A DNA stretch of 64,000 nucleotides, taken from positions 62,001 to 126,000 of the forward strand of contig JAGLOO010000024.1 of assembly GCA_023138875.1 (NCBI GenBank), in the 5' to 3' direction. Within the stretch, counting starts at the first letter, position 1. The number at the start of each line of letters is the position of its first letter. A program made the translations under genes and the position numbers. This document shows positions 1-64,000 of the stretch, piece after piece. This DNA comes from Bacteroidales bacterium. Lineage in GTDB: Bacteria; Bacteroidota; Bacteroidia; Bacteroidales; GCA-2748055. Below the pieces are notes generated by a model that was not told where the DNA came from, did not search any database, and worked only from the letters and a program-made list of their open reading frames with translations.

Positions 1-819
1 GGCGAGACCCTCTTTCCTATTGAGGAAGCGGCAGAAAAGGCCACGGTGATCCAGTACCTGGTTTCAGATGCTGCGCAGCGTGCTGTATGGCCGAAACTCA
101 AGCCGTGCCTGAAGGAAGGAGATGCCTTATATTTCTCCCATGGATTTTCCATTACCTTCAAAGAACAAACTGATGTAATTCCCCCGGCAAACATAGATGT
201 CATACTGGTTGCTCCCAAAGGATCCGGCATAAGTGTAAGGCGGAATTTTCTTGCCGGCACCGGGATAAATTCCAGCTATGCAATCTTCCAGGATTTCACC
301 GGCAGGGCTGAAGAACGCACTCTGGCCCTGGGGATCGGAATCGGTTCCGGTTATTTGTTCCCGACCACCTTCGAGAATGAAGTCTACAGCGACCTTACCG
401 GTGAGCGTGGTGTTCTCATGGGCGCCCTTGCAGGCATCATGGAAGCACAGTACCAGGTTTTACGCGAAAATGGCCACAGTCCCTCAGAAGCCTTCAACGA
501 AACCGTCGAAGAGCTGACCCAGAGCCTGATCCGCCTTGTGGATGAGAAAGGGATGGACTGGATGTATGCGAACTGCAGTGCTACCGCACAACGCGGTGCA
601 CTGGACTGGAAGCCGAAGTTCAGGGATGCCAGCCTGCCCGTATTCAATGAATTATACAAAAGGGTCAGAAGCGGGGAAGAGACAAAAGTAGTGCTTGAAA
701 AAACCGGTCACGCAGATTACAAAGCCCATCTTTCAGCCGAGCTGAAGGAACTTCGGGAGTCAGAAATGTGGCAGGCGGGCGCCCAGGTAAGAAGCCTGCG
801 TCCGGATGCGCAAAACTAG
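1..819 (+). CDS. ilvC: Ketol-acid reductoisomerase, 3' part (5' end outside window)
   Basis: The frame is open from base 1 and gives about 272 residues, so the N-terminal NADPH-binding part lies outside the window. The enzyme converts 2-acetolactate or 2-aceto-2-hydroxybutyrate to dihydroxy acids in branched-chain amino acid synthesis (Mg2+ and NADPH dependent, cytosolic). Visible family features are the VSDAAQR segment, ALYFSHGF, DVILVAPKGSG, and the metal-site stretch DLTGERGVLMG. The C-terminus RSLRPDAQN resembles that of Bacteroidota IlvC. An internal GTG at 46 is not the start because conserved sequence continues upstream of it. The next gene downstream is the SRP RNA. Confidence 0.95.
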   Translation, partial: GETLFPIEEAAEKATVIQYLVSDAAQRAVWPKLKPCLKEGDALYFSHGFSITFKEQTDVIPPANIDVILVAPKGSGISVRRNFLAGTGINSSYAIFQDFTGRAEERTLALGIGIGSGYLFPTTFENEVYSDLTGERGVLMGALAGIMEAQYQVLRENGHSPSEAFNETVEELTQSLIRLVDEKGMDWMYANCSATAQRGALDWKPKFRDASLPVFNELYKRVRSGEETKVVLEKTGHADYKAHLSAELKELRESEMWQAGAQVRSLRPDAQN

Positions 820-894
820 ATCAGAATATTTCTGGAGCATGTTCAATGAGATGCATGTTGTCAGATACGCTTTTTCTTCTTAAATTTGTAACTT

Positions 895-991
895 GGGCAA
901 GTCTTATACGACTAGCTCCTGCTGAATTCCCCCAGGACCGGAAGGTAGCAAGGGTAAGCGGTTGTAGCGGTGCGATATAAGTAGCTTGCCC
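895..991 (+). ncRNA. ffs: Signal recognition particle RNA, small bacterial type
   Basis: The segment contains the conserved SRP helix 8 signature: CCCCCAGGACCGGAAGGTAG followed by CAAGGGTAAG, with the GGAA tetraloop and the two asymmetric internal loops that bind Ffh. Outer bases GGGCAAG (895-901) pair with CTTGCCC (985-991), closing a hairpin of about 97 nt, the usual size of the small bacterial 4.5S-type RNA. Exact ends are inferred from the terminal helix. The RNA is the scaffold for Ffh in co-translational membrane targeting. Confidence 0.9.
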
Positions 992-1031
992 ATTTTACTA
1001 TTAATTAAACACCACCAAATAGATTAACATC

Positions 1032-1568
1032 ATGGAAGAAAAAGTAAAAGCTCCATTCTGGAAACCTGCACTGATTTACGGTGCCATCGTTGGATTGATA
1101 AGTATCCTTCTTGCCGTAGTATTTTATGTACTCAATGTTCAGTTCAGAACCTGGGCAATGATCGTATCATTGATCGTATCTATTGTGGTAGTGGTGTATT
1201 GCCTTAAAGCGTACAGGGATGAACACCTCGGGGGCTTTGCCACCTATGGAAAACTGCTTTTAATGACACTCGCCATTGCTGTAGTTTCAACTCTTCTTTC
1301 AACAGCTTATACCTATGTCCTGGTAAACTATATTGATGTGGAGTACGTAGAAAAGGTGAAGCAATTTACCATAGAGAAGATCTCGGAGAATCCACGAATC
1401 ACCGAGGCACAACTGGATACACTTATTGAAAGAACAGAAAACAAAACCACCAAGGCAAAGGTCATCAGGCAGCCGTTGGTGGGTGGAATAATCTTTACAT
1501 TCATAATCGGATTGATCGCCGCCGCATTTCTCAAAAGGGAGGAGAATCCGGTCAGCAACACGATGTAA
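1032..1568 (+). CDS. DUF4199-type integral membrane protein
   Basis: A 178-residue protein with four predicted membrane segments at about residues 12-34, 40-59, 74-99 and 149-167. A soluble loop of about 45 charged residues (100-145) lies between the third and fourth. Size, topology and position directly before a GT2 gene match the DUF4199 family, which is common in Bacteroidota and has no established function. It lies only 16 bp from the downstream glycosyltransferase and is probably co-transcribed with it. A role in the same envelope-glycan pathway is inference from position. Confidence 0.75.
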   Translation: MEEKVKAPFWKPALIYGAIVGLISILLAVVFYVLNVQFRTWAMIVSLIVSIVVVVYCLKAYRDEHLGGFATYGKLLLMTLAIAVVSTLLSTAYTYVLVNYIDVEYVEKVKQFTIEKISENPRITEAQLDTLIERTENKTTKAKVIRQPLVGGIIFTFIIGLIAAAFLKREENPVSNTM

Positions 1569-1584
1569 TTGCAATACCCTTCCG

Positions 1585-2535
1585 ATGGACCTTTCAATTG
1601 TTGTTCCTCTGTATAATGAAGTCGAGTCATTGCCCGAGTTGTGTGACTGGATCAACCGCGTCCTCACTTCCAGCAAGCTTTCCTATGAATTGATCCTGGT
1701 GGATGATGGCAGCAATGATGGCTCCTGGGAACAGATCGAAACTCTGAAGAAAGATTATCCTGCCATAAAGGGGATCAAATTTCGAAGAAATTACGGTAAA
1801 TCAGCTGCCCTTCATACCGGATTTGCTATGGCTGAAGGTGAAGTCGTATTTACCATGGATGCAGATCTGCAGGACAGCCCGGAGGAGATCCCTGAAATGA
1901 GAAGAATGATCATTGATGAGGGGTATGATGTGGTCAGCGGGTGGAAGAAAAAAAGGCATGATCCCTTTTTCTCAAAGAGACTACCCACCAAGCTCTTCAA
2001 TTGGGCTGCCAGGAAGGTGAGCGGGATCAGGCTGCACGATTTCAATTGCGGATTGAAAGCTTATCGGCACAACGTAGCCAAGAGCGTGGAAATCTATGGT
2101 GATATGCACAGGTACATTCCGGTTCTGGCCAAAAGCAATGGTTTTACCAGCATAGGCGAAAAAGTTGTTCAGCACCAGGAGAGGAAATACGGAGTGACCA
2201 AGTTCGGGATGGATCGTTTCCTGAAGGGATTTCTGGACCTGGTGACGGTCACTTTCCTGACACGGTTCGGGAAAAAGCCCATGCACCTGTTTGGTACCCT
2301 GGGTTCGTTCATGTTCCTGGTGGGTCTGGCCATTGCTGTCTATATAGGGATTGATAAGCTGATAGCACTTGTCAAACATATTCCCCAGCGTTTGATTGCT
2401 GACAGTGCATTCTTCTATATCGGTCTTACAAGCATGATCATGGGAACCCTCTTATTTATTGGAGGTTTCCTGGGTGAATTGATCTCCCGGAGTGCAGTGG
2501 AGCGGAATAATTACGAGATTGAGAAGAAAATATAG
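1585..2535 (+). CDS. Glycosyltransferase family 2, dolichyl/polyprenyl-phosphate sugar synthase type
   Basis: A 316-residue GT-A enzyme. It has VPLYNE (7-12), the DDGS motif (40-43), the metal/nucleotide site DADLQD (92-97) and the basic Q-x-R-x-x-G motif near residues 198-203. Two C-terminal membrane segments (about 233-257 and 275-299) anchor it as in GtrB/DPM1-like proteins. These transfer a sugar from a nucleotide donor to a polyprenyl phosphate on the inner membrane. It starts at the ATG 16 bp after the DUF4199 gene and is followed 24 bp later by an epimerase. The sugar cannot be read from sequence. Confidence 0.9.
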   Translation: MDLSIVVPLYNEVESLPELCDWINRVLTSSKLSYELILVDDGSNDGSWEQIETLKKDYPAIKGIKFRRNYGKSAALHTGFAMAEGEVVFTMDADLQDSPEEIPEMRRMIIDEGYDVVSGWKKKRHDPFFSKRLPTKLFNWAARKVSGIRLHDFNCGLKAYRHNVAKSVEIYGDMHRYIPVLAKSNGFTSIGEKVVQHQERKYGVTKFGMDRFLKGFLDLVTVTFLTRFGKKPMHLFGTLGSFMFLVGLAIAVYIGIDKLIALVKHIPQRLIADSAFFYIGLTSMIMGTLLFIGGFLGELISRSAVERNNYEIEKKI

Positions 2536-2559
2536 TTCAAAAAACAGATTCAGAGGGAA

Positions 2560-3600
2560 ATGAAGATTCATTTGATATCGGGTGCGTGTGGATTCGTTGG
2601 CAGGAACATGGTAAGGAGGCTTCATCAGACCACAGGGGATGTTTTATTTATTGTAGACGATCTGTCCATCGGTACCCATCCGTCCACCTGGATGGAGTAT
2701 ACCCAATCGAAGAAGATCAAGGATGTGGAGGTCATCGGTGAGGATGAACGCATCTATTTCTGGAAGGGCGATTTTCGTGACCTGCTCTTTAAGTTCAGGA
2801 TGAATCCCCGGCACATCCAGGACACCTACGGACTGGAATTCGACAGGTTCTCAGATGTTTTTCACTTTGCGGCCATCGTAGGAGGCAGACTAAAAATTGA
2901 AGGCGATCCTATGGCGGTGGCCCTGGACCTGTCCATCGACGCCGAGTTTTTTTACTGGGCCTGCCAGCACAAACCGGAAAGGGTACTCTATCCCAGTTCC
3001 AGTGCTGCGTATCCCATCAGTTTGCAGTCGACCACCGGAGCCATTGCACTGAGTGAATCGGATATTGATTTCACAAAGAACCTGGGGGTTCCCGATATGA
3101 CCTATGGATGGTCAAAACTGACCGGTGAATTCCTGGCCCAGATTGCCGCCAGGCATTACGGTATTCCGGTGGTGTGCATCCGGCCCTTTTCCGGTTACGG
3201 GGAGGATCAGAATCTCTCATATCCTGTTCCGGCCATTGCTGCCCGGGCAGCCCGGAAAGAGAATCCCTTTGAAGTATGGGGTTCCGGAAAGCAGGGGAGG
3301 GACTTTGTCCACATCGATGATGTACTGGACCTGATTTTCATACTCATGGCCAATGTTTCCGATGGAAGTGCCTACAACATCGGATCGGGTAAGCTCACCT
3401 CTTTCCTGGACCTGATCAGCATCTTTGCAGAGTTTGCAGGCTACTCTCCGGAGATCAAAGCTTTGCTTGACAAGCCGGTGGGTGTACATTCACGTTATAG
3501 TGACATGTCGCTGGTGCAGGGTAAATTTGGATGGATGCCAAAGATCTCAGTTGAGGAGGGTATGAAAAGGGTGTATGATGCAGCCCTGATGCAGATATGA
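2560..3600 (+). CDS. NAD-dependent epimerase/dehydratase (extended SDR)
   Basis: A 346-residue extended short-chain dehydrogenase. The Rossmann glycine motif GACGFVG is at 8-14, the Ser-rich catalytic stretch SSSAAYP around 146-152, and the YxxxK pair at Tyr182/Lys186. The family acts on nucleotide sugars (epimerases, 4,6-dehydratases, reductases); the substrate is not identifiable here. Its stop overlaps the start of the next glycosyltransferase in an ATGA junction, which indicates translational coupling. With the GT2 and GT4 genes it forms a small glycan-assembly operon. Confidence 0.88.
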   Translation: MKIHLISGACGFVGRNMVRRLHQTTGDVLFIVDDLSIGTHPSTWMEYTQSKKIKDVEVIGEDERIYFWKGDFRDLLFKFRMNPRHIQDTYGLEFDRFSDVFHFAAIVGGRLKIEGDPMAVALDLSIDAEFFYWACQHKPERVLYPSSSAAYPISLQSTTGAIALSESDIDFTKNLGVPDMTYGWSKLTGEFLAQIAARHYGIPVVCIRPFSGYGEDQNLSYPVPAIAARAARKENPFEVWGSGKQGRDFVHIDDVLDLIFILMANVSDGSAYNIGSGKLTSFLDLISIFAEFAGYSPEIKALLDKPVGVHSRYSDMSLVQGKFGWMPKISVEEGMKRVYDAALMQI

Positions 3601-4862
3601 AACGAATCGTAACCTTTGGCCCGGGTCCGCAGTTCAAAGGAGGTATCGCTAATTATAACACCTCACTGGCCAAAGCACTGGACAGGAATGAGGACTTGGA
3701 AGTTCATATCGTTTCCTGGACCCAGCAATACCCGGCCATCATCCCCAGGGATTTCATCGATCGAAAGAGTAAAAAGGACCAGCTTGCCGGCTACCGCATC
3801 AAGGTCCATTACCTGCTGAATTATAACCGGCCCGGTACATGGCGTAAAACAGTCCGCTTTATCCGCGATCTGAACCCCGACAGAGTCATTATCCAGTGGG
3901 CCATTGCCATCCAGGGAATCCCGCTTCGGTACATGGCCAGAAAGCTGCAAAAAGCAGGGATCCGTGTTTTTTTTGATCTCCATTTTGTGGTGCAGAAGGA
4001 GAATAGCAACCTGGACAGATTACTCACCCGCAGGTGTATCCGGTTCAGCGATGTCTACATCACCCATTCCCTGAAGACATTTAAGGAACTGAAAGAGTTG
4101 ATTCCGGGAAGGGATTACAGGCTGAGTGGAATGGACGATACACCTCCCTCAACGGGGATCCCCGTGCTTAAGCTTTTTCATCCTGTATATGATATGTTTC
4201 AGAAAGATGAATCGTTCGATGTGGAGAGATTCAAGTCATCACTGGGATTAAAAGAGCACGTTTTCCTCTTTTTCGGATTCATCCGAAAGTATAAGGGATT
4301 GCACAATGTGATTGAGGCGTTTAACCTGGTTGCACAGCAAAGGGATGATGTCTCCCTGTTAATCGTCGGGGAGCTTTTTTGGAACACACTGGATAGCAGG
4401 AAATTTTCAACGCGATTGAAAAACGCTCTCTTTGGACTGGCCAAAAAGCTCTTCCTCAAAAAACAGGATGATGAGCAGAACTACCGGCCACTGGACCTGG
4501 TTGAGAAATATGAACTGCAGGACCGGGTGGTTGCCATTACCGAATTTGTACCCAATGAGGATGTACATAAATATTTTCAGACCAGCGATTCCATTACGCT
4601 CTTTTACCTGACTGCCACACCCTCCGGTGTGGAATCCATGGCCTATAATTTCGGTATGCCCATCCTGGCCACCCGGGTAGGGCATTTCCCGGAGACCATT
4701 CAACATGGTTTCAATGGGTACCTGGCCGAACCTGACAATCCTTCTTCCATGGCAGAGGTGATGGTTCAATCCATCGAATCACCCATCCTGGCAGACAATG
4801 TCTATGCCACCTCGGCTGAAATGAGCTGGGATAACTATGCATCAGTGATCCTCAAACACTAG
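3597..4862 (+). CDS. Glycosyltransferase family 4-like (GT-B fold)
   Basis: A 421-residue GT-B enzyme. The N-terminus FGPGPQFKGGIANY (7-20) is the acceptor-side glycine-rich loop typical of GT4. The donor-site motif SGVESMA carries the E-x7-E-like glutamate at about Glu346, followed by GMPILATRVGHFPE and an NGYLAEP segment. Between the domains there is a basic insertion of about 30 residues (LKNALFGLAKKLFLKKQ region, about 280-310). It overlaps the upstream epimerase by 4 bp. Its TAG stop shares the palindrome CTAG with the stop of convergent miaA. Confidence 0.88.
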   Translation: MKRIVTFGPGPQFKGGIANYNTSLAKALDRNEDLEVHIVSWTQQYPAIIPRDFIDRKSKKDQLAGYRIKVHYLLNYNRPGTWRKTVRFIRDLNPDRVIIQWAIAIQGIPLRYMARKLQKAGIRVFFDLHFVVQKENSNLDRLLTRRCIRFSDVYITHSLKTFKELKELIPGRDYRLSGMDDTPPSTGIPVLKLFHPVYDMFQKDESFDVERFKSSLGLKEHVFLFFGFIRKYKGLHNVIEAFNLVAQQRDDVSLLIVGELFWNTLDSRKFSTRLKNALFGLAKKLFLKKQDDEQNYRPLDLVEKYELQDRVVAITEFVPNEDVHKYFQTSDSITLFYLTATPSGVESMAYNFGMPILATRVGHFPETIQHGFNGYLAEPDNPSSMAEVMVQSIESPILADNVYATSAEMSWDNYASVILKH

Positions 4863-5755
4863 TTTTCCTCGATCCAACGGATCACCTTCTCCGGATCATC
4901 CGGTAAAAACCACTGATAGAGATTGTTTTTTCTGAACCAGGTAAGCTGTTTGCGTGCGAATTTTCGGGTATTTCGTTTGATCTGGTCCACTGCTTCTTCC
5001 AGCAGGACCTCACCATCCATGTACCTGAAAAGTTCCCGGTAACCCACAGTCTTCATGGCTGTGTACCCCCGAAAATGTTGCAGTTGTTCCACTTCGGCCA
5101 GCAATCCGGCTTTCATCATCCTGTCCACACGGAGATTGATCCTATTGTAAATATGTTCCCTTTCCATGTCCAGCGCAATCCTCTTGATCTTAAAAGGCCT
5201 TTCCTTCCTGGTTATCGAAAGGAAGCTGGAATAGGGCTTGCCTGTCTGGATGGAAACTTCAAGTGCTTTCAGTACGCGCATGTGGTTTTTCAGATCGATG
5301 CGGTCATGGGAAACCGGGTCCAGCTTTTTCAGTTCCTGTGTCAATGGTTCAAGCCCTTCCGCCTCATGCCTTTTCAATAATTGCGACCTTAATTCCGGAT
5401 CTGCCGAAGGAAGTTCATCAATGCCCTGGCATACTGCATTGATGTAAAGCCCTGAACCTCCCACCATCAATACCAGGTCATGTTGCTTAAACAGTTTGTT
5501 AAGGCGGTACAGCACTTCCTGTTCATACCTGCTTGCATTGTAGGATTCCTTCAATGAAACTGTCTGAATAAAATGGTGTGTAACGGCTGCCAGTTCATCA
5601 GGAGAGGGGACTGCAGTTCCGATATTGGTCTCCCGGTAGATCTGTCTGGAGTCAGCCGAAATGATCTCGGTCCGGAAGTGTTTTGCAATCTCAATACCCA
5701 GTGCGGTCTTTCCGATAGCCGTGGGTCCGGCCAGCACAACCAGTCTCTTTTCCAT
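4859..5755 (-). CDS. miaA: tRNA dimethylallyltransferase
   Basis: A 298-residue protein when started at the ATG at 5755, which puts the P-loop GPTAIGKT at residues 10-17 as in the family. The frame is open 38 codons further upstream, but that would overlap the preceding gene and add an unrelated tail. Other signatures are SADSRQIY, which holds the catalytic Asp, VGGSGLYINAVCQGID, and a C-terminal KRNTRKFARKQLTWFR segment. It adds the isopentenyl group to A37 of tRNAs reading UNN codons. It follows the pRiA4b-like gene with a 1-bp gap. Confidence 0.96.
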   Translation of the reverse strand: MEKRLVVLAGPTAIGKTALGIEIAKHFRTEIISADSRQIYRETNIGTAVPSPDELAAVTHHFIQTVSLKESYNASRYEQEVLYRLNKLFKQHDLVLMVGGSGLYINAVCQGIDELPSADPELRSQLLKRHEAEGLEPLTQELKKLDPVSHDRIDLKNHMRVLKALEVSIQTGKPYSSFLSITRKERPFKIKRIALDMEREHIYNRINLRVDRMMKAGLLAEVEQLQHFRGYTAMKTVGYRELFRYMDGEVLLEEAVDQIKRNTRKFARKQLTWFRKNNLYQWFLPDDPEKVIRWIEEN

Positions 5756-5756
5756 G

Positions 5757-6293
5757 CTAAAAATCCTCGGGGATTTCGGTATCGAACATGTCATGATCCA
5801 GTTCGTCCAGCCGCAGGTGATCCTGCTCTTCTTCCGGATCAAATTCATCCAGTGTTTCCTCCGGTTCATCCATCAGCAGGTCCAGTGCCAGCTGAGGAGG
5901 AGCCTCTCCTTTTGAGTGACCTATGAAGGGAGTTTCGCGATCGGAGGTTTGATCTGATTTTTCAATGAGTTCCATGAAAAAGGCCCTTTCGGAGAAAAAA
6001 TCAAATACATAGATCATGCGCTGGGTTACCTCTGAGATATGGTCCTGAATGGATGCCTGGTCCATGATGGCAGTCTCTGCAACGGAGTCCGCCATCATAT
6101 CGATCAGTGTAATCTCCTGCTGCTTCTCCCACATCTCATTGGTGATGAAAAATGAAGCAAGTTGTGAAGGGTCATAACCCAGGTTTTCCTGGAGGATGTG
6201 ATGAAAGTCCAGGAATGTATCTGAACCATCGATCACCAGGTCACGAAAAAACTCCTGGTCCTCATCGCTGATAATTCGGAAAAGATAGATCAT
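5757..6293 (-). CDS. pRiA4b ORF-3-like (IS1096 TnpR-like) protein of unknown function
   Basis: A 178-residue acidic protein. Its N-terminal half (MIYLFRIISDE, then FLDFHHILQENLGYD and SFFITNEMWE) matches the pRiA4b Orf3-like domain as found in Bacteroidota. The C-terminal half is dominated by Asp and Glu (about residues 140-178: DEPEETLDEFDPEEEQ and similar). The function is unknown; the family name derives from plasmid and IS passenger genes, but no mobile-element context is visible here. It overlaps the upstream acyl-CoA reductase by 4 bp (ATGA) and is followed immediately by miaA, so the three form one operon. Confidence 0.72.
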   Translation of the reverse strand: MIYLFRIISDEDQEFFRDLVIDGSDTFLDFHHILQENLGYDPSQLASFFITNEMWEKQQEITLIDMMADSVAETAIMDQASIQDHISEVTQRMIYVFDFFSERAFFMELIEKSDQTSDRETPFIGHSKGEAPPQLALDLLMDEPEETLDEFDPEEEQDHLRLDELDHDMFDTEIPEDF

Positions 6294-7363
6294 GTCATTT
6301 CCGTTAAAAACCTGATCGTGTCAATCCCATCCGCATAATCCCAGGGCATGGGAACCTGGGATGTTCCCGGTTGTAATGCACCCACGATGTCCGGGTGGAT
6401 GGAAACACAGCACTGAATTTCCTCACTTCGGGATGTCAATTCCTGCTGCACCAACCCAATTTCCGAATATCTTTCATAAAAAACAACTCCAACCGGACTG
6501 GCAATGGCCGGATCTTCCTTCAGCAGAAGTACACCGTTGTCCAGAAAGTCGATTCTATTCATCAGGTAGATGGTGCGGTAATAATCCACATTATTGCCAT
6601 ACTTATGGTGCTGGTAGAGATAATTGTACCTGTCCAGGACTCTTAATAATATCTTAAGATCATATGAATCAGGAATATAGAGTTTGGTTACATTCCTGCA
6701 ACCCAGTCCAAAATAGGTAAAAATATCTTCTCCGATCCCGGCCAGTTCCTCCTCTGTTTCCTCCCCGGTGAGGACAGCAATCCCATTGCGGTTCTTACGA
6801 ATGATGTGGGGAACATTCCTGAAATAATATTCGAAATAGCGGGCACTGTTATTGCTTCCGGTGGCAATCACAGCATTTATGCCCGACAAGCGTTCGTCCG
6901 TAAACCGGATCCTTTCGCCCAGGGAGGGATTGATATCTGAAAGAATGGCTGTCACCTTCCTGATCAGCCTGTCATCTTTCGAGGAGGGTTTGGCCAGCAC
7001 CGTATGACCAGCGGCAAGTACACTCATCAGGTCATGGAAACCCACCAGGGGTATATTCCCGGCCAGGACCAGCCCAACTGTTTTCATTTGAACCGGTAAT
7101 GAAATGGTATAAGCTGCCAGCCACCTGCGCAGGACCTCTTCCTTCAGCATCATGACAATCCCCCGGATTGCTCGATTCAGGGATTCCGGTGTGAACCAGG
7201 GATTATATATTTGTTCCTGATCCAGAATGGACCCAAAATTTTTGTAATGGATATCGTTGAGTGAAGACAAAGCCGGTGAATCATTCCTGGAATCTTCCAG
7301 GAATTGCTGAAGAAATTCACCCAGCAAGGTGAATGCACTAATAAAGGGATCTCTTTTTTGCAA
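6290..7363 (-). CDS. LuxC-family acyl-CoA reductase
   Basis: A 357-residue protein resembling LuxC-type fatty acyl-CoA reductases in their Bacteroidota form. AGNIPLVGFHD (101-111) resembles the family's nucleotide-binding segment. ATGSNNSARYFEYYF follows, then YFGLGCRNV, where Cys222 is the best candidate for the acyl-thioester nucleophile. LuxC enzymes reduce acyl-CoA or acyl-ACP with NADPH to aldehyde; the physiological product in non-luminous Bacteroidota is not established. Its start lies 4 bp from the stop of acnA and its end overlaps the pRiA4b-like gene, so it sits inside the acnA-miaA operon. The catalytic Cys assignment is inference from local motif. Confidence 0.8.
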   Translation of the reverse strand: MQKRDPFISAFTLLGEFLQQFLEDSRNDSPALSSLNDIHYKNFGSILDQEQIYNPWFTPESLNRAIRGIVMMLKEEVLRRWLAAYTISLPVQMKTVGLVLAGNIPLVGFHDLMSVLAAGHTVLAKPSSKDDRLIRKVTAILSDINPSLGERIRFTDERLSGINAVIATGSNNSARYFEYYFRNVPHIIRKNRNGIAVLTGEETEEELAGIGEDIFTYFGLGCRNVTKLYIPDSYDLKILLRVLDRYNYLYQHHKYGNNVDYYRTIYLMNRIDFLDNGVLLLKEDPAIASPVGVVFYERYSEIGLVQQELTSRSEEIQCCVSIHPDIVGALQPGTSQVPMPWDYADGIDTIRFLTEMT

Positions 7364-7367
7364 TTTG

Positions 7368-9632
7368 CTAATGGTTTTCCTGCCTGAGAAGGTTCAATGC
7401 CGAACCGGCCCTGAACCATTTGATCTGGTTTTCATTGAGTGTGTGATTGGCCTTGAAAGCATCGGTGGCACCATCGATGTGATGCAAACGGATCTCCAAC
7501 GGTGTTCCTGGTACCAGTTGCTTTAATCCCAGTACATCGATCACATCGTCCTCCCGGACCAGTTCATAATCATTTTTGTTGTCGAAAGTCAGACCAAGCA
7601 TCCCCTGTTTTTTCAGGTTGGTTTCGTGGATCCTTGCAAAGGACTTCACCAGAACCACCTTAACACCCAGGTGCCTGGGTTCCATGGCTGCATGCTCACG
7701 GGAAGAACCCTCGCCGTAGTTCTCATCGCCCACGACGATGGTCCTGATCCCCTCCGCTTTATAAGCCCTGGCTACATCGGGAACCGGTTCGTATTTTCCC
7801 GAGAGCTGGTTCAGGACTGAATTGGTCTGGTTGTTGGCTGCGTTGACAGCACCGATCAGAAGGTTGTTGGATATGTTGTCCAGGTGACCCCGGTACCGCA
7901 ACCATGGTCCGGCCATAGAGATATGGTCCGTAGTACATTTGCCTTTCGCCTTGATGAGAAGTTTCAGTCCGGTCAGATCCTGTCCATCCCATGATTCGAA
8001 GGGTGTCAGCAACTGTAAGCGTTCTGATGCCGGATTTACGGTCAGCTCGATACCACTGCCATTTTCAGCCGGTGGCTGGTAACCGTTGTCTTCCACGGCA
8101 AATCCTTTCACCGGTAATTCCAGCCCTTCGGGTTCATCCAGTTTTACCTTTTCCCCGTATTCATTGACCAGGGTATCGGTCAGCGGATTGAAGGTCAGAT
8201 CCCCCGCAATGGCCATGGCGGTAACTATTTCCGGGGAGGCCACAAAAGAATGGGTATTGGGATTGCCATCATTCCGCTTGGCAAAATTCCGGTTGAAGGA
8301 AGTAATGATAGAATTCTTTTCCTGTTTGTTGGCATTGTGCCTGGCCCACTGTCCGATACAGGGACCACATGCATTGGCAAGCACCACTCCTCCAATTTCC
8401 TGGAATGTGTTGATCAATCCGTCTCTTTCGATCGTAAACCTGACCAGTTCTGACCCGGGTGTTACCGTATATTCAGAGGAGACCTTCAGATGCTTCTTTT
8501 TAGCCTGTCGGGCCACCGAAGCAGCCCTTGTAATATCTTCATATGACGAGTTGGTACAGGACCCTATGAGTCCCACTTCAAGTTTTTGAGGATAACCCTC
8601 TTTTTTTACAGCATCGGCAAATGCTGATATGGGTCGAGCTTTGTCGGGACTGAATGGCCCGTTGATATGGGGTTCCAGGGTGGAAAGATCGATCTCGATC
8701 ACCTCGTCAAAGTACTTTTCCGGATCAATATAGACCTCCGGATCACCTGTAAGGTGCTCAGCAATCCCGTCTGCTTCATCTGCCACGTCTGCACGGTCGG
8801 TCCCCACCAGGTAATCCCTCATTTTACGGTCGTATCCGAAAAGCGATGTAGTTGCTCCGATTTCCGCACCCATGTTGCATATGGTGCCTTTTCCTGTGCA
8901 GGAGATGGAGTCTGCACCTTCTCCAAAATACTCCACGACTTTCCCGGTACCTCCCTTTACGGTCAGGATACCTGCCACTTTCAGGATCACATCCTTTGCC
9001 GAAGCCCACCCATTCAGTTTTCCGGTTAGTTTCACACCCACGATTTTCGGAAACTTCAATTCCCAGGGCATTCCGGCCATCACATCCACTGCGTCGGCTC
9101 CTCCTACACCAATGGCCACCATACCCAGTCCTCCTGCATTTACAGTATGGGAATCAGTCCCGATCATCAATCCGCCGGGGAATGCATAATTCTCCAGCAC
9201 CACCTGGTGGATGATCCCGGCCCCGGGTTTCCAGAATCCTATTCCGTATTTATTGGAGACATTGCCGAGGAAGTCATAGACCTCCTGGTTGGTAAGAAGC
9301 GCACGCTGAAGGTCCTCCTGCGCTCCGGCTTTAGCCTGGATTAAATGATCGCAGTGGACTGTTGAAGGGACGGCTACCCTGGATCTTCCGGCCTGCATGA
9401 ATTGTAGCAGGGCCATCTGGGCCGTGGCATCCTGCATGGCCACCCTGTCGGGTTTAAAATCCACGTAATCAGTACCCCTCTGGAATGGACGCATGCCATT
9501 CTCCTCAAAAAGATGTCCGTACAGGATCTTTTCAGTCAGGGTAAGGGGTCGCTGCAGGATTTTTCTTGCTGCACTAATTCTCCCGGGGAATGCCCGGTAG
9601 GTCTGTTTGATGATGTCAAAATCGAAAGCCAT
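7368..9632 (-). CDS. acnA: Aconitate hydratase
   Basis: A 754-residue aconitase starting at the ATG at 9632 ([10 protein letters not shown]). The extra 20 codons upstream have no family similarity. The [4Fe-4S] ligands are visible as Cys359 in [10 protein letters not shown] and Cys422/Cys425 in ACGPCIGQW, spaced as in mitochondrial-type aconitase. The C-terminal swivel domain has [14 protein letters not shown]. It isomerises citrate to isocitrate in the TCA cycle. A TATATTTG box lies just upstream (9656-9663 on this strand). It is the first gene of a four-gene minus-strand operon. Confidence 0.97.
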
Positions 9633-9655
9633 GGAAAAACTTATTGAATAAAATG

Positions 9656-9663
9656 CAAATATA
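9656..9663 (-). promoter_or_regulatory. Candidate -7 box for acnA
   Basis: On the minus strand the bases read TATATTTG, matching the Bacteroidota -7 consensus TAnnTTTG, 24 bp before the chosen acnA ATG. No clear -33 TTTG is seen at the usual distance, so the promoter is weak or unconventional. Confidence 0.5.
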
Positions 9664-9749
9664 TATGAAAATGATTTGCATGCCTGACGCATTACCTGTA
9701 AGATTGTTTAGAATTTTATAATTTTGATGTTCCATCAGATAAAACGCCC

Positions 9750-10994
9750 ATGCGAGTAACTATGTTTATTGAAAATGTTCGGATTGCGCTGAAATCCATT
9801 CGGACCAATCTGCTTAGGACCATCCTCACCGTTTTCATCATTGCTTTTGGTATCATGGCGCTGGTGGGTATCCTTACAGCCATTGATTCCATCAAGAACA
9901 GCCTTACCGAGTCGTTCAGCCTGATGGGTGCCAATACCTTTACCATTGAATCCAGGAGCATGCGCGTACAGATTGGCAACCAGACCTACAGGAAAAAGAA
10001 CCATGACTTTATTTCTCACAGGCAGGCTGAGGAGTTTAAGGAACGCTTTCAATTCCCGGCCCGGGTATCCATCTGGACCAGGGCTTCGGGGTCCGCCATT
10101 GTAAAGTATATGTCTTATCAGTCCAATCCTAATACTTCGGTGATCGGGGCCGATGAGGATTATTTGTATACCGCAGGATATGAGATTGAGACGGGGAGGA
10201 ATTTCACCAGCACTGAAGTTGATAACAATGGGAACCTGGTGCTTATTGGAAAAGATGTGGCCAGCCAGGCATTCGGGAATAATCAGAATCCCCTGAACCG
10301 TTTTATTTCAGTTGGCAATGGCCGCTACAGGGTCATCGGAGTATTGAAGTCAAGGGGCCAATCCGGAGGTATGGGAACCGACCGTGTTTGTATTATCCCA
10401 TATACCAATGTGAGGCAGTACTTTTCCAGGCCCCAGATGAGATATTCCCTGAATGTAATGCCCAATACACCTGAGATGCTGGACATCTCTGTTTCAGAGG
10501 CAGAAGGGATTTTCAGGCAGGTGAGAAGGCTGGAAGCCCGTGACGAAAGCGATTTCAACATTACCAAAAGTGATCAGCTGGCTCAAATGCTAATCGAGAA
10601 CCTGAAGTTTGTGACCATGGCCGCCACCATTATCGGGCTCATTACCCTGATGGGTGCTGTGATCGGGTTGATGAACATCATGCTTGTTTCGGTTACCGAA
10701 CGGACCAAGGAAATCGGGACCAGAAAGGCCCTTGGGGCAAAGTCTTTGATGATCAAGAGGCAGTTCCTGTATGAAGCTATTGTGATCGGTCAGCTGGGTG
10801 CAGTTGTTGGAATATTGTTAGGAATAGTCATAGGAAATGGTGTATCTTTAGCCATAGGTTCCAGTTTCATAGTTCCGTGGAAATGGATCCTGCTAGGGAT
10901 TGGATTATGTTTTGGCGTAGGTGTTGTATCCGGGTATTTCCCGGCTGTCAAGGCATCGCGACTCGATCCTATCCTGGCTTTAAGATACGAGTAA
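9750..10994 (+). CDS. MacB/FtsX-type ABC transporter permease
   Basis: A 414-residue permease with the MacB topology. One membrane segment lies near the N-terminus (about 24-44), then a periplasmic MacB_PCD-like domain of about 230 residues, then three C-terminal segments (about 283-308, 340-365 and 375-400). The conserved coupling-helix stretch TERTKEIGTRKALGA lies at about residues 318-332. The partner ATPase is not in this window. The start may be the ATG at 9750 or at 9762 (MFIENVRIAL). It is divergent from acnA and 15 bp upstream of the SiaC-like gene. The substrate is unknown; family members export lipoproteins, peptides or drugs. Confidence 0.88.
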   Translation: MRVTMFIENVRIALKSIRTNLLRTILTVFIIAFGIMALVGILTAIDSIKNSLTESFSLMGANTFTIESRSMRVQIGNQTYRKKNHDFISHRQAEEFKERFQFPARVSIWTRASGSAIVKYMSYQSNPNTSVIGADEDYLYTAGYEIETGRNFTSTEVDNNGNLVLIGKDVASQAFGNNQNPLNRFISVGNGRYRVIGVLKSRGQSGGMGTDRVCIIPYTNVRQYFSRPQMRYSLNVMPNTPEMLDISVSEAEGIFRQVRRLEARDESDFNITKSDQLAQMLIENLKFVTMAATIIGLITLMGAVIGLMNIMLVSVTERTKEIGTRKALGAKSLMIKRQFLYEAIVIGQLGAVVGILLGIVIGNGVSLAIGSSFIVPWKWILLGIGLCFGVGVVSGYFPAVKASRLDPILALRYE

Positions 10995-11009
10995 ACAAAC
11001 GAATTGTAT

Positions 11010-11387
11010 ATGGAAGACCTCTATTTGAAAAAGACATTCAACTCACCTGAAGTGGAGTTTATAGCAGATACAGGCGAACTCTCCTTGGAGGGCAGATCGA
11101 TCCCGGAAGATCCGGGTGAATTCTTCGAGCGGTTGATTGACTGGATCAATGAATATTTTCTTACCCCGGCTGAAAAAACAAGAATGACTATTAAACTGGA
11201 ATACATCAACAGCGGATCCTCAAAATATATGCTGGAGCTTCTGAGGATCATGAAGATCAACCACGACTCGGGTAAGGATGTCCATATCAAATGGTACTTC
11301 GAAGAGGGTGATGAGTCCATCGAAGAGTTGGGACAACATTACGAACAAACCATCCAGATTCCCTTCGAACACATCGAATACTATTAG
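11010..11387 (+). CDS. SiaC-family regulatory phosphoprotein (DUF1987)
   Basis: A 125-residue acidic protein starting at the ATG at 11010; a TTG two codons earlier is less likely. It has the DUF1987/SiaC layout: an N-terminal beta part with a TGELSLEGRS strand, then PAEKTRMTIKLEYINSGSSK, where the phospho-acceptor Ser/Thr region of SiaC aligns with NSGSSK (67-72). In Pseudomonas, SiaC is switched by the SiaB kinase and SiaA phosphatase and stimulates a diguanylate cyclase. No SiaA, SiaB or cyclase gene is nearby, so the partners must be elsewhere. It follows the permease by 15 bp and ends before a terminator. Confidence 0.82.
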   Translation: MEDLYLKKTFNSPEVEFIADTGELSLEGRSIPEDPGEFFERLIDWINEYFLTPAEKTRMTIKLEYINSGSSKYMLELLRIMKINHDSGKDVHIKWYFEEGDESIEELGQHYEQTIQIPFEHIEYY

Positions 11388-11410
11388 TTCCAACCCCCAT
11401 TATTGCACAC

Positions 11411-11443
11411 AACCGCCTTGGTACTGCTGGGGCGGTTTTTCTT
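11411..11443 (+). terminator. Rho-independent terminator after the SiaC-family gene
   Basis: AACCGCC (11411-11417) pairs with GGCGGTT (11431-11437) around a 13-nt loop and is followed by a short T run. It lies 24 bp after the stop codon. Confidence 0.75.
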
Positions 11444-11516
11444 TACGGAATACCCAAACGCCACTTAAGAGGCTACCCTTATGAGACAGCATGATTGTAA
11501 ATCATTTTCGGAAAAC

Positions 11517-11547
11517 AAAAAAAGGGGAGCTGATTGAGCCCCCCCTT
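11517..11547 (-). terminator. Rho-independent terminator after gapA
   Basis: Read on the minus strand, a G-rich arm (AAGGGGGGG) pairs with CTCCCCTT and is followed by seven T residues, about 25 bp after the gapA stop. The stem has a small bulge. Confidence 0.75.
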
Positions 11548-11571
11548 GATGTTATGCGAAATGCTTAAAGC

Positions 11572-12670
<1,099 letters not shown>

Positions 12671-12706
12671 GTGCTAACCCGGGCAAAATCCGGATTTCAT
12701 GAATTA

Positions 12707-13537
12707 TTAAAACATGGGGTAGGGAAGGGTGGATTTCTGGGATTTCTTTTCCTGCCGGCGCTCCTTCCTGGACTTTGCCCTGGCAGCCTCACTGATGTTC
12801 ACAATATTGCCAAATCGATAGCCTACAATCAGATTGATAAACAAGAAGTTATTCTGTTCTGTGGCCATGATGGGGATATCCCTTGGATAGACCGTCAGAC
12901 TCACGCCGGCTTCCAGCGCATGGATGATGGCATCCCGTTCGCTATATTCAAAACTGAGTCCTGCCTTACCAGTTAATCCGGGAACCACCCGCAGCTCATC
13001 AAATCCCATGAAAAAGGGACCACGCCCCCCTATCTGGGTCTGGTGAATGGCCGCATCAAATTTCCTGTAGTCCCATGTAGTGGCCTCCCCGATGGATGAG
13101 AAGGTAAAGACCTCATAATAGATGGGTTTGAGGAAACCAATAGAGAGCCCTCCGCTGTAAAACATTCTGACAGAAATTCCAGTTTTGTCGTATTTCCTGT
13201 ACAGTTCTTTTTGCCAGCCCGCCATCCCTTTTAATTCCCAAAAAAGATTCTCTTTCCCAAAGACATAGCGATGTGTGCTGTAGTTATACGGCACTTGGGT
13301 TTTTACTTCTTTTGGATGCTTCACATAGGTCAGGTCTCCATCAAGGATGAATTGGTTCCTGGCATTTCTCCAGAATCCATACCTGTAATTCGCACCAAAT
13401 CCATTGGAATTGAGGAATCCTCCATAGGAGCTTTCATTCCTGAACATGACCCTTTTTTGCTCATCAATCTCACCCTGTCCCATCAAAGGAAGTATAGCTG
13501 ACCATGTGATCGATATGAGTATAAGGTACTTTCTCAT
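12707..13537 (-). CDS. Secreted protein of unknown function
   Basis: A 276-residue protein with a signal peptide (about residues 1-20, cleavage near LMG/QGEID). The mature part has alternating aromatic and polar strands (FGANYRYGFWRNARNQFILDG and similar), which suggest an outer-membrane beta-barrel or related beta protein, and a basic C-terminal tail (AARAKSRKERRQEKKSQK). No family was recognised. It has no operon partner: gapA lies downstream behind its own promoter, and the small lipoprotein gene upstream has its own terminator. Confidence 0.6.
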   Translation of the reverse strand: MRKYLILISITWSAILPLMGQGEIDEQKRVMFRNESSYGGFLNSNGFGANYRYGFWRNARNQFILDGDLTYVKHPKEVKTQVPYNYSTHRYVFGKENLFWELKGMAGWQKELYRKYDKTGISVRMFYSGGLSIGFLKPIYYEVFTFSSIGEATTWDYRKFDAAIHQTQIGGRGPFFMGFDELRVVPGLTGKAGLSFEYSERDAIIHALEAGVSLTVYPRDIPIMATEQNNFLFINLIVGYRFGNIVNISEAARAKSRKERRQEKKSQKSTLPYPMF

Positions 13538-13601
13538 TGATAATCAGGAATTCTGCTCTTCAAAAATAACGAAAAAAAGAGTGGATTGTTGATGCCGGGA
13601 C

Positions 13602-13631
13602 AAAAAAAAAGATTTACCGGGAGTAAATCTT
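13602..13631 (-). terminator. Rho-independent terminator of the 41-residue lipoprotein gene
   Basis: On the minus strand AAGATTTAC and GTAAATCTT form a perfect 9-bp stem around a 5-nt loop, followed by a T tract of about nine residues. It lies 32 bp after the stop of the small lipoprotein gene. Confidence 0.85.
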
Positions 13632-13663
13632 CATGCCTTATAAAATAGGATACTTGTGACCGA

Positions 13664-13789
13664 TTAACCGTCATGCTCGGTTTGCTCGGTGTCAGCCTGG
13701 CTGTAAGCCGGACAGACCTGCTTGTTGCAAGAACTCATGAGAATACCCACCGCAAATACAACTGCTAGTATGATTGCTGCTCTTTTCAT
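13664..13789 (-). CDS. Small lipoprotein, 41 residues
   Basis: An ATG at 13789 opens a 41-residue frame: a Lys-Arg start, a hydrophobic stretch AAIILAVVFAVGIL, then a lipobox LMSSC with the lipidated Cys at 21. The mature peptide is only 21 residues (NKQVCPAYSQADTEQTEHDG after the Cys) and carries a second Cys. The gene has its own -7 box (13824-13831) and a perfect terminator 32 bp after the stop, which strongly supports expression. After lipidation it should sit in the inner or outer membrane facing the periplasm. The function is unknown. The nitroreductase ends 122 bp upstream. Confidence 0.8.
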   Translation of the reverse strand: MKRAAIILAVVFAVGILMSSCNKQVCPAYSQADTEQTEHDG

Positions 13790-13823
13790 GGCATTTTTGT
13801 TTTGTTCCGGTATTGATATGCTA

Positions 13824-13831
13824 CAAATATA
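13824..13831 (-). promoter_or_regulatory. -7 box for the small lipoprotein gene
   Basis: On the minus strand the bases read TATATTTG, an exact TAnnTTTG match, 34 bp before the ATG. The upstream -33 region is T-rich without a clean TTTG. Confidence 0.55.
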
Positions 13832-13911
13832 GAATATATCTTAAAAGAAAAAAATTGTATGTATTATGTAAAACTCATCACGGGAGAAAAAGTTTTACAA
13901 ACGGTCTATTT

Positions 13912-14661
13912 TTATTGATTATTCATAAACCCCTGTTGTTCTAATATGTCAATCAATGCCCTGGAAAACAAAACATTATCCGTCTTTTTATACCTTACAT
14001 CGGTAAATACCTGAGCCAGGGTCTCCTTGTTATTCTCTTTGACAAACTCTTGATAAGTTGTGATTAACTCCTTTTCCCTGTAGAATTTTTCAATGTCCGG
14101 GTCTGAATAATCCCTGTATTTCTCCATATGAACAACGGCTGCCAGGGGAAGCCGGTCCGTCAGATCCGGTTCTTCATCGGGGTAACCCAATGTAACGGTT
14201 GTAACCGGTACCACACCTTGTGGCAGGCCAAGGATGTCGATGATCCTCCCGGCAGTGTATGTGGTTGTTCCCAGGTAACAGATACCCAGTCCTGCATCCT
14301 CTGCTGCTACACACACATTCTGGGCCACCAGCAGGGCATCGATGGCAGCTGTAAAAAACGAAAGGAAATTGTCATATCCGGGTTCAGCATTGCGGAGCCT
14401 GCACCATTTGTTAAACCGGTTGAAATCAGCACAGAAGGTGAGAACAACAGGCGCCTGTATTACCATAGGCTGGCTGAAGTGGCAGGGAGCCAGTTCCTCC
14501 TTGATGGCATCATCCGTGGTTACAATGATGGAATATACCTGCATGTTGCCCGTGGTAGATGCCCGGATCCCGGCTTCAAGGATTCTTTGAAGAATGTTTT
14601 CCGGAACCGGTTCATTTTTATATTTCCTGATGGATTTGTGATTGAGCAGTGTGTCGATCAT
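13912..14661 (-). CDS. Nitroreductase-family FMN protein (NfsA-like)
   Basis: A 249-residue protein from the ATG at 14661 (MIDTLLNHKSIRKYKNEP), where the HKSIRKY start motif of the family contacts FMN. VAAEDAGLGICYLG is the second FMN segment, and the TLGYPDEEPDLTDRLPL region resembles NfsA/FRP-type oxidoreductases. These are cytosolic NAD(P)H-dependent flavoproteins reducing quinones, nitro compounds or flavin. The natural substrate is not identifiable. It appears monocistronic: a TATTTTTG box lies just upstream and the neighbour on the other side is divergent. Confidence 0.88.
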   Translation of the reverse strand: MIDTLLNHKSIRKYKNEPVPENILQRILEAGIRASTTGNMQVYSIIVTTDDAIKEELAPCHFSQPMVIQAPVVLTFCADFNRFNKWCRLRNAEPGYDNFLSFFTAAIDALLVAQNVCVAAEDAGLGICYLGTTTYTAGRIIDILGLPQGVVPVTTVTLGYPDEEPDLTDRLPLAAVVHMEKYRDYSDPDIEKFYREKELITTYQEFVKENNKETLAQVFTDVRYKKTDNVLFSRALIDILEQQGFMNNQ

Positions 14662-14677
14662 GATTAAGATATTTGGG

Positions 14678-14685
14678 CAAAAATA
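14678..14685 (-). promoter_or_regulatory. Candidate -7 box for the nitroreductase gene
   Basis: On the minus strand the bases read TATTTTTG (TAnnTTTG), 16 bp before the ATG at 14661. No clear -33 element is found at normal spacing. Confidence 0.4.
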
Positions 14686-14799
14686 ACCAATATAATTTGC
14701 TCCGGATGATGCAAAGTTGAAAAACATGCGTTAGCGTTTAAAATATCCGGTATGAATAATTATTTTCACATATTCTTTTATAATTCACTAAACCTCAAT

Positions 14800-17700
14800 A
14801 TGATGAAATACTTAAATCAATCCAGGTACTATTTAATGCCTGCTTTACTCATTATTTCCCTTGTATTCTTTCCGGTTGAGATGCAATCAAAAGAGAAGAA
14901 AAAGAAGGATGAAGAGAAAACTGAGGGGGTAGACTCAAAAATTTATAGTGGATTGAAGTGGCGGAGCATTGGTCCGGCCCTGACCTCGGGCCGAATTGCT
15001 GATTTTGCTGTGAATCCGGAAAATCACAGTGAATGGTATGTAGCTGTTGCCTCAGGGAATGTATGGAAGACCTCTAATAACGGAACTACCTTCAAGCCCG
15101 TATTTGACAAGGATGGAACCTATTCTACCGGTGTGATTACCATGGATCCAAACAATCCTAACATGTTATGGCTGGGAACAGGGGAAAACAACCACCAGCG
15201 GGCGCTTGGTTATGGAGATGGTGTTTATAAATCTGAGGATGGAGGAGAATCCTGGAAAAACATGGGATTAAAAAATTCAAGGCATATTGGTGGGATCGTT
15301 GTGGATCCAAGGAATTCCGATGTGGTCTTTGTTGCCGCTGAAGGTTCGGCATGGGGACCTGGAGGAGATCGTGGTCTATACAAAACAACAGATGGTGGTG
15401 AGACGTGGAAAAAGGTACTTGAGATCAGTGAAAATACTGGAGTAAACAATGTAGTGATGGATCCGGTGGATCCTGATGTGATGTATGCCACCAGTGAACA
15501 ACGAAGGCGGCATGTGTTTACCAAGATCGGAGGCGGACCCGAGTCGGCTGTGTACAGATCCACCGACGGGGGAGAGAGCTGGATCAAATCCATGAAAGGA
15601 TTGCCAGAAGTGCATATTGGAGGTATGGGAATCGCCGTATCTCCCGTTGATCGGAATGTGGTGTACCTGATCATGGAAGCCGCAGAAGGAGAAGGTGGGT
15701 TTTTCCGTTCAGAGAGCAGGGGAGCTTCCTGGAGTAGGATGAGTGATCATGCCAGCAGTGGACAGTATTATAATGAGATTTATTGTGATCCTGTGGATGT
15801 GAACAAAGTATACTCCATGGAGACTTACTCAAACATAACCATGGACGGAGGTAAGAATTGGAGTCGATTGGGTAATGATAACCGGCATGTGGATGACCAT
15901 GCATTGTGGATCGATCCTTCCGACTCCGATCATTTCCTTATAGGAGGCGATGGTGGGGTATACGAATCATTTGATGGTGGGGAGACTTACCAGTTCAAGT
16001 CCAACTTGCCTGTGACCCAGTTCTACAGGGTATTTGTGGACAATGAATTCCCTTTCTATAACGTATACGGGGGAACCCAGGATAACAATACCCTGGGAGG
16101 ACCTTCCATGAACAAAAGTTCGGCTGGTGTGAGCAATGAAGATTGGAAAGCAATCCTGGGCGGCGATGGTTTCTGGTCTGCTGTGGATTCTAAGGACCCG
16201 AATATTGTATACTGTGAATACCAGTATGGGAACATGAGCAGGCACGACCGCCGAAGCGGAGAGAACATTAATATCAAACCCCGACCCGGAAAGGGCGAGG
16301 ATACCTATAAATGGAACTGGAATGCTCCACTGGTGATCAGTCACCATTCCAACACCAGGCTTTACGCCATGGCCAATAAGGTTTTCAGGTCGGATGACCG
16401 GGGTAACTCCTGGGAGGTGATCAGTGAGGACCTGACTTCGGGAACTGACAGAAACACCTGGCCGGTAATGGACCACTACTGGAGCTGGGATGCGGTGATG
16501 AAGGATGTGTCAACCAGTTTATGGGGAACAGGCGTTTCCATCTCTGAATCCATGCTTGATGAGAGCCTGCTTTATGCCGGTACGGATGACGGGGTTGTAT
16601 CCATTACTGAGAATGGAGGAGAGAGATGGAAGAAGATACAGAGTTTTCCGGGAGTGCCAGAATACACCTATGTGAGTGACCTGCTGGCTGACCGGTTCGA
16701 TACCAATGTGGTGTATGCCACTTTTGACAACCGGAAACGAGATGATTTTACACCCTATGTGTTGAAAAGTACGGATCGGGGAAATAGCTGGGTATCCATT
16801 GCTGGCAACCTGCCGGACAACGAAACGGTGCATGCCATTGAGCAGGATCCGGAAGTGCCCGGACTGCTTTTTGTGGGGACAGAATTTGGATTCTACTTCA
16901 GCCTGGACGGAGGAGCAGAATGGACAAAACTCAAATCAGGCATGCCCACCATCAGTGTGCGTGATATGGCCATCCAGGAGCGGGAGAATGACATGGTGCT
17001 GGCCACATTCGGACGAGGCTTTTATATTCTGGACGATTATACTCCTTTACGCGAACTTGCGAAGGAAAAAGAGATCATGGAGAAGGCGGCACATATTTTT
17101 CCAGTGGCTGATGCGCTGATGTATATGCAGACCAGGGGGAAAGGCAGTCAGGGATCGACGTTTTACAAAGCAAAGAATCCTGATTTTGGAGCCACGTTTA
17201 CATACTTTTTAAAAGAGGTGCCTAAAACCATGAAACAGGAGCGCCAGGAGAAGGAGAAAGAGCTATTCAAAGAGAAGCTACCCATTCCACAGCCCACCCG
17301 AGAAGAGTTGCGGATGGAGGAAGCTGAGCAGGATCCACAATTGATCTTTACTGTGTATAACGAAGATGGTAATGCCATCAGGAAATTGACTAAAAAGGCA
17401 TCCAAAGGGATCAACCGGATCACGTGGGATCTGCGTTATCCGTCCACACGTCCGATATCTTCCAGTGCTTCTGGGTCCGGTAGCAGAGGAGGGTCATCGA
17501 GCGGAAGTGGATTGCTAGCTATGCCCGGGACCTACAGTGTGGGTATGGATATTTTAGAAGGTGGGGATGTGATTGCGCTGGTGGAGCCCGTACCCTTCGA
17601 TGCAACCTTGCTGCAGCATGCTACCCTGCCAGCGAAGGATCATCAGTCGCTGGTGGCATTTCAGAATGAAGTATCTGAACTCTCCAGGGTAATGACCGGA

Positions 17701-18111
17701 ACGCACCGCATGGCCCAGGAGCAATTGGGGAAACTGACCTCCATCAAGAAAGCCCTGGATCAGACTCCTGGCGCAGAAGTTGAGATGATCCGAAAGGTAT
17801 TGGACCTGGAGGGACAATTAAGGGATCTGCTGTACACGCTTGAAGGACCCCAGGCCAAGGCCAGCTCAGAAGAACTTCCACCCATGATGATGCCATTGAA
17901 CCGACGCTTGAGTGCGATGATCAGAACCCACTGGTCGTCAACCTCGGATCTGACTAAAACCGAGACCGACCAGCTGGAAATCCTCAAAGAGGAGTTTCCG
18001 CCGGTGCTGGACAAGCTTGAGCAGGTAGTGGATGAGATCAGGCAACTAGATTCTGAGCTTGAGGAGTTGAAGGCACCGTGGACTCCAGGAAGGGTGCTGG
18101 AGATGGATTAA
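14800..18111 (+). CDS. Large BNR/sortilin-repeat exoprotein (annotated elsewhere as glycosyl hydrolase)
   Basis: About 1103 residues from the ATG at 14800, which gives a signal peptide (ALLIISLVFFPVEMQS) before a Lys-rich segment. The frame is open 16 codons earlier without a better start. The body has many BNR/Asp-box repeats (for example SEDGGESWKNM, TTDGGETWKKV, STDGGESWIKS, STDRGNSWVSI), forming beta-propellers like the VPS10/sortilin and xyloglucanase-like families. A Ser/Gly linker (SSSASGSGSRGGSSSGSG) and a helical C-terminal domain ending PWTPGRVLEMD follow. The catalytic role is not shown by sequence; secretion is likely. A 28-bp copy of its 3' end lies downstream at 18349. Confidence 0.8.
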   Translation: MMKYLNQSRYYLMPALLIISLVFFPVEMQSKEKKKKDEEKTEGVDSKIYSGLKWRSIGPALTSGRIADFAVNPENHSEWYVAVASGNVWKTSNNGTTFKPVFDKDGTYSTGVITMDPNNPNMLWLGTGENNHQRALGYGDGVYKSEDGGESWKNMGLKNSRHIGGIVVDPRNSDVVFVAAEGSAWGPGGDRGLYKTTDGGETWKKVLEISENTGVNNVVMDPVDPDVMYATSEQRRRHVFTKIGGGPESAVYRSTDGGESWIKSMKGLPEVHIGGMGIAVSPVDRNVVYLIMEAAEGEGGFFRSESRGASWSRMSDHASSGQYYNEIYCDPVDVNKVYSMETYSNITMDGGKNWSRLGNDNRHVDDHALWIDPSDSDHFLIGGDGGVYESFDGGETYQFKSNLPVTQFYRVFVDNEFPFYNVYGGTQDNNTLGGPSMNKSSAGVSNEDWKAILGGDGFWSAVDSKDPNIVYCEYQYGNMSRHDRRSGENINIKPRPGKGEDTYKWNWNAPLVISHHSNTRLYAMANKVFRSDDRGNSWEVISEDLTSGTDRNTWPVMDHYWSWDAVMKDVSTSLWGTGVSISESMLDESLLYAGTDDGVVSITENGGERWKKIQSFPGVPEYTYVSDLLADRFDTNVVYATFDNRKRDDFTPYVLKSTDRGNSWVSIAGNLPDNETVHAIEQDPEVPGLLFVGTEFGFYFSLDGGAEWTKLKSGMPTISVRDMAIQERENDMVLATFGRGFYILDDYTPLRELAKEKEIMEKAAHIFPVADALMYMQTRGKGSQGSTFYKAKNPDFGATFTYFLKEVPKTMKQERQEKEKELFKEKLPIPQPTREELRMEEAEQDPQLIFTVYNEDGNAIRKLTKKASKGINRITWDLRYPSTRPISSSASGSGSRGGSSSGSGLLAMPGTYSVGMDILEGGDVIALVEPVPFDATLLQHATLPAKDHQSLVAFQNEVSELSRVMTGTHRMAQEQLGKLTSIKKALDQTPGAEVEMIRKVLDLEGQLRDLLYTLEGPQAKASSEELPPMMMPLNRRLSAMIRTHWSSTSDLTKTETDQLEILKEEFPPVLDKLEQVVDEIRQLDSELEELKAPWTPGRVLEMD
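18076..18103 (+). repeat. Direct repeat, copy 1 (3' end of the BNR gene)
   Basis: These 28 bp encode the PWTPGRV...E end of the BNR protein. A similar copy (about 22 of 28 bases) lies at 18349-18376 in the same orientation, flanking remnants of a nucleotidyltransferase/HEPN pair. Confidence 0.7.
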
Positions 18112-18155
18112 GCTGGGTATATCAGACAGAATCAGATATTCCTTATCTTTGTCAA

Positions 18156-18266
18156 ATGACCTCTGAACTATTACATAAGACAATTATCAATTACCTCAGG
18201 GATTATAAGCCTGAGCGGATAAGGAAATGTATTCAACAAGATCTCCAGGTGATATTCGAAGCATGA
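18156..18266 (+). pseudogene. Nucleotidyltransferase (MntA-like) remnant with internal deletion
   Basis: A 36-codon frame. The first part (MTSELLHKTIINYLRDYKPERI) reads like the N-terminus of small nucleotidyltransferases, where the catalytic GSxxRG motif should follow PERI directly. Instead it joins RKCIQQDLQVIFEA, which resembles the C-terminal end of the same proteins. The catalytic GS and DxD motifs are absent. The stop overlaps the start of a HEPN-like fragment in an ATGA junction, the arrangement of MntA/HepT modules. Identification rests on short motifs and is an inference. Confidence 0.5.
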
Positions 18267-18343
18267 AAGATGATCTGGCCTATATCGAGCATATTCCAGA
18301 GTTAGAAAGGCTCCTGAAGAATTCATTTTTCGATAAAGAATGA
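18263..18343 (+). pseudogene. HEPN (HepT/DUF86-like) remnant
   Basis: A 26-codon frame beginning MKDDLAYIEHI, a typical beginning of HepT-like HEPN proteins, then PELERLLKNSFFDKE and a stop. A full HEPN protein has about 110-140 residues and an RxxxxH site, both missing. It overlaps the preceding remnant by 4 bp, as in intact nucleotidyltransferase/HEPN operons. Homology is inferred from the first 11 residues and the context. Confidence 0.45.
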
Positions 18344-18348
18344 AAACG

Positions 18349-18376
18349 CCCTGGACCCCCGGAAGGGTGTCCGAGA
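18349..18376 (+). repeat. Direct repeat, copy 2
   Basis: Degenerate copy of 18076-18103. It encodes PWTPGRV again in the frame opening at the ATG at 18340, then runs out of similarity. It marks the far edge of the remnant zone. Confidence 0.65.
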
Positions 18377-18394
18377 GAGCACCCTGCTTTTTGA

Positions 18395-18919
18395 TCAATA
18401 CCCCGGATTCTGCTTGATCCTGCCCTGGGAAGCACTAACCTCATCACCGGGAATGGGAAGCAACCATTCATGATCCTCAACGGTACAGCCTTTGTCACCT
18501 TTAGCTGCTTCCATTCTCTCCTTGAAACGCCTGGTCCGAATGAGGTTCCAACGTCGATGACCCTCCTGGGCCAGTTCCACCCTTTGCTCATGCCAGATGT
18601 CTTCATGCAGTTCCAACTTGTTACTGGTGGTCACATCGGGGAGCAGATCCCCGACATAGGTGCTGTCCCAGACAGATGAGATGCGTTGCGGATCGATTTT
18701 AGGAGTATTTCGGGCCCTCTTCCTCACCATATTCAGATAGATCTTTGCCTGATCGGGCTGACCTGTTTCATTCAGTGCTTCTGCACAGTACAGCAGCACT
18801 TCGGCATAGCGGCAATATCTCCAGTTAAAGGCGGCACCATAGATTTGTTGGCCATCCTGTACAGGAAAAAAGCTTTGGGATAAAATTACCCTTTGGTGGA
18901 CCCGTGATTCTACCTCAGA
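18395..18919 (-). pseudogene. RagB/SusD-family lipoprotein, C-terminal remnant
   Basis: The frame is open for about 174 codons without a proper start; an in-frame TGA at 18922-18920 closes it upstream. It contains the SusD hallmark FNWRYCRYAEVLLYCAEALNE, a helix LNMVRKRAR, the WHEQRVELAQEGHRRWNLIR region and the canonical C-terminus RIKQNPGY. Full SusD proteins have about 450-600 residues and a lipoprotein signal, and a susC partner lies upstream; none of this is present. It is therefore the 3' relic of a glycan-uptake locus that has been lost. Confidence 0.85.
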
Positions 18920-18946
18920 TCAGTCAGATGCATGAACATATTGGGC

Positions 18947-18974
18947 AAAAAAAAAGGGTGCCGGAATAGCACCC
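18947..18974 (-). terminator. Rho-independent terminator after the AraC gene
   Basis: On the minus strand GGGTGC and GCACCC form a stem around TATTCCG, followed by nine T residues, 25 bp after the stop of the regulator gene. Confidence 0.85.
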
Positions 18975-18998
18975 ATACTCAATGAAGAATAATCCTGA

Positions 18999-19931
18999 TC
19001 AAAGCGGTTTCACCGGAATACAGATATCTACCGTGAAGATGGGTGGATTGCCTTCCTCATGTTCTTTAGGGTAGTACTCATAAGGGTAACCGTCAGAAGG
19101 TTGGTAACCGCTGTCGGTCAGCCACTGGCAGACCGAGTCCCATGCGTCTCCGAATTGATGAGGTTTTACCACGAACCTGCCCACGGCATATTTGCCTCCG
19201 GGGAGATGCATGTTGCCGAATTCACCTTCTGATTTTGCGTCACTCTCAACGGTGATGCATGCACTCTGGCGGAGTTTTTCGATCTCCACTACCTTAGGAT
19301 CGTCGTGGTAGACAGTAACCGTTTTGGTCTTTGGGAACTGGAGTAAACCCCTTGGACCGGCCCATTTGAACAGTTTTTCGAATGCTCCTGAGATTTGATC
19401 AAAGGGTCCAACATGCCTGCAATAAATAAGATCCATTGCCGGCATCTCTTTTACTTCAATGTTTGTTTTCATGTGTACATTGCGATTTTGGTTAATACTT
19501 TCATCGCTAATGTACAGCGAGGATTCAAGGGGGGATTGACCGTTTTTGCGGTTGGGTTGACCGTTCTTGCTAACCTCCTTACTATAGTATTTACGGAACT
19601 CCCCGGTACTTCGTCCGTAGTGATCCCTGAAAGCCCTGCAGAAGACTGCGGTGCTGTTAAAACCGCATTGTACTGCAATATCAGAAACCGGTCTGCGGTA
19701 ATCATTCAACAGCATTCTTCCGGCCATCTGGAGCCGGATCCGCTTCACATAATTGTTGATGGTTTCACCTGTTAGTGCCCGGAAGATCCTGTGAAAATGA
19801 AATGGGGAAAAGTGCGCCACCTGTGCAAGCGTTTGAAGCGAATGCTCTTCATCCAGGTTGGCTTCTATATAATCCACTACACGGTTAATCCGGTGGATAT
19901 ACTCATTTCTGGATTGTTGCTGAATGTTCAT
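18999..19931 (-). CDS. AraC-family regulator with GyrI-like effector domain
   Basis: A 310-residue protein. Residues about 10-115 hold the two AraC helix-turn-helix motifs (LQTLAQVAHFSPFHFHRIFRALTGE and VSDIAVQCGFNSTAVFCRAFRDHYG). After a linker rich in Asn, Ser and Lys, residues about 155-310 form a GyrI-like small-molecule-binding domain (VKEMPAMDLIYCRHVGPF ... PHQFGDAWDSVCQWL). Such regulators bind hydrophobic drugs or metabolites. Its ATG lies one codon after the stop of a 35-codon frame in the same reading frame, and a terminator follows it. Confidence 0.92.
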   Translation of the reverse strand: MNIQQQSRNEYIHRINRVVDYIEANLDEEHSLQTLAQVAHFSPFHFHRIFRALTGETINNYVKRIRLQMAGRMLLNDYRRPVSDIAVQCGFNSTAVFCRAFRDHYGRSTGEFRKYYSKEVSKNGQPNRKNGQSPLESSLYISDESINQNRNVHMKTNIEVKEMPAMDLIYCRHVGPFDQISGAFEKLFKWAGPRGLLQFPKTKTVTVYHDDPKVVEIEKLRQSACITVESDAKSEGEFGNMHLPGGKYAVGRFVVKPHQFGDAWDSVCQWLTDSGYQPSDGYPYEYYPKEHEEGNPPIFTVDICIPVKPL

Positions 19932-19934
19932 TCG

Positions 19935-20042
19935 TTATTCAAGTCTGTTGTATTTCGTAGCGCTATTATAAGATTTATCTGCGGGATACTTTTGACCATT
20001 CTTGCGGATCTTGTCCAGTACGATCTCTTTAATTGGATTCAT
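19935..20042 (-). CDS. Upstream ORF (35 codons) in frame with the AraC gene
   Basis: An ATG at 20042 opens a 35-residue frame (MNPIKEIVLDKIRKNGQKYP then ADKSYNSATKYNRLE) ending in TAA one codon before the ATG of the regulator. It starts 25 bp after a TATTTTTG box, so it would be the first frame translated on the transcript. The composition is Lys/Asn-rich and hydrophilic, without a signal peptide. It may be a leader peptide or a small protein, or, if TAA is suppressed or a sequencing error, an N-terminal extension. Whether it is translated cannot be told from sequence alone. Confidence 0.4.
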   Translation of the reverse strand: MNPIKEIVLDKIRKNGQKYPADKSYNSATKYNRLE

Positions 20043-20066
20043 ATACAATTAAATATGTGTAGTATG

Positions 20067-20074
20067 CAAAAATA
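20067..20074 (-). promoter_or_regulatory. -7 box for the AraC gene and its upstream ORF
   Basis: On the minus strand the bases read TATTTTTG (TAnnTTTG). The distance to the upstream-ORF ATG is 24 bp, and the predicted leader to the AraC ATG is about 130 nt. The remaining 270 bp up to 20342 hold A/T-rich sequence with no supported gene; the last bases before the next ATG are a run of 12 A. Confidence 0.45.
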
Positions 20075-20342
20075 GCATTTCATTTTTTGATTGAAAAACA
20101 TGAAGCGTGGAGCCGCCGCCGCCTATTACGTATCACTCTACCTCTGGCTGGTCAGAAAAGCGGGTGTCAGGAGGGAAACAATTGTTTTTCCTGTATAATT
20201 TCCTGGAAAAAAATGCAAACATTTGTCGTTGTATTGCGTACAAACACGCATGGATCAATATATTACAGTGCAAGATTCTCCGGTTGAAAAATATTTTTTT
20301 TTCGTCTCATAATATTTTATAAATTTCAAAAAAAAAAAAGCC

Positions 20343-22472
20343 ATGAAGAAAGTTTTCACATTATCGGTAATACTGTTGTTTACAGGCTGGCATGTTCTCA
20401 TGTCGCAAACTGCTACCCTCGCGGCCAAGTGGCCTGGGTATAATGCTGCCACGGAAACATTCCCGCTTGCAGCTTCCGCACTTTCAGGTGATATAAGCTC
20501 AGGTACACATGATTATTATTTAATCACTCCTCATGACGACGGCAGAGCTGTATGGTACAGCAGCTATGAAGAACCTACCATCAGTCTTTCAACTACCCAT
20601 TATCTGAGCTATACCATTACCACAACCCTTCCTTTTATTCATTTTGACAGGTTTGTTTACAATGCTCTGGCTACATTGAACAGTGACATCAAGCTTCAGT
20701 TGCGGTGGAGCGTGGACAATTTTCAATCGTCCCTGGGCAATTTCAGTTATGCCGGGACCAATTATACACTCTGTTCACGGGATCTGTCAGGATTGGGTGC
20801 TATACCGGGAGGAACCATAGAGTTCCGGGTATATATATATAACGGTTCGGGCAGGGTATACGTTCCTGCAGGAACCGGCTACCCGTCATGGGACGGAACA
20901 CCGGCTTCACATGGAGCGGAATATGCATCTGCATCCATCTGGTACATTATTACTCCACCAGATCCTCCGGTCGCAAGTGCAGCCACTGATATCAGTGCAA
21001 CAGGTTTTACGGCCAATTGGTTTCCTGCGGAAGCAGCGTTAAAGTACTATCTGGATATAGCTACGGATGATCTTTTTGCCAACCTGGTGACAGGCTTTGA
21101 CAACAAGGATATGGGCACAGATACAACAATCGTTGTTTCCGGCCTGGATGCTGGTACTGATTACTATTACAGGGTCAGGGCCGAGAATCTGGGCGGTGCA
21201 AGCGGTAACTCCGCAACGGTGATGGTAACAACCCTTAAAAACGACCAGACCATTACTTTTGATCCACTTGCTGTGGTAACCTATGGGGATGCCGATTTCG
21301 ATCCTGGAGCAACTTCTTCTTCGGGACTGGCAGTCACCTATACAAGCAGTGATCCCCTTGTTGCCACCATTGAGAGCAATCAGGTTCATCTTATTGGAGT
21401 GGGTACTGTCACAATTAGTGCTGACCAGGCCGGTGATGCAACCTACAACGCAGCTCCGCAGGTTTCACATGAACTTACTGTGAATCCCAAAGCTCTGACT
21501 GTTACAGATGCGGTTGCCGAAAATAAGGTATACGACGGAACAACTGATGCCACGATTTCAGGAGCTACACTTTCAGGAGTCGTTGGTACTGATGATGTGA
21601 CCCTGACCAATGCTACTTCAGGTACATTTGCGTTAATGGACGTGGGAATTGGTATCAGTGTTACCACTGCCATGGATCTGGGTGGAGCAGCTGCTGGAAA
21701 TTACACCCTTACCCAACCAATCCTGACGGCTGATATTACGGCAAAGGATCTGACCGTTACAGATGCGGTTGCCGAAAACAAGGTTTATGACGGAACAACT
21801 GATGCCACGATTTCAGGAGCTACACTTTCAGGAGTCGTTGGTACTGATGATGTGACCCTGACCAATGCTACTTCAGGTACATTTACCTCCGCCGATGCGG
21901 GAACAGGAATCAGCATGACCACAGCCATGGACCTGGAAGGTGCAGCGAGTGGTAATTACACCCTTATCCAGCCTGCCCTGACCGCTGATATCACAGCACG
22001 TCCACTTGAAATTACACCCGATGCTGAACAATCAAAACTTGAAGGTGAGGATGACCCGGTATTCACATATAGCGTTACCTCTGGCAGCCTGGTAAGTGGG
22101 GATGCATTTTCAGGATCCCTGAGCCGGGTGGCTGGTGAATCCCCTGACTTCTATGCCATTGAGATGGGGACGCTGACTGCGGGAATGAATTATACCCTCA
22201 CGCTGGTTGCAGTTGATTTTGAGATCAAGCCCACAGTTGGGATCGATGGCCAATTCATTACAGAGACCAGGGTTTATCCTAATCCTGCAGATGAACACCT
22301 GACATTGGAGGGATATGGATTCACCAAAATCACCATCTATAGTATCATCGGTTCGCCTGTTCTTTCTACAGAGCTATACGGTCAGATGCTGGATATAAGT
22401 GAATTACCCAAGGGTGTCTATTTCATAGTTACCCCTGATAAGCAGATAAGGAACAGGTTTATTAAGCAATAG
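20343..22472 (+). CDS. T9SS cargo protein with FN3, MBG and YDG repeats
   Basis: A 709-residue secreted protein with a signal peptide (about 1-21, LLFTGWHVLMSQ). An N-terminal beta domain of about 180 residues is not recognised. A fibronectin-III domain follows (about 205-300), then an MBG/Ig-like domain (about 303-383), two YDG domains (about 385-469 and 470-554, each with VAENKVYDGTTDATISG), another MBG-type domain (about 556-632), and a type IX sorting domain (RVYPNPADEHLTLEG to the C-terminal KQ). The domain set suggests a cell-surface adhesin or filler protein. The sorting domain directs outer-membrane export by the Por system, for which PorT is encoded 4 kb away. Confidence 0.88.
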   Translation: MKKVFTLSVILLFTGWHVLMSQTATLAAKWPGYNAATETFPLAASALSGDISSGTHDYYLITPHDDGRAVWYSSYEEPTISLSTTHYLSYTITTTLPFIHFDRFVYNALATLNSDIKLQLRWSVDNFQSSLGNFSYAGTNYTLCSRDLSGLGAIPGGTIEFRVYIYNGSGRVYVPAGTGYPSWDGTPASHGAEYASASIWYIITPPDPPVASAATDISATGFTANWFPAEAALKYYLDIATDDLFANLVTGFDNKDMGTDTTIVVSGLDAGTDYYYRVRAENLGGASGNSATVMVTTLKNDQTITFDPLAVVTYGDADFDPGATSSSGLAVTYTSSDPLVATIESNQVHLIGVGTVTISADQAGDATYNAAPQVSHELTVNPKALTVTDAVAENKVYDGTTDATISGATLSGVVGTDDVTLTNATSGTFALMDVGIGISVTTAMDLGGAAAGNYTLTQPILTADITAKDLTVTDAVAENKVYDGTTDATISGATLSGVVGTDDVTLTNATSGTFTSADAGTGISMTTAMDLEGAASGNYTLIQPALTADITARPLEITPDAEQSKLEGEDDPVFTYSVTSGSLVSGDAFSGSLSRVAGESPDFYAIEMGTLTAGMNYTLTLVAVDFEIKPTVGIDGQFITETRVYPNPADEHLTLEGYGFTKITIYSIIGSPVLSTELYGQMLDISELPKGVYFIVTPDKQIRNRFIKQ
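21501..21629 (+). repeat. YDG coding repeat, copy 1
   Basis: 129 bp nearly identical (126/129) to 21756-21884, period 255 bp. The three differences are all synonymous (AAT/AAC, GTA/GTT, TAC/TAT). Flanking YDG sequence has diverged. Confidence 0.9.
21756..21884 (+). repeat. YDG coding repeat, copy 2
   Basis: Second copy of the 129-bp stretch at 21501-21629, same orientation and frame, exactly 255 bp (85 codons) away. Confidence 0.9.
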
Positions 22473-22502
22473 CAATTTAACTATTTGTCAAGTTCAAATG
22501 GA

Positions 22503-22537
22503 GAGGCCGTCTCAGGTAACTGAAACGGCCTCCTTTT
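22503..22537 (+). terminator. Rho-independent terminator after the T9SS cargo gene
   Basis: GAGGCCGT (22503-22510) pairs with ACGGCCTC (22525-22532); the inner bases TCAG and CTGA extend the stem around a GTAA tetraloop, and CCTTTTG follows. It lies 30 bp after the stop. Confidence 0.85.
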
Positions 22538-22590
22538 GACTTTAGAGGTGCCCTTTATCTTTCACTTTTGTTCTTGCTGCGACGCAGCCA

Positions 22591-23670
22591 TTAGGCTTGC
22601 ATTTCAAAGTCAATGTCCAGGAAATCAGCTATTTCTTTCATATCCTTTTGAACCCCAGCCAGTACATCTACCCCCTCTTTGCTGATGCGCTCTTCGTTCT
22701 CCCTTTCGGGATCGCCGGGGATCATTACCCGGTCGTGACCTTTGGCCGGTTTGGCGGCGCGGAAAGTTTCGATCCATTTATCCATCTGGGATTTGAAAGC
22801 TTCCGGCTTCTGGAATGCGTCAATGCGCATGGCACCGAAGAAGTGTCCTGTGCCTTCCCCAACTTTTTCTTTCTTCACCGGCAGATAGGCAACCGATGGA
22901 GGACAGAAGGGGCCAAAATTGGCGCCAGATAATACGGCTGAGAAAATATCTACGATGGCGCTCATGCAATAACCTTTATGGCTACCCTGTTCCCTGGTGC
23001 CGCCCAGGGTAACCATGGAGCCGCCCTGCTTGATAATGTCCGGATTATCCGACGGAACGCCGTCGGCATCCTGTACATACCCAATGGGCACTTTCTCTCC
23101 CTTTTTGCCGGCCACAGCCAGTTTACCACGGGCAATGGGGGTGGTTGAGAAATCAGCCACGAAAGGCGGGTGTATTCCGGCCGGGACTGCCACAGCAATG
23201 GGATTGGTTCCGAGCATCTGAGAAACGGAAAAGGTCGGGGCTACCAGTGGATTGGCAATGGTCATACAGATCCCGATCATATCGTGTTCCAGGGCCATCA
23301 TGGAGTAGTAGCCGGCGATGCCATAATGGTTGGAATGTCTGGTGGATACCCAACCGGTCCCTGCGGTTTTCGCTTTCTCAATGGCGATTTTCATGGATTT
23401 GGTGGCTGCTATCATACCGATGGCTCCGTCACCATCAACCACGGCTGTACTTGGTGACTCGTGGACCACTTTCACGTCAGGTGTTACATTGATCCTTCCG
23501 GCCTGCCACAACTGGAAATAGTCCTTGATCCGGATCATACCGTGACTGGAGTAGCCCCTTAGCTCGGCTGCAATGAATACATCGGTGGCCATTTTTGCAT
23601 CTTCAGGGCTGCAGCCCATCTTTTCAAATACTGTCCTGGTAAACTGCTCGAGATATTCTACTGTATACAT
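22591..23670 (-). CDS. Ldh-family (malate/L-lactate/ureidoglycolate) dehydrogenase
   Basis: A 359-residue NAD(P)-dependent 2-hydroxyacid oxidoreductase of the Ldh_2 family, not homologous to classical LDH/MDH. Signatures are RGYSSHGMIR (about 34-43), STRHSNHYGIAGYY (substrate and NAD site), MLGTNPIAVAVP, and GSHKGYCMSAIVDIFSAVLSGA. Members oxidise malate, sulfolactate, ureidoglycolate or similar substrates, and the substrate here is open. The minus-strand neighbour upstream is an SDR gene 37 bp away, so they may share a transcript. Confidence 0.88.
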   Translation of the reverse strand: MYTVEYLEQFTRTVFEKMGCSPEDAKMATDVFIAAELRGYSSHGMIRIKDYFQLWQAGRINVTPDVKVVHESPSTAVVDGDGAIGMIAATKSMKIAIEKAKTAGTGWVSTRHSNHYGIAGYYSMMALEHDMIGICMTIANPLVAPTFSVSQMLGTNPIAVAVPAGIHPPFVADFSTTPIARGKLAVAGKKGEKVPIGYVQDADGVPSDNPDIIKQGGSMVTLGGTREQGSHKGYCMSAIVDIFSAVLSGANFGPFCPPSVAYLPVKKEKVGEGTGHFFGAMRIDAFQKPEAFKSQMDKWIETFRAAKPAKGHDRVMIPGDPERENEERISKEGVDVLAGVQKDMKEIADFLDIDFEMQA

Positions 23671-23707
23671 AGAGTTTTAGTTTTAGTGTTTGTGTTTTTC
23701 TTTGTAA

Positions 23708-24469
23708 TTATCCTTGTCTGACAACTTTAGTTGCACTGGCCTGGGAGGTGGCCATGATCAACATGTCGTCAATGTTCACATGGGGAGGGCGGGTTACTGC
23801 AAACAGGATGGCTTCTGCAACATCCTCAGCATACAGTGGTGTAAACCCATGATACACCTGTTCGGCTTTTTCAGCATCTCCCTTGAAACGCACCAGGCTG
23901 AATTCAGTCTCCACCGCACCGGGATTGATGGATGAGACCTTGATCCCATATCCGACCAGGTCAATGCGCATGGCCCGGGTAAGCCCATCCACTGCAAATT
24001 TGGTGGCATTATATACATTGCCATTCTCATAGGCCTCTTTTCCTGCTATGGATCCCAGGTTGATGATATGTCCCTTCTCCCTTTCCACCATACCGGGAGA
24101 GATCAACCTGGTGATATAGAGCAAACCTTTGATGTTGGTATCAATCATCTGTTCCCAGTCGTCCACCACCCCTTCATGGATCCTGCTCAGTCCTGCCGCA
24201 AGCCCCGCATTGTTAACCAGCACATCCACATTTGTCCATTTTCCGGTGAGTCTATCACAGGCTTTCTTAACTGCTTCAGGATGCCGGATGTCAAATGCCA
24301 GGGAAAGTACATCGGCCGGGGTTTTGGAGCGGATCTCCTCTTCAAGGGTCTCCAGGTTCTCGTTTCGACGCCCGGTGGTGATCACGTCAAAATCATTCTT
24401 TGCGAGAAGGATTGCAGTGGCTCTGCCAATCCCGGAGGTAGCACCGGTAATCAGTGCAATTGGATTCAT
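23708..24469 (-). CDS. SDR-family oxidoreductase (YdfG-like)
   Basis: A 253-residue classical short-chain dehydrogenase. TGATSGIG is at 8-15, NNAG at 86-89, catalytic Ser140 in NLGSIAG, and Tyr153/Lys157 in YNATK. The TGRR segment after the second strand favours NADP(H). The closest characterised group is YdfG-like serine/3-hydroxy acid dehydrogenases, but the substrate cannot be fixed. It is divergent from purL, with its own TAAATTTG box. Confidence 0.9.
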   Translation of the reverse strand: MNPIALITGATSGIGRATAILLAKNDFDVITTGRRNENLETLEEEIRSKTPADVLSLAFDIRHPEAVKKACDRLTGKWTNVDVLVNNAGLAAGLSRIHEGVVDDWEQMIDTNIKGLLYITRLISPGMVEREKGHIINLGSIAGKEAYENGNVYNATKFAVDGLTRAMRIDLVGYGIKVSSINPGAVETEFSLVRFKGDAEKAEQVYHGFTPLYAEDVAEAILFAVTRPPHVNIDDMLIMATSQASATKVVRQG

Positions 24470-24485
24470 AGATTCCGTTTTCCAA

Positions 24486-24493
24486 CAAATTTA
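24486..24493 (-). promoter_or_regulatory. -7 box for the SDR gene
   Basis: On the minus strand the bases read TAAATTTG, 17 bp before the ATG at 24469. It lies back to back with the purL promoter within the same 78-bp gap. Confidence 0.5.
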
Positions 24494-24502
24494 AAAATTA
24501 TC

Positions 24503-24528
24503 TTGATATGATCTATTCACTATATTTG
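24503..24528 (+). promoter_or_regulatory. purL promoter
   Basis: TATATTTG (24521-24528) is an exact -7 match. A TTG at 24503-24505 is a possible, closely spaced -33 element. The predicted leader is about 15 nt. Confidence 0.5.
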
Positions 24529-24547
24529 CGTATAAATTTTTACAAAT

Positions 24548-26764
24548 ATGGATCTGAATTCAGCGCAGTTAAAAGAACGTGCACTTTCTTACCTGACCCA
24601 GGATGAGGTATATTCCATCGAGACGATGCTTGGTCGGGAACCTAATCCTTTCGAGATGAATATGTTTGCAGCCATGTGGTCGGAGCATATATCCTATAAA
24701 AGCTCTATTAAATGGCTGGAGGAAATGCCAGTGGAAGGAAAAGATGTGTATGTCCCGGCCAGGGAGGAGAATGCAGGCGTGATCCATATCAATGACGAAC
24801 TGGGGTGTGTGGTGAAGATGGAATCCCACAATCATCCCATCGCCGTTGATCCCAGACAGGGCGCAGTAGGGGTCGGAAATGTGAACCGGGATCTCATTTC
24901 CATGGGGGCTGAACCTGTGGGCCAGTTAAATATTTTGAGGTTTGGCAATCCCAAAATGAAGCATATCCGGGACATGGTGAATGCAGTGGTGGCCGCACTG
25001 GGTAGTTACTCTAATAACTTTGGTGTTCCTGTTGTGGGAGGTGAGATACTGTTTGACGACAGCTATAATTTCAATCCCCTTGTGAACCTGATGAGTGTGG
25101 GTATCGTCCACAAAAGCAGAATGATTAAAGCAACTCTCAGCGATGTAGCACAGGTCATTGTCCTGCTGGGAAAGAAGACTTCCGGGCGCGGGGTCCACGG
25201 TGCCGGATTTGCGTCCAAAGCCATAAAGAATAAAGGGCAGATGGTACCTGATTCCCAGATAGCCGATCCTGCCAGCGGGAAAATCTTAATGGACTGTATC
25301 CATGAAGTAAATGGGGAAGGTCTGATCGATGGCATGCAGGATATTGGTGCCGGGGGTGTACTCTGCGCCGCTGCTGAGATGGCCTTCAGGGGAAGAATGG
25401 GCGTAGAGATCCAGCTGGACAAGATACCCCTGCTCAGGGAGGACATTGATGCATTGGGTATCCTGCTTTCCCAGACCCAGGAGCAGATGTTGCTGGCGGT
25501 ACATGGGGAAGATGTTGACAGGATTCGGGTAATTACCGACAGGTGGGGACTCGAATATACCGTGATAGGTTCGGTTACCGAAGGGGAAAGGATCAGGATC
25601 GTGGAAGGTTCAACGGTGCATGGAGATCTTCCGGTACAACTTCTGGTCAGGGGAGGAGGGGCTCCCGTTTACATCAGGGATATGAAATCCAGGGGCAAAA
25701 CTCCGCGTGCCGTATCAGCCGAGGAGGTACCTGTTCCTGGAAATTTAAAAAATATTGCCAGGACAATGGTTTCATTGCCGAATATTGCATCCAGAAGATG
25801 GATCTATGAACAATTTGATACAATGGCAGGGCTGTCGAACCTGAGCAGTGAGCAAGCATCCGATGCAGGTATTGTGAAGATCGACGGTTATGAAATAGCG
25901 CTGGCCATGAGCGTTGACGGTAATTCACGTTATGGCAGGCTCGAACCCCGAACCGGGGCCATGATCGCTGTGGCCGAGGCATCCAGGAATATCATATGTT
26001 CCGGTGGCAGGCCCCTGGCGGTGGCTGATTGTCTCAATTACGGGGATCCTTCCGATCCTTTTGTATACTACGATTTTGCGGAGAGTGTGAAGGGTATCAG
26101 TGAGGTCTGCAGGAGAATGGAGATACCTGTTATTGCCGGGAATGTGAGTTTCTATAACCTGACATATAATGGTGAAGACATCTCTTCTGTGATACCCACA
26201 CCGGTGATCGGTATGGTCGGGATCCTGGACAGCCACGAGGAGGTGATGACTGTTAATTTCAGAAATAAAGGAGATATGATTTTTCTTATTGGAAGGTCGG
26301 ATAACGATATCTCCTCTTCAGAATACCTTTCCTTTGTCCACCTGATTAATGAATCGGCTGCTCCCAAATTCGACCTGGATTATGAAATGAAATTACAGGA
26401 TGTGGTGGGTAAACTGATTAAAAACCAGTTGGTCAAATCTGCCCATGATGTTTCGTTGGGAGGACTTTTCGTTACGCTCGTGGAATGTGCACTGCCGGGT
26501 GGACTGGGTTTTGATATCACATCACCGGCAGAGATCAGAAGTGATGCTTTCCTGTTCGGGGAATCCCAGAGCCGGGTGGTGGTAAGTGTTTCATCTGAAC
26601 AGGAGACTGATTTCCTGGATTATATGATGGAAATAGGAATTCATTTTTCAGCCCTCGGGCATGTAACCAAGGAGGAGTTCAGGATCGATGATGTGTCGTT
26701 CGGATTTATTTCTGACTATGCCAGGGATTTTGAGAATGCCCTGGAGTCGCTGCTTGGTGATTAG
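24548..26764 (+). CDS. purL: Phosphoribosylformylglycinamidine synthase, PurL subunit (small type)
   Basis: A 738-residue PurL of the small, multisubunit type, which works with PurS and PurQ. It converts FGAR to FGAM with ATP and glutamine-derived ammonia in purine synthesis. MWSEHISYKSS (with the conserved His) and VVKMESHNHP near the N-terminus bind substrate and Mg-ATP. GMQDIGAGGVLCAAAEM and KSAHDVSLGGL are the AIRS-C-type glycine motifs of the two halves. PurS and PurQ are not encoded nearby. It appears monocistronic. Confidence 0.96.
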   Translation: MDLNSAQLKERALSYLTQDEVYSIETMLGREPNPFEMNMFAAMWSEHISYKSSIKWLEEMPVEGKDVYVPAREENAGVIHINDELGCVVKMESHNHPIAVDPRQGAVGVGNVNRDLISMGAEPVGQLNILRFGNPKMKHIRDMVNAVVAALGSYSNNFGVPVVGGEILFDDSYNFNPLVNLMSVGIVHKSRMIKATLSDVAQVIVLLGKKTSGRGVHGAGFASKAIKNKGQMVPDSQIADPASGKILMDCIHEVNGEGLIDGMQDIGAGGVLCAAAEMAFRGRMGVEIQLDKIPLLREDIDALGILLSQTQEQMLLAVHGEDVDRIRVITDRWGLEYTVIGSVTEGERIRIVEGSTVHGDLPVQLLVRGGGAPVYIRDMKSRGKTPRAVSAEEVPVPGNLKNIARTMVSLPNIASRRWIYEQFDTMAGLSNLSSEQASDAGIVKIDGYEIALAMSVDGNSRYGRLEPRTGAMIAVAEASRNIICSGGRPLAVADCLNYGDPSDPFVYYDFAESVKGISEVCRRMEIPVIAGNVSFYNLTYNGEDISSVIPTPVIGMVGILDSHEEVMTVNFRNKGDMIFLIGRSDNDISSSEYLSFVHLINESAAPKFDLDYEMKLQDVVGKLIKNQLVKSAHDVSLGGLFVTLVECALPGGLGFDITSPAEIRSDAFLFGESQSRVVVSVSSEQETDFLDYMMEIGIHFSALGHVTKEEFRIDDVSFGFISDYARDFENALESLLGD

Positions 26765-26820
26765 CGCTACTTTGAGGTGCTTTCATACTAATTGCTATAT
26801 TTACTTCGTTTAAATCTATA

Positions 26821-27552
26821 ATGAAAAAACTGCCCCTTTTCATACTGATCCTTCTCTTTTCGGTAAATGGATTTTCACAGGAAAAAAAACCACGAAACCT
26901 TCCTGCTTTTGATTTGAAAAAACTTCATTTTGGTTTTACCGTTGGATTCAATTCCATGGACCTGGGTATTAAAAGGAATTATGATGCGGACGATTTCATC
27001 TATGCAGATGTGAGTCACGTTCTGCCCGGTTTCCAGGTGAGTATTGTATCTGACCTGCGGTTGAGCAAGAACTGGAACCTCCGGTTTCTGCCGGGCATTA
27101 GCTTTGGTTCAAGAGAACTATATTATTATGAATACGATCAGGGACAGGGACAGGGTGGACAGGTAGAGATTCCTGACGCTGACAATCCGGTTTCACTTGG
27201 ACCCAGTTTTCTCGATTTCCCCCTCCATTTTAAGTACCGGTCTGCAAGGGTTAACAACTACCGCCCATACCTGGTAGGAGGATTGAATTTTAGATATGAC
27301 ATGTCAGCAAAAAGGGAGTATGACGGTGAATCGGATGATTATGTCAAATTTAAGCCGGCTGATTTCTACCTGGAGTTTGGATTTGGTGTGGATACTTACC
27401 TGAGGTACTTCAAATTTGCACCCGAGATCAAACTGGCAGTTGGGTTCAGGAATATTATTGCTGATGAGGGTAGACCGCCCTACCATCAATTTGTTGAGTC
27501 CATCGATCGGGTTACCTCCTACATCGTCATGCTCAATTTTCACTTTGAATAG
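26821..27552 (+). CDS. porT: Type IX secretion system protein PorT
   Basis: A 243-residue outer-membrane beta-barrel protein with a signal peptide (about 1-19, ILLFSVNGFSQ). The mature N-terminus LPAFDLKKLHFGFTVGFNSMDLGI and the later VSIVSDLRLSKNWNLRFLPGISFGSR and EFGFGVDTYLRYFKFAPEIKLAVGF stretches are characteristic of PorT/SprT. PorT is required for type IX secretion and gliding components in Bacteroidota. Its 3' end overlaps the convergent TrmH gene by 13 bp. The sorting-domain protein at 20343 is a likely client of the same system. Confidence 0.85.
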   Translation: MKKLPLFILILLFSVNGFSQEKKPRNLPAFDLKKLHFGFTVGFNSMDLGIKRNYDADDFIYADVSHVLPGFQVSIVSDLRLSKNWNLRFLPGISFGSRELYYYEYDQGQGQGGQVEIPDADNPVSLGPSFLDFPLHFKYRSARVNNYRPYLVGGLNFRYDMSAKREYDGESDDYVKFKPADFYLEFGFGVDTYLRYFKFAPEIKLAVGFRNIIADEGRPPYHQFVESIDRVTSYIVMLNFHFE

Positions 27553-28340
27553 CCTTGGGGTGATCCCCCTCTCCTTAATTCTGAACAGACCACTGCAACT
27601 GAAGAGGCCACATTGAGTGATTCTGATCCCGGACCGGATTGGGAGAAGGAAGGAATGGATATCCTCTGGTTAATGTAATGATCAAACCTGCTGGAAAGCC
27701 CGTGTGATTCATTTCCGAAAAGGATTAATGGATCTTTATCCAGCGATATCCCATACAGACTGGTTCCATCCAGGAATGTACCATAGACGCTCTTCTCCTT
27801 CATTCCAGGCTTCTCCAGTAAACGGTCCATCTCCATGTAGTGAACGGTTATGCGGGCAATGGCACCCATGGTAGCCTGCACAACCTTTGGATTAAAAACA
27901 TCCGTCGAGTCGGGTGTACATACAATGTGGTTGATCCCGAACCAGTCGGCTGTGCGGATGATCGTACCCAGGTTCCCTGGATCACGAATGGCTTCAAATC
28001 CCAGCACTGTTGTTTTGATGAGGGCCTCAATACCGGGCTTCCTGTCGGGCATGGTGACCAGCGCAAGAACCGGTTGGGGTGTGACCAGGTTGCTAACCTT
28101 CTTCATCTCAGCGGTGGTGGCATTATTCAACGTGATCCCCGATTGATGAAGCACTTTATCGTTTTGTTCAAACCACTCTCCGGTAGCAAAGAGCTGCTGC
28201 ACTGTGTGACCACTTTCCGAATGCCCTCTGATCAGCTCCCGGATCATCTTTTCACCTTCAACGATATATAGCCGGTGTTGATCCCGGAATTTCTTCTGAC
28301 GAAGCGATCTGATCAGTTTTGAATTCGAAGTTGAAATCAT
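27540..28340 (-). CDS. TrmH-family (SPOUT) RNA 2'-O-methyltransferase
   Basis: A 266-residue SPOUT methyltransferase. An N-terminal L30e-like substrate domain (SNSKLIRSLRQKKFRDQHRLYIVEGEKMI) precedes the knot, whose motifs are GNLGTIIRTADWFG (motif 1), FGNESHGLS (motif 2) and SESLNVASSVAVVCSEL (motif 3). It methylates ribose in rRNA or tRNA; the target nucleotide is unknown. It overlaps porT at the 3' end, so neither gene has a terminator in between. Confidence 0.92.
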   Translation of the reverse strand: MISTSNSKLIRSLRQKKFRDQHRLYIVEGEKMIRELIRGHSESGHTVQQLFATGEWFEQNDKVLHQSGITLNNATTAEMKKVSNLVTPQPVLALVTMPDRKPGIEALIKTTVLGFEAIRDPGNLGTIIRTADWFGINHIVCTPDSTDVFNPKVVQATMGAIARITVHYMEMDRLLEKPGMKEKSVYGTFLDGTSLYGISLDKDPLILFGNESHGLSSRFDHYINQRISIPSFSQSGPGSESLNVASSVAVVCSELRRGGSPQGYSK

Positions 28341-28376
28341 GCAAGAATAATGTATATCTGCAAAGATGAAAAAATA

Positions 28377-28404
28377 TTTGGGAGCATTAAAATTTGTACT
28401 TTTG
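28377..28404 (+). promoter_or_regulatory. tamL-like gene promoter
   Basis: TTTG (28377-28380) lies 16 bp upstream of TACTTTTG (28397-28404), the -33 and -7 elements of Bacteroidota. Transcription would start near 28410, giving a leader of only about 12 nt before the TTG start codon. Confidence 0.55.
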
Positions 28405-28422
28405 TTTTTTTAACAGACAACT

Positions 28423-30723
28423 TTGCGCCGCAGGATCCCATATATATTGGTCTTTATCATCCCGATTCTCCTCTTTTCCTGCCGTGCAACCAAATATGTA
28501 CCGGAGGATCAATACCTATTGCACAGTTATAAAATTGAATCCGGGAACGGGGACTTCGAAAAAAAAGCCCTGAACGACTATATCAAGCAGAAACCCAATA
28601 AGCGCATATTCTTCTGGAGGTTCTATCTTTCCCTGTATAACCTCTCTTCACCTAAAAAGGACAATGGTTTTAACAGGTGGCTGAAACGCATTGGCGAACC
28701 TCCGGTGGTATACGATGAAGATCTGAAGGAGAAATCGGCGGAACAGTTGATCCTCTACATGCGCAACAAAGGTTTTTATCAAGTGGAGGTTTCAGATACA
28801 ACGCAATACAGGAAGAAGCGGGCAACAGTAATGTATACAGTTACTCCAAATCAGCCTTATAGGATACGCGATATCAGCTACTTTTTCCATGATGCTTCAC
28901 TTTCTTCCCTGGTTATGGCCGATACTACCTCCAGCGGATTCAGGCAGGGAGAGCTTTTTGATGTGGATTTGCTTCAACAGGAAAGGATCCGCATTGAAAC
29001 AGTCCTTCGCAACAGTGGGTATTACAGCTTTAACCGCGATTTTGTTTATTTTGAAGTAGACAGTTCGCTGAACAGCCACCAAGTGGACATTACCCTGGGA
29101 ATACGCAACTTTCCTGACCAGGACAGGAGCGGGAAGGTAGTACATGTGGATCACCCGGTATATAAGATCAGGGATGTCTATCTTATTAGTGATTATGATG
29201 CGGTCTCTTCTCAAAGGATGAGGGATTCGGGATTGGTCCGGAAGGATACACTCCTTTTTGACAGTATCCATGTGGTTTATTCCGAAAAACCAAACATCCG
29301 CCCCTCGGTGGTTACTCAGAAGAATTATATCATTCCCAACAAGCTTTTCAATGCATCCAACGTACAGCGTACCTACCGCAACCTTTCCTCGCTCAGCGCT
29401 TTAAGGATGGTGGATATTCGATTCAATGAAGTTGAATCGGACAGCAATCTGCTGGATTGTGAAGTCATGATCGCAGCGGCAACACGCCAGTCATATACCA
29501 TCAAACTTGAAGGCACCAACTCGGGAGGGAACATCGGCGCTGCAGGAAACCTGAACTACCGGCACCAGAACCTGTTTGGCGGATCAGAGCAGTTTGATCT
29601 CTCTTTTCTGGGGGCCATTGAAACCCTGAGGGAAACAAGCTCAGATACGGTCAGCAGTTTAAATTTAATGCAGGAGTTTGGAGTGGAGGCCCGGCTGAGA
29701 ATCCCCAAGTTCCTGCTTCCTTTTAAAACGGACCAGTTTATCCGCCGTTATAATCCACAGACCAATATTCGTCTCTCATATAACTATCAGAAGAGGCCCC
29801 AATATACAAGGACCCTGGCCAACGCTTCTTTCGGGTATGAATGGAAGGGTAATAAAAACCTGACCCACCGGGTATATCCCCTGGAGGCCAGTTTGATCCT
29901 GACGCCATTTATGAGAGACGATTTCAGGGACTGGCTTGAAGGCATGTACCTTTTCTACAGTTATCAGCCTCACCTGATTATCGACAGCAGGTATACCATG
30001 ATATTTACCAACCAGAAGCTTTTGAAGAACCAGGATTTCCAGGATGTGAGGGTGAGCCTGGAAACTGCAGGGAACCTCCTTTATGGTGGATATAAGCTGC
30101 TGGCACCCGATCCGGGCGATGACAAATACCAGCTGTTTGGTGTGGATTTTGCACAGTACCTGAAGGGGGATATCGATTTAAGGAATTACAATTTCCTGTA
30201 TGAAGACGTGAGCCTGGTGCTCCGTGGTTTTGCAGGAGTCGGTTATGCATTTCTTAATTCCAACGCCATGCCCTTTGAAAAACAGTATTTCTCTGGAGGG
30301 GCCAACAGCATCAGGGCATGGCAGGTAAAGAATCTGGGACCAGGTTCTTATAATGACACCACCGTCACTTCCTATCCAAACCAGACAGGGGATGTGAAGC
30401 TGGAGGCCAATATGGAGTATCGCTTCAAACTGTTCTGGAAGCTGGAGGCCGCCTTTTTTCTGGATGTGGGTAACATCTGGTCACTCTCCGATGAAGATGA
30501 CAGGGAGGGAGCAGGTTTTGAGTTCAAGCGATTTTATAAAGAACTTGCTGTGGGAACAGGGGTAGGCACCCGCTTTGTATTCAGCTTTTTTATTTTCAGG
30601 TTTGACCTGGGTATTCCCCTTCGTAATCCCTACCCCATTGAAGGTTACAACTGGCTGCCCGGAAATGCGGGGGTCAAAGGAAGTGATCTGACCTTCAATA
30701 TTGCTATCGGTTATCCGTTCTGA
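28423..30723 (+). CDS. BamA/TamA-family outer-membrane lipoprotein (TamL-like)
   Basis: A 766-residue protein. The start is TTG at 28423: an in-frame TAA lies 12 bases upstream, and no ATG occurs before the conserved signal region. The first 20 residues are a lipoprotein signal (MRRRIPYILVFIIPILLFSC) with Cys20, as in the lipidated TamL of Bacteroidota. POTRA-like repeats follow (about 40-370), then a 16-strand barrel ending in FNIAIGYPF, with the VRGF/RGY-like RAWQVKNLGPGSY segment. TamL with TamB moves proteins or phospholipids to the outer membrane; tamB is not in the window. Confidence 0.88.
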   Translation: MRRRIPYILVFIIPILLFSCRATKYVPEDQYLLHSYKIESGNGDFEKKALNDYIKQKPNKRIFFWRFYLSLYNLSSPKKDNGFNRWLKRIGEPPVVYDEDLKEKSAEQLILYMRNKGFYQVEVSDTTQYRKKRATVMYTVTPNQPYRIRDISYFFHDASLSSLVMADTTSSGFRQGELFDVDLLQQERIRIETVLRNSGYYSFNRDFVYFEVDSSLNSHQVDITLGIRNFPDQDRSGKVVHVDHPVYKIRDVYLISDYDAVSSQRMRDSGLVRKDTLLFDSIHVVYSEKPNIRPSVVTQKNYIIPNKLFNASNVQRTYRNLSSLSALRMVDIRFNEVESDSNLLDCEVMIAAATRQSYTIKLEGTNSGGNIGAAGNLNYRHQNLFGGSEQFDLSFLGAIETLRETSSDTVSSLNLMQEFGVEARLRIPKFLLPFKTDQFIRRYNPQTNIRLSYNYQKRPQYTRTLANASFGYEWKGNKNLTHRVYPLEASLILTPFMRDDFRDWLEGMYLFYSYQPHLIIDSRYTMIFTNQKLLKNQDFQDVRVSLETAGNLLYGGYKLLAPDPGDDKYQLFGVDFAQYLKGDIDLRNYNFLYEDVSLVLRGFAGVGYAFLNSNAMPFEKQYFSGGANSIRAWQVKNLGPGSYNDTTVTSYPNQTGDVKLEANMEYRFKLFWKLEAAFFLDVGNIWSLSDEDDREGAGFEFKRFYKELAVGTGVGTRFVFSFFIFRFDLGIPLRNPYPIEGYNWLPGNAGVKGSDLTFNIAIGYPF

Positions 30724-30728
30724 TCCTG

Positions 30729-30758
30729 TTGATTTTACCAATATTTATTCTAATTTTG
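30729..30758 (+). promoter_or_regulatory. fbaA promoter
   Basis: TTG (30729-30731) and TAATTTTG (30751-30758) are 19 bp apart, matching the -33/-7 pattern. The predicted leader is about 35 nt. Confidence 0.6.
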
Positions 30759-30798
30759 TTCGCTCATTTTAAACCCAATCTTTTAAACCAGTTTGATC

Positions 30799-31878
30799 AT
30801 GTCCAATAAGATTTTAGATGTTGTGAAACCCGGTGTTGTAACGGGTAAGGATGTTCAGAAAATTTTTTCTGTTGCCAAGCAGAATCAATTTGCCATCCCC
30901 GCAGTGAATGTGGTGGGAACCAACACTGTAAATGCTGTTATAGAATCAGCCAAGGAGGTCAATTCTCCAGTTATCATTCAGTTCTCAAACGGTGGTGCGG
31001 TCTTTTTTGCAGGAAAAGGACTCTCCAACGAGAACCAAAAAGCTGCCATCGCAGGAGCTGTAAGTGGTGCAAAACATGTTCATTACATGGCAGAGGAGTA
31101 CGGAGTGCCCGTCATTCTTCATACAGACCATGCGGCGAAAAAATTGCTTCCATGGATCGATGGTTTGCTGGATGCAGGGGAGCGGCATTACGAAAGGTGG
31201 GGAAAATCACTTTACAGTTCACACATGCTTGACCTTTCCGAGGAGCCGCTGGAAGAGAACATTGAGATTTGTAAAAGGTACCTGGAGCGCATGAGCAAAA
31301 TGGGCATGACCCTGGAGATCGAGCTTGGTGTGACCGGCGGTGAGGAAGACGGTGTGGATAATACCGGTCTGGATAATTCATTGCTCTATACGCAGCCTGA
31401 AGATGTTGCTTATGCTTACGAGGAGCTTTTAAAGGTAAGTGACCAGTTCACCATTGCTGCTTCATTCGGGAATGTACATGGTGTTTATAAGCCCGGTAAT
31501 GTAAAGCTTACTCCCAAGATCCTGGATAATTCCCAGAAATTTGTGGCTGAGAAATATGGTACAGGAGAGAAGCCCCTCTACTTTGTATTTCACGGTGGAT
31601 CGGGTTCTACTCAGGAGGAGATCCGTGAGGCCATCGGCTATGGTGTGATCAAGATGAATATCGATACCGATACCCAGTGGGCATACTGGGATGGAGTCAG
31701 GAAATTTGAAGCAACCCGTCACGATTACCTGCAGGCTCAGATCGGGAATCCCGAAGGAGAAGACAAACCCAACAAGAAGTTCTATGATCCAAGGGCATGG
31801 TTAAGGGAAGGTGAAAAGTCGATGATCGACCGCATGAAAGTGGCCTTCAACGATCTGAAGTGTATTGACACGCTTTAA
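30799..31878 (+). CDS. fbaA: Fructose-bisphosphate aldolase, class II
   Basis: A 359-residue zinc aldolase starting at the ATG at 30799, not the TTG two codons upstream. The zinc-ligand region HTDHAAKKLLPW is followed by the active-site loop ELGVTGGEEDGVDN and the phosphate-site stretches FGNVHGVY and FHGGSGS. It cleaves fructose-1,6-bisphosphate in glycolysis and runs in reverse in gluconeogenesis. The length and the insertion around SHMLDLSEEPLEEN fit the class IIA (FbaA) group. An NSS transporter gene follows 11 bp later and may be co-transcribed. Confidence 0.96.
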   Translation: MSNKILDVVKPGVVTGKDVQKIFSVAKQNQFAIPAVNVVGTNTVNAVIESAKEVNSPVIIQFSNGGAVFFAGKGLSNENQKAAIAGAVSGAKHVHYMAEEYGVPVILHTDHAAKKLLPWIDGLLDAGERHYERWGKSLYSSHMLDLSEEPLEENIEICKRYLERMSKMGMTLEIELGVTGGEEDGVDNTGLDNSLLYTQPEDVAYAYEELLKVSDQFTIAASFGNVHGVYKPGNVKLTPKILDNSQKFVAEKYGTGEKPLYFVFHGGSGSTQEEIREAIGYGVIKMNIDTDTQWAYWDGVRKFEATRHDYLQAQIGNPEGEDKPNKKFYDPRAWLREGEKSMIDRMKVAFNDLKCIDTL

Positions 31879-31889
31879 GCAGAATTTTA

Positions 31890-33281
31890 ATGTTGCAGGG
31901 CGGAAACGGGGGACGAGACAGTTTTAGCAGCAAGTTCGGTGTTATTGCAGCGGCCGCCGGTTCAGCCATTGGACTGGGGAACATTTGGAGATTTCCGTAT
32001 GTGGCAGGAGAGAACGGGGGAGGAGCATTCCTGCTCATTTACCTTCTCTTTGTTGCTGCCATTGGGATTCCGGTGATGATGTCAGAATTTGTCATCGGCA
32101 GGTCCGCCCAGCTCAACCCCGTGGGCGCTTTTAAAAAAATAGCTCCCGGTAAGAAGTGGCATCTGATCGGTATACTGGGAGTTGTTTCGGCATTTATTAT
32201 TCTTGCATTTTATACAGTGGTGGCCGGATGGACCCTGGAATACCTGGTCCAGTCGGTCAAGTGGATGCTCCTCTCAAACAAGATCGGTTTCAGTGAAATG
32301 GACAACGAAGCTGTGAGAGGATTTTTCAGCAACCATTACGAAACCTTTGTGTCAGGCATCTGGAGGCCCATTATCTGGTTTGTGGTGATGATGTTTTTTA
32401 CAGGCTACATCGTGATCTCAGGTGTGAAAAACGGGATTGAAAAGTATGCCAAAATCCTTATGCCCATTCTGCTGGTATTGTTGCTGATCCTGGTGATCAG
32501 GTCTGTCACCCTGGATGGTGCACGGGATGGACTGGTCTTCCTGTTCAAACCCGATTTCTCCACCATTAAGGAGGCGCCGGTCAAGATCATCATTGAAGCG
32601 CTGGGACAGGCATTTTTCTCCCTCTCCATTGGAATGGGGACGTTAATTACCTATGGTTCCTATATCCGTAAGAAGGAAAACCTTGCCAACACTGCTGTGA
32701 GTGTGGCAGTAGCAGACACTTTTATTGCCGTCATTGCAGGAGTAGCAATTTTCCCGGCAGTCTTTGCCTTTGGGATTGATCCTGGTGAAGGTCCGGAACT
32801 GGTTTATATTACCCTTCCCGTGATCTTCCAGAGCATGGCCGGAGGACTCATTTGGGCGTTTATGTTCTTCTTGTTACTCTGTTTTGCAGCCATCACATCC
32901 ACCATATCGGTGCTGGAGGTGATAGTGGCATATTTTTCAGAACAGCTGAATATGTCCCGCAGAAAAGCCACCATCCTGGCCATGATTTCAGTCGGATTCC
33001 TGGGTATCATCTGTACGGTTTCATCCGAAGTATTTAGCCTCTTCAATGCCTCACCTGACCTGATGCTCCCCCTGGGAGGATTCTTCATTGTGGTCTTTAT
33101 CGGATGGTTCCTGTCGAAGGAGAAATCCAGGAGTGAACTCTCCAGTAATGGAGCGTACAGGACCAGGTTTTACAGGCTTTTCATGTTCCTGGTCAAATTC
33201 GTGGCTCCTCTGGCCATCGCATTTTTATTTGCCCTGGGTGTATACAGCAAGGTCATTTCACTTTTTCCGGGTATAGGGTGA
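31890..33281 (+). CDS. Sodium-dependent NSS/SNF-family transporter
   Basis: A 463-residue transporter with about 11-12 membrane segments. The first helix has the Na+-site signature AAAAGSAIGLGNIWRFPYVAGENGGGAF (about 16-43). The family (LeuT/MhsT, bacterial SNF) imports amino acids or related solutes with Na+. It starts 11 bp after fbaA and runs 4 bp short of the HhH gene frame. The substrate is not predictable. Confidence 0.93.
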   Translation: MLQGGNGGRDSFSSKFGVIAAAAGSAIGLGNIWRFPYVAGENGGGAFLLIYLLFVAAIGIPVMMSEFVIGRSAQLNPVGAFKKIAPGKKWHLIGILGVVSAFIILAFYTVVAGWTLEYLVQSVKWMLLSNKIGFSEMDNEAVRGFFSNHYETFVSGIWRPIIWFVVMMFFTGYIVISGVKNGIEKYAKILMPILLVLLLILVIRSVTLDGARDGLVFLFKPDFSTIKEAPVKIIIEALGQAFFSLSIGMGTLITYGSYIRKKENLANTAVSVAVADTFIAVIAGVAIFPAVFAFGIDPGEGPELVYITLPVIFQSMAGGLIWAFMFFLLLCFAAITSTISVLEVIVAYFSEQLNMSRRKATILAMISVGFLGIICTVSSEVFSLFNASPDLMLPLGGFFIVVFIGWFLSKEKSRSELSSNGAYRTRFYRLFMFLVKFVAPLAIAFLFALGVYSKVISLFPGIG

Positions 33282-33312
33282 TGGTGTGACCTCTTGTCAC
33301 ATAAACCCCTGT

Positions 33313-33993
33313 ATGATCAGAAGATTCTTAAGGGAATTGTATTTGTTACCCCGTGGTGAGCAACGGGCCATGTTGCTGCTTTCCCTTTTGCTTATCATGG
33401 GGGTCATGGCCAGAGTGACGGTTCAGCTCCTGCCCGCCAGGGATCCTCCTGGAATGGATAAATTCGTGACGGCATCCCGGTTGATCATGGATGCTTTTGA
33501 GAAGGCGGACAGTTTGAAGGAGTCCGCGAATTGTCTTCCGGGAACAACACTCCCCGGTCCGTCACCCTCACCACGCTATGCATCTCAGGCACAACCGATC
33601 AATATAAATATTGTCGACTCGGCTCAGCTACTGCCACTGCCCGGAGTGGGTCCTGTATTTGCAGGACGGATCATTAAATATCGCAATCTGCTGGGTGGAT
33701 TCACGAATATCGATCAGCTGGATGAGGTTTATGGATTGAAACAGGAGATCATACACCTGATCACGGATCGTCTCTATTTTGATACTACGTCCATTCGAGC
33801 CATGAACGTGAACCTGGCGAGTTTTCGCGATCTGTTGAGGCATCCCTATCTGCAGATGGAAGATGTAAAGACCCTGGTGAAATACAGGGATTTCAATGGT
33901 GGCATAGGATCGCTGCGTGAAATTGAAGCGAACGAGCTGTTGCCCGATTCAACCCTTGAAAAGGTAAGTCCCTATCTTGAATTCAATCACTGA
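33313..33993 (+). CDS. Helix-hairpin-helix membrane-anchored protein (ComEA-like)
   Basis: A 226-residue protein from the ATG at 33313; a GTG at 33286 is an alternative and would add nine residues. An N-terminal membrane segment (about 16-34) is followed by a low-complexity Pro/Ser linker and two HhH repeats, the first with LPLPGVGPVFAGRIIKYRNLLGGF and the second around LASFRDLLRHPYLQMEDVKTLVKYR. HhH pairs bind DNA non-specifically, and ComEA-type proteins receive DNA in the periplasm during uptake. A competence role is inference; no other com genes are near. Confidence 0.8.
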   Translation: MIRRFLRELYLLPRGEQRAMLLLSLLLIMGVMARVTVQLLPARDPPGMDKFVTASRLIMDAFEKADSLKESANCLPGTTLPGPSPSPRYASQAQPININIVDSAQLLPLPGVGPVFAGRIIKYRNLLGGFTNIDQLDEVYGLKQEIIHLITDRLYFDTTSIRAMNVNLASFRDLLRHPYLQMEDVKTLVKYRDFNGGIGSLREIEANELLPDSTLEKVSPYLEFNH

Positions 33994-34137
33994 TCAACAA
34001 CTTTTGATTTCAATTGCCTCGCAACATTTTTTTTTATATTTTTAAGGGGATGATGAATGATTTGTCAAAATTCCTGAATAATAATATATTTTTTACTGCT
34101 GTCATTTCCAGTTAATTTAAAAAAATGTTGGGTTTAG

Positions 34138-34168
34138 TTGAATATTAGAATATGAATTTCTAAATTTG
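34138..34168 (+). promoter_or_regulatory. rpsU-xerC-hpf promoter
   Basis: TTG (34138-34140) and TAAATTTG (34161-34168) are 20 bp apart, followed by a leader of about 20 nt to the rpsU ATG. The 110 bp before it are A/T-rich with no supported feature. Confidence 0.65.
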
Positions 34169-34193
34169 CGGCTCGAAATTAAAACAGATTGAA

Positions 34194-34385
34194 ATGATTG
34201 TTATTCCCATTAAAGAGGGTGAGAATATTGAGAGGGCTCTTAAAAAATTCAAGCGGAAGTTTGAAAAGACTGGTGTGGTGAAGGAGTTAAGAAGCCGTCA
34301 GGCTTTTGCCAAGCCGTCAGTTGTCAAGCGCCAGCAAAAGCTTAAGGCCATCTATATTCAGCAATTGCAGCAGCAGGAAGATTAG
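34194..34385 (+). CDS. rpsU: Small ribosomal subunit protein bS21
   Basis: A 63-residue basic protein with the bS21 pattern: VIPIKEGENIERALKKFKRKFEKTGVVKELRSRQAF, then a Lys/Gln-rich tail. It binds the 30S platform. In Bacteroidota ribosomes bS21 with bS6 and bS18 holds the anti-Shine-Dalgarno end of 16S rRNA away from mRNA (established structurally for Flavobacterium). No Shine-Dalgarno precedes this gene. It is first in an operon with xerC and hpf. Confidence 0.97.
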   Translation: MIVIPIKEGENIERALKKFKRKFEKTGVVKELRSRQAFAKPSVVKRQQKLKAIYIQQLQQQED

Positions 34386-34421
34386 TATTCCGGGGTTTTG
34401 GCAGAATATGAATTGCTGCCC

Positions 34422-35303
34422 ATGACCAGGATCGATGAATTTCTCATATACCTGCAGGCTGAGAAACGGTATGCCAGTCATACCATCAAGGCTTACAAGA
34501 ACGACTTAAATCAATTCCATGCTTTCTGTCACGAAAATGGTTCAGAGGGCATGGATTTGCATTATAAGACCATTCGGTCCTGGGTGGTTTTCCTGATGGA
34601 CACAGGATACTCCTCCAGGACAGTGCATCGCAAATTAACTGCCTTAAGAACCTACAGCAAATACCTGATCAGGCTGGGTGAACTGGATGCCAATCCCCTG
34701 GACCGGGTTCTGAAACCAAAACTGAGCAAACGTATGCCTGCTTTTGTGGATGAAGGCAACATGGATCGTCTGCTGGACGATTATGCTTTCGGAGATGATT
34801 TTACAGGTACAAGAAACAGGCTGGTAATCGATCTGCTTTACCAGACAGGTATGCGAAGGAGTGAACTTATCGGACTGAAGACCGGTTCGGTGGACCTGGC
34901 GGGAAAGACGCTGAAGGTTACAGGCAAAAGGTCCAAAGAAAGGATCATTCCCCTGAACGGCGAAATGGTGACAGCCATTGAGCAATACATGGTCATTCGC
35001 AGAGCCATGGTGGAAGATCCGGGGTACGATTACCTGCTGATTACCGAAAAAGGCAAACCTGCATATGATAAGCTGGTGTACAGAATTGTTAATAAATACC
35101 TTGCCCTGGTTACTACCCTTGATAGGAAGAGTCCACATGTGTTAAGGCATACCTTTGCCACGCATATGCTGAACCGGGGAGCCGACCTGAATGCCATCAA
35201 AGAGTTACTGGGGCATTCCAACCTTTCGGCCACACAGGTGTATACTCATAATACATTCAAGAAGTTAAAATCAATTTATAACCAGGCCCATCCAAGGGCT
35301 TAA
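34422..35303 (+). CDS. xerC: Tyrosine recombinase XerC/XerD
   Basis: A 293-residue site-specific recombinase from the ATG at 34422; a TTG eight codons upstream is possible but less likely. An N-terminal SAM-like DNA-binding domain (about 1-85) precedes the catalytic domain with Arg145 (GMRRSEL), Lys169, His239 and Arg242 (SPHVLRHTFATH), His265 (LGHSNLS) and nucleophile Tyr274. It resolves chromosome dimers at dif during division. It lies between rpsU and hpf, an arrangement recurrent in Bacteroidota, and is not a phage integrase. XerC versus XerD cannot be separated by eye. Confidence 0.93.
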   Translation: MTRIDEFLIYLQAEKRYASHTIKAYKNDLNQFHAFCHENGSEGMDLHYKTIRSWVVFLMDTGYSSRTVHRKLTALRTYSKYLIRLGELDANPLDRVLKPKLSKRMPAFVDEGNMDRLLDDYAFGDDFTGTRNRLVIDLLYQTGMRRSELIGLKTGSVDLAGKTLKVTGKRSKERIIPLNGEMVTAIEQYMVIRRAMVEDPGYDYLLITEKGKPAYDKLVYRIVNKYLALVTTLDRKSPHVLRHTFATHMLNRGADLNAIKELLGHSNLSATQVYTHNTFKKLKSIYNQAHPRA

Positions 35304-35306
35304 AAG

Positions 35307-35315
35307 AAGGAGGTG
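35307..35315 (+). promoter_or_regulatory. Perfect Shine-Dalgarno in front of hpf
   Basis: AAGGAGGTG is a 9-base contiguous complement of the 16S rRNA 3' end. It begins 4 bases after the xerC stop and ends 3 bases before the hpf ATG (GGAGG to ATG spacing of 5). Ribosomal binding sites of this strength are not seen at the other starts inspected in this window. Confidence 0.85.
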
Positions 35316-35318
35316 CTT

Positions 35319-35621
35319 ATGAATATTAAGATGCATTCAATTCATTTCGATGCGGATAAGAAACTGCTGGAATTCATTCATTCGAAAATCAAGAAACTAC
35401 CTACAGTTTATGACGACATTCTGGGTGCAGAAGTATTCCTCAGGCTTGATAAGGATTCAGCCGATCGGGAGAATAAGCTGGTGGAGATCAAGCTTGACGT
35501 CAAGGGTCAAACCGTATTTGCCAAAAAGCAATGCAAAACATTTGAGCAAGCAACCGATCTGTCCATTGATGCACTGAAGAAACAACTGGTCAGACGAAAG
35601 GCAAAAATCAGGAAAAAATAG
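35319..35621 (+). CDS. hpf: Ribosome hibernation-promoting factor (HPF/YfiA family)
   Basis: A 100-residue protein of the short HPF type. It starts at the ATG at 35319, fixed by the Shine-Dalgarno 4 bases upstream; a GTG at 35313 lies inside that element. The beta-alpha-beta core (KMHSIHFDADKKLLEFIHSKIKKLPTVYDDI ... KLVEIKLDVKGQTVFAKKQCKTFEQATDLSIDALKKQLVRRKAKIRKK) with its basic tail fits binding to the decoding centre of idle 30S subunits. The long C-terminal dimerisation domain is absent. It is last in the rpsU-xerC-hpf operon, ahead of a terminator. Confidence 0.92.
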   Translation: MNIKMHSIHFDADKKLLEFIHSKIKKLPTVYDDILGAEVFLRLDKDSADRENKLVEIKLDVKGQTVFAKKQCKTFEQATDLSIDALKKQLVRRKAKIRKK

Positions 35622-35638
35622 CCCCATCAAAACCTGTT

Positions 35639-35665
35639 AAAAAGTCTGCTTCGGCAGCTTTTTTT
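35639..35665 (+). terminator. Rho-independent terminator of rpsU-xerC-hpf
   Basis: AAAAAG, one bulged T, CTGC, a TTCG tetraloop, GCAG and CTTTTTTT form a compact hairpin with a T run, 18 bp after the hpf stop. Confidence 0.88.
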
Positions 35666-35692
35666 ATACCTCTTAAAAAAGTAACATTTTTT

Positions 35693-35724
35693 TTTGTGAT
35701 ATAATCAAAATATTCATACATTTG
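35693..35724 (+). promoter_or_regulatory. Promoter of the tRNA-tuf operon
   Basis: TTTG (35693-35696) and TACATTTG (35717-35724) are 20 bp apart, an exact fit to the Bacteroidota -33/-7 pattern. Transcription would begin about 35 bp before tRNA-Thr. Confidence 0.75.
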
Positions 35725-35767
35725 CGAACCGATTTTGGAGGGTGTTTTTCATTGACGTTCTTTGTAT

Positions 35768-35841
35768 GCCGATGTAGCTCAGTTGGTCAGAGCAGCTGAT
35801 TTGTAATCAGCAGGTCGTGGGTTCGAATCCCTCCATCGGCT
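35768..35841 (+). tRNA. tRNA-Thr (anticodon TGT)
   Basis: 74 nt with a 7-bp acceptor stem (GCCGATG/CATCGGC), D loop AGCTCAGTTGGT, anticodon arm GCTGAT-TTGTAAT-type loop reading TGT, and T arm GGGTTCGAATCCC. CCA is not encoded. First of four tRNAs before tuf. Confidence 0.95.
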
Positions 35842-35879
35842 CTGATCTTTTCAGGCGTACTCTATTTATTTGATATATA

Positions 35880-35962
35880 GGGGAGATACCAAAGTGGCCA
35901 ACTGGGGCAGACTGTAAATCTGCTGTCGCACGACTTCGGAGGTTCGAATCCTCCTCTCCCCA
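35880..35962 (+). tRNA. tRNA-Tyr (anticodon GTA)
   Basis: 83 nt with a long variable arm, as expected for tRNA-Tyr. The acceptor stem is GGGGAGA/TCTCCCC with discriminator A; the anticodon arm GCAGA-CTGTAAA-TCTGC reads GTA. Confidence 0.95.
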
Positions 35963-35983
35963 CTAACTCTCAAGAGTAACCAA

Positions 35984-36056
35984 GCGGGAATAGCTCAGTT
36001 GGTAGAGCACAACCCTTCCAAGGTTGGGGTCGCGAGTTCGAGCCTCGTTTCCCGCT
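35984..36056 (+). tRNA. tRNA-Gly (anticodon TCC)
   Basis: 73 nt with acceptor GCGGGAA/TTCCCGC and discriminator T. The anticodon arm CAACC-CTTCCAA-GGTTG reads TCC. Third in the cluster. Confidence 0.95.
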
Positions 36057-36070
36057 CAAACCTTGAGTAA

Positions 36071-36142
36071 GCCGATGTAGCTCAGGGGTAGAGCGCTTCC
36101 TTGGTAAGGAAGAGGTCACGGGTTCAATTCCCGTCATTGGCT
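36071..36142 (+). tRNA. tRNA-Thr (anticodon GGT)
   Basis: 72 nt with acceptor GCCGATG/CATTGGC (one G-T pair). The anticodon arm CTTCC-TTGGTAA-GGAAG reads GGT. Last tRNA before tuf, 57 bp upstream of its ATG. Confidence 0.95.
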
Positions 36143-36199
36143 CTGGAAAATGATAAGATAATAAACATTAACAAGTACCAAATTAATTAAGATTAAGTT

Positions 36200-37387
36200 A
36201 TGGCAAAGGAAAAATTTGATAGGTCCAAACCGCACGTCAACATTGGTACCATTGGTCACGTTGACCACGGTAAAACCACATTGACCGCTGCTATTACTCA
36301 GGTCCTTGCAAAAAAGGGTCTCTCTGAAATCAGGGATTTTGACTCTATTGACAATGCACCGGAAGAAAAAGAGAGGGGTATAACCATTAATACTGCTCAT
36401 GTTGAGTACTCGACAGAAAAGCGTCACTATGCACACGTTGACTGTCCTGGTCACGCTGACTATGTAAAGAACATGGTTACGGGTGCTGCTCAGATGGATG
36501 GAGCGATCATCGTTGTTGCCGGAACTGATGGTCCCATGCCTCAGACAAGGGAGCACATCCTCCTGGCCCGCCAGGTAAATGTTCCCAAGATTGTTGTTTT
36601 CCTGAACAAGGTGGACATGGTTGATGATGATGAGCTGTTAGAACTCGTTGAAATGGAAATACGTGAATTGCTCGACTTCTATGAGTTTGACGGAGACAAT
36701 GCGCCTGTTATTCATGGATCAGCACTTGGAGCTTTGAATGGAGAAGAAAAATGGGAAGATAAAGTAATGGAACTGATGAATGCAGTTGATGAGTATATTC
36801 CCATTCCTCCCCGTGAAATAGAAAAGCCATTCCTGATGCCGGTTGAGGATGTATTCTCAATCACAGGTCGTGGTACTGTTGCAACCGGTAGAATTGAAAC
36901 CGGAATTGTGAATACAGGTGATGAAGTGAACCTGATTGGATTGGGCGCCGGTGGAAAGAAGACAGTTGTAACCGGTGTTGAGATGTTCCGTAAGATCCTC
37001 GATAGAGGAGAAGCTGGTGATAATGTAGGTCTGCTGCTTCGTGGTATTGACAAGAAGGAGATCTCAAGGGGTATGGTAATTGCCAAGCCCGGATCGATCA
37101 CTCCTCATACCCAGTTTAAGGCACAGGTTTACGTATTGAAGAAAGAGGAAGGTGGACGCCATACTCCCTTCCACAACAACTATCGTCCCCAGTTTTACCT
37201 GAGAACACTGGATGTAACCGGTGAGATCCAGCTTCCCGAGGGAACTGAAATGGTTATGCCTGGAGATGACGTGGAGATCAGGGTTAATCTTATCTATCCT
37301 GTGGCCATCAATGTAGGTTTGCGTTTTGCAATCCGTGAAGGTGGCAGGACTGTTGGTGCCGGTCAGGTAATTGATATCATTGAATAG
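36200..37387 (+). CDS. tuf: Elongation factor Tu
   Basis: A 395-residue EF-Tu. GTPase motifs: G1 GHVDHGKT (19-26), the switch I stretch [10 protein letters not shown]3 DCPGH, and G4 NKVD. It delivers aminoacyl-tRNA to the ribosome. It is co-transcribed with four upstream tRNA genes and followed by tRNA-Trp and secE, the conserved tufB-type arrangement. There is no separate promoter or terminator in the 57 bp upstream. Confidence 0.99.
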
Positions 37388-37443
37388 CATTACCTTTACT
37401 ATACTGGATAGGGAGCTCGGATCGTATTGCATGAACCCGGCTT

Positions 37444-37485
37444 CGCTATTTAGATACACTAATAATAGCGGAGTGGCACAGCCAC
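37444..37485 (+). other. Two hairpins between tuf and tRNA-Trp
   Basis: CGCTATT (37444-37450) pairs with AATAGCG (37464-37470), and GTGGC (37473-37477) pairs with GCCAC (37481-37485) over a 3-base loop. Neither is followed by a T run, so they are not terminators. RNA processing between the tuf message and tRNA-Trp is a possible role, unproven. Confidence 0.45.
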
Positions 37486-37494
37486 ATTGTCTAT

Positions 37495-37567
37495 ACGGGT
37501 GTAGCTCAGTTGGTAGAGCACTGGTCTCCAAAACCAGGTGTCGGGCGTTCGAGTCGCTCCTCCCGTG
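37495..37567 (+). tRNA. tRNA-Trp (anticodon CCA)
   Basis: 73 nt. The acceptor ACGGGTG/CTCCCGT has one T-T mismatch at the sixth pair; discriminator G as required for tRNA-Trp. The anticodon arm CTGGT-CTCCAAA-ACCAG reads CCA. It lies between tuf and secE as in many bacteria. Confidence 0.94.
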
Positions 37568-37582
37568 CAAATTTTAATTGAG

Positions 37583-37774
37583 ATGAGAAGAATAGTTAAC
37601 TATCTGAGAGAATCCTATAACGAACTGGTGCACAAAGTTACCTGGCCAACGTGGAAAGAACTACAAAGCAGTGCACTTGTTGTCATGATTGCATCTCTGA
37701 TTTTCGCATTGATTGTCTTCGCGATGGATATCTCATTTCAAAAGATCCTTGAAGGCATATATAAATTAGTGTAA
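37583..37774 (+). CDS. secE: Preprotein translocase subunit SecE
   Basis: A 63-residue single-span SecE from the ATG at 37583; the frame is open into the tRNA gene, but that part is not coding. The amphipathic stretch NYLRESYNELVHKVTWPTWKEL carries the conserved VTWP. The membrane helix is about residues 30-50. It stabilises SecY in the translocon. nusG follows 3 bp later. Confidence 0.96.
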   Translation: MRRIVNYLRESYNELVHKVTWPTWKELQSSALVVMIASLIFALIVFAMDISFQKILEGIYKLV

Positions 37775-37777
37775 TCC

Positions 37778-38329
37778 ATGAGCAATCTGGAAAAAAAGTG
37801 GTATGTTCTCAGAGCTATCGGAGGTAAAGAGAAGAAGGCCAAAGAGTATTTAGAAAGCGAAATAAGCAGGTTGAACCTGCAGGACTATATTGCGCAGGTA
37901 CTGATACCGACCGAGAAGGTTTACCAGATCAGGAATGGTAAGAAGATCAGCAAGGAGCGTAACTATTTCCCCGGGTATGTGCTGGTGGAGGCCGTATTAA
38001 CGGGAGAAATCCCGTATATCCTGAGAAATATTCCAAACATCATCGGATTCCTGGGATCGGAAAGAGACCAGGCACCAATACCTCTGAGGCCTGCTGAAGT
38101 GAACAGGATCCTTGGTAAGGTGGATGAACTATCGGCCAGTGATGAGGAGATCACCGTACCCTTCTTTGTGGGTGAATCCGTGAAGGTGATCGACGGTCCG
38201 TTTAACAGTTTCACCGGTATCATCGAAGAGGTGAACGATGAAAAGAAAAAGCTTAAAGTAATGGTAAAGATATTTGGTCGCAAGACCCCCCTGGAACTGA
38301 GCTTTATGCAGGTGGAAAAGGATGGTTAA
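37778..38329 (+). CDS. nusG: Transcription termination/antitermination factor NusG
   Basis: A 183-residue NusG. The N-terminal NGN domain starts [21 protein letters not shown] and contains [11 protein letters not shown]. The C-terminal KOW domain (about 125-183) has [20 protein letters not shown]. It binds RNA polymerase and couples it to Rho or S10. It sits in the secE-nusG-rplK operon. Confidence 0.97.
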
Positions 38330-38433
38330 TAATTAAAAGATTACAATTTCCTGACAATGATATATCCAATGAATGCTTCCTGTATTGTTGTCGACGGATG
38401 TTGTAAGCGGTAAGTATATATACAGTAAATAAA

Positions 38434-38877
38434 ATGGCAAAAGAAGTAGAAGGCTTAATCAAGTTGCAAATCCGGGGTGGAGCAGCTAATCCATCCCCGC
38501 CCGTGGGACCCGCACTGGGTGCCAAGGGTGTCAACATCATGGAGTTCTGCAAGCAATTTAATGGCAGAACCCAGGAACGTGCCGGGAAACTATTGCCAGT
38601 AATCATTACCGTCTATTCCGATAAATCATTTGATTTTATCGTGAAAACACCCCCGGTGGCAGTTCAGCTGCTGGAAATGGCGAAGATCAAGAAAGGATCT
38701 GCCGAATCCAACCGGGAGAAGGTAGCAAGCGTAACCTGGGATCAGGTTCGCCAGATTGCTGAAGCAAAGATGCCCGACTTGAACGCGTTTACCGTTGAGT
38801 CTGCTATGAGAATGGTTGCCGGTACCGCAAGGAGTATGGGAGTTACTATTGATGGTGAATTCCCGTCTAACAATTAA
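38434..38877 (+). CDS. rplK: Large ribosomal subunit protein uL11
   Basis: A 147-residue uL11. N-terminal [23 protein letters not shown] holds the Pro-rich loop of the GTPase-associated centre. C-terminal [18 protein letters not shown] binds 23S rRNA. The 104 bp before it contain no obvious terminator and may hold the leader of the L11-L1 unit. Confidence 0.98.
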
Positions 38878-38890
38878 TTCGTTTTGAAAA

Positions 38891-39586
38891 ATGAGTAAAC
38901 TTACTAAAAACAGGAAGTTAGCTTTAGAGAAGTTAGACAAGGACAAACAACACACCATAGGTGAGGCTGCTAGCCTGGTAAAAGAAATGACAACCACTAA
39001 ATTCGACGCTTCGGTGGATATCGATGTGCGTTTGGGTGTTGATCCCAGGAAAGCCAACCAGATGGTTCGTGGAGTTGTTACCCTGCCCCATGGAACGGGA
39101 AAAGAGATCAGGGTGCTGGTTCTGTGTACTCCGGAGAAGGAAGATGAGGCCAAACAGGCAGGAGCCGACTTTGTGGGGCTTGATGAATACATTGAGAAGA
39201 TCGAAAAGGGTTGGACCGATGTAGACGTAATCATCACCATGCCCCCTGTGATGGCTAAGATTGGTAAACTCGGCCGTGTGCTGGGTCCCAGGGGCCTGAT
39301 GCCCAATCCCAAAAGTGGTACGGTTACCATGGAAATCGGCAAAGCTGTGAAGGATGTGAAGATGGGGAAGATCGATTTCAAAGTAGACAAATATGGTATC
39401 GTCCATACCTCTATTGGTAAAGTTTCCTTTACTGCAGAGAAAATAGGTGATAATGCTCGTGAGTTTATGCAAACGATCGTTAAACTGAAACCCTCCTCGG
39501 CAAAAGGAACCTATATCAAGAGTATCTATCTTTCCAGTACCATGAGTCCTGGAATTAAGATAGATCCTAAAGCTATCGAAGATTAA
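38891..39586 (+). CDS. rplA: Large ribosomal subunit protein uL1
   Basis: A 231-residue uL1 with [23 protein letters not shown] near the start and [18 protein letters not shown] in the middle. It forms the L1 stalk at the E site and, in other bacteria, represses its own operon by binding the mRNA leader. Confidence 0.98.
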
Positions 39587-39610
39587 TAATCGCTAAAGTG
39601 TCTCAATACA

Positions 39611-40132
39611 ATGAGAAGAGAAGAAAAGGATGTAATCATTGAAAACCTTGCAGAGCGACTGAACGACACAAAGCATTTTTATCTCACTGATATTTCTGAA
39701 CTGAATGCTGAGGAAACATCAAATCTGAGAAGGAAGTGTTTTGAAAAAGAGATCGGTCTCCTGGTTGTCAAGAATACATTACTCCGTAAAGCAATGGAGA
39801 AATCCAACGGCGATTTTAACGATCTCTACGATGTATTGAAAGATTCAACTTCAATTATGTTCTGTGAGACAGGAAATATTCCTGCCAAACTGATCAAGGA
39901 GTTCAGGAAAACAATGGAAAGACCAATCCTGAAAGCCGCTTTTGTGGAGGAATCAATCTATATCGGAGATGACCAGTTGGATACACTCTCCAGTATTAAA
40001 TCAAAAGACGAACTTCTGGGAGATCTGCTTACACTGCTGCAGTCACCGGCAATGAACCTGGTTTCTGCACTTGCATCGAGTGGATCGAAAATGGCAGGAG
40101 TTCTGAAAACTTTATCAGAAAAAGAAAACTAA
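39611..40132 (+). CDS. rplJ: Large ribosomal subunit protein uL10
   Basis: A 173-residue uL10. It holds the conserved VVKNTLLRKAME region and the C-terminal helix that docks bL12 dimers. It forms the base of the ribosomal stalk. It is 21 bp upstream of rplL, with which it is translated. Confidence 0.97.
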   Translation: MRREEKDVIIENLAERLNDTKHFYLTDISELNAEETSNLRRKCFEKEIGLLVVKNTLLRKAMEKSNGDFNDLYDVLKDSTSIMFCETGNIPAKLIKEFRKTMERPILKAAFVEESIYIGDDQLDTLSSIKSKDELLGDLLTLLQSPAMNLVSALASSGSKMAGVLKTLSEKEN

Positions 40133-40153
40133 TAACATTAAAAATCAATAGAA

Positions 40154-40534
40154 ATGGCAGACGTTAAAAAACTTGCTGATCAATTGGTCGAATTGACTGT
40201 AAAAGAAGTAAATGAATTGCTCGATGTCCTGAAGGAAGAGCACGGTATTGAACCTGCAGCTGCTGCAGTTGCTGTTGCCGGTCCTGCTGCAGAAGGCGGT
40301 GAAGGTGGTGGCGCTGAAGAAAAGACCGAATTTGATGTGATTTTGAAAGCTCCGGGAGGAGCCAAACTGCAGATTGTTAAGCTTGTGAAGGAACTCACAG
40401 GACTTGGACTTAAAGAAGCGAAAGCTGTTGTTGATTCCGTACCTTCTCCTGTTAAAGAAGGAGTAAGTAAGGATGAAGCAGAATCTCTCAAAACCCAATT
40501 AGAAGAAGCTGGAGCAGAAGTTGAGCTTAAATAA
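40154..40534 (+). CDS. rplL: Large ribosomal subunit protein bL12
   Basis: A 126-residue bL12. The N-terminal dimerisation part is followed by an Ala/Gly-rich hinge (about 36-54) and the C-terminal domain with [39 protein letters not shown], which recruits translation factors. A candidate attenuator follows before rpoB. Confidence 0.98.
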
Positions 40535-40562
40535 TAGGGCAATCGCATTATCCACTTCCAGG

Positions 40563-40600
40563 TTTAGATTCTTGCCCCGCGCAAGGGTCTAAGCCTTTTT
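40563..40600 (+). terminator. Candidate attenuator between rplL and rpoB
   Basis: TTAGA (40564-40568) and CTTGC pair with GCAAG and TCTAA (40588-40592), with two-base internal bulges on each side of the inner stem, followed by GCC and five T. It lies 29 bp after rplL. Partial termination would lower rpoBC output relative to the ribosomal proteins, as known for the rplL-rpoB gap of Escherichia coli. Confidence 0.65.
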
Positions 40601-40647
40601 GCAATTAAATGTTCACACCTTAATCCCAGGATTAAAACGCGATATCA

Positions 40648-43600
40648 ATGCCAAGTATAAATCAAGACCGAATTAGTTTCGCTTCCATTAAAAATCAGTT
40701 GGAATATCCTGATTTTCTGGAAGTACAGCTGAAATCATTCCATGATTTCTTTCAAATGGAAACAACCCCTGAGAACAGGAAAATTGAGGGCCTGTACCAG
40801 GTTTTCCAGGAGAACTTTCCCATTACCGATACAAGAAATAATTTCGTACTGGAGTTTATCGACTATACCATCGATCCACCCAGGTATTCCATTGATGAGT
40901 GTATCGAGCGGGGACTTACATTCAGTGTTCCCTTAAAGGCAAAACTGAAGCTTTATTGTACCGATCCTGAACATGAGGATTTTGATACTGTGATCCAGGA
41001 CGTGTACCTGGGGATGGTTCCTTATATGACCGACAGGGGGGTATTTATCATCAATGGCGCTGAAAGGGTGGTTGTATCCCAGTTGCACCGTTCACCAGGA
41101 GTATTCTTCGGGCAGAGTGTCCATGCCAATGGTACCAAACTCTACTCCGCAAGGATCATTCCCTTCAAAGGTTCCTGGATCGAGTTTGCAACAGACATCA
41201 ACAATGTGATGTATGCATATATCGACCGAAAGAAAAAATTACCGGTAACCACACTGCTTCGGGCCATCGGGTACGAGAGTGACAAGGATGTGCTGGAGAT
41301 ATTCGGTCTGGCCGATGAGATCAAGGTTTCGAAGACCGGTTTGAAAAAACTGGTGGGCCGCAAACTGGCCGCCCGTGTGCTGAAAAGCTGGATTGAAGAC
41401 TTTGTGGATGAAGATACAGGCGAAGTGGTATCTATTGAGCGAAATGAAGTGATCATCGACAGGGAGACCGTTCTTGAGACCGAGCACATTGATGAGATCA
41501 TCGATTCGGGTGCCAAGACCATTCTGTTGCACAAGGATACAGCTAATATTACCGATTTTGCCATTATTTACAATACCCTTCAGAAGGATCCGTGTAACTC
41601 GGAGAAGGAAGCGGTGATGCATATCTACAGGCAACTGAGGAATGCAGAACCACCGGATGAGCCCACTGCCAGGGATGTCATTGATAAGTTATTCTTCTCT
41701 GACAAGCGGTATGACCTTGGAGAGGTGGGTCGATACAGGCTCAACAAGAAGCTTGGACTGGAAACCGACATGGAGCACAGGGTACTGACCAGGGAAGATA
41801 TTATCCAGATCATCCAGTACCTGATCAAGCTGATCAACTCCAAGACAGATGTGGATGATATTGACCACCTGAGCAACAGGAGGGTCCGTACTGTGGGAGA
41901 ACAGCTGATGAACCAGTTCAGCGTTGGACTGGCCCGTATGGCAAGAACCATTCGTGAACGCATGAATGTGCGTGACAACGAGGTGTTTACACCGACTGAC
42001 CTGATCAATTCGAAGACGCTTTCTTCGGTGATCAATTCGTTCTTCGGTACCAACCAGCTGTCCCAGTTTATGGACCAGACTAATCCGTTGGCAGAGATGA
42101 CCCACAAGCGCCGTATGTCGGCTCTTGGTCCGGGTGGACTGTCCAGGGAAAGGGCCGGTTTTGAGGTACGTGATGTACACTTTACCCATTACGGAAGGCT
42201 CTGTCCTATTGAGACCCCTGAAGGTCCGAACATCGGACTGATCTCATCCCTGTGTGTGTTTGCACGCATCAGCGATCTTGGATTCATTGAAACCCCTTAT
42301 CGTAAAACCGAAGCCGGGAAGGTTGAACTCTCAAACAAAGGAGTGGTTTACCTCAGTGCTGAGGAAGAAGAGGGCATGCTCATTGCCCAGGCCAATGCGC
42401 CATTGAATGAAGATGGAACATTTGTGAATCCGAAGGTGAAGGCCCGTTATGAGGCCGATTATCCGCTTGCAGAGAAGGATGATGTGGTATTGATGGACGT
42501 TGCTCCCAACCAGATAGCTTCTATTGCGGCTTCACTGATCCCGTTCCTGGAGCATGACGACGCCAACAGGGCGCTTATGGGATCGAATATGATGCGCCAG
42601 GCTGTTCCACTGATCTATCCTGAGGCTCCTGTGGTAGGAACCGGGATCGAGCAGAATGTGGTACGCGATTCAAGGCTCCAGATCACTGCCACGGAAACTG
42701 GTGTGGTAGAGTTTGTGGATGCCAATGAAATTGTGGTCAGGTATGACCGGAGCGAAGAAGAGAGGTTTGTCAGGTTTGATGATGATGTGAAGCGGTACAA
42801 GCTTCCGAAATTCAGGAAAACCAACCAAAATACCTGTGTCAATCTGAGTCCCATTGTTCGCAAAGGACAGAAGCTTAAAAAGGGAGATATCCTGACACAG
42901 GGATACGCCACCCAGCAGGGTGAGCTGGCTCTTGGAAGAAACCTCATGGTGGCGTTCATGCCATGGAAGGGGTATAATTTTGAGGATGCCATTGTAGTTT
43001 CTGAAAGGCTTGTAAGAGAGGATGTTTTCACCTCCATCCATGTGGATGAGTACCTCCTGGAAGTGAGGGATACCAAACGTGGACTTGAGGAACTCACCTC
43101 CGATATTCCCAATGTGAGCGAAGAAGCTACCAAGAACCTTGATGAGAACGGACTGATCAGGATCGGAGCCGAGGTGACACCCGGCGATATCCTCATCGGC
43201 AAAATCACCCCCAAGGGGGAATCGGATCCTTCTCCGGAGGAGAAACTGCTCAGGGCTATTTTTGGCGATAAGGCTGGGGATGTGAAGGATGCTTCACTCA
43301 AGGCCGGTCCGTCGCTCTATGGTGTTGTGATCGACAAAAAGCTGTTCTCACGGACCATGAAGGAGAGGAAATCGAGGCCTGCAACCAAGCAGATTCTTGA
43401 GAAGATCGAAGAAGTATACAACAGGGACATCGTAGAACTGAGAGGACAACTCATTGAAAAACTGTTCGAGCTGGTGAACGGGAAAACTTCCCAGGGTGTG
43501 AAAGACTTCCTGAATGTGGATGTGATCCCCAAGGGAACCAAGTTTACCCTGAAGCTTCTCCAGGAACTGGTTTTCGCAAACGTTAATCCCACCAAGTGGA

Positions 43601-44457
43601 CCACCGATAAACACAAAAATGACCTGATCAGGGACCTGCTCCATAACTATATTATTAGGTTCAAGGAAATAGATAGTCTTTACAAGCGCAAGAAGCATAG
43701 CATTACCAGCGGTGATGAACTGCCTACAGGTATCATTCAGCTTGCCAAGGTTTATGTGGCTAAGAAGCGTAAGATCACCGTGGGTGATAAGATGGCCGGA
43801 CGTCACGGAAACAAGGGTATCGTGGCCAAGATTGTCCGCGCGGAAGATATGCCGTTCCTGGAGGACGGAACCCCGGTGGATATCGTACTGAATCCGCTGG
43901 GTGTGCCTTCCAGGATGAACCTGGGGCAGATCTATGAAACCGTACTGGGCTGGGCCGGACTGAAATTGGGACTGAAATTTGCAACCCCGATCTTTGACGG
44001 AGCCAAGATCGATGAGATCAATGAACTTACCGATAAGGGAGGTGTCCCCAGGTATGGAAAAACCCACCTTTATGACGGAGGAACCGGGGAGAGATTTGAC
44101 CAGCCAGCCACTGTGGGTGTGATCTATATGCTGAAACTGGGACATATGGTTGAGGATAAGATGCACGCCAGGTCAATTGGGCCATACTCACTGATAACCC
44201 AGCAGCCTCTGGGTGGTAAAGCACAGTTTGGAGGCCAGCGATTTGGTGAGATGGAAGTCTGGGCTCTGGAGGCATTTGGGGCAGCCAATATTCTCCAGGA
44301 GATCCTTACCGTAAAATCGGATGATGTGATCGGAAGGGCCAAGGCATATGAAGCCATTGTAAAAGGTGAGCCAATGCCCACACCCGGAATTCCCGAATCA
44401 CTGAACGTATTGTTGCATGAATTGCGTGGACTGGGATTGAGTGTTAACCTGGTTTAA
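40648..44457 (+). CDS. rpoB: DNA-directed RNA polymerase subunit beta
   Basis: A 1269-residue beta subunit. Recognisable segments are HRSPGVFFG, the rifampicin-region sequence [34 protein letters not shown] (here with the usual wild-type residues), [15 protein letters not shown], and [14 protein letters not shown]. It builds the catalytic core with RpoC, which follows 62 bp later. Confidence 0.99.
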
Positions 44458-44519
44458 TCCTGCTGTTACGGGCTACGGCCTGATCATTCAAAGTTTTAAA
44501 ACAATAAATTCCTTATTAT

Positions 44520-47500
44520 ATGTCATTCAGGAAAGACACCAAAATAAAAAGCAGTTTCACCAAGATTACCATCGGATTGGCTTCACCTGAAGAGATCCTT
44601 GAACGATCCAGTGGAGAGGTCTTGAAGCCCGAAACCATCAATTACCGTACCTATAAACCGGAAAGAGATGGTCTGTTTTGCGAGAGAATCTTCGGACCGG
44701 TGAAGGATTATGAGTGTCATTGTGGTAAGTACAAACGCATCCGTTACAAAGGTATTGTATGTGACCGCTGTGGTGTTGAAGTTACTGAGAAGAAGGTGCG
44801 TCGCGAAAGGATGGGACACATTTCACTGGTTGTACCGGTGGCACACATCTGGTATTTCCGTTCACTACCCAATAAGATCGGGTATCTGCTTGGACTTCCC
44901 ACCAAGAAACTTGATTCAATCATCTATTACGAAAGGTATGTGGTGATCAATGCGGGTATCAAGGAAGCCGACGGAGTAGACTACCTTGATTTTCTTACAG
45001 AAGATGAGTACCTGGATATCCTTGCCAGCCTTCCTAAGGAGAACCAACTCCTGGAAGACGACCATCCGGATAAGTTCATTGCAGGGATGGGTGCAGATGG
45101 ATTGCACCAGCTTCTTTCAAGGCTTGACCTGGATGAACTCTCTTATTCATTAAGGCACAAGGCCAGTACTGAGACCTCCCAGCAGAGGAAGAATGAAGCA
45201 TTGAAACGCTTGCAGGTAGTAGAGGCCTTCCGCGTATCCAAGGGTATTAATCGGCCCGAGTGGATGATCGTGAAAGTGGTCCCGGTAATCCCACCGGAAT
45301 TAAGACCCCTGGTACCGCTTGATGGCGGACGTTTTGCCACTTCTGACCTGAACGATCTCTATCGGAGGGTAATTATCAGGAACAACCGCCTGAAACGGTT
45401 AATCGAGATCAAAGCTCCGGAGGTGATCCTTCGCAACGAGAAAAGGATGCTCCAGGAGGCCGTTGATTCACTGTTCGATAACTCCAGGAAGGCCAATGCG
45501 GTTAAGACCGATGCCAACCGTCCGCTCAAGTCGCTTTCTGACAGCCTGAAAGGTAAGCAGGGTCGGTTCCGTCAGAACCTGCTGGGAAAGAGGGTGGATT
45601 ATTCAGCCCGTTCTGTGATCGTGGTTGGGCCTGAATTGAGACTTCATGAATGTGGTCTTCCAAAGGATATGGCCGCTGAGCTTTATAAGCCTTTCATTAT
45701 CAGAAAATTGATTGAAAGAGGAATTGTAAAAACCGTAAAATCGGCCAAGAAGATCGTGGATCGGAAGGATCCGGTTGTATGGGATATTCTGGAAAATGTA
45801 CTGAAAGGACACCCGGTGCTGCTGAACCGTGCACCTACCCTGCACAGGCTCGGGATCCAGGCATTCCAGCCGAAACTTATCGAGGGAAAAGCAATCCAGC
45901 TTCATCCACTGGTATGTACCGCTTTCAACGCTGACTTTGACGGTGACCAGATGGCTGTGCATCTCCCTCTTGGAAATGCAGCCGTCCTTGAAGCACAGAT
46001 CCTGATGCTGGCATCACACAATATTCTGAATCCTGCCAATGGTGCGCCTATTGCGGTACCTTCGCAGGATATGGTACTGGGCCTCTATTACATTACCAAG
46101 GCCAAGCGCAACATGAAGAACGATCCTGTGAAAGCAGAGGGAATGTTGTTCTATTCACCTGAAGAAGTGACCATTGCATACAATGAAAAGCGTGCAGATC
46201 TGCATTCCGTCATTAAGGTTAGGATCCCCAAACTGGGAAGTGAGAACGGGGAAACGGAACTCATCGAGACCACTGTGGGTCGTGTATTGTTCAATGAATT
46301 TGTACCCGAAGAGATAGGGTACATTAACGAACTGCTGACAAAAAAATCACTTCGCGACATCATCGGAAGGGTACTCAAGATTACAGGAACTGAGAAAACC
46401 GCCAAGTTTCTGGATGATATCAAGAGCCTCGGTTATAGCATGGCTTTCAAAGGAGGCCTCTCCTTTAACCTGGATGATGTGATCATCCCCGCCGAGAAGG
46501 AGACATTCGTTACCGATGGTTATGCCCAGGTTGACGATGTGATCGCCAGTTATAACATGGGTGTGATTACAAACAATGAAAGGTATAACCAGATCATTGA
46601 TGTGTGGACGCATATCAATGCCAGGCTGACCCAGACACTCATGAAGCAGTTGAGTTCAGATAATCAGGGATTTAACCCTGTGTATATGATGCTCGATTCT
46701 GGTGCGAGGGGCTCCAAGGAGCAGATCCGGCAGCTGTCCGGTATGCGTGGTCTGATGGCCAAACCACAGAAGTCAGGTTCTTCAGGCTCAGAGATCATAG
46801 AGAACCCCATCCTGTCTAATTTCAAGGAGGGACTTTCGGTACTGGAATATTTTATTTCAACCCACGGTGCCCGTAAGGGTCTTGCCGATACGGCACTGAA
46901 GACAGCTGATGCGGGTTACCTGACCCGCCGTCTTGTGGATGTTTCACAGGATGTAATTATCCAGGAGCCCGATTGTGGTACCTTGCGCGGACTGGTGGCC
47001 TCTGCTATAAAGAAAAATGAGGAGATTGTGGAAACACTTTTTGAAAGGGTGCTGGGCCGTACCACCGTTCACAATGTCTATCATCCCCTTTCAGGTGACC
47101 TGATCATTGCTTCCGGAGAAGAGATCACAGAAGATATCGCCCTGACCATTGAAGATTCACCCATTGAGCAGGTTGAGATCCGTTCGGTTCTGACCTGTGA
47201 GTCGAAAAAGGGTGTATGTGCCAAGTGTTACGGACGTAACCTGGCTACAGGAAAAATGGTCCAGATGGGTGAAGCGACAGGAGTTATTGCAGCGCAATCC
47301 ATCGGGGAACCAGGAACACAGCTTACTCTGCGTACATTCCACGTAGGAGGCACGGCTTCCAATATTACTTCGGAGTCCAATGTGATCTCCAAATATGATG
47401 GAGTGGCTGAGATTGAAGAGTTGCGTACTGTACCATCCGCCGATCCCGAGACCGACAAGAAGTTTGAAATAGTCATAGGACGACTTGCCGAATTGAGGAT

Positions 47501-48839
47501 TGTGGATAAAAACACAGGGATTGCACTGACTACCCATACCATTCCATATGGCTCCAAACTCTATATCAAGAATGGAGCAAAGGTGAAGAAAGGACATCTG
47601 ATTTGCGAATGGGATCCTTATAATGCTCTTATTATCAGCGAGGTGCCCGGAAAGGTCGATTTCGAAAATGTGATTGAAGGTATTACCTTCCGGGAGGAAT
47701 CCGATGAGCAAACAGGATTCAAGGAGAAGGTAATCGTGGAAACCAGGGACCGTACTAAAAACCCGTTGATTAGGATCATGAATAGCGAAGGTGAGCTCAT
47801 TAAGAACTATAACCTGCCTGTGGGCGCCCATATTGCAGTGAACGAAAATGAGAAGGTTAAGGCAGGTGAGATCCTTGTAAAGATACCCAGAGCCGTTGGG
47901 AAATCAGGTGACATTACCGGAGGTTTGCCACGTGTTACAGAGTTGTTTGAAGCCAGGAATCCTTCAAATCCTGCGGTTGTATCCGAGATCGACGGCGAAG
48001 TGGAATTCGGAAAGATCAAACGTGGAAACCGTGAGGTCATCATCACATCCAAGGCTGGTGAGGTGAAGAAATACCTTGTACCACTTTCAAAGCAGATCCT
48101 TGTCCAGGAAAACGATTATGTGAGGGCTGGAACGCCTCTGTCGGATGGCGCCATTACACCGGCCGATATCCTGGCCATCAAAGGGCCTACCAAGGTTCAG
48201 GAGTACATCGTAAATGAAGTTCAGGAAGTATACAGGATGCAGGGTGTGAAGATCAACGACAAGCATTTTGAGATCATCGTTCGCCAGATGATGCGGAAGG
48301 TGGAAATCGTCGATCCGGGTGACACTAAATTTCTGGAGAAGCAGGTTGTGGATAAGTGGGGATTCATGAATGAAAACGACTGGATTTATGGTAAGAAGGT
48401 AGTGGTTGAAGCGGGAGACGCCGAGGGCTATAAGCCCGGACAGATCATTACGGCCCGCAAACTCAGGGACGATAATTCTGTTCTAAGGCGCAAAGACCTG
48501 AAACTCATTGAGTCAAGGGATGCGATACCCGCTACCTCCTCGCAGGTACTTCAGGGAATCACCAAGGCTGCACTGCAGACCAAAAGCTTCATCTCAGCTG
48601 CATCATTCCAGGAAACCACCAAGGTACTGAATGAAGCTGCGATCTTCGGACGTGTGGATATATTGGACGGATTGAAGGAGAATGTGATCGTGGGTCACAA
48701 GATCCCCGCCGGTACCGGTGCAAGGGTTTATAACAACCTGGTGGTCGGGTCACGTGAGGAATACGAAAGACTCACATCCGGAAAGACAGAAGAGAAAAAC
48801 TCGGCAGAAGAGGAGGTTACTGAATCTGCACAGGACTAA
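44520..48839 (+). CDS. rpoC: DNA-directed RNA polymerase subunit beta'
   Basis: A 1439-residue beta' subunit. Zinc site 1 lies near residues 66-84 ([21 protein letters not shown]). The catalytic loop NADFDGDQ is at 470-477, with its three Asp ligands for Mg2+. Zinc site 2 includes [15 protein letters not shown]. There is a C-terminal acidic tail ([16 protein letters not shown]). It forms the polymerase core with RpoB. Confidence 0.99.
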
Positions 48840-48851
48840 ATACAGTTCAAT

Positions 48852-49172
48852 ATGGAAGATAAAGCCAAGAAAAACCAGATCAACATTGAGTTGAAGGAGG
48901 AGGTAGCTCAGGGTACCTATTCCAACCTGGCCATCATTACCCATTCATCGTCTGAGTTTGTACTCGACTTTGTGAGGGTAATGCCCGGGATTCCAAAAGC
49001 AGAGGTGAAATCCAGGGTGATCCTTACCCCGGAACATGCCAAGCGCCTGTTGCATGCGCTCACCGATAATATCGAAAAATATGAGAAGATGCATGGGCCT
49101 ATCAAGAACATAGAACCTGCCGGCGGATCAGTGATCCCGATGAATTTCGGGGGACCAGCCGGGCAGGCGTAA
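48852..49172 (+). CDS. DUF3467 protein
   Basis: A 106-residue protein of the DUF3467 family (INIELKEEVAQGTYSNLAIITHSSSEFVLDFVRVMPG ... VILTPEHAKRLLHALTDNI). It lies 12 bp after rpoC and before the operon terminator, so it is transcribed with the RNA polymerase genes. The function is unknown; an association with transcription or translation is inference from position. Confidence 0.82.
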   Translation: MEDKAKKNQINIELKEEVAQGTYSNLAIITHSSSEFVLDFVRVMPGIPKAEVKSRVILTPEHAKRLLHALTDNIEKYEKMHGPIKNIEPAGGSVIPMNFGGPAGQA

Positions 49173-49196
49173 AACTAACATAAACAATTACTTAAT

Positions 49197-49229
49197 AAGG
49201 GTTTCTGGATTTCCATGGAACCCTTTTTT
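49197..49229 (+). terminator. Rho-independent terminator of the rpoBC-DUF3467 unit
   Basis: AAGGGTT (49197-49203) pairs with AACCCTT (49219-49225) and runs into four or more T. It lies 24 bp after the stop. Confidence 0.88.
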
Positions 49230-49279
49230 GTATTGATTTTAGATAACTATATTTTTATGGGTCATTTTTAGATTTCTTT

Positions 49280-49287
49280 TATATTTG
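49280..49287 (+). promoter_or_regulatory. -7 box of the etf operon
   Basis: TATATTTG matches TAnnTTTG, 24 bp before the etfB ATG. The -33 region is T-rich without a clean TTTG. Confidence 0.5.
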
Positions 49288-49310
49288 TCAGGTTATTAAA
49301 ATATCTAGAT

Positions 49311-50060
49311 ATGCGAATTCTCGTTTGTATTAGTAATGTTCCGGATACCACCACCAAGGTGAAGTTTTCGAACGACAACACAGCCTTTGATGACAGCGGG
49401 GTACAATGGATCATTAACCCCTGGGATGAACTGGCCCTGACAAGGACTATGGAGTTGAAAGAGGACGCTTCCAATCCGGTTTCCAACGTAACGGTTGTTA
49501 CTGTAGGACCAGCCGGAGCCGAGCCAACCCTCAGAAAAGCGTTGGCCATCGGAGCCGATGATGCCATCAGGGTTGATGCTGAATCCGGGGATGCTCATTT
49601 TGTGGCTGCCCAGCTTGCGTCGGTGGTAAATGACGGAGAATATGATATGATCTTTTGCGGCATTGAATCAAGTGATTACAATGGATCAGCCGTGGGAGGT
49701 ATGCTATCCGAGATGCTCGATATTCCCTCCGTTTCAGCGGTTTCATCCCTGCGTATTGAAAATGGGGAAGCTGTGATCACCAGGGATATTGACGGTGGTA
49801 AAGAAGAGGTGTCGGTCCCCACTCCATTTGTGGGTGTGGTGCAAAAGGGAATAGCTAAGGAACCCAGGATCGCAGCCATGCGCGGGATCATGATGGCCAG
49901 GAAAAAGCCCCTGCAGGTAGTCCCTGCCATTGAAGCCGAACCGTTAATCCATTACCAGGAGTATGTGATGCCCGAACCGAAGGCTCCCTGCAAAATGATT
50001 GAGGCAGACCAGGTAAAAGAACTGGTGAACCTGTTGCAGAATGAGGCAAAAGTGCTCTAA
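49311..50060 (+). CDS. etfB: Electron transfer flavoprotein, beta subunit
   Basis: A 249-residue EtfB. The N-terminal CISNVPDTTTKVKFSNDN, the AMP/FAD-region IINPWDELALTRTMEL, VGPAGAEPTLRKALAIGADDAIRVD, and the recognition segment near FCGIESSDYNGSAVGGMLSEML are as in the family. It accepts electrons from acyl-CoA dehydrogenases together with EtfA. First gene of a five-gene operon ending with an acyl-CoA dehydrogenase. Confidence 0.95.
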   Translation: MRILVCISNVPDTTTKVKFSNDNTAFDDSGVQWIINPWDELALTRTMELKEDASNPVSNVTVVTVGPAGAEPTLRKALAIGADDAIRVDAESGDAHFVAAQLASVVNDGEYDMIFCGIESSDYNGSAVGGMLSEMLDIPSVSAVSSLRIENGEAVITRDIDGGKEEVSVPTPFVGVVQKGIAKEPRIAAMRGIMMARKKPLQVVPAIEAEPLIHYQEYVMPEPKAPCKMIEADQVKELVNLLQNEAKVL

Positions 50061-50097
50061 CCTAACATTTTCAAACGATTTCTAAACTATTAATAAT

Positions 50098-51066
50098 ATG
50101 TCAGTATTAGTATATACCGAGAACTGGGATGGCAAATTTAAAAAACTCTCCCTTGAATTGGTCTCCTATGCTTCCAGTTTGGCCAAAATGGTCGGAGGAA
50201 GCGTTACCGCACTATCCATTGGAAAAGTAGAACAGGATGAACTGTCAGCTCTTGGCGCCTACGGTGCTACAAATGTCCTGAGTGTAGATGATGCTCCGGG
50301 TGGACTTGATAACCAGCTCTATACAAGTATTATTACCGCAGCAATGGAAATGACCGGGTCGAAAGTCCTGGTACTGGCCCACAACAATACAGGAAAAGCA
50401 ATTGCCCCCAGATTGTCGGTCAGGTTAAAAGCAGGCCTTGCTACCGGAGTTACAGCACTACCGGAATCTGTTGATCCATTGGTGGTGCCTAAGAAAGTAT
50501 TCAGTGGCAAAGCATTTGCAAAGGTGAAGATCCTGACCGATTCAGCCATCCTGACACTGGCACAGAATTCATTTGAACTGACCGAGACAGGAGGTTCAGC
50601 ATCCATTGAGGCATTTGATCCTGGAGTGGATGTGGCAGGTGTAAGAACCAGTATAAGGGATGTTCAGAAGCAGGAGGGTAAGCTGCTGCTTTCGGATGCC
50701 GAAGTTGTAATCTCCGGTGGCAGGGGAATGAAATCTACTGATAACTGGGGTCCCATCGAGGAACTGGCTGAGGTACTTGGAGGAGCAACAGCATGCTCCA
50801 GACCTGTATCTGATGAAGGCTGGCGCCCCCACGAGGAGCATACCGGACAGACAGGGAAGATCATTGCCCCCAATCTGTACATGGCATTTGGTATTTCGGG
50901 TGCCATTCAGCACCTGGCTGGAGTAAGCTCTTCAAAGTGCATTGTTGCAGTGAACACTGATAAAGATGCACCCATTTTCGAAGCAGCTGATTACGGGATT
51001 GTCGGGGACGCCCTGAAAGTACTTCCTGAGCTGGTTACAGAGATAAAGGCTGCAAAGGCCCAGTAG
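50098..51066 (+). CDS. etfA: Electron transfer flavoprotein, alpha subunit
   Basis: A 322-residue EtfA. The C-terminal FAD domain has ISGGRGMKSTDNWGPIEELAEVLGGATACSRPVSDEGW, then HTGQTGKIIAPNLYMAFGISGAIQHL and NTDKDAPIFEAADYGIVGD. The FAD moves electrons from dehydrogenase to a quinone reductase. It is 37 bp after etfB and 20 bp before the membrane Fe-S gene. Whether the pair bifurcates cannot be decided by eye. Confidence 0.95.
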   Translation: MSVLVYTENWDGKFKKLSLELVSYASSLAKMVGGSVTALSIGKVEQDELSALGAYGATNVLSVDDAPGGLDNQLYTSIITAAMEMTGSKVLVLAHNNTGKAIAPRLSVRLKAGLATGVTALPESVDPLVVPKKVFSGKAFAKVKILTDSAILTLAQNSFELTETGGSASIEAFDPGVDVAGVRTSIRDVQKQEGKLLLSDAEVVISGGRGMKSTDNWGPIEELAEVLGGATACSRPVSDEGWRPHEEHTGQTGKIIAPNLYMAFGISGAIQHLAGVSSSKCIVAVNTDKDAPIFEAADYGIVGDALKVLPELVTEIKAAKAQ

Positions 51067-51086
51067 TACCTCTCAATCCGCTACTT

Positions 51087-52421
51087 ATGACAAATCAAAT
51101 CATTTTTCTGGCTACGTTGCTGGTCACCCTGCTGGCTTTTGGCTACACAATACGCAGGTTTGTGGGTTTTTTCAGCATCACCCGGGCGGGATTTCCTGTC
51201 AGGCAGATCGGGCGTCGCATCGGAGTGATGCTTGAAGTGGCCATTGGCCAGACAAAGATTTTTCGCAGACCGGTCATGGGATTTTTGCATGCCCTGGTTT
51301 TCTGGGGATTCTGTGTGATCCTCATCGGAAGTGTCGAAATGGTGATTGATGGTTTAACAGGAAAGGAACGGGTGCTTTCCTTTCTCGGAGTTGTTTATGA
51401 TATCATCATGGCCTCGGGAGATGTGTTTGCCCTGATCATTACGTTAGCCATCATTGTTTTTCTTGCCAGGAGGGTATTCCTCAATGTGAAGAGGTTCTCC
51501 GGTATTGAAATGAAACATATTTCACACCTGGATGCCAATGTAGCGCTCACCATGATCCTTTTGCTGATGCTGTCACTGCTGGGAATGAATGTGTTTTATG
51601 TCCAGGCTACCCTTCAGGCAGGTCATGAGATAGCAGGTTATTACCCCGTTGGTCGGCTTCTGGCATCATGGATCGATACGGATGCCCACACCAGTGAAGT
51701 ATTGTACCAGGTCAACTGGTGGATGCATATTCTGCTCATCTTCATTTTCGCCAATTATCTGCCGTATTCAAAGCATTTTCATGTATTTATGTCGGTACCC
51801 AATGTATTCTTAAGTCGCCTGGATCCTCTGGGCAAACTGGATACCATGGAGAGCATTACGAAAGAGGTAAAGATCATGATGGATCCGGAGCAGGCATTTT
51901 CTTCACCGGCCGAAGGAGAAGGGGAAGAAGAGGTCCCGGAACGATTTGGCATTCTCGATATAGAGGATATAAGCTGGAAAAGCTACCTGGACTCCCTTTC
52001 GTGTACCGAGTGTGGCCGATGTACATCGGTTTGTCCGGCCAATATTACCGGGAAGAAATTGTCGCCCAGAAAGATCGTGATGGATGTGAGGGCCAGGATG
52101 AAGGAAAAAGGCCCCGGAATTTTGAAGATCGGGAAGGAGTATACGGATGAAAGGTCCCTGATCAGGGATTTTATTTCGGAAGAGGAATTATGGGCATGCA
52201 CCCTGTGTAATGCGTGTGCACAGGAATGCCCTATCAATATTAACCAACCTGCCCTGATCGTGGGGATGCGGCGATACCTGGTCATGGAAGAATCTGCAGC
52301 GCCTGGGGAACTGAATGCAATATTTTCCAACATCGAAAATAATGGTGCTCCCTGGCAATTCTCCCAGGAAGACAGGATGCTCTGGGCAGAGGATATAGTG
52401 ATCAATGAAAAGAGCCAGTAG
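51087..52421 (+). CDS. Membrane cytochrome b/[4Fe-4S] protein (EtfAB-quinone oxidoreductase type)
   Basis: A 444-residue protein with five membrane segments (about 4-21, 65-86, 110-129, 150-170 and 210-226), resembling NarI/HdrE-type cytochrome b subunits; His68 and His214 are candidate heme ligands. A cytosolic C-terminal part holds two [4Fe-4S] motifs, Cys306/309/312/316 (CTECGRCTSVCP) and Cys371/374/377/381 (CTLCNACAQECP). It lacks the CCG domain, which is encoded separately by the next gene. In related one-piece proteins (EMO family) this module passes electrons from EtfAB to menaquinone. That role here is inferred from the operon. Confidence 0.82.
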   Translation: MTNQIIFLATLLVTLLAFGYTIRRFVGFFSITRAGFPVRQIGRRIGVMLEVAIGQTKIFRRPVMGFLHALVFWGFCVILIGSVEMVIDGLTGKERVLSFLGVVYDIIMASGDVFALIITLAIIVFLARRVFLNVKRFSGIEMKHISHLDANVALTMILLLMLSLLGMNVFYVQATLQAGHEIAGYYPVGRLLASWIDTDAHTSEVLYQVNWWMHILLIFIFANYLPYSKHFHVFMSVPNVFLSRLDPLGKLDTMESITKEVKIMMDPEQAFSSPAEGEGEEEVPERFGILDIEDISWKSYLDSLSCTECGRCTSVCPANITGKKLSPRKIVMDVRARMKEKGPGILKIGKEYTDERSLIRDFISEEELWACTLCNACAQECPININQPALIVGMRRYLVMEESAAPGELNAIFSNIENNGAPWQFSQEDRMLWAEDIVINEKSQ

Positions 52422-52423
52422 GT

Positions 52424-53224
52424 ATGGAAACAAGTCAGAAAAAAGTTAAGGTACCTGTAATTGCGGATCTGTTTTCACAGGGGAAGAAACCCGAATACCT
52501 TCTCTGGGTGGGAAGTGCCGGAGCGTTTGACGATCGATACAAGCATGTTTCCCGTGCTTTTGTTAAGGTGCTGGATCAACTGGGCATTTCGTATGCTGTG
52601 CTGGGAACGGAGGAATCGTCCAGTGGGGATGTGGCCCGCAGGGCTGGAAACGAGATGCTCTTTCAGATGCAGGCGTTGATGAATATCGAGATCTTTGAGG
52701 GCTATGAAGTAAGGAAAATCCTTACCTGTGATCCGCATGCATACAATACATTTAAGAACGAGTATCCCGATCTGGGTGGCACATATGAAGTGATCCATCA
52801 TACACAGTTCCTTCGTGACCGGATTGCTGACGATTCATTGAAGATCCCGGGTAACGCCCTGGCAGGGAAGACCATTACTTTTCATGATCCCTGCTACCTG
52901 GGTCGGGCCAACAGGGAATACAATGCCCCGCGACAGGTTCTGGAAGCCATGTCAGTCACCAGGAAAGAGATGAAAAGGAACATGAGTTTTGCCCTCTGCT
53001 GTGGTGCCGGCGGTGGACAGATGTTCAAGGAGGCTGAAAAAGGAGAAAAGGAAGTGTTTATTGAGCGGACCGAAGAGGCACTCGAAACGGGGGCAGATAT
53101 CATTGCCACGGCATGTCCCTATTGCATGGTGATGATCACCGATGGGCTGAAATATAAGAATAAGGAAAAGGAAGTTAATAATTACGATATTGCTGAACTG
53201 GTGGCATTTGCCCTGGACCTTTAA
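52424..53224 (+). CDS. CCG-domain iron-sulfur protein with degenerate first half
   Basis: A 266-residue protein of the HdrB/LutA/GlpC-like CCG family, starting 2 bp after the cytochrome/Fe-S gene. The second CCG motif is intact: Cys157 (DPCYLGR), Cys192/193 (LCCGAGGG) and Cys231/Cys234 (ACPYC). The first one is not: the WVGC position is Ser31 (WVGS), the central cysteines are replaced by ESSSGD (64-69), and the final CPHC reads CDPHA (102-106), leaving only Cys102. So only one noncanonical cluster is likely. It probably docks on the preceding protein to form a split EtfAB:quinone oxidoreductase. Confidence 0.8.
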   Translation: METSQKKVKVPVIADLFSQGKKPEYLLWVGSAGAFDDRYKHVSRAFVKVLDQLGISYAVLGTEESSSGDVARRAGNEMLFQMQALMNIEIFEGYEVRKILTCDPHAYNTFKNEYPDLGGTYEVIHHTQFLRDRIADDSLKIPGNALAGKTITFHDPCYLGRANREYNAPRQVLEAMSVTRKEMKRNMSFALCCGAGGGQMFKEAEKGEKEVFIERTEEALETGADIIATACPYCMVMITDGLKYKNKEKEVNNYDIAELVAFALDL

Positions 53225-53275
53225 GCTGAAAGTCCAAAGTCAAAAGCTAAAAGAAACTGATTTAAACTATACAAA

Positions 53276-55060
53276 ATGGAAAACAAGAGACTAATAACCG
53301 GGGGAGAGTTCATGGTGAAGCAAACCGATCCGGCTGATGTTTTTATCCCTGAAGAACTTGATGAAGAGCAGAGAATGATAGGGGAGACCTGCCAGGATTT
53401 TCTGGATACAGAAGTATTTCCGGTACTTGATCAAATCGATGCACAGGAAGAAGGTTTGATGAGGAAACTACTGGCCAAATCCGGAGAACTCGGGTTACTC
53501 GGGATCGCCATCCCGGAGGAGTATGAGGGATTCGGACAATCCTTCATTACAACAATGTATTCCAGTGAGATCCTGGGTGCTGGTTACTCCTATGCTGTTG
53601 CCTATTCCTGTCATACCGGGATTGGTACGTTGCCCATTCTTTATTACGGGAACGAGGAACAGAGAAAAAAATATATACCCAGGCTGGCTACCGGAGAATT
53701 GGTGGGAGCCTACTGTCTTACAGAACCGGGTGCGGGCTCGGATGCCAATTCGGGGACTACGAAAGCCGTACTTTCAGAAGACGGAAAACACTATATCCTG
53801 AATGGTGCCAAGATGTGGATCACCAACGGTGGATTTGCGGATGTGATGACTGTCTTTGCAAAAATTGACAATGACCGGGTATTAAGTGCTTTTATTGTAG
53901 AGAGAGATTTTCCAGGGATCACCTTCAATCCGGAGGAGAAGAAGATGGGGATCAAAGGTTCCTCCACACGGCAGATATTCTTCAATGATTGCAAGGTTCC
54001 GGTTGAGAACCAGCTGGGTAAGAGAGGTGAAGGTTTCAGGATCGCTCTGAATATCCTGCATATGGGACGCATCAAGCTGGGAGCCAATGTAATCGGTTCT
54101 GCCAAAACAGCCATCAGTCAGTCTGTAGGATATGCCAATGAAAGAAAGCAATTTAACTGTCTGATCTCACAATTTGGGGCCATCAAGCATAAACTGGGTG
54201 AGCAGGTGATCAGGACTTTTGCCACGGAGAGTTCAGTATACCGTGCAAGCCAGGCGTTGGATGATGCCATTGCGCATTATGTGGCCAATGGCGATGACAA
54301 GGGTCGGGACACCATGAAAGCATTCAATCATTTTGCTGTAGAGGCTGCAGCCATGAAGGTGTTCGCTTCAGAATCATTGGAATACGTTGTGGATGAGGCC
54401 GTGCAGATCTATGGTGGTATGGGTTTTTCAGCAGAAATGCCGGTAGACAGGGGGTACAGGGATTCAAGGATCAACAAGATTTTTGAAGGTACCAATGAGA
54501 TCAACCGGTTACTGCTGGTAGATAGTATCCTGAAAAAGGGAGCGAAGGGTGTACTTCCCATTATGGAGGAAGCGGAGAAAGCCTTTGAGGAGGTTAAGAA
54601 CCTGAATGGTACCGGGACGGATACCACAGGGTATTTTGAAGAGAAGGATAAGTACATTGCCAACTTCAAGAAGATTGTACTGATGCTTCTGAAAGCTGCC
54701 TCCGAGAAATTTACCCGTTCACTGGTGACCGAGCAGGAGATACTGAGCAATATTTCCGACTGTATCATTCAGCTGTATGCCGCTGAATCTGTGGTGCTCC
54801 GCCTTAAGAAAATGGAAGCTTTGAAGAGTGAGGAAGAGATGAAGATCTACAGGGAAATTGCCGATGTATTCGTATACGATGCTGCAGCGCAAATCAGCAA
54901 GTTTGCCAGTGATACAACTTACTCCTTCGCCAATGGTGAGGTATGTGAACTGCTTGAAAAAGGGATCTCCCATTTTACTGCAGTAGCTGGCGTAAATGTG
55001 AAAGAAGCCCGCAGAAAGATCGCTGACCGGTTGATTGAAGAGAATAAATACTGCTTCTAA
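53276..55060 (+). CDS. Acyl-CoA dehydrogenase (long form)
   Basis: A 594-residue FAD enzyme. The core of about 410 residues has YCLTEPGAGSDANSGTTKA (FAD and substrate loop), MWITNGGFADVMTVFA, VYGGMGF-like IYGGMGFSAEMPVDRGYRDSRI, and the base Glu404 in KIFEGTNEIN. A C-terminal helical extension of about 170 residues resembles the membrane-associated tail of VLCAD/ACAD9. It oxidises acyl-CoA to enoyl-CoA and passes electrons to EtfAB, encoded upstream. Chain-length preference is unknown. Confidence 0.93.
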   Translation: MENKRLITGGEFMVKQTDPADVFIPEELDEEQRMIGETCQDFLDTEVFPVLDQIDAQEEGLMRKLLAKSGELGLLGIAIPEEYEGFGQSFITTMYSSEILGAGYSYAVAYSCHTGIGTLPILYYGNEEQRKKYIPRLATGELVGAYCLTEPGAGSDANSGTTKAVLSEDGKHYILNGAKMWITNGGFADVMTVFAKIDNDRVLSAFIVERDFPGITFNPEEKKMGIKGSSTRQIFFNDCKVPVENQLGKRGEGFRIALNILHMGRIKLGANVIGSAKTAISQSVGYANERKQFNCLISQFGAIKHKLGEQVIRTFATESSVYRASQALDDAIAHYVANGDDKGRDTMKAFNHFAVEAAAMKVFASESLEYVVDEAVQIYGGMGFSAEMPVDRGYRDSRINKIFEGTNEINRLLLVDSILKKGAKGVLPIMEEAEKAFEEVKNLNGTGTDTTGYFEEKDKYIANFKKIVLMLLKAASEKFTRSLVTEQEILSNISDCIIQLYAAESVVLRLKKMEALKSEEEMKIYREIADVFVYDAAAQISKFASDTTYSFANGEVCELLEKGISHFTAVAGVNVKEARRKIADRLIEENKYCF

Positions 55061-55862
55061 AAAACAGGCTATCGAATCCTTCACCTCGTACGATATTGCT
55101 ATTCTCGGTGCCGGAAATGTGGCCACCCACCTGGCCGGGTATTTACAGAAATCGGGTCACAGGATATCATTTATTTATTCGAGGAGCAAAAGTTCGGCTA
55201 CCGGACTGGCAAACATGATCGGGACAAGGGGTAGCTCCATGGTTGAGGAGCTACCTGAAACCGCAGATTTCTTCATTGTTTCTGTCCCCGACCGGGCAGT
55301 TCCCGAAGTACTTCGGGAGTTCAAGGATTATAAAGGGATCTGGCTGCATACCGCAGGGGCGCTTTCCTGCGATGTTTTCGCAGGTCTTCACAATGAATTC
55401 GGGGTGCTCTATCCGCTTCAGACCCTGAATCAAAAACGCCCAATCTCACTGAACGAAAGTCCTTTTCTGATTGAAGGTTCTTCTCCGGAAGTAACAGGAA
55501 AAATCAGGAGTCTTGCCTCATCGATCTCAAGTTTCGTTCAGGAAACAGACTCCCCGACCAGACTGAGGATCCATCTGGCTGCAGTATTTGCCAATAATTT
55601 TTCCAACCATATGGTCCACATCGCACAGCAAATGCTTAGGGAGCAGGGAGTTGATTTGAAGTTGTTGGATCCCATCCTGAAGGAGACCTTCAGCAAGATC
55701 GCAGACATGGGTGCAGAGGCATCCCAAACCGGACCGTCGATGAGGGATGACCGGGAGACCATGCAAAAGCATCTGGAGTTGCTGATGGAGCACCCTGAGT
55801 GGGGGAAATTGTATACTTTTATAAGTCGCGATATCAAGAAATCCCGGAAACAAAACCCATAG
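55035..55862 (+). CDS. Rossmann-like/DUF2520 protein
   Basis: A 275-residue protein with the NAD(P)-binding motif AILGAGNVATHLAG (about 22-35) and a C-terminal DUF2520 helical domain (about 130-265). It resembles small beta-hydroxyacid dehydrogenase-like or ketopantoate-reductase-like enzymes; no substrate is known. The start must be TTG at 55035, which overlaps the acyl-CoA dehydrogenase end by 26 bp: no ATG or GTG is available before the glycine motif. It opens a conserved-looking run with the KdsC-like, UbiA and Maf genes. Confidence 0.82.
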   Translation: MKRINTASKKQAIESFTSYDIAILGAGNVATHLAGYLQKSGHRISFIYSRSKSSATGLANMIGTRGSSMVEELPETADFFIVSVPDRAVPEVLREFKDYKGIWLHTAGALSCDVFAGLHNEFGVLYPLQTLNQKRPISLNESPFLIEGSSPEVTGKIRSLASSISSFVQETDSPTRLRIHLAAVFANNFSNHMVHIAQQMLREQGVDLKLLDPILKETFSKIADMGAEASQTGPSMRDDRETMQKHLELLMEHPEWGKLYTFISRDIKKSRKQNP

Positions 55863-55877
55863 AACCATTGCAAGGAA

Positions 55878-56399
55878 ATGACCAATTTTAAAGAAGGACT
55901 AAAAAAAGTAAAAGCATTTGTGTTTGATGTGGACGGAGTACTCAGCAATCCAAAAGTTTATCTCCATCCCAGCGGTGAGTTAATGAGGACCATGAATACC
56001 AAGGATGGCTATGCACTCCAGTATGCAGTAAAAAGGGGGTACCCCATTGCCATCATCACCGGGGGACAAACCGAGTCGGTGGGATTGCGTTTCAGGGGGC
56101 TTGGCATCACCGATATCTATCTGGGTTCCTCTCACAAACCGGATGATTTTAATAACTTTATCTTCAAGTATAGCATCCAGCCAGAGGAAGTATTGTACAT
56201 GGGCGACGACCTGCCTGATTTTGAGGTGATGAAGAGCGTAGGTGTGCCTTGCTGTCCCTCTGATGCCGTGGAAGAGATCAAGTCAGTGGCACACTATATA
56301 TCTCCGCATGCCGGTGGAGAGGGATGTGCAAGAGATGTGATTGAGCAGGTCCTTCGGTTGCATGGCCGCTGGATGGATGGTGAATCATTTGTCTGGTAA
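55878..56399 (+). CDS. kdsC: HAD-superfamily phosphatase, KdsC-like
   Basis: A 173-residue HAD enzyme without cap domain. Motif I is FDVDGVLSN (Asp17 nucleophile, Asp19), the motif II region is IAIITGG, the Lys motif is SSHKPDDF, and motif III is [12 protein letters not shown]. Size and motifs fit 3-deoxy-D-manno-octulosonate 8-phosphate phosphatase, the third step of Kdo synthesis for lipopolysaccharide. Other small HAD C0 phosphatases cannot be excluded. Confidence 0.86.
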
Positions 56400-56412
56400 A
56401 AGAATGTAACAG

Positions 56413-57393
56413 ATGATCAAACAACTCCGTTCCATACTAAGGTTGATCAGGTTCCCGAATCTGTTGATCATTGCTGCAACGCAGTATGCCATGCGGTACC
56501 TGGTAATGGTTCCACTGCTGCCTTCCAGGACTTTTACACTGCAATTTGGCGATTTCCAGTTTGCATTGCTGGTGTTATCAACCATTTTTATCGCTGCCGC
56601 CGGATACATTATTAATGATTACTTTGATACACAGTCCGATATGATCAATAAACCGGACCGCGTTGTAGTGGGGATAAGAATTGGCAGGAGGGTGGCCATG
56701 AACCTGCATGCCATGCTCAACATTATCGGAGTGGGGATCGGGGTCTACCTGGGTTTTTATATCGAGCTTCCGTCACTGGCACTGGTATTCATCATTGCTA
56801 CCGGTCTGTTGTGGTTCTATTCCACCAGCTATAAAAGGCAGTTCCTGGTTGGTAACCTTTCGGTGTCATTTCTAACCGGTCTGGTTCCTCTTATGGTGGT
56901 TCTTTTTGAGATCCCTCTGCTGAACAGGGAATATGGCAGGGTGATGCTTCAGAATGAAGCCAGTTTTAACTATATCATTGCCTGGGTGGCAGGTTTTAGT
57001 TTTTTTGCATTTCTTACCACCCTGATCAGGGAAGTGATCAAGGATACTGAGGATTTTGAGGGTGATATGGCTTACGGAATGAAGACTGTACCCATTATCC
57101 TTGGAACGTTCTGGACAAAGATCCTGGTGGTGGCATTGATTGGACTGACTATTTTCATGCTGGTAATCCTGCTCCTCAAGTACATCCTCTTTTCCGTGGA
57201 ACCGGCCGATTATATCTCATTGGTCTATTTTACCATGTTCCTGGTATTACCATTGATTGTCCTGGCCATCCAGGTCCTGGTTGCAAAGGACAAGCAGGAT
57301 TTTCACAGGGCAAGTACCACGATCAAGCTGATCATGCTGTTCGGAATTCTCTATTCAGTGCTGGTATTCTACCTGGTCAACTTTAGGTATTAA
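56413..57393 (+). CDS. UbiA-family prenyltransferase (geranylgeranylglyceryl phosphate type)
   Basis: A 326-residue membrane protein with about eight or nine helices. The first Asp-rich motif is NDYFDTQSDMINKPDR, and the second is DTEDFEGDMAYGMKTVP. In Bacteroidota such proteins are annotated as geranylgeranylglycerol-phosphate geranylgeranyltransferases, by similarity to archaeal ether-lipid synthesis, but a quinone or other prenyl acceptor is equally possible. It lies between the KdsC-like and Maf genes, 3 bp from the latter. Confidence 0.85.
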   Translation: MIKQLRSILRLIRFPNLLIIAATQYAMRYLVMVPLLPSRTFTLQFGDFQFALLVLSTIFIAAAGYIINDYFDTQSDMINKPDRVVVGIRIGRRVAMNLHAMLNIIGVGIGVYLGFYIELPSLALVFIIATGLLWFYSTSYKRQFLVGNLSVSFLTGLVPLMVVLFEIPLLNREYGRVMLQNEASFNYIIAWVAGFSFFAFLTTLIREVIKDTEDFEGDMAYGMKTVPIILGTFWTKILVVALIGLTIFMLVILLLKYILFSVEPADYISLVYFTMFLVLPLIVLAIQVLVAKDKQDFHRASTTIKLIMLFGILYSVLVFYLVNFRY

Positions 57394-57396
57394 GCT

Positions 57397-57987
57397 TTGC
57401 TAAAGAAACTGCAGTCATATGAAATATTGCTGGCATCCCGATCACCCAGGAGGATTACCCTTATAGAGGAGCTGGGGATTCCATTCAGGGTGGTTGAAAC
57501 AGGTCATACAGATGAACATTACCCTTCCCATCTGCGGGGTGGTGAGATCGCCAGATACCTTGCAGACCATAAATCGGACGCCTATGTGGTTCCATTGTCC
57601 GGAAAACAGATCCTGCTGACTGCCGATACCATTGTTTGGCACCGTGAAAAGGAGTTGGGAAAACCTGGTAACAGTGAAGAGGCGCTTGTGATGATCGGAG
57701 ACCTTTCGGGTGGTACACACCAGGTCTTTACGGGTGTTTGCCTGAGATCGAATTCCAAAAGAAAATCTTTCTATGCAGTCACAGATGTGACCTTTTCCAA
57801 CCTGGAACAGGAGGAGATCGAGGAATATGTATCCAGGTACCAACCGTTTGACAAGGCAGGTGCGTATGGGATCCAGGAATGGATCGGATATATCGCCGTT
57901 GAGAGAATTGATGGCAGTTACTTTAATGTAATGGGTTTGCCGGTTCAGAAAGTTTACAGTGAATTGAAATCGTTTATCAGTCATTAG
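57397..57987 (+). CDS. Maf-family nucleotide pyrophosphatase
   Basis: A 196-residue Maf/YceF/YhdE protein. N-terminal LLASRSPRRITLIEELGIPF, TADTIVWHREKELGKP in the middle, and PFDKAGAYGIQEWIG near the end are typical. These hydrolyse dTTP/UTP or m7GTP and modified bases; the specificity is not set here. The start is TTG at 57397, 3 bp after the UbiA stop; no ATG occurs before the conserved motif. Confidence 0.92.
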   Translation: MLKKLQSYEILLASRSPRRITLIEELGIPFRVVETGHTDEHYPSHLRGGEIARYLADHKSDAYVVPLSGKQILLTADTIVWHREKELGKPGNSEEALVMIGDLSGGTHQVFTGVCLRSNSKRKSFYAVTDVTFSNLEQEEIEEYVSRYQPFDKAGAYGIQEWIGYIAVERIDGSYFNVMGLPVQKVYSELKSFISH

Positions 57988-58007
57988 ATATAAATCAGGT
58001 CGAACAC

Positions 58008-60173
58008 ATGAATAAGTATCCGAACAAATTATGGAGTAAAGGAGCAATATGCCTGGTGGGTGTTCTTATTTTCTCCGGATCATTGAACCTTAATGCAGAA
58101 GAGGGGATGTGGATCCCCATGCTGATTGAGAAATACCAGATTGAACAAATGCAGGAAGCCGGCCTCAGGTTGAGTGCTGAAGATATTTACAGCATCAATC
58201 ACGATTGTCTGAAAGATGCCATCGTGATCTTTGGCAGGGGTTGCACAGGTGAGATGATATCAGGGGAAGGGCTGTTGCTTACCAATCATCATTGTGGCCA
58301 GGGAGCAGTGCAATCACACAGCTCTGTGGAGAATGATTACCTGACCCATGGGTACTGGGCCATGAACCGTGAAGAAGAGCTGCCCAATGAGGGGCTGTCT
58401 GTGACCTTCCTCAGGTATATGAATGATGTCACTACCGAAGTGACAGATGGAATTACACAGGGTCTGGATCCCCAGGTACAACAGCGCATGATGGATGAAA
58501 ATATGGGCAGGATTATTCAGGAATCCACTTCCGGGACCCACTATAGTGCTGTTGTTAAGCCCTTTTATTATGGGAATGCATATTACCTGTTTGTGTACGA
58601 GGCATTCCGGGATGTGAGGCTGGTGGGAGCTCCACCGGTTGCGGTAGGGAATTTTGGGGAGGACCATGACAACTGGATGTGGCCCAGGCACACAGGAGAT
58701 TTTTCCCTTTTCAGGGTTTATGCCAATGAATTGAACCAACCTGCTGACTACAGCCCTTCAAACAGGCCCTATGAACCGCGTAAACACCTGGAGATTGCAG
58801 CAGGTGGAATTGCAGCAGGTGATTTTACCATGATCCTGGGGTACCCGGGTTCCACCACCCGGTATCTCTATTCAGATGCCGTACAATCAATGCTGGATAA
58901 GAGTTTACCGTTTATGATCGAACTCAGGACAACCAGGCTGGAGATCATGGACAGGTATATGAAGGAATCGGATGTAGTGCGGATCCAGTATGCAACCAAA
59001 TACCGCAGGGTAAGCAATGCCTGGAAGAAATGGCAGGGCATTATCCTGGGTCTGAACCGCATGCATGCTGTGGAGAAAAAGATTGAAGAAGAGAAAATTT
59101 TTAAACGCTGGGTAGATGCTGATGGAGAACGCCAGTTGAAGTATGACGGGCTGCTTGACGAGTTCTCCGGACTGTATGCGGATTTGGAACAGTATTCTGT
59201 GGCCGTTGATATCATGGATGAAGCTATCATGCCAGTTGAGTTGTTCAGGCAGGTTTCCGGATTAAGCGGGATGATGAGACAGGGATTGGATCCGGAGACG
59301 CTGGAAGCCCAGGTGGAGAGCTTCTACAAGGACTATCATTTGCCCATTGACAGGAGTATCTTTGCAGCCATGATGGAAGCATGTCATAAGCATATGCCAG
59401 GTTCATTTCTACCGGCGTTTTTTGCAGATATCCACGGTAAATATAAAGGGGATTTTACAAGTTTTGCACACGCCACCTACCGGAAGTCAATTTTCGGAGA
59501 AAAGGACCGTGTTATGAAGCTCCTGGACAGTTATCAGAACGATCCGGAAGATGCACTGAAGCAACTTATGAAAGATCCTATGGCCATCTACCTGAACCAG
59601 TTCAGGGAGCTTTACCTGGTCGGAGTCAATCCGGAGTATGACAGACTGGAGGCGGCACTGGAAAAGAATTACAGGACCTACATGGCTGCCCTGCTTGAAA
59701 TGTCATCGGACGGGTGGCTCTACCCGGATGCCAATTTTACCATGAGGTTGACCTATGGGGAGGTGCATGGCTATCAACCATGGGACGGTATTCAGTACCA
59801 TTTTTCCACCACGCTATCGGGACTCATAGAGAAGGTCGGCGAAGGGGCGGATGATTACCTGGTCCCTGATAAGCTCGCGCAGCTTTACCAGGCAAAGGAT
59901 TTTGGTAACTATGGTGTGAATGGGACCATGCCGGTCTGTTTCATTGCCTCCAATCATACCTCGGGAGGAAACTCGGGAAGTCCGGTCCTGAATGCAGACG
60001 GCCGGTTGATCGGTATCAATTTTGACCGGAATTGGGAAGGAACCATGAGCGATATCCACTATGATCCGTCATTGTGCCGCAACATTGCTGTGGATATACG
60101 GTATATTTTGTTTATAGTAGATAAGTTTGCAGGGGCCGGATACCTCCTGGAAGAGATGGACATCACCTGGTAA
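58008..60173 (+). CDS. S46-family dipeptidyl-peptidase, DPP11-like
   Basis: A 721-residue periplasmic serine peptidase with a signal peptide (cleavage near NLNA/EEGMW, residue 30). The catalytic His lies in LTNHHCG (94/95), the Asp is around DNWMWPRHTGDFSLFRVY, and Ser656 is in GGNSGSP. Position 674 is Arg (NFDRNWE). In Porphyromonas the equivalent residue 673 is Arg in DPP11 (acidic P1 preference) and Gly in DPP7. This protein therefore looks like an Asp/Glu-specific DPP11. It feeds dipeptides from peptide breakdown; an MBL-fold gene follows with no gap. Confidence 0.9.
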   Translation: MNKYPNKLWSKGAICLVGVLIFSGSLNLNAEEGMWIPMLIEKYQIEQMQEAGLRLSAEDIYSINHDCLKDAIVIFGRGCTGEMISGEGLLLTNHHCGQGAVQSHSSVENDYLTHGYWAMNREEELPNEGLSVTFLRYMNDVTTEVTDGITQGLDPQVQQRMMDENMGRIIQESTSGTHYSAVVKPFYYGNAYYLFVYEAFRDVRLVGAPPVAVGNFGEDHDNWMWPRHTGDFSLFRVYANELNQPADYSPSNRPYEPRKHLEIAAGGIAAGDFTMILGYPGSTTRYLYSDAVQSMLDKSLPFMIELRTTRLEIMDRYMKESDVVRIQYATKYRRVSNAWKKWQGIILGLNRMHAVEKKIEEEKIFKRWVDADGERQLKYDGLLDEFSGLYADLEQYSVAVDIMDEAIMPVELFRQVSGLSGMMRQGLDPETLEAQVESFYKDYHLPIDRSIFAAMMEACHKHMPGSFLPAFFADIHGKYKGDFTSFAHATYRKSIFGEKDRVMKLLDSYQNDPEDALKQLMKDPMAIYLNQFRELYLVGVNPEYDRLEAALEKNYRTYMAALLEMSSDGWLYPDANFTMRLTYGEVHGYQPWDGIQYHFSTTLSGLIEKVGEGADDYLVPDKLAQLYQAKDFGNYGVNGTMPVCFIASNHTSGGNSGSPVLNADGRLIGINFDRNWEGTMSDIHYDPSLCRNIAVDIRYILFIVDKFAGAGYLLEEMDITW

Positions 60174-61205
60174 ATGGAGAAGACACAGCAGATTATTGTT
60201 CATGGCAGGGGGAATGCCTGGCCAGTTCTCCTGGGAGAAACTCACCCGTTTTATGACAGGACCGATCCCCGGGATCTGTCAAATGCAGCTTTTTCCCTGG
60301 TAGCATCTGAAAATGGCAAAATAACCGGGGATGTCCTGGTCGATGCCGGACACGGAACCGTACAGAGCCTGATTACCGGATCAAACCGCATCCCTGGCTG
60401 CATCTGTCTGACACATGGACACATGGACCATACCCTGTCGGTGGACTGGGTGGTGCAAAGCTTCTGGCAAAGGTATAACAGGGAAAAGCGCTATCCTGTT
60501 TACACTACTGCACCGGTGTACCATTTCCTGATAAGATCATATCCCCATCTGGAGGACCTGATCGAATACAGGGAACTGAGTCCTGGTATCACTCAACCAT
60601 TGGATCATGCCATGCCATTCAAGCTAACATCCTATCCTGTATATCACGGAAAAAGTGCTGCCGGGGCATCCATGCTTCTGTTTGAAACAGATCAGAAACG
60701 GGTGCTTTTCACAGGAGACCTGTTTTCTCCGTTGCTAAGGCTGGAGGATTATCATCAACTCAAAGGTGTGGACCTTGTGGTGGTAGATGCCAACAACAGA
60801 TTTCCATGGCCCCGTACAAATCACTGGAGTTTTGCCGGTCAGCCCGGAAAACCCATGGAGCGTAGTGAAGCACTGAACGCATTCCTGGACTCACTGGATT
60901 GGGAAGAACTCACCACTCCTCATGGACCGGAAGCCTGCGGTAAAACCACCAGGTCCTATTTCAAAACACTCAGGGATGGTTGGAGCATATTGCATCAACC
61001 CTTTACCATTTTAGAGTTTCTTAAGAAGATTGAACCACGCAGGGTCATGCTGGTCCATTACAGCGGCACCGAGGACTCAGCCTATTATAATGAGCCCATA
61101 CTTCCGGCACATGAACTGCAGGATTGGGTAACCCGCACGGCACAAATAGCCGGCATCGATTCCCATTTCATTGTTCCTGAAGCAGGTCAGATCATTAGTA
61201 TCTGA
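60174..61205 (+). CDS. MBL-fold metallo-hydrolase
   Basis: A 343-residue metallo-beta-lactamase-fold protein. The metal motif THGHMDH gives HxHxDH at 81-86. Further ligands are His in VYHGKSAAGA and Asp in LFTGDLFSP, and a C-terminal His lies in MLVHYSG. It starts directly after the S46 stop without a gap, so the two are translated together. No close functional subfamily was recognised (hydrolysis of thioesters, phosphodiesters or lactones are all possible). Confidence 0.85.
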   Translation: MEKTQQIIVHGRGNAWPVLLGETHPFYDRTDPRDLSNAAFSLVASENGKITGDVLVDAGHGTVQSLITGSNRIPGCICLTHGHMDHTLSVDWVVQSFWQRYNREKRYPVYTTAPVYHFLIRSYPHLEDLIEYRELSPGITQPLDHAMPFKLTSYPVYHGKSAAGASMLLFETDQKRVLFTGDLFSPLLRLEDYHQLKGVDLVVVDANNRFPWPRTNHWSFAGQPGKPMERSEALNAFLDSLDWEELTTPHGPEACGKTTRSYFKTLRDGWSILHQPFTILEFLKKIEPRRVMLVHYSGTEDSAYYNEPILPAHELQDWVTRTAQIAGIDSHFIVPEAGQIISI

Positions 61206-61261
61206 TCCACCTCCTGTAACGACCTGTCATTATATTTCGCATCTTTGCATACTTTACAATC

Positions 61262-62179
61262 ATGGGTACAGATAATCGGAAAGGAGTCCTTTACGCCTTC
61301 TTTACAGCATCCCTTTGGGGATTCATGGCCATCATCCTGAAGGTGATTACTTATGAACTTCCGGCAGCTACAGTGGTCTGGTTCAGGTTTTTCTCTGCAT
61401 TTCTGCTGCTTTCCATCTGGACCTTACTGTTTCGTAAATCGGACTTCAGGATATTTCTGCGGCCTCCATTTCTACTTTTCCTGGCAGCCATTTTCCTGGG
61501 TCTTAATTACCTGGGTTTCATAGCAGGTATCCAATATGTATCACCTTCCAGTTCTCAGATATTTATACAGATAGCCCCTGTAAGCTTTGCACTTTCGGGC
61601 ATCGTAATTTTCAGGGAACATGTGAACTGGAAACACATCGTCGGTTTCATCCTGGTACTTTCCGGGATAGGCCTGTTCTATTCAGAGCAGATCAGGGAAC
61701 TGACAGGTACAGAGGATAATTTCACCCTCGGAATGTTGCTGGTCCTTGGTGGGGGACTCTCCTGGGCTGTTTTTGCAACCCTTCAGAAGGCACTGGTCAG
61801 GAAACTACCACCGAACCAGTTGAACCTCTTTATTTATGGATTTTGTTCTGTGGCTCTAATCCCGCTGGTGCAATTTTCCAAACTGCAGGATATGCCTGTC
61901 ACCAACTGGATTCTCCTGTTGTACCTTGGTTTAAATACGGTGCTGGCTTATGGGTCACTGGCCCTGGCCATTAAACTCACCGAGGCAACACGGGTAAGTG
62001 TCATTATCACACTCAATCCCATTATTACGTTTGTGACCATGGCAATACTTACACGGATGGAGGTCAGCTGGATCGAACCGGAATCATTCTCTTACCTGAG
62101 CTTTATTGGAGCGCTCACAGTGCTGTTTGGCGCCATCATGGTAATTTCAGCCGGCTGGAAAAAGAAGAACTCCAGCTGA
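61262..62179 (+). CDS. EamA-family (DMT) transporter
   Basis: A 305-residue protein with ten membrane helices in two EamA repeats (about 7-140 and 152-300). Both show the typical LNYLGFIAGIQYVSPSSSQIF and LALAIKLTEATRVSVIITLNPIITF motifs. DMT proteins export or import small metabolites; the substrate is unknown. It is convergent with the small membrane protein gene, and no clear terminator was found in the 23 bp between them. Confidence 0.9.
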   Translation: MGTDNRKGVLYAFFTASLWGFMAIILKVITYELPAATVVWFRFFSAFLLLSIWTLLFRKSDFRIFLRPPFLLFLAAIFLGLNYLGFIAGIQYVSPSSSQIFIQIAPVSFALSGIVIFREHVNWKHIVGFILVLSGIGLFYSEQIRELTGTEDNFTLGMLLVLGGGLSWAVFATLQKALVRKLPPNQLNLFIYGFCSVALIPLVQFSKLQDMPVTNWILLLYLGLNTVLAYGSLALAIKLTEATRVSVIITLNPIITFVTMAILTRMEVSWIEPESFSYLSFIGALTVLFGAIMVISAGWKKKNSS

Positions 62180-62202
62180 CGTTCTGAGACTCGTATTGAG
62201 AC

Positions 62203-62415
62203 TTACTCCTTCTTCTTCTTTTTTACCAGTGTGGAGGTCAGCAGCATGAAAGCCCCAAAGACGATCATAGACAAACCGGACCAGAGGTTGATGTTGTGTC
62301 CCAGCGATCGTTCATACATTTCAGCATCACCGTTGGTAATAAATCCAAGAATGGTGAGGATAATCCCCAGGATGCTGAACATGAGTCCGATCGGTATTTT
62401 TATATCTAAGCCCAT
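62203..62415 (-). CDS. Small two-helix membrane protein next to a symporter
   Basis: A 70-residue protein with two membrane segments (about 9-27 and 45-62) and a Lys-rich end (KKKKKE). It starts 18 bp after the stop of the sodium:solute symporter and is probably co-transcribed with it. The size and position suggest an accessory subunit of the transporter, as known for some other symporters, but no family was recognised. Confidence 0.65.
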   Translation of the reverse strand: MGLDIKIPIGLMFSILGIILTILGFITNGDAEMYERSLGHNINLWSGLSMIVFGAFMLLTSTLVKKKKKE

Positions 62416-62433
62416 AATATTTTGTTTTTTTGT

Positions 62434-64000
62434 TTACCAGAATATAATACTTAATGCCAATGCAATAGCACCCGCAACGATCGCCATGAAACCTGGTTTC
62501 TGGTACCAGTATTTGGAATCATCCTTAATTCTTGGAGTAAGCGAGTATACCAGGCCTTTCAGATCTTCATCAGACTTCAACCGGCGTGTGACCAGGGTGA
62601 TGACTATAGTGAGGAGCAAGGCCGTTGAGAATGCATAGATGGCAGTCCAGAAGTTCTGGGCCATCTCGCTGGGATAGGTGTGCAATACATTGATGAAGCC
62701 ACCTTTTACGCCCACAGTTGCTTTGGCCGGCAGGGTAAGACCATGATGAATGGTGGCTGCGATGGTACCGCCGATCAAACCCCAGAATGCAGCGTGACCG
62801 GTGGTGCGTTTCCAGAACATACCCAGCAGAAAGGCTGCAAAGAGCGGAGCATTAATAAATGCAAATATCAACTGAAGGAAATCCATCACATTATTGAAGG
62901 ACCTGGCCACATATGCAGTCAGGATACTCACCAGTACACCGACCACAGTGGTCCATTTCCCCACCTTAAGATAATGCTGGTCAGGTTTGTTCCGGTTGAT
63001 ATAGCTCTGGTAAATATCGTAAGTAAAAACCGTATTGAAAGCGGACACATTTCCTGCCATACCCGACATGAAGGAGGCCATCAGCGCAGTGAGTCCGAGT
63101 CCCAGTACTCCTACAGGCATATATTTCATCAGCATTACCGGAATAACTTTGTCGAAATCGGTGATCATGGTCCCCTCTTTTAGTGGAAGTTCCAGTTCCC
63201 CGATATTTGTCAGTGCCAGTGCGATCATCCCGGGTATGATCACCAGGAATGGAATAAACATCTTTGGAAAGGCCCCGATCAGGGGTGTTTTGCGCGCTGC
63301 GGACATCGATCCGGCAGCCATGGCACGCTGCACCACAAGAAAGTTGGTGCACCAGTAGCCAAAGGAGAGTACAAATCCCAGTCCCATCAGGATCCCGAAC
63401 CATTCCACCCCCATTGGATTGGCATCGGGGCTTCCCGATACTTTCCATGTATGGATCATATTTTCAGGCAGATTGGCCTTCAATCCCTCCCATCCGCCTA
63501 TATCTAACAGTCCGATAATCACCAGTGGAGCAAATCCGATCACAATCAGGAAGAATTGAAGCACCTCATTGTAGATCGCAGAGGTGAGTCCTCCGAGTAC
63601 CATATACACCAGAACAATGATAGCGGAAACAAAAAGGTAGAAATCAAACTCCCCGATATGTATACCCAGGAAATTCCAGTCAATTTGCATAGGTATGATT
63701 ACCTGTGCCAGCAGAGCCAGGGCATACATGGAAATTCCCGATGCAAAGACAGTCATGATGGCAAAGGCAAACGCATTGAATCCACGTGTTTTCTCATCAA
63801 ACCTCAATTTGAGGTATTCGGGGACCGATCGTGCCTTGGAACCATAATAGAAGGGCATCATGAAGATGGCCAGGAAGATCATAGCAGGAATGGCTCCGAT
63901 CCAGTAGAAATGGACGGTCATCATCCCGTACTTGGCTCCTGATGCAGCCATTCCGATCACCTCAAGGGCGCCCAGATTGGCTGATATAAATGCCAGTCCG
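62434..64000 (-). CDS. Sodium:solute symporter (SSS family), 5' end outside window
   Basis: The frame is open to the window edge: the codons upstream of 63960 read FISANLGALEVIGMAASG, so about 522 residues are seen and the N-terminus is missing. Features are the membrane-helix pattern of SSS/SGLT proteins, PEYLKLRFDEKTRGFNAF, YMVLGGLTSAIYNEVLQFFLIVIGF, and the later ALMASFMSGMAGNVSAFNTVFTYDIYQSYI, which holds the Na+-site Ser region. It imports sugars, carboxylates or similar solutes with Na+. A small two-helix protein follows. Confidence 0.92.
   Translation of the reverse strand, partial: GLAFISANLGALEVIGMAASGAKYGMMTVHFYWIGAIPAMIFLAIFMMPFYYGSKARSVPEYLKLRFDEKTRGFNAFAFAIMTVFASGISMYALALLAQVIIPMQIDWNFLGIHIGEFDFYLFVSAIIVLVYMVLGGLTSAIYNEVLQFFLIVIGFAPLVIIGLLDIGGWEGLKANLPENMIHTWKVSGSPDANPMGVEWFGILMGLGFVLSFGYWCTNFLVVQRAMAAGSMSAARKTPLIGAFPKMFIPFLVIIPGMIALALTNIGELELPLKEGTMITDFDKVIPVMLMKYMPVGVLGLGLTALMASFMSGMAGNVSAFNTVFTYDIYQSYINRNKPDQHYLKVGKWTTVVGVLVSILTAYVARSFNNVMDFLQLIFAFINAPLFAAFLLGMFWKRTTGHAAFWGLIGGTIAATIHHGLTLPAKATVGVKGGFINVLHTYPSEMAQNFWTAIYAFSTALLLTIVITLVTRRLKSDEDLKGLVYSLTPRIKDDSKYWYQKPGFMAIVAGAIALALSIIFW

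Follow-up and report, generated by a model that had tools for sequence, protein, structure and literature searches.

The DNA analysed here, a stretch of 64,000 nucleotides referred to as the window, carries on its minus strand a very short gene flanked by two genes of the same orientation, encoding a nitroreductase (13912-14727) and a predicted outer-membrane β-barrel. The 41-residue product (MKRAAIILAVVFAVGILMSSCNKQVCPAYSQADTEQTEHDG) begins with MKR, followed by a hydrophobic stretch, the sequence LMSSC and a mature part of 21 residues. Signal peptide, lipobox and lipidation Cys can all be recognized by eye, and Cys21 is presumably the lipid-anchored residue. A previous sequence-only reading had proposed the lipobox LMSSC with Cys21, the 21-residue mature part and a second Cys, all of which were borne out, the second Cys being residue 26. 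The features of the locus are listed in Table 1.

Table 1. Features of the lipoprotein gene and its barrel neighbour in the window
Feature	Position	Strand	Basis
Lipoprotein ORF, 41 aa, stop included; family motif S-S-C-x4-8-C-P-A-Y	13664..13789	minus	homologues, alignment, dN/dS
Codon of Cys21, predicted lipid-anchored residue	13727..13729	minus	invariant in 46 aligned rows
Codon of Cys26, second Cys, C of CPAY	13712..13714	minus	invariant in 46 aligned rows
TAnnTTTG promoter box TATATTTG of the lipoprotein gene	13824..13831	minus	invariant in 15 aligned sequences
Intrinsic terminator of the lipoprotein gene, hairpin and T-run	13602..13632	minus	kept in 16 aligned sequences
TAnnTTTG-like box TATTTTTG before the barrel gene	13561..13568	minus	sequence match
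Predicted 8-stranded outer-membrane β-barrel, 276 aa, conserved neighbour of the lipoprotein	12707..13537	minus	neighbour clustering, reverse search, structure prediction

An exact TAnnTTTG box and a perfect terminator had also been claimed, and both were confirmed. The box, TATATTTG, lies 34 nt upstream of the ATG and is conserved among relatives. By itself it is weak promoter evidence; TAnnTTTG occurs 45 times on both strands of the window. It counts because TATATTTGTA is invariant across 15 aligned upstream regions (the window being one of them), together with a T-run farther upstream. The terminator contains a perfect 9-bp inverted repeat (AAGATTTAC/GTAAATCTT) within an 11-pair hairpin (-9.3 kcal/mol) and a run of nine T that starts inside the stem, and the unit ends at 13602. 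Under a strict definition, neither strand of the window has another such site, and all 16 aligned sequences (window counted) retain the stem and the T-run. A generic terminator scanner made no call at this position, because it requires three G-C pairs in the stem and this one contains just two. The TAnnTTTG-like box before the barrel gene (TATTTTTG) is a possible promoter of that gene's own. With its own promoter and terminator, the lipoprotein gene in the window would allow peptide production in excess of the barrel.

A short ORF with conserved flanking DNA could be spurious, or the conserved unit could be a small RNA. The substitution pattern argues strongly against both: among the 12 genus members with the 41-codon frame (63 of 66 pairs usable), summed dN/dS is ∼0.11 with many synonymous changes (median dS 0.98, median dN 0.11), and the protein is conserved over many families. 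Moreover, the region 13400-14000 gave no Rfam match even at E ≤ 1. A chance ORF or an RNA was therefore rejected and has a next to negligible probability; from its codon pattern, the ORF is near certain to be a real protein gene.

One check proposed in the sequence-only reading was a search for homologues with conserved residues, and such homologues were found. A profile built from 23 members matched 228 of 395 Bacteroidia genomes at E ≤ 1e-5 and 326 of them at the looser E ≤ 0.01. We use the former number because weak matches may be due to the signal peptide alone. The genome lists behind the peptide and barrel counts were transcribed by hand; the barrel total of 306 was reproduced, and the peptide list stands without such a check. 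In a sample of the whole phylum, 15 of 247 genomes matched at E ≤ 1e-5 (9 of 122 when counted by genus), all of them the window genome or members of its class. This sample is far poorer in the peptide than the class sample and includes many genomes of the same class without a match at 1e-5, and the family is therefore widespread but patchy. Of 61 genomes searched, 54 matched at E ≤ 1, a figure that includes weak matches. Within the genus, 12 of 17 other genomes match below 1e-15, the remaining five being 65-83% complete. The window genome itself carries one paralogue on another contig (59% identity).

The sequence features of the family were derived from 80 non-randomly chosen loci, comprising 60 high-scoring class loci, nearly one per genus, and 20 from relatives (two of them paralogues). 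Of these, 78 were parsed by script; the two others (L082 and L115) carry CPAY too. The mature part of the 78 peptides spans 16-30 residues, with 4 to 8 residues between the two Cys and no third Cys in any of them. The second Cys begins the motif CPAY in 67 cases, CAAY in five, CPAM in three, CPAF in two and CDAY in one. Invariance was judged from alignments, because the motif filter itself demands C..C.A[YFM]: in 46 hand-selected aligned rows, M1, C21, C26 and A28 never vary, and conservation reaches at least 90% at K2, S20, P27 and Y29. None of the C-terminal residues is conserved, and the mature part as a whole retains hardly anything beyond Cys+1 and Cys-Pro-Ala-Tyr. Diverged peptides with CPGF, CPKF or CPGV in place of CPAY were seen upstream of the barrel at six loci (L208, L209, L210, L212, L232, L233), where the Cys-Pro stays. 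No Pfam or NCBIfam model exceeded its cut-off for the window peptide, and scans of other members gave weak E-values only. A PDB sequence search with the peptide profile returned chance-level matches only, and the literature listings contained nothing on the family. By sequence, this is a so far unnamed family of tiny, predicted lipid-anchored proteins of Bacteroidia.

The partner that the previous reading had missed is the barrel. Seen from the peptide, a barrel of 243-319 residues lies downstream in 58 of the 80 loci, on the same strand in 57. Seen from the barrel, 46 of 53 loci, taken from named genome records, have a peptide on the same strand within 400 bp upstream. The gap between the two genes in these 46 loci has a median of about 104 bp and is at most 30 bp, as in an operon, in 11; gap lengths rest on rule-chosen start codons, and two are negative. 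The first ORFs outside the pair are of 19 kinds upstream (6 recurring, 13 singletons) and 11 kinds downstream (7 recurring, 4 singletons), counting automatically called ORFs of at least 80 aa. Given such varied outer neighbours, the pair therefore survives rearrangement. The description of a self-contained 41-residue lipoprotein gene is thus supported but incomplete: coding sequence, promoter and terminator are conserved and the gene looks singly transcribed in the window's genus, but it evolves together with the downstream barrel gene, and in the 11 loci with short gaps no more than 30 bp separate the two.

The wider surroundings vary. Recurrent neighbours at the 80 loci are a lipoate synthase (42), an OsmC-like protein and, encoded on the opposite strand, a uracil-DNA glycosylase (41 each), followed by sortilin-like (32), short Omp85 (30) and YtxJ-like (21) proteins. 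The window's own pair is unlike this class locus, its neighbours being the nitroreductase and a GAPDH. The lipoate synthase, OsmC-like, YtxJ-like, uracil-DNA glycosylase and GAPDH proteins are putative, being named from their sequences. Close to the pair in the window, on the plus strand, lies the gene of a 1119-aa sortilin/Vps10-type protein (14752-18111; Pfam PF15902).

The barrel was modelled with AlphaFold2 on 43 aligned rows (pLDDT 85.8), and the model has eight long strands, as expected of a predicted 8-stranded outer-membrane barrel. Foldseek gave E-values down to 2.2e-5 (Ail), and VIA-align gave Z scores of 16.9 for the top row, a Legionella porin, 16.4 for NspA and 15.7 for OmpA and OprF. 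Identity to the structural matches is about 6-18%. The predicted fold is shared with NspA, OmpA, OprF, OmpX, Ail and OmpW, and assignment to a single known barrel family was rejected, since both programs point to the common 8-strand fold and no family stands out. Sequence searches against Pfam, NCBIfam and the PDB gave nothing above chance level for the window barrel. Among the residues conserved in 90% or more of the barrels are Q21, G22, H74, G94, K95, N97, K137, P138, I139, Y140 and Y141; outer and inner loops were assigned from loop length. The barrel occurs in 306 of the 395 class genomes, nearly always as a single copy, and its family, too, is unnamed and unstudied. When viral contigs were scanned with the barrel, 38 stretches fitted a pattern, none of them encoding a relative. 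At two loci of one family (L232 in G304 and L233 in G123), the barrel match crosses one in-frame stop (TGA and TAA, respectively).

Each partner also occurs alone. Among the 395 class genomes, 191 have both, 115 the barrel only, 37 the peptide only and 52 neither, a modest association (odds ratio 2.3, uncorrected for phylogeny). Thirty barrel-positive genomes without a match to the peptide profile were picked by hand: seven do carry an upstream peptide (CPKF in three, CPGV in two, CPGF and CPAY in one each), and the other 23 have none within 1.5 kb on each side. Of the seven barrel loci without a peptide, one (L155) starts inside the barrel gene, and four of the remaining six genomes have a peptide elsewhere (E ≤ 5e-12); for two barrel genomes (those of L160 and L168), no convincing peptide was found anywhere. 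Conversely, in families f66 and f77 the peptide lies near ung or near OsmC and LipA, partly at the same locus, with no barrel match. At three loci (L066, L092, L107) the peptide is found in another gene context, and in two genomes (G386 and G181) peptide and barrel are at separate places. Paralogues in the window genome (L122, G000:C55:39700-50528) and in a sister genome (L136, G013:C51) have no adjoining barrel; both share upstream neighbours encoding proteins of 519 and 619 aa.

These lone occurrences bear on the idea that the peptide acts by itself as a structural or filler lipoprotein, produced in large amounts in the manner of a much shortened Lpp or entericidin, and lies next to the barrel by inherited gene order, with no physical partnership. 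In the genus, the peptide gene is flanked by a promoter and a terminator of its own, diverged tandem peptide copies precede one barrel at 8 of the 53 loci (L169, L171, L172, L177, L178, L179, L186, L188), and lineages with a peptide but no barrel match, the modest co-occurrence and the paralogues just described fit this idea as well. Against it, the pair stays adjacent while the outer genes change, the fixed C-P-A-Y exceeds the needs of a lipid anchor, and no C-terminal residue is conserved, unlike in Lpp, which has a C-terminal Lys. We regard a bulk lipoprotein as possible, if rather unlikely.

Alternatively, the second Cys could be the working part of the peptide, as a thiol, metal or redox site at the outer membrane, through a disulfide within a homodimer or with another protein. 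The invariance of C26 in the 46 rows, the lack of a third Cys and the thiol-related neighbours (OsmC-like at 41 of the 80 loci, YtxJ-like at 21) would be in keeping with this, but the neighbours in the window are of other kinds. Furthermore, A28 is equally fixed and P27 and Y29 are almost as constant, a pattern suggestive of a turn or binding motif. A disulfide linking the peptide to the barrel was ruled out for the window, where the barrel has no Cys, and is likewise impossible for the 28 of 43 barrels that are Cys-free after residue 25. We consider a Cys-centred function improbable.

A third possibility is suggested by the short Omp85 protein, in which a POTRA or Omp85 domain scores over the Pfam cut-off: the peptide might belong to an Omp85/TAM-like assembly module consisting of a short TamA-like protein, the peptide and the barrel. 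At 9 of the 53 barrel loci, which are of the rumen Bacteroidales type, the first same-strand ORF upstream encodes the Omp85 protein, giving the order Omp85, peptide, barrel. At the 30 of 80 peptide loci mentioned above, its gene has the opposite orientation and is in most cases found on the far side of ung. The Omp85 family itself occurs in 314 of the 395 class genomes at E ≤ 1e-30. But at E ≤ 1e-10 it has no match in the window genome or in the 18 others searched from its genus and family, which mostly retain the peptide-barrel pair. Nor do the available portions of the BAM and TamL literature name such a peptide. We consider membership in such a module quite improbable. The adjacency may nevertheless be a lead to outer-membrane assembly, with the window pair doing without Omp85. 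At two rumen-type loci (L170 and L183), an Omp85-like protein, the peptide and the barrel are encoded on one strand, followed by what we take to be an M23-type peptidase.

On which side of the outer membrane the peptide would reside is suggested by its first mature residues. According to the portions of PMC12578637 at hand, at least two acidic residues among the first six after the lipid Cys mark Bacteroidota surface lipoproteins, and a related surface-exposure rule is given in PMC5080379. Two acidic residues in these positions, the mark of surface-exposed lipoproteins (LES), were found in none of the 78 peptides; other surface signals may exist. From this we infer that the peptide faces the periplasm from the outer membrane.

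Sequence conservation, the gene pairing and the predicted barrel fold lead us to propose an outer-membrane lipopeptide that faces the periplasm and assists in assembling, anchoring or closing the adjacent barrel, its lipidation, location, docking and task being presumed; we give this role about an even chance of being correct. The acyl chains and the CPAY turn would sit against the periplasmic side of the 8-stranded barrel, with the variable tail as a flexible end, and the peptide would serve as an assembly, anchoring or closing subunit. The Omp85 protein near peptide loci fits a role in outer-membrane assembly. An AlphaFold model of peptide and barrel as one read-through chain showed no docking, with pLDDT below 50 for most of the peptide, and says little either way. 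Because of the missing docking in the model, the lone partners, the separated loci and the modest association, we put the partnership between peptide and barrel at even odds. More tentatively, and with a clearly smaller chance of being right, the pair could be a two-part outer-membrane device of Bacteroidia: a lipopeptide of ∼20 residues, reduced to a lipid anchor and Cys-Pro-Ala-Tyr, would be devoted as a subunit to one 8-stranded barrel, which it would plug, anchor or chaperone, accompanied in some lineages by a same-strand TamA-like Omp85.

That two unnamed families stay together across much of a class points to an unstudied component of the outer membrane of Bacteroidota, a phylum in which the machinery assembling this membrane was only recently found to differ from its E. 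coli counterpart. They also illustrate that as few as 41 codons can make up an envelope gene conserved across many families. If the two-part device exists, no smaller lipoprotein subunit of a barrel complex is known to us. The peptide resembles entericidin and Lpp in its small size and single lipid anchor; neither of these is known to have a conserved CPAY or a fixed barrel neighbour.

Among known families, PG1828 (NF050142) is likewise a short Bacteroidota lipoprotein. The peptide matches it below the threshold, in the signal peptide and the residues just after it (E 0.029 for the window peptide; best 4.9e-4 among the 23 members). The window peptide scores 15.1 bits against a cut-off of 50, and the PG1828 profile has no match in the window genome at E ≤ 1e-5. 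Ten PG1828 matches, two of them over the cut-off, were inspected; they are mostly rich in Ala, Glu and Asp, one (L241) has other Cys, and none carries CPAY. Membership in PG1828 was rejected on these grounds.

BamH, I, J, K and M are, like the proposed peptide, lipoproteins of the same phylum working beside a barrel, but they are larger and surface-exposed, as described in the available parts of PMC12578637 and PMC12611786. Those parts name no such peptide and do not use the term 'small lipoprotein', and only the signal-peptide region (residues 1-30) matches BamK (NF053690; 15 bits versus 120), so that the reading as a BAM subunit was set aside. The TamL and TamA proteins of Bacteroidota, described in the accessible part of PMC12045153, are Omp85 proteins of outer-membrane homeostasis, and the Omp85 neighbour may be this TamA; what differs is that the neighbour has no match in the window's genus. 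Finally, the E. coli TolC lipoprotein partner (PMC13082787, as far as its available text goes) belongs to another phylum and another kind of channel and is likened here by description only, but as a lipoprotein acting with an outer-membrane channel it provides a model for the pair.

Follow-up and report, generated by a model that had tools for sequence, protein, structure and literature searches.

The window analysed here, a stretch of 64,000 nucleotides from a Bacteroidales bacterium, carries on its + strand an operon encoding an EtfD-type EtfAB:quinone oxidoreductase, a type of membrane enzyme that feeds electrons from the oxidation of fatty acids into the respiratory chain. All four protein ligands of iron-sulfur cluster D1 have been lost in it and those of every other cluster retained. 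We consider it highly probable (about 85%) that this is an ordinary EtfD/EMO-type EtfAB:menaquinone oxidoreductase that works without D1, the FAD of ETF reducing cluster D2 directly. The five genes of the operon are, in order:

49311-50060, + strand: EtfB, the sole ETF beta in the genome (family match and genome search).
50098-51066, + strand: EtfA, the sole ETF alpha in the genome (family match and genome search).
51087-52421, + strand: membrane/ferredoxin half of the oxidoreductase (family match; alignment to EtfD, phmmer E 4.3e-46).
52424-53224, + strand: CCG (cysteine-rich) half of the oxidoreductase, without cluster D1 (ORF from ATG to TAA, 266 aa).
53276-55060, + strand: acyl-CoA dehydrogenase (NCBIfam NF058590, Bacillus FadE type, 721 bits against a cut-off of 600).

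The last of these matched a Bacillus-type FadE model, yet its close relatives in the search were from Bacteroidota.

The CCG ORF starts two bases past the stop codon of the membrane-half ORF, and its product is a homologue of the 476-747 region of EtfD from Mycobacterium smegmatis (PDB 9ojn; phmmer E 7.6e-67). The only cysteines in its translation are residues 102, 157, 192, 193, 231 and 234, and the Pfam CCG match is confined to the second half of the protein (residues 151-238). An AlphaFold2 model based on a 55-sequence alignment (pLDDT 89.8) superimposed on EtfD 9ojn with a Z score of 29.4 and an rmsd of 3.0 over 253 residues (VIA-align); the scores of the same model against HdrB (Z 20-21) and against unrelated racemases (Z about 7) were both well below this. 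The first CCG half is thus predicted to keep its fold without cluster ligands. For a homologue in which the two halves are naturally fused (L016), the model reached a pLDDT of 65, too poor for placing them relative to each other. The CCG fold, the D2 ligands, the membrane domain encoded by the adjacent gene and the link to EtfAB and an acyl-CoA dehydrogenase are all features of an EtfD/EMO-type enzyme.

In EtfD, D1 is a linear [3Fe-4S] cluster held in the first CCG site by Cys503, 538, 581 and 584, and D2 is a noncubane [4Fe-4S] cluster held in the second site by Cys637, 672, 673, 709 and 712 together with His583; D3 and D4 are cubane clusters, and a b heme is held by His78 and His241 (PMC13083937). 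Alignment of the window proteins to 9ojn gave 0/4 of the ligands of D1, 6/6 of D2, 8/8 of D3 and D4, and 2/2 of the heme. The positions in the CCG gene, read from this alignment and, for the lost ligands, also from homologues, are:

52514-52516, + strand: Ser31, at the position of EtfD Cys503; D1 ligand lost.
52619-52621, + strand: Ser66, at the position of EtfD Cys538; D1 ligand lost.
52727-52732, + strand: Cys102-Asp103, Asp103 replacing EtfD Cys581; D1 ligand lost.
52736-52738, + strand: His105, equivalent to EtfD His583; sixth D2 ligand, kept (in 283/283 homologues).
52739-52741, + strand: Ala106, at the position of EtfD Cys584; D1 ligand lost.
52892-52894, + strand: Cys157, equivalent to EtfD Cys637; D2 ligand kept.
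52997-53002, + strand: Cys192-Cys193, equivalent to EtfD Cys672-673; D2 ligands kept.
53114-53125, + strand: Cys231 and Cys234, equivalent to EtfD Cys709 and Cys712; D2 ligands kept.

In the membrane half the heme-b ligands are His68 and His232 (EtfD His78 and His241) and the eight D3/D4 cysteines are residues 306, 309, 312, 316, 371, 374, 377 and 381. Two of the three heme-contacting arginines of EtfD are kept (R129 and R311); Met142 takes the place of the third. The original prediction that the second CCG half keeps five cysteines and that the first has lost its ligands is borne out by this map, in which all five are D2 ligands and Ser31, Ser66, Asp103 and Ala106 occupy the four D1 positions. 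It had also counted Cys102 as a surviving ligand of the first half, but that assignment was one residue off register: Cys102 aligns with EtfD Thr580, one residue ahead of the lost Cys581, and is therefore not a leftover D1 ligand, so that the count is zero out of four and not one. Nor is the first half inert, since it is the donor of His105.

By analogy with EtfD we infer the following electron path, cluster content and quinone reduction for the window enzyme. Acyl-CoA dehydrogenases would reduce EtfAB, and the FAD of ETF would pass single electrons straight to D2 (Cys157, 192, 193, 231 and 234, with His105), bypassing D1. From D2 the electrons would travel through the cubane D3 and D4 to the b heme in the neighbouring protein (51087-52421), which would reduce menaquinone. 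The first CCG half would have been retained as a scaffold, as the donor of His105 and as an ETF-facing surface, and the former D1 pocket would be lined by small or polar residues. In an AlphaFold 3 model of EtfD the FAD lies about 11.6 Å from D2 and 12.5 Å from D1 (PMC13083937), which makes direct transfer from FAD to D2 physically plausible; whether ETF electrons enter EtfD at D1 or at D2 was left open in that structure paper. The same distances bear on the earlier proposal that two clusters in series had become one: it stands insofar as two CCG clusters would now be one, but for EtfD itself a serial arrangement is still a hypothesis.

The loss of the D1 ligands is not due to chance or sequencing error, because it is common to every same-genus locus with a readable first half, at identities down to about 75%, and because dN in comparisons with the window is alike in the two CCG halves (0.07-0.11 and 0.10-0.13) while dS is above 1 or saturated. 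The dN and dS values indicate that the CCG protein is under purifying selection of similar strength in both halves, and invariant residues occur across both halves of the homologue alignment. These observations also bear on the idea that the CCG half is decaying and non-functional. The loss of four ligands would fit such decay, but the same loss in all readable members of the genus and in other families of the clade, the similar dN at near-saturated dS and the invariant residues in both halves speak against it, as does the fact that this is the only EtfD-like protein in the genome; we regard decay as barely credible. A search of the genome gave no second EtfD-like protein, and the sole other CCG match was a partial one (G000:C3:40197-40391, L002) inside a 950-aa open frame. 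As there is also a single EtfAB pair, no D1-bearing paralogue is present as a stand-in.

Among 283 full-length homologues that were read, an uneven sample in which a pattern search had selected D1-less forms, the four D1 cysteines were all present in 103 and all absent in 161, whereas 18 had one, a single homologue had two and none had three. Loss of the D1 ligands is thus nearly all-or-none, and the five D2 cysteines were kept in 270/283. Leftover-one-cysteine intermediates read S-C-D-S at the four positions in Flavobacteriaceae and S-D-C-D in Bacteroidales. An even sample of the order Bacteroidales contained a homologue in 112/247 genomes; of 110 that were read, 53 had four D1 cysteines, 46 had none and 11 had one (57/110 D1-less). 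Related genomes beyond the genus carry the motifs WVGC, E[ST]CTGD and CPHC. The DNA pattern D-P-H-x-[YFSC]-N...N-[ED]-Y gave at least 119 records and, among the matches listed, these came from Bacilli, Halobacteria, Desulfobacterota, Chloroflexota, Pseudomonadota, Flavobacteriaceae and Bacteroidales.

Three Bacteroidales homologues (L236, L261 and L275) and two from another class of the phylum (L348 and L349) carry five cysteines in the first CCG site, as HdrB does; the extra one is at the position of EtfD Thr539, where CTG reads CCG. To judge from the motif, it could permit a complete noncubane cluster. In a single order, therefore, the first CCG site is found with five ligands, with four or with none. 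With the operon remaining the same, this constitutes a natural experiment on electron entry in EtfD, in which the D1-less variants imply that D2 can serve as the entry point and provide matched pairs for testing.

The residues at the emptied site are patterned. Cys102 was present in 94/179 rows having one D1 cysteine or none, against 6/103 four-cysteine rows, and Cys102-Asp103 (TCDPH) recurred in all D1-less groups of Bacteroidia and was seldom seen in four-cysteine forms. On the tree the association of Cys102 with D1 loss had a consistent direction, with no more than 4 independent pairs that were supported. In the Bacteroidia rows the covariation between residues 66 and 106 is perfect: D66 occurs only with D/E106 (44 rows) and S/T66 only with A/V/S106 (32 rows). 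Both patterns could reflect packing of the emptied pocket. It is unlikely, although conceivable, that the D1 site was refitted in Bacteroidota, with Cys102-Asp103 and the 66/106 pair tuning D2 or binding another metal; if so, an ETF:quinone oxidoreductase whose entry cluster is poised differently would have evolved in parallel several times. Quite improbable, in our view, is the more general proposal that the vacated site binds another cofactor or metal through Ser31, Ser66 or Asp66, Cys102, Asp103 and Asp106, so that a redox or structural centre persists. The recurrent Asp103, the enrichment of Cys102 and the 66/106 covariation would agree with it, but none of the conceivable ligand sets is conserved: Ala106 is the residue in the lineage of the window, position 66 varies among S, D, N, T, Y, H, F and A, and the Bacilli have mostly Ile102. 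Moreover, one cysteine is unable to hold a cluster, the Cys102 association comes down to the few independent pairs mentioned above, and outside Bacteroidia it was the search pattern itself that selected for Asp103.

In other classes of the phylum the close homologues have the four D1 cysteines, as do most of those from Bacteroidia, which contradicts the possibility that the family never had them. Two more distant members of the phylum (L346 and L347) lack D1 and carry Asp in place of Cys234. On a 67-row tree built with the D1 trait columns omitted, D1-less rows fell into three separate groups, namely Flavobacteriaceae (support 100/97), a Bacteroidales group (99/95) and the group of the window (92/88), and the starred branches force three changes in Bacteroidia. 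None of 200 bootstrap trees had fewer than three changes for the four-cysteine label, and in none (0/200) did a single branch separate the four-cysteine rows from all others. The AU test did not reject a single clade of all D1-less Bacteroidia (p 0.149), despite a difference of 41.7 log units. About three losses of D1 within Bacteroidia from a four-cysteine ancestor are therefore our best estimate rather than proof. Regain of the cysteines had been suggested by FastTree with D1-less outgroups only; four-cysteine outgroups and a mixture model gave losses. In one tree with four-cysteine outgroups the four-cysteine row L275 lay, with weak support, inside the group of the window, and this may be a single case of regain. 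The Bacilli rows lay outside the Bacteroidota clade on the trees, with four-cysteine members between, so that the loss in the window is an event separate from the FadF-like one and of the same kind by convergence. Some three losses within Bacteroidia, and its absence from other lineages as well, indicate that D1 is dispensable.

The original prediction also pointed out that the CCG protein is split from its membrane partner. This is true of the window but irrelevant to the loss of D1, as most same-genus homologues are single frames of about 700-740 aa in which the membrane and CCG halves are fused, and the fused or split state flips about 10 times on the tree of the order. The split in the window is a local, labile feature that does not go along with D1 loss. 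In Bacteroidales 32/57 D1-less homologues were fused, compared with 5/53 four-cysteine ones (48/53 of the latter being split). From the two features, both present in the window, a distinct minimal class of EtfAB:quinone oxidoreductase had been proposed, defined by D1 loss plus separation from the membrane subunit. We consider such a class very unlikely: the linkage between the two features is the reverse of the one it requires, D1-less forms arise repeatedly, the same protein and operon occur with and without D1 in one order, and FadF and DgcB are already reported precedents (PMC13083937). In two further loci, L360 (G382) and L374 (G554), the genes for the membrane half and the CCG half are about 0.7-1.8 kb apart, with other sequence between them.

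The partners in the operon are likewise unchanged with D1 status, since the five-gene arrangement EtfB-EtfA-membrane-CCG-acyl-CoA dehydrogenase was found in both kinds (5/20 D1-less and 8/20 four-cysteine Bacteroidales loci of ±7 kb). An apparent link seen earlier between D1 loss and a neighbouring acyl-CoA dehydrogenase was gone with these ±7 kb loci. Heme-copper oxidases (COX1 family, above cut-off) showed no association either, being present in 26/40 D1-less and 29/40 four-cysteine genomes.

Among known systems, methanogen heterodisulfide reductase HdrB shares the two-CCG fold at about 19% identity, but it has two catalytic noncubane clusters, one per half, whereas the first half of the window protein is without ligand cysteines. 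The EMO of syntrophs and Geobacter (that of Agne et al. 2021) is said to have the same proposed reaction and the same domain set, a likeness by description only. EtfD resembles the window enzyme in its CCG fold, in all its D2, D3, D4 and heme ligands and in its link to ETF; it differs in that it has four D1 cysteines, consists of one 1042-aa chain and ends in a long, disordered C-terminal tail, none of which applies to the window protein (9ojn; PMC13083937). The absence of the four D1 cysteines places the window protein outside the D1-bearing, linear-[3Fe-4S] EtfD subgroup. The 2026 EtfD paper states that FadF of Bacillus subtilis and DgcB of Pseudomonas aeruginosa lack the D1 cysteines and infers that they receive ETF electrons at D2 (PMC13083937), so the central claim of a D1-less enzyme is already known for other members. 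As in the window, His105 and the D2 cysteines are conserved in the homologues from Bacilli that were read (WVGSMG, KEKNSGD, TIDPHAYN), but these are fused chains outside the Bacteroidota clade; FadF and DgcB themselves are likened by the description in PMC13083937. The window protein thus shares with the FadF/DgcB-type group the trait (D1 absent, D2 kept) but not common descent with the Bacilli.

Asp was found at the position of the D2 ligand Cys234 in 12/283 rows, all of them D1-less, and one more row had Glu. These rows include L073, L077, L070, L086, L090, L156, L167, L346 and L347, and come from Pseudomonadota, Chloroflexota, Calditrichota and others. Judged by this substitution, the coordination of D2 varies too.
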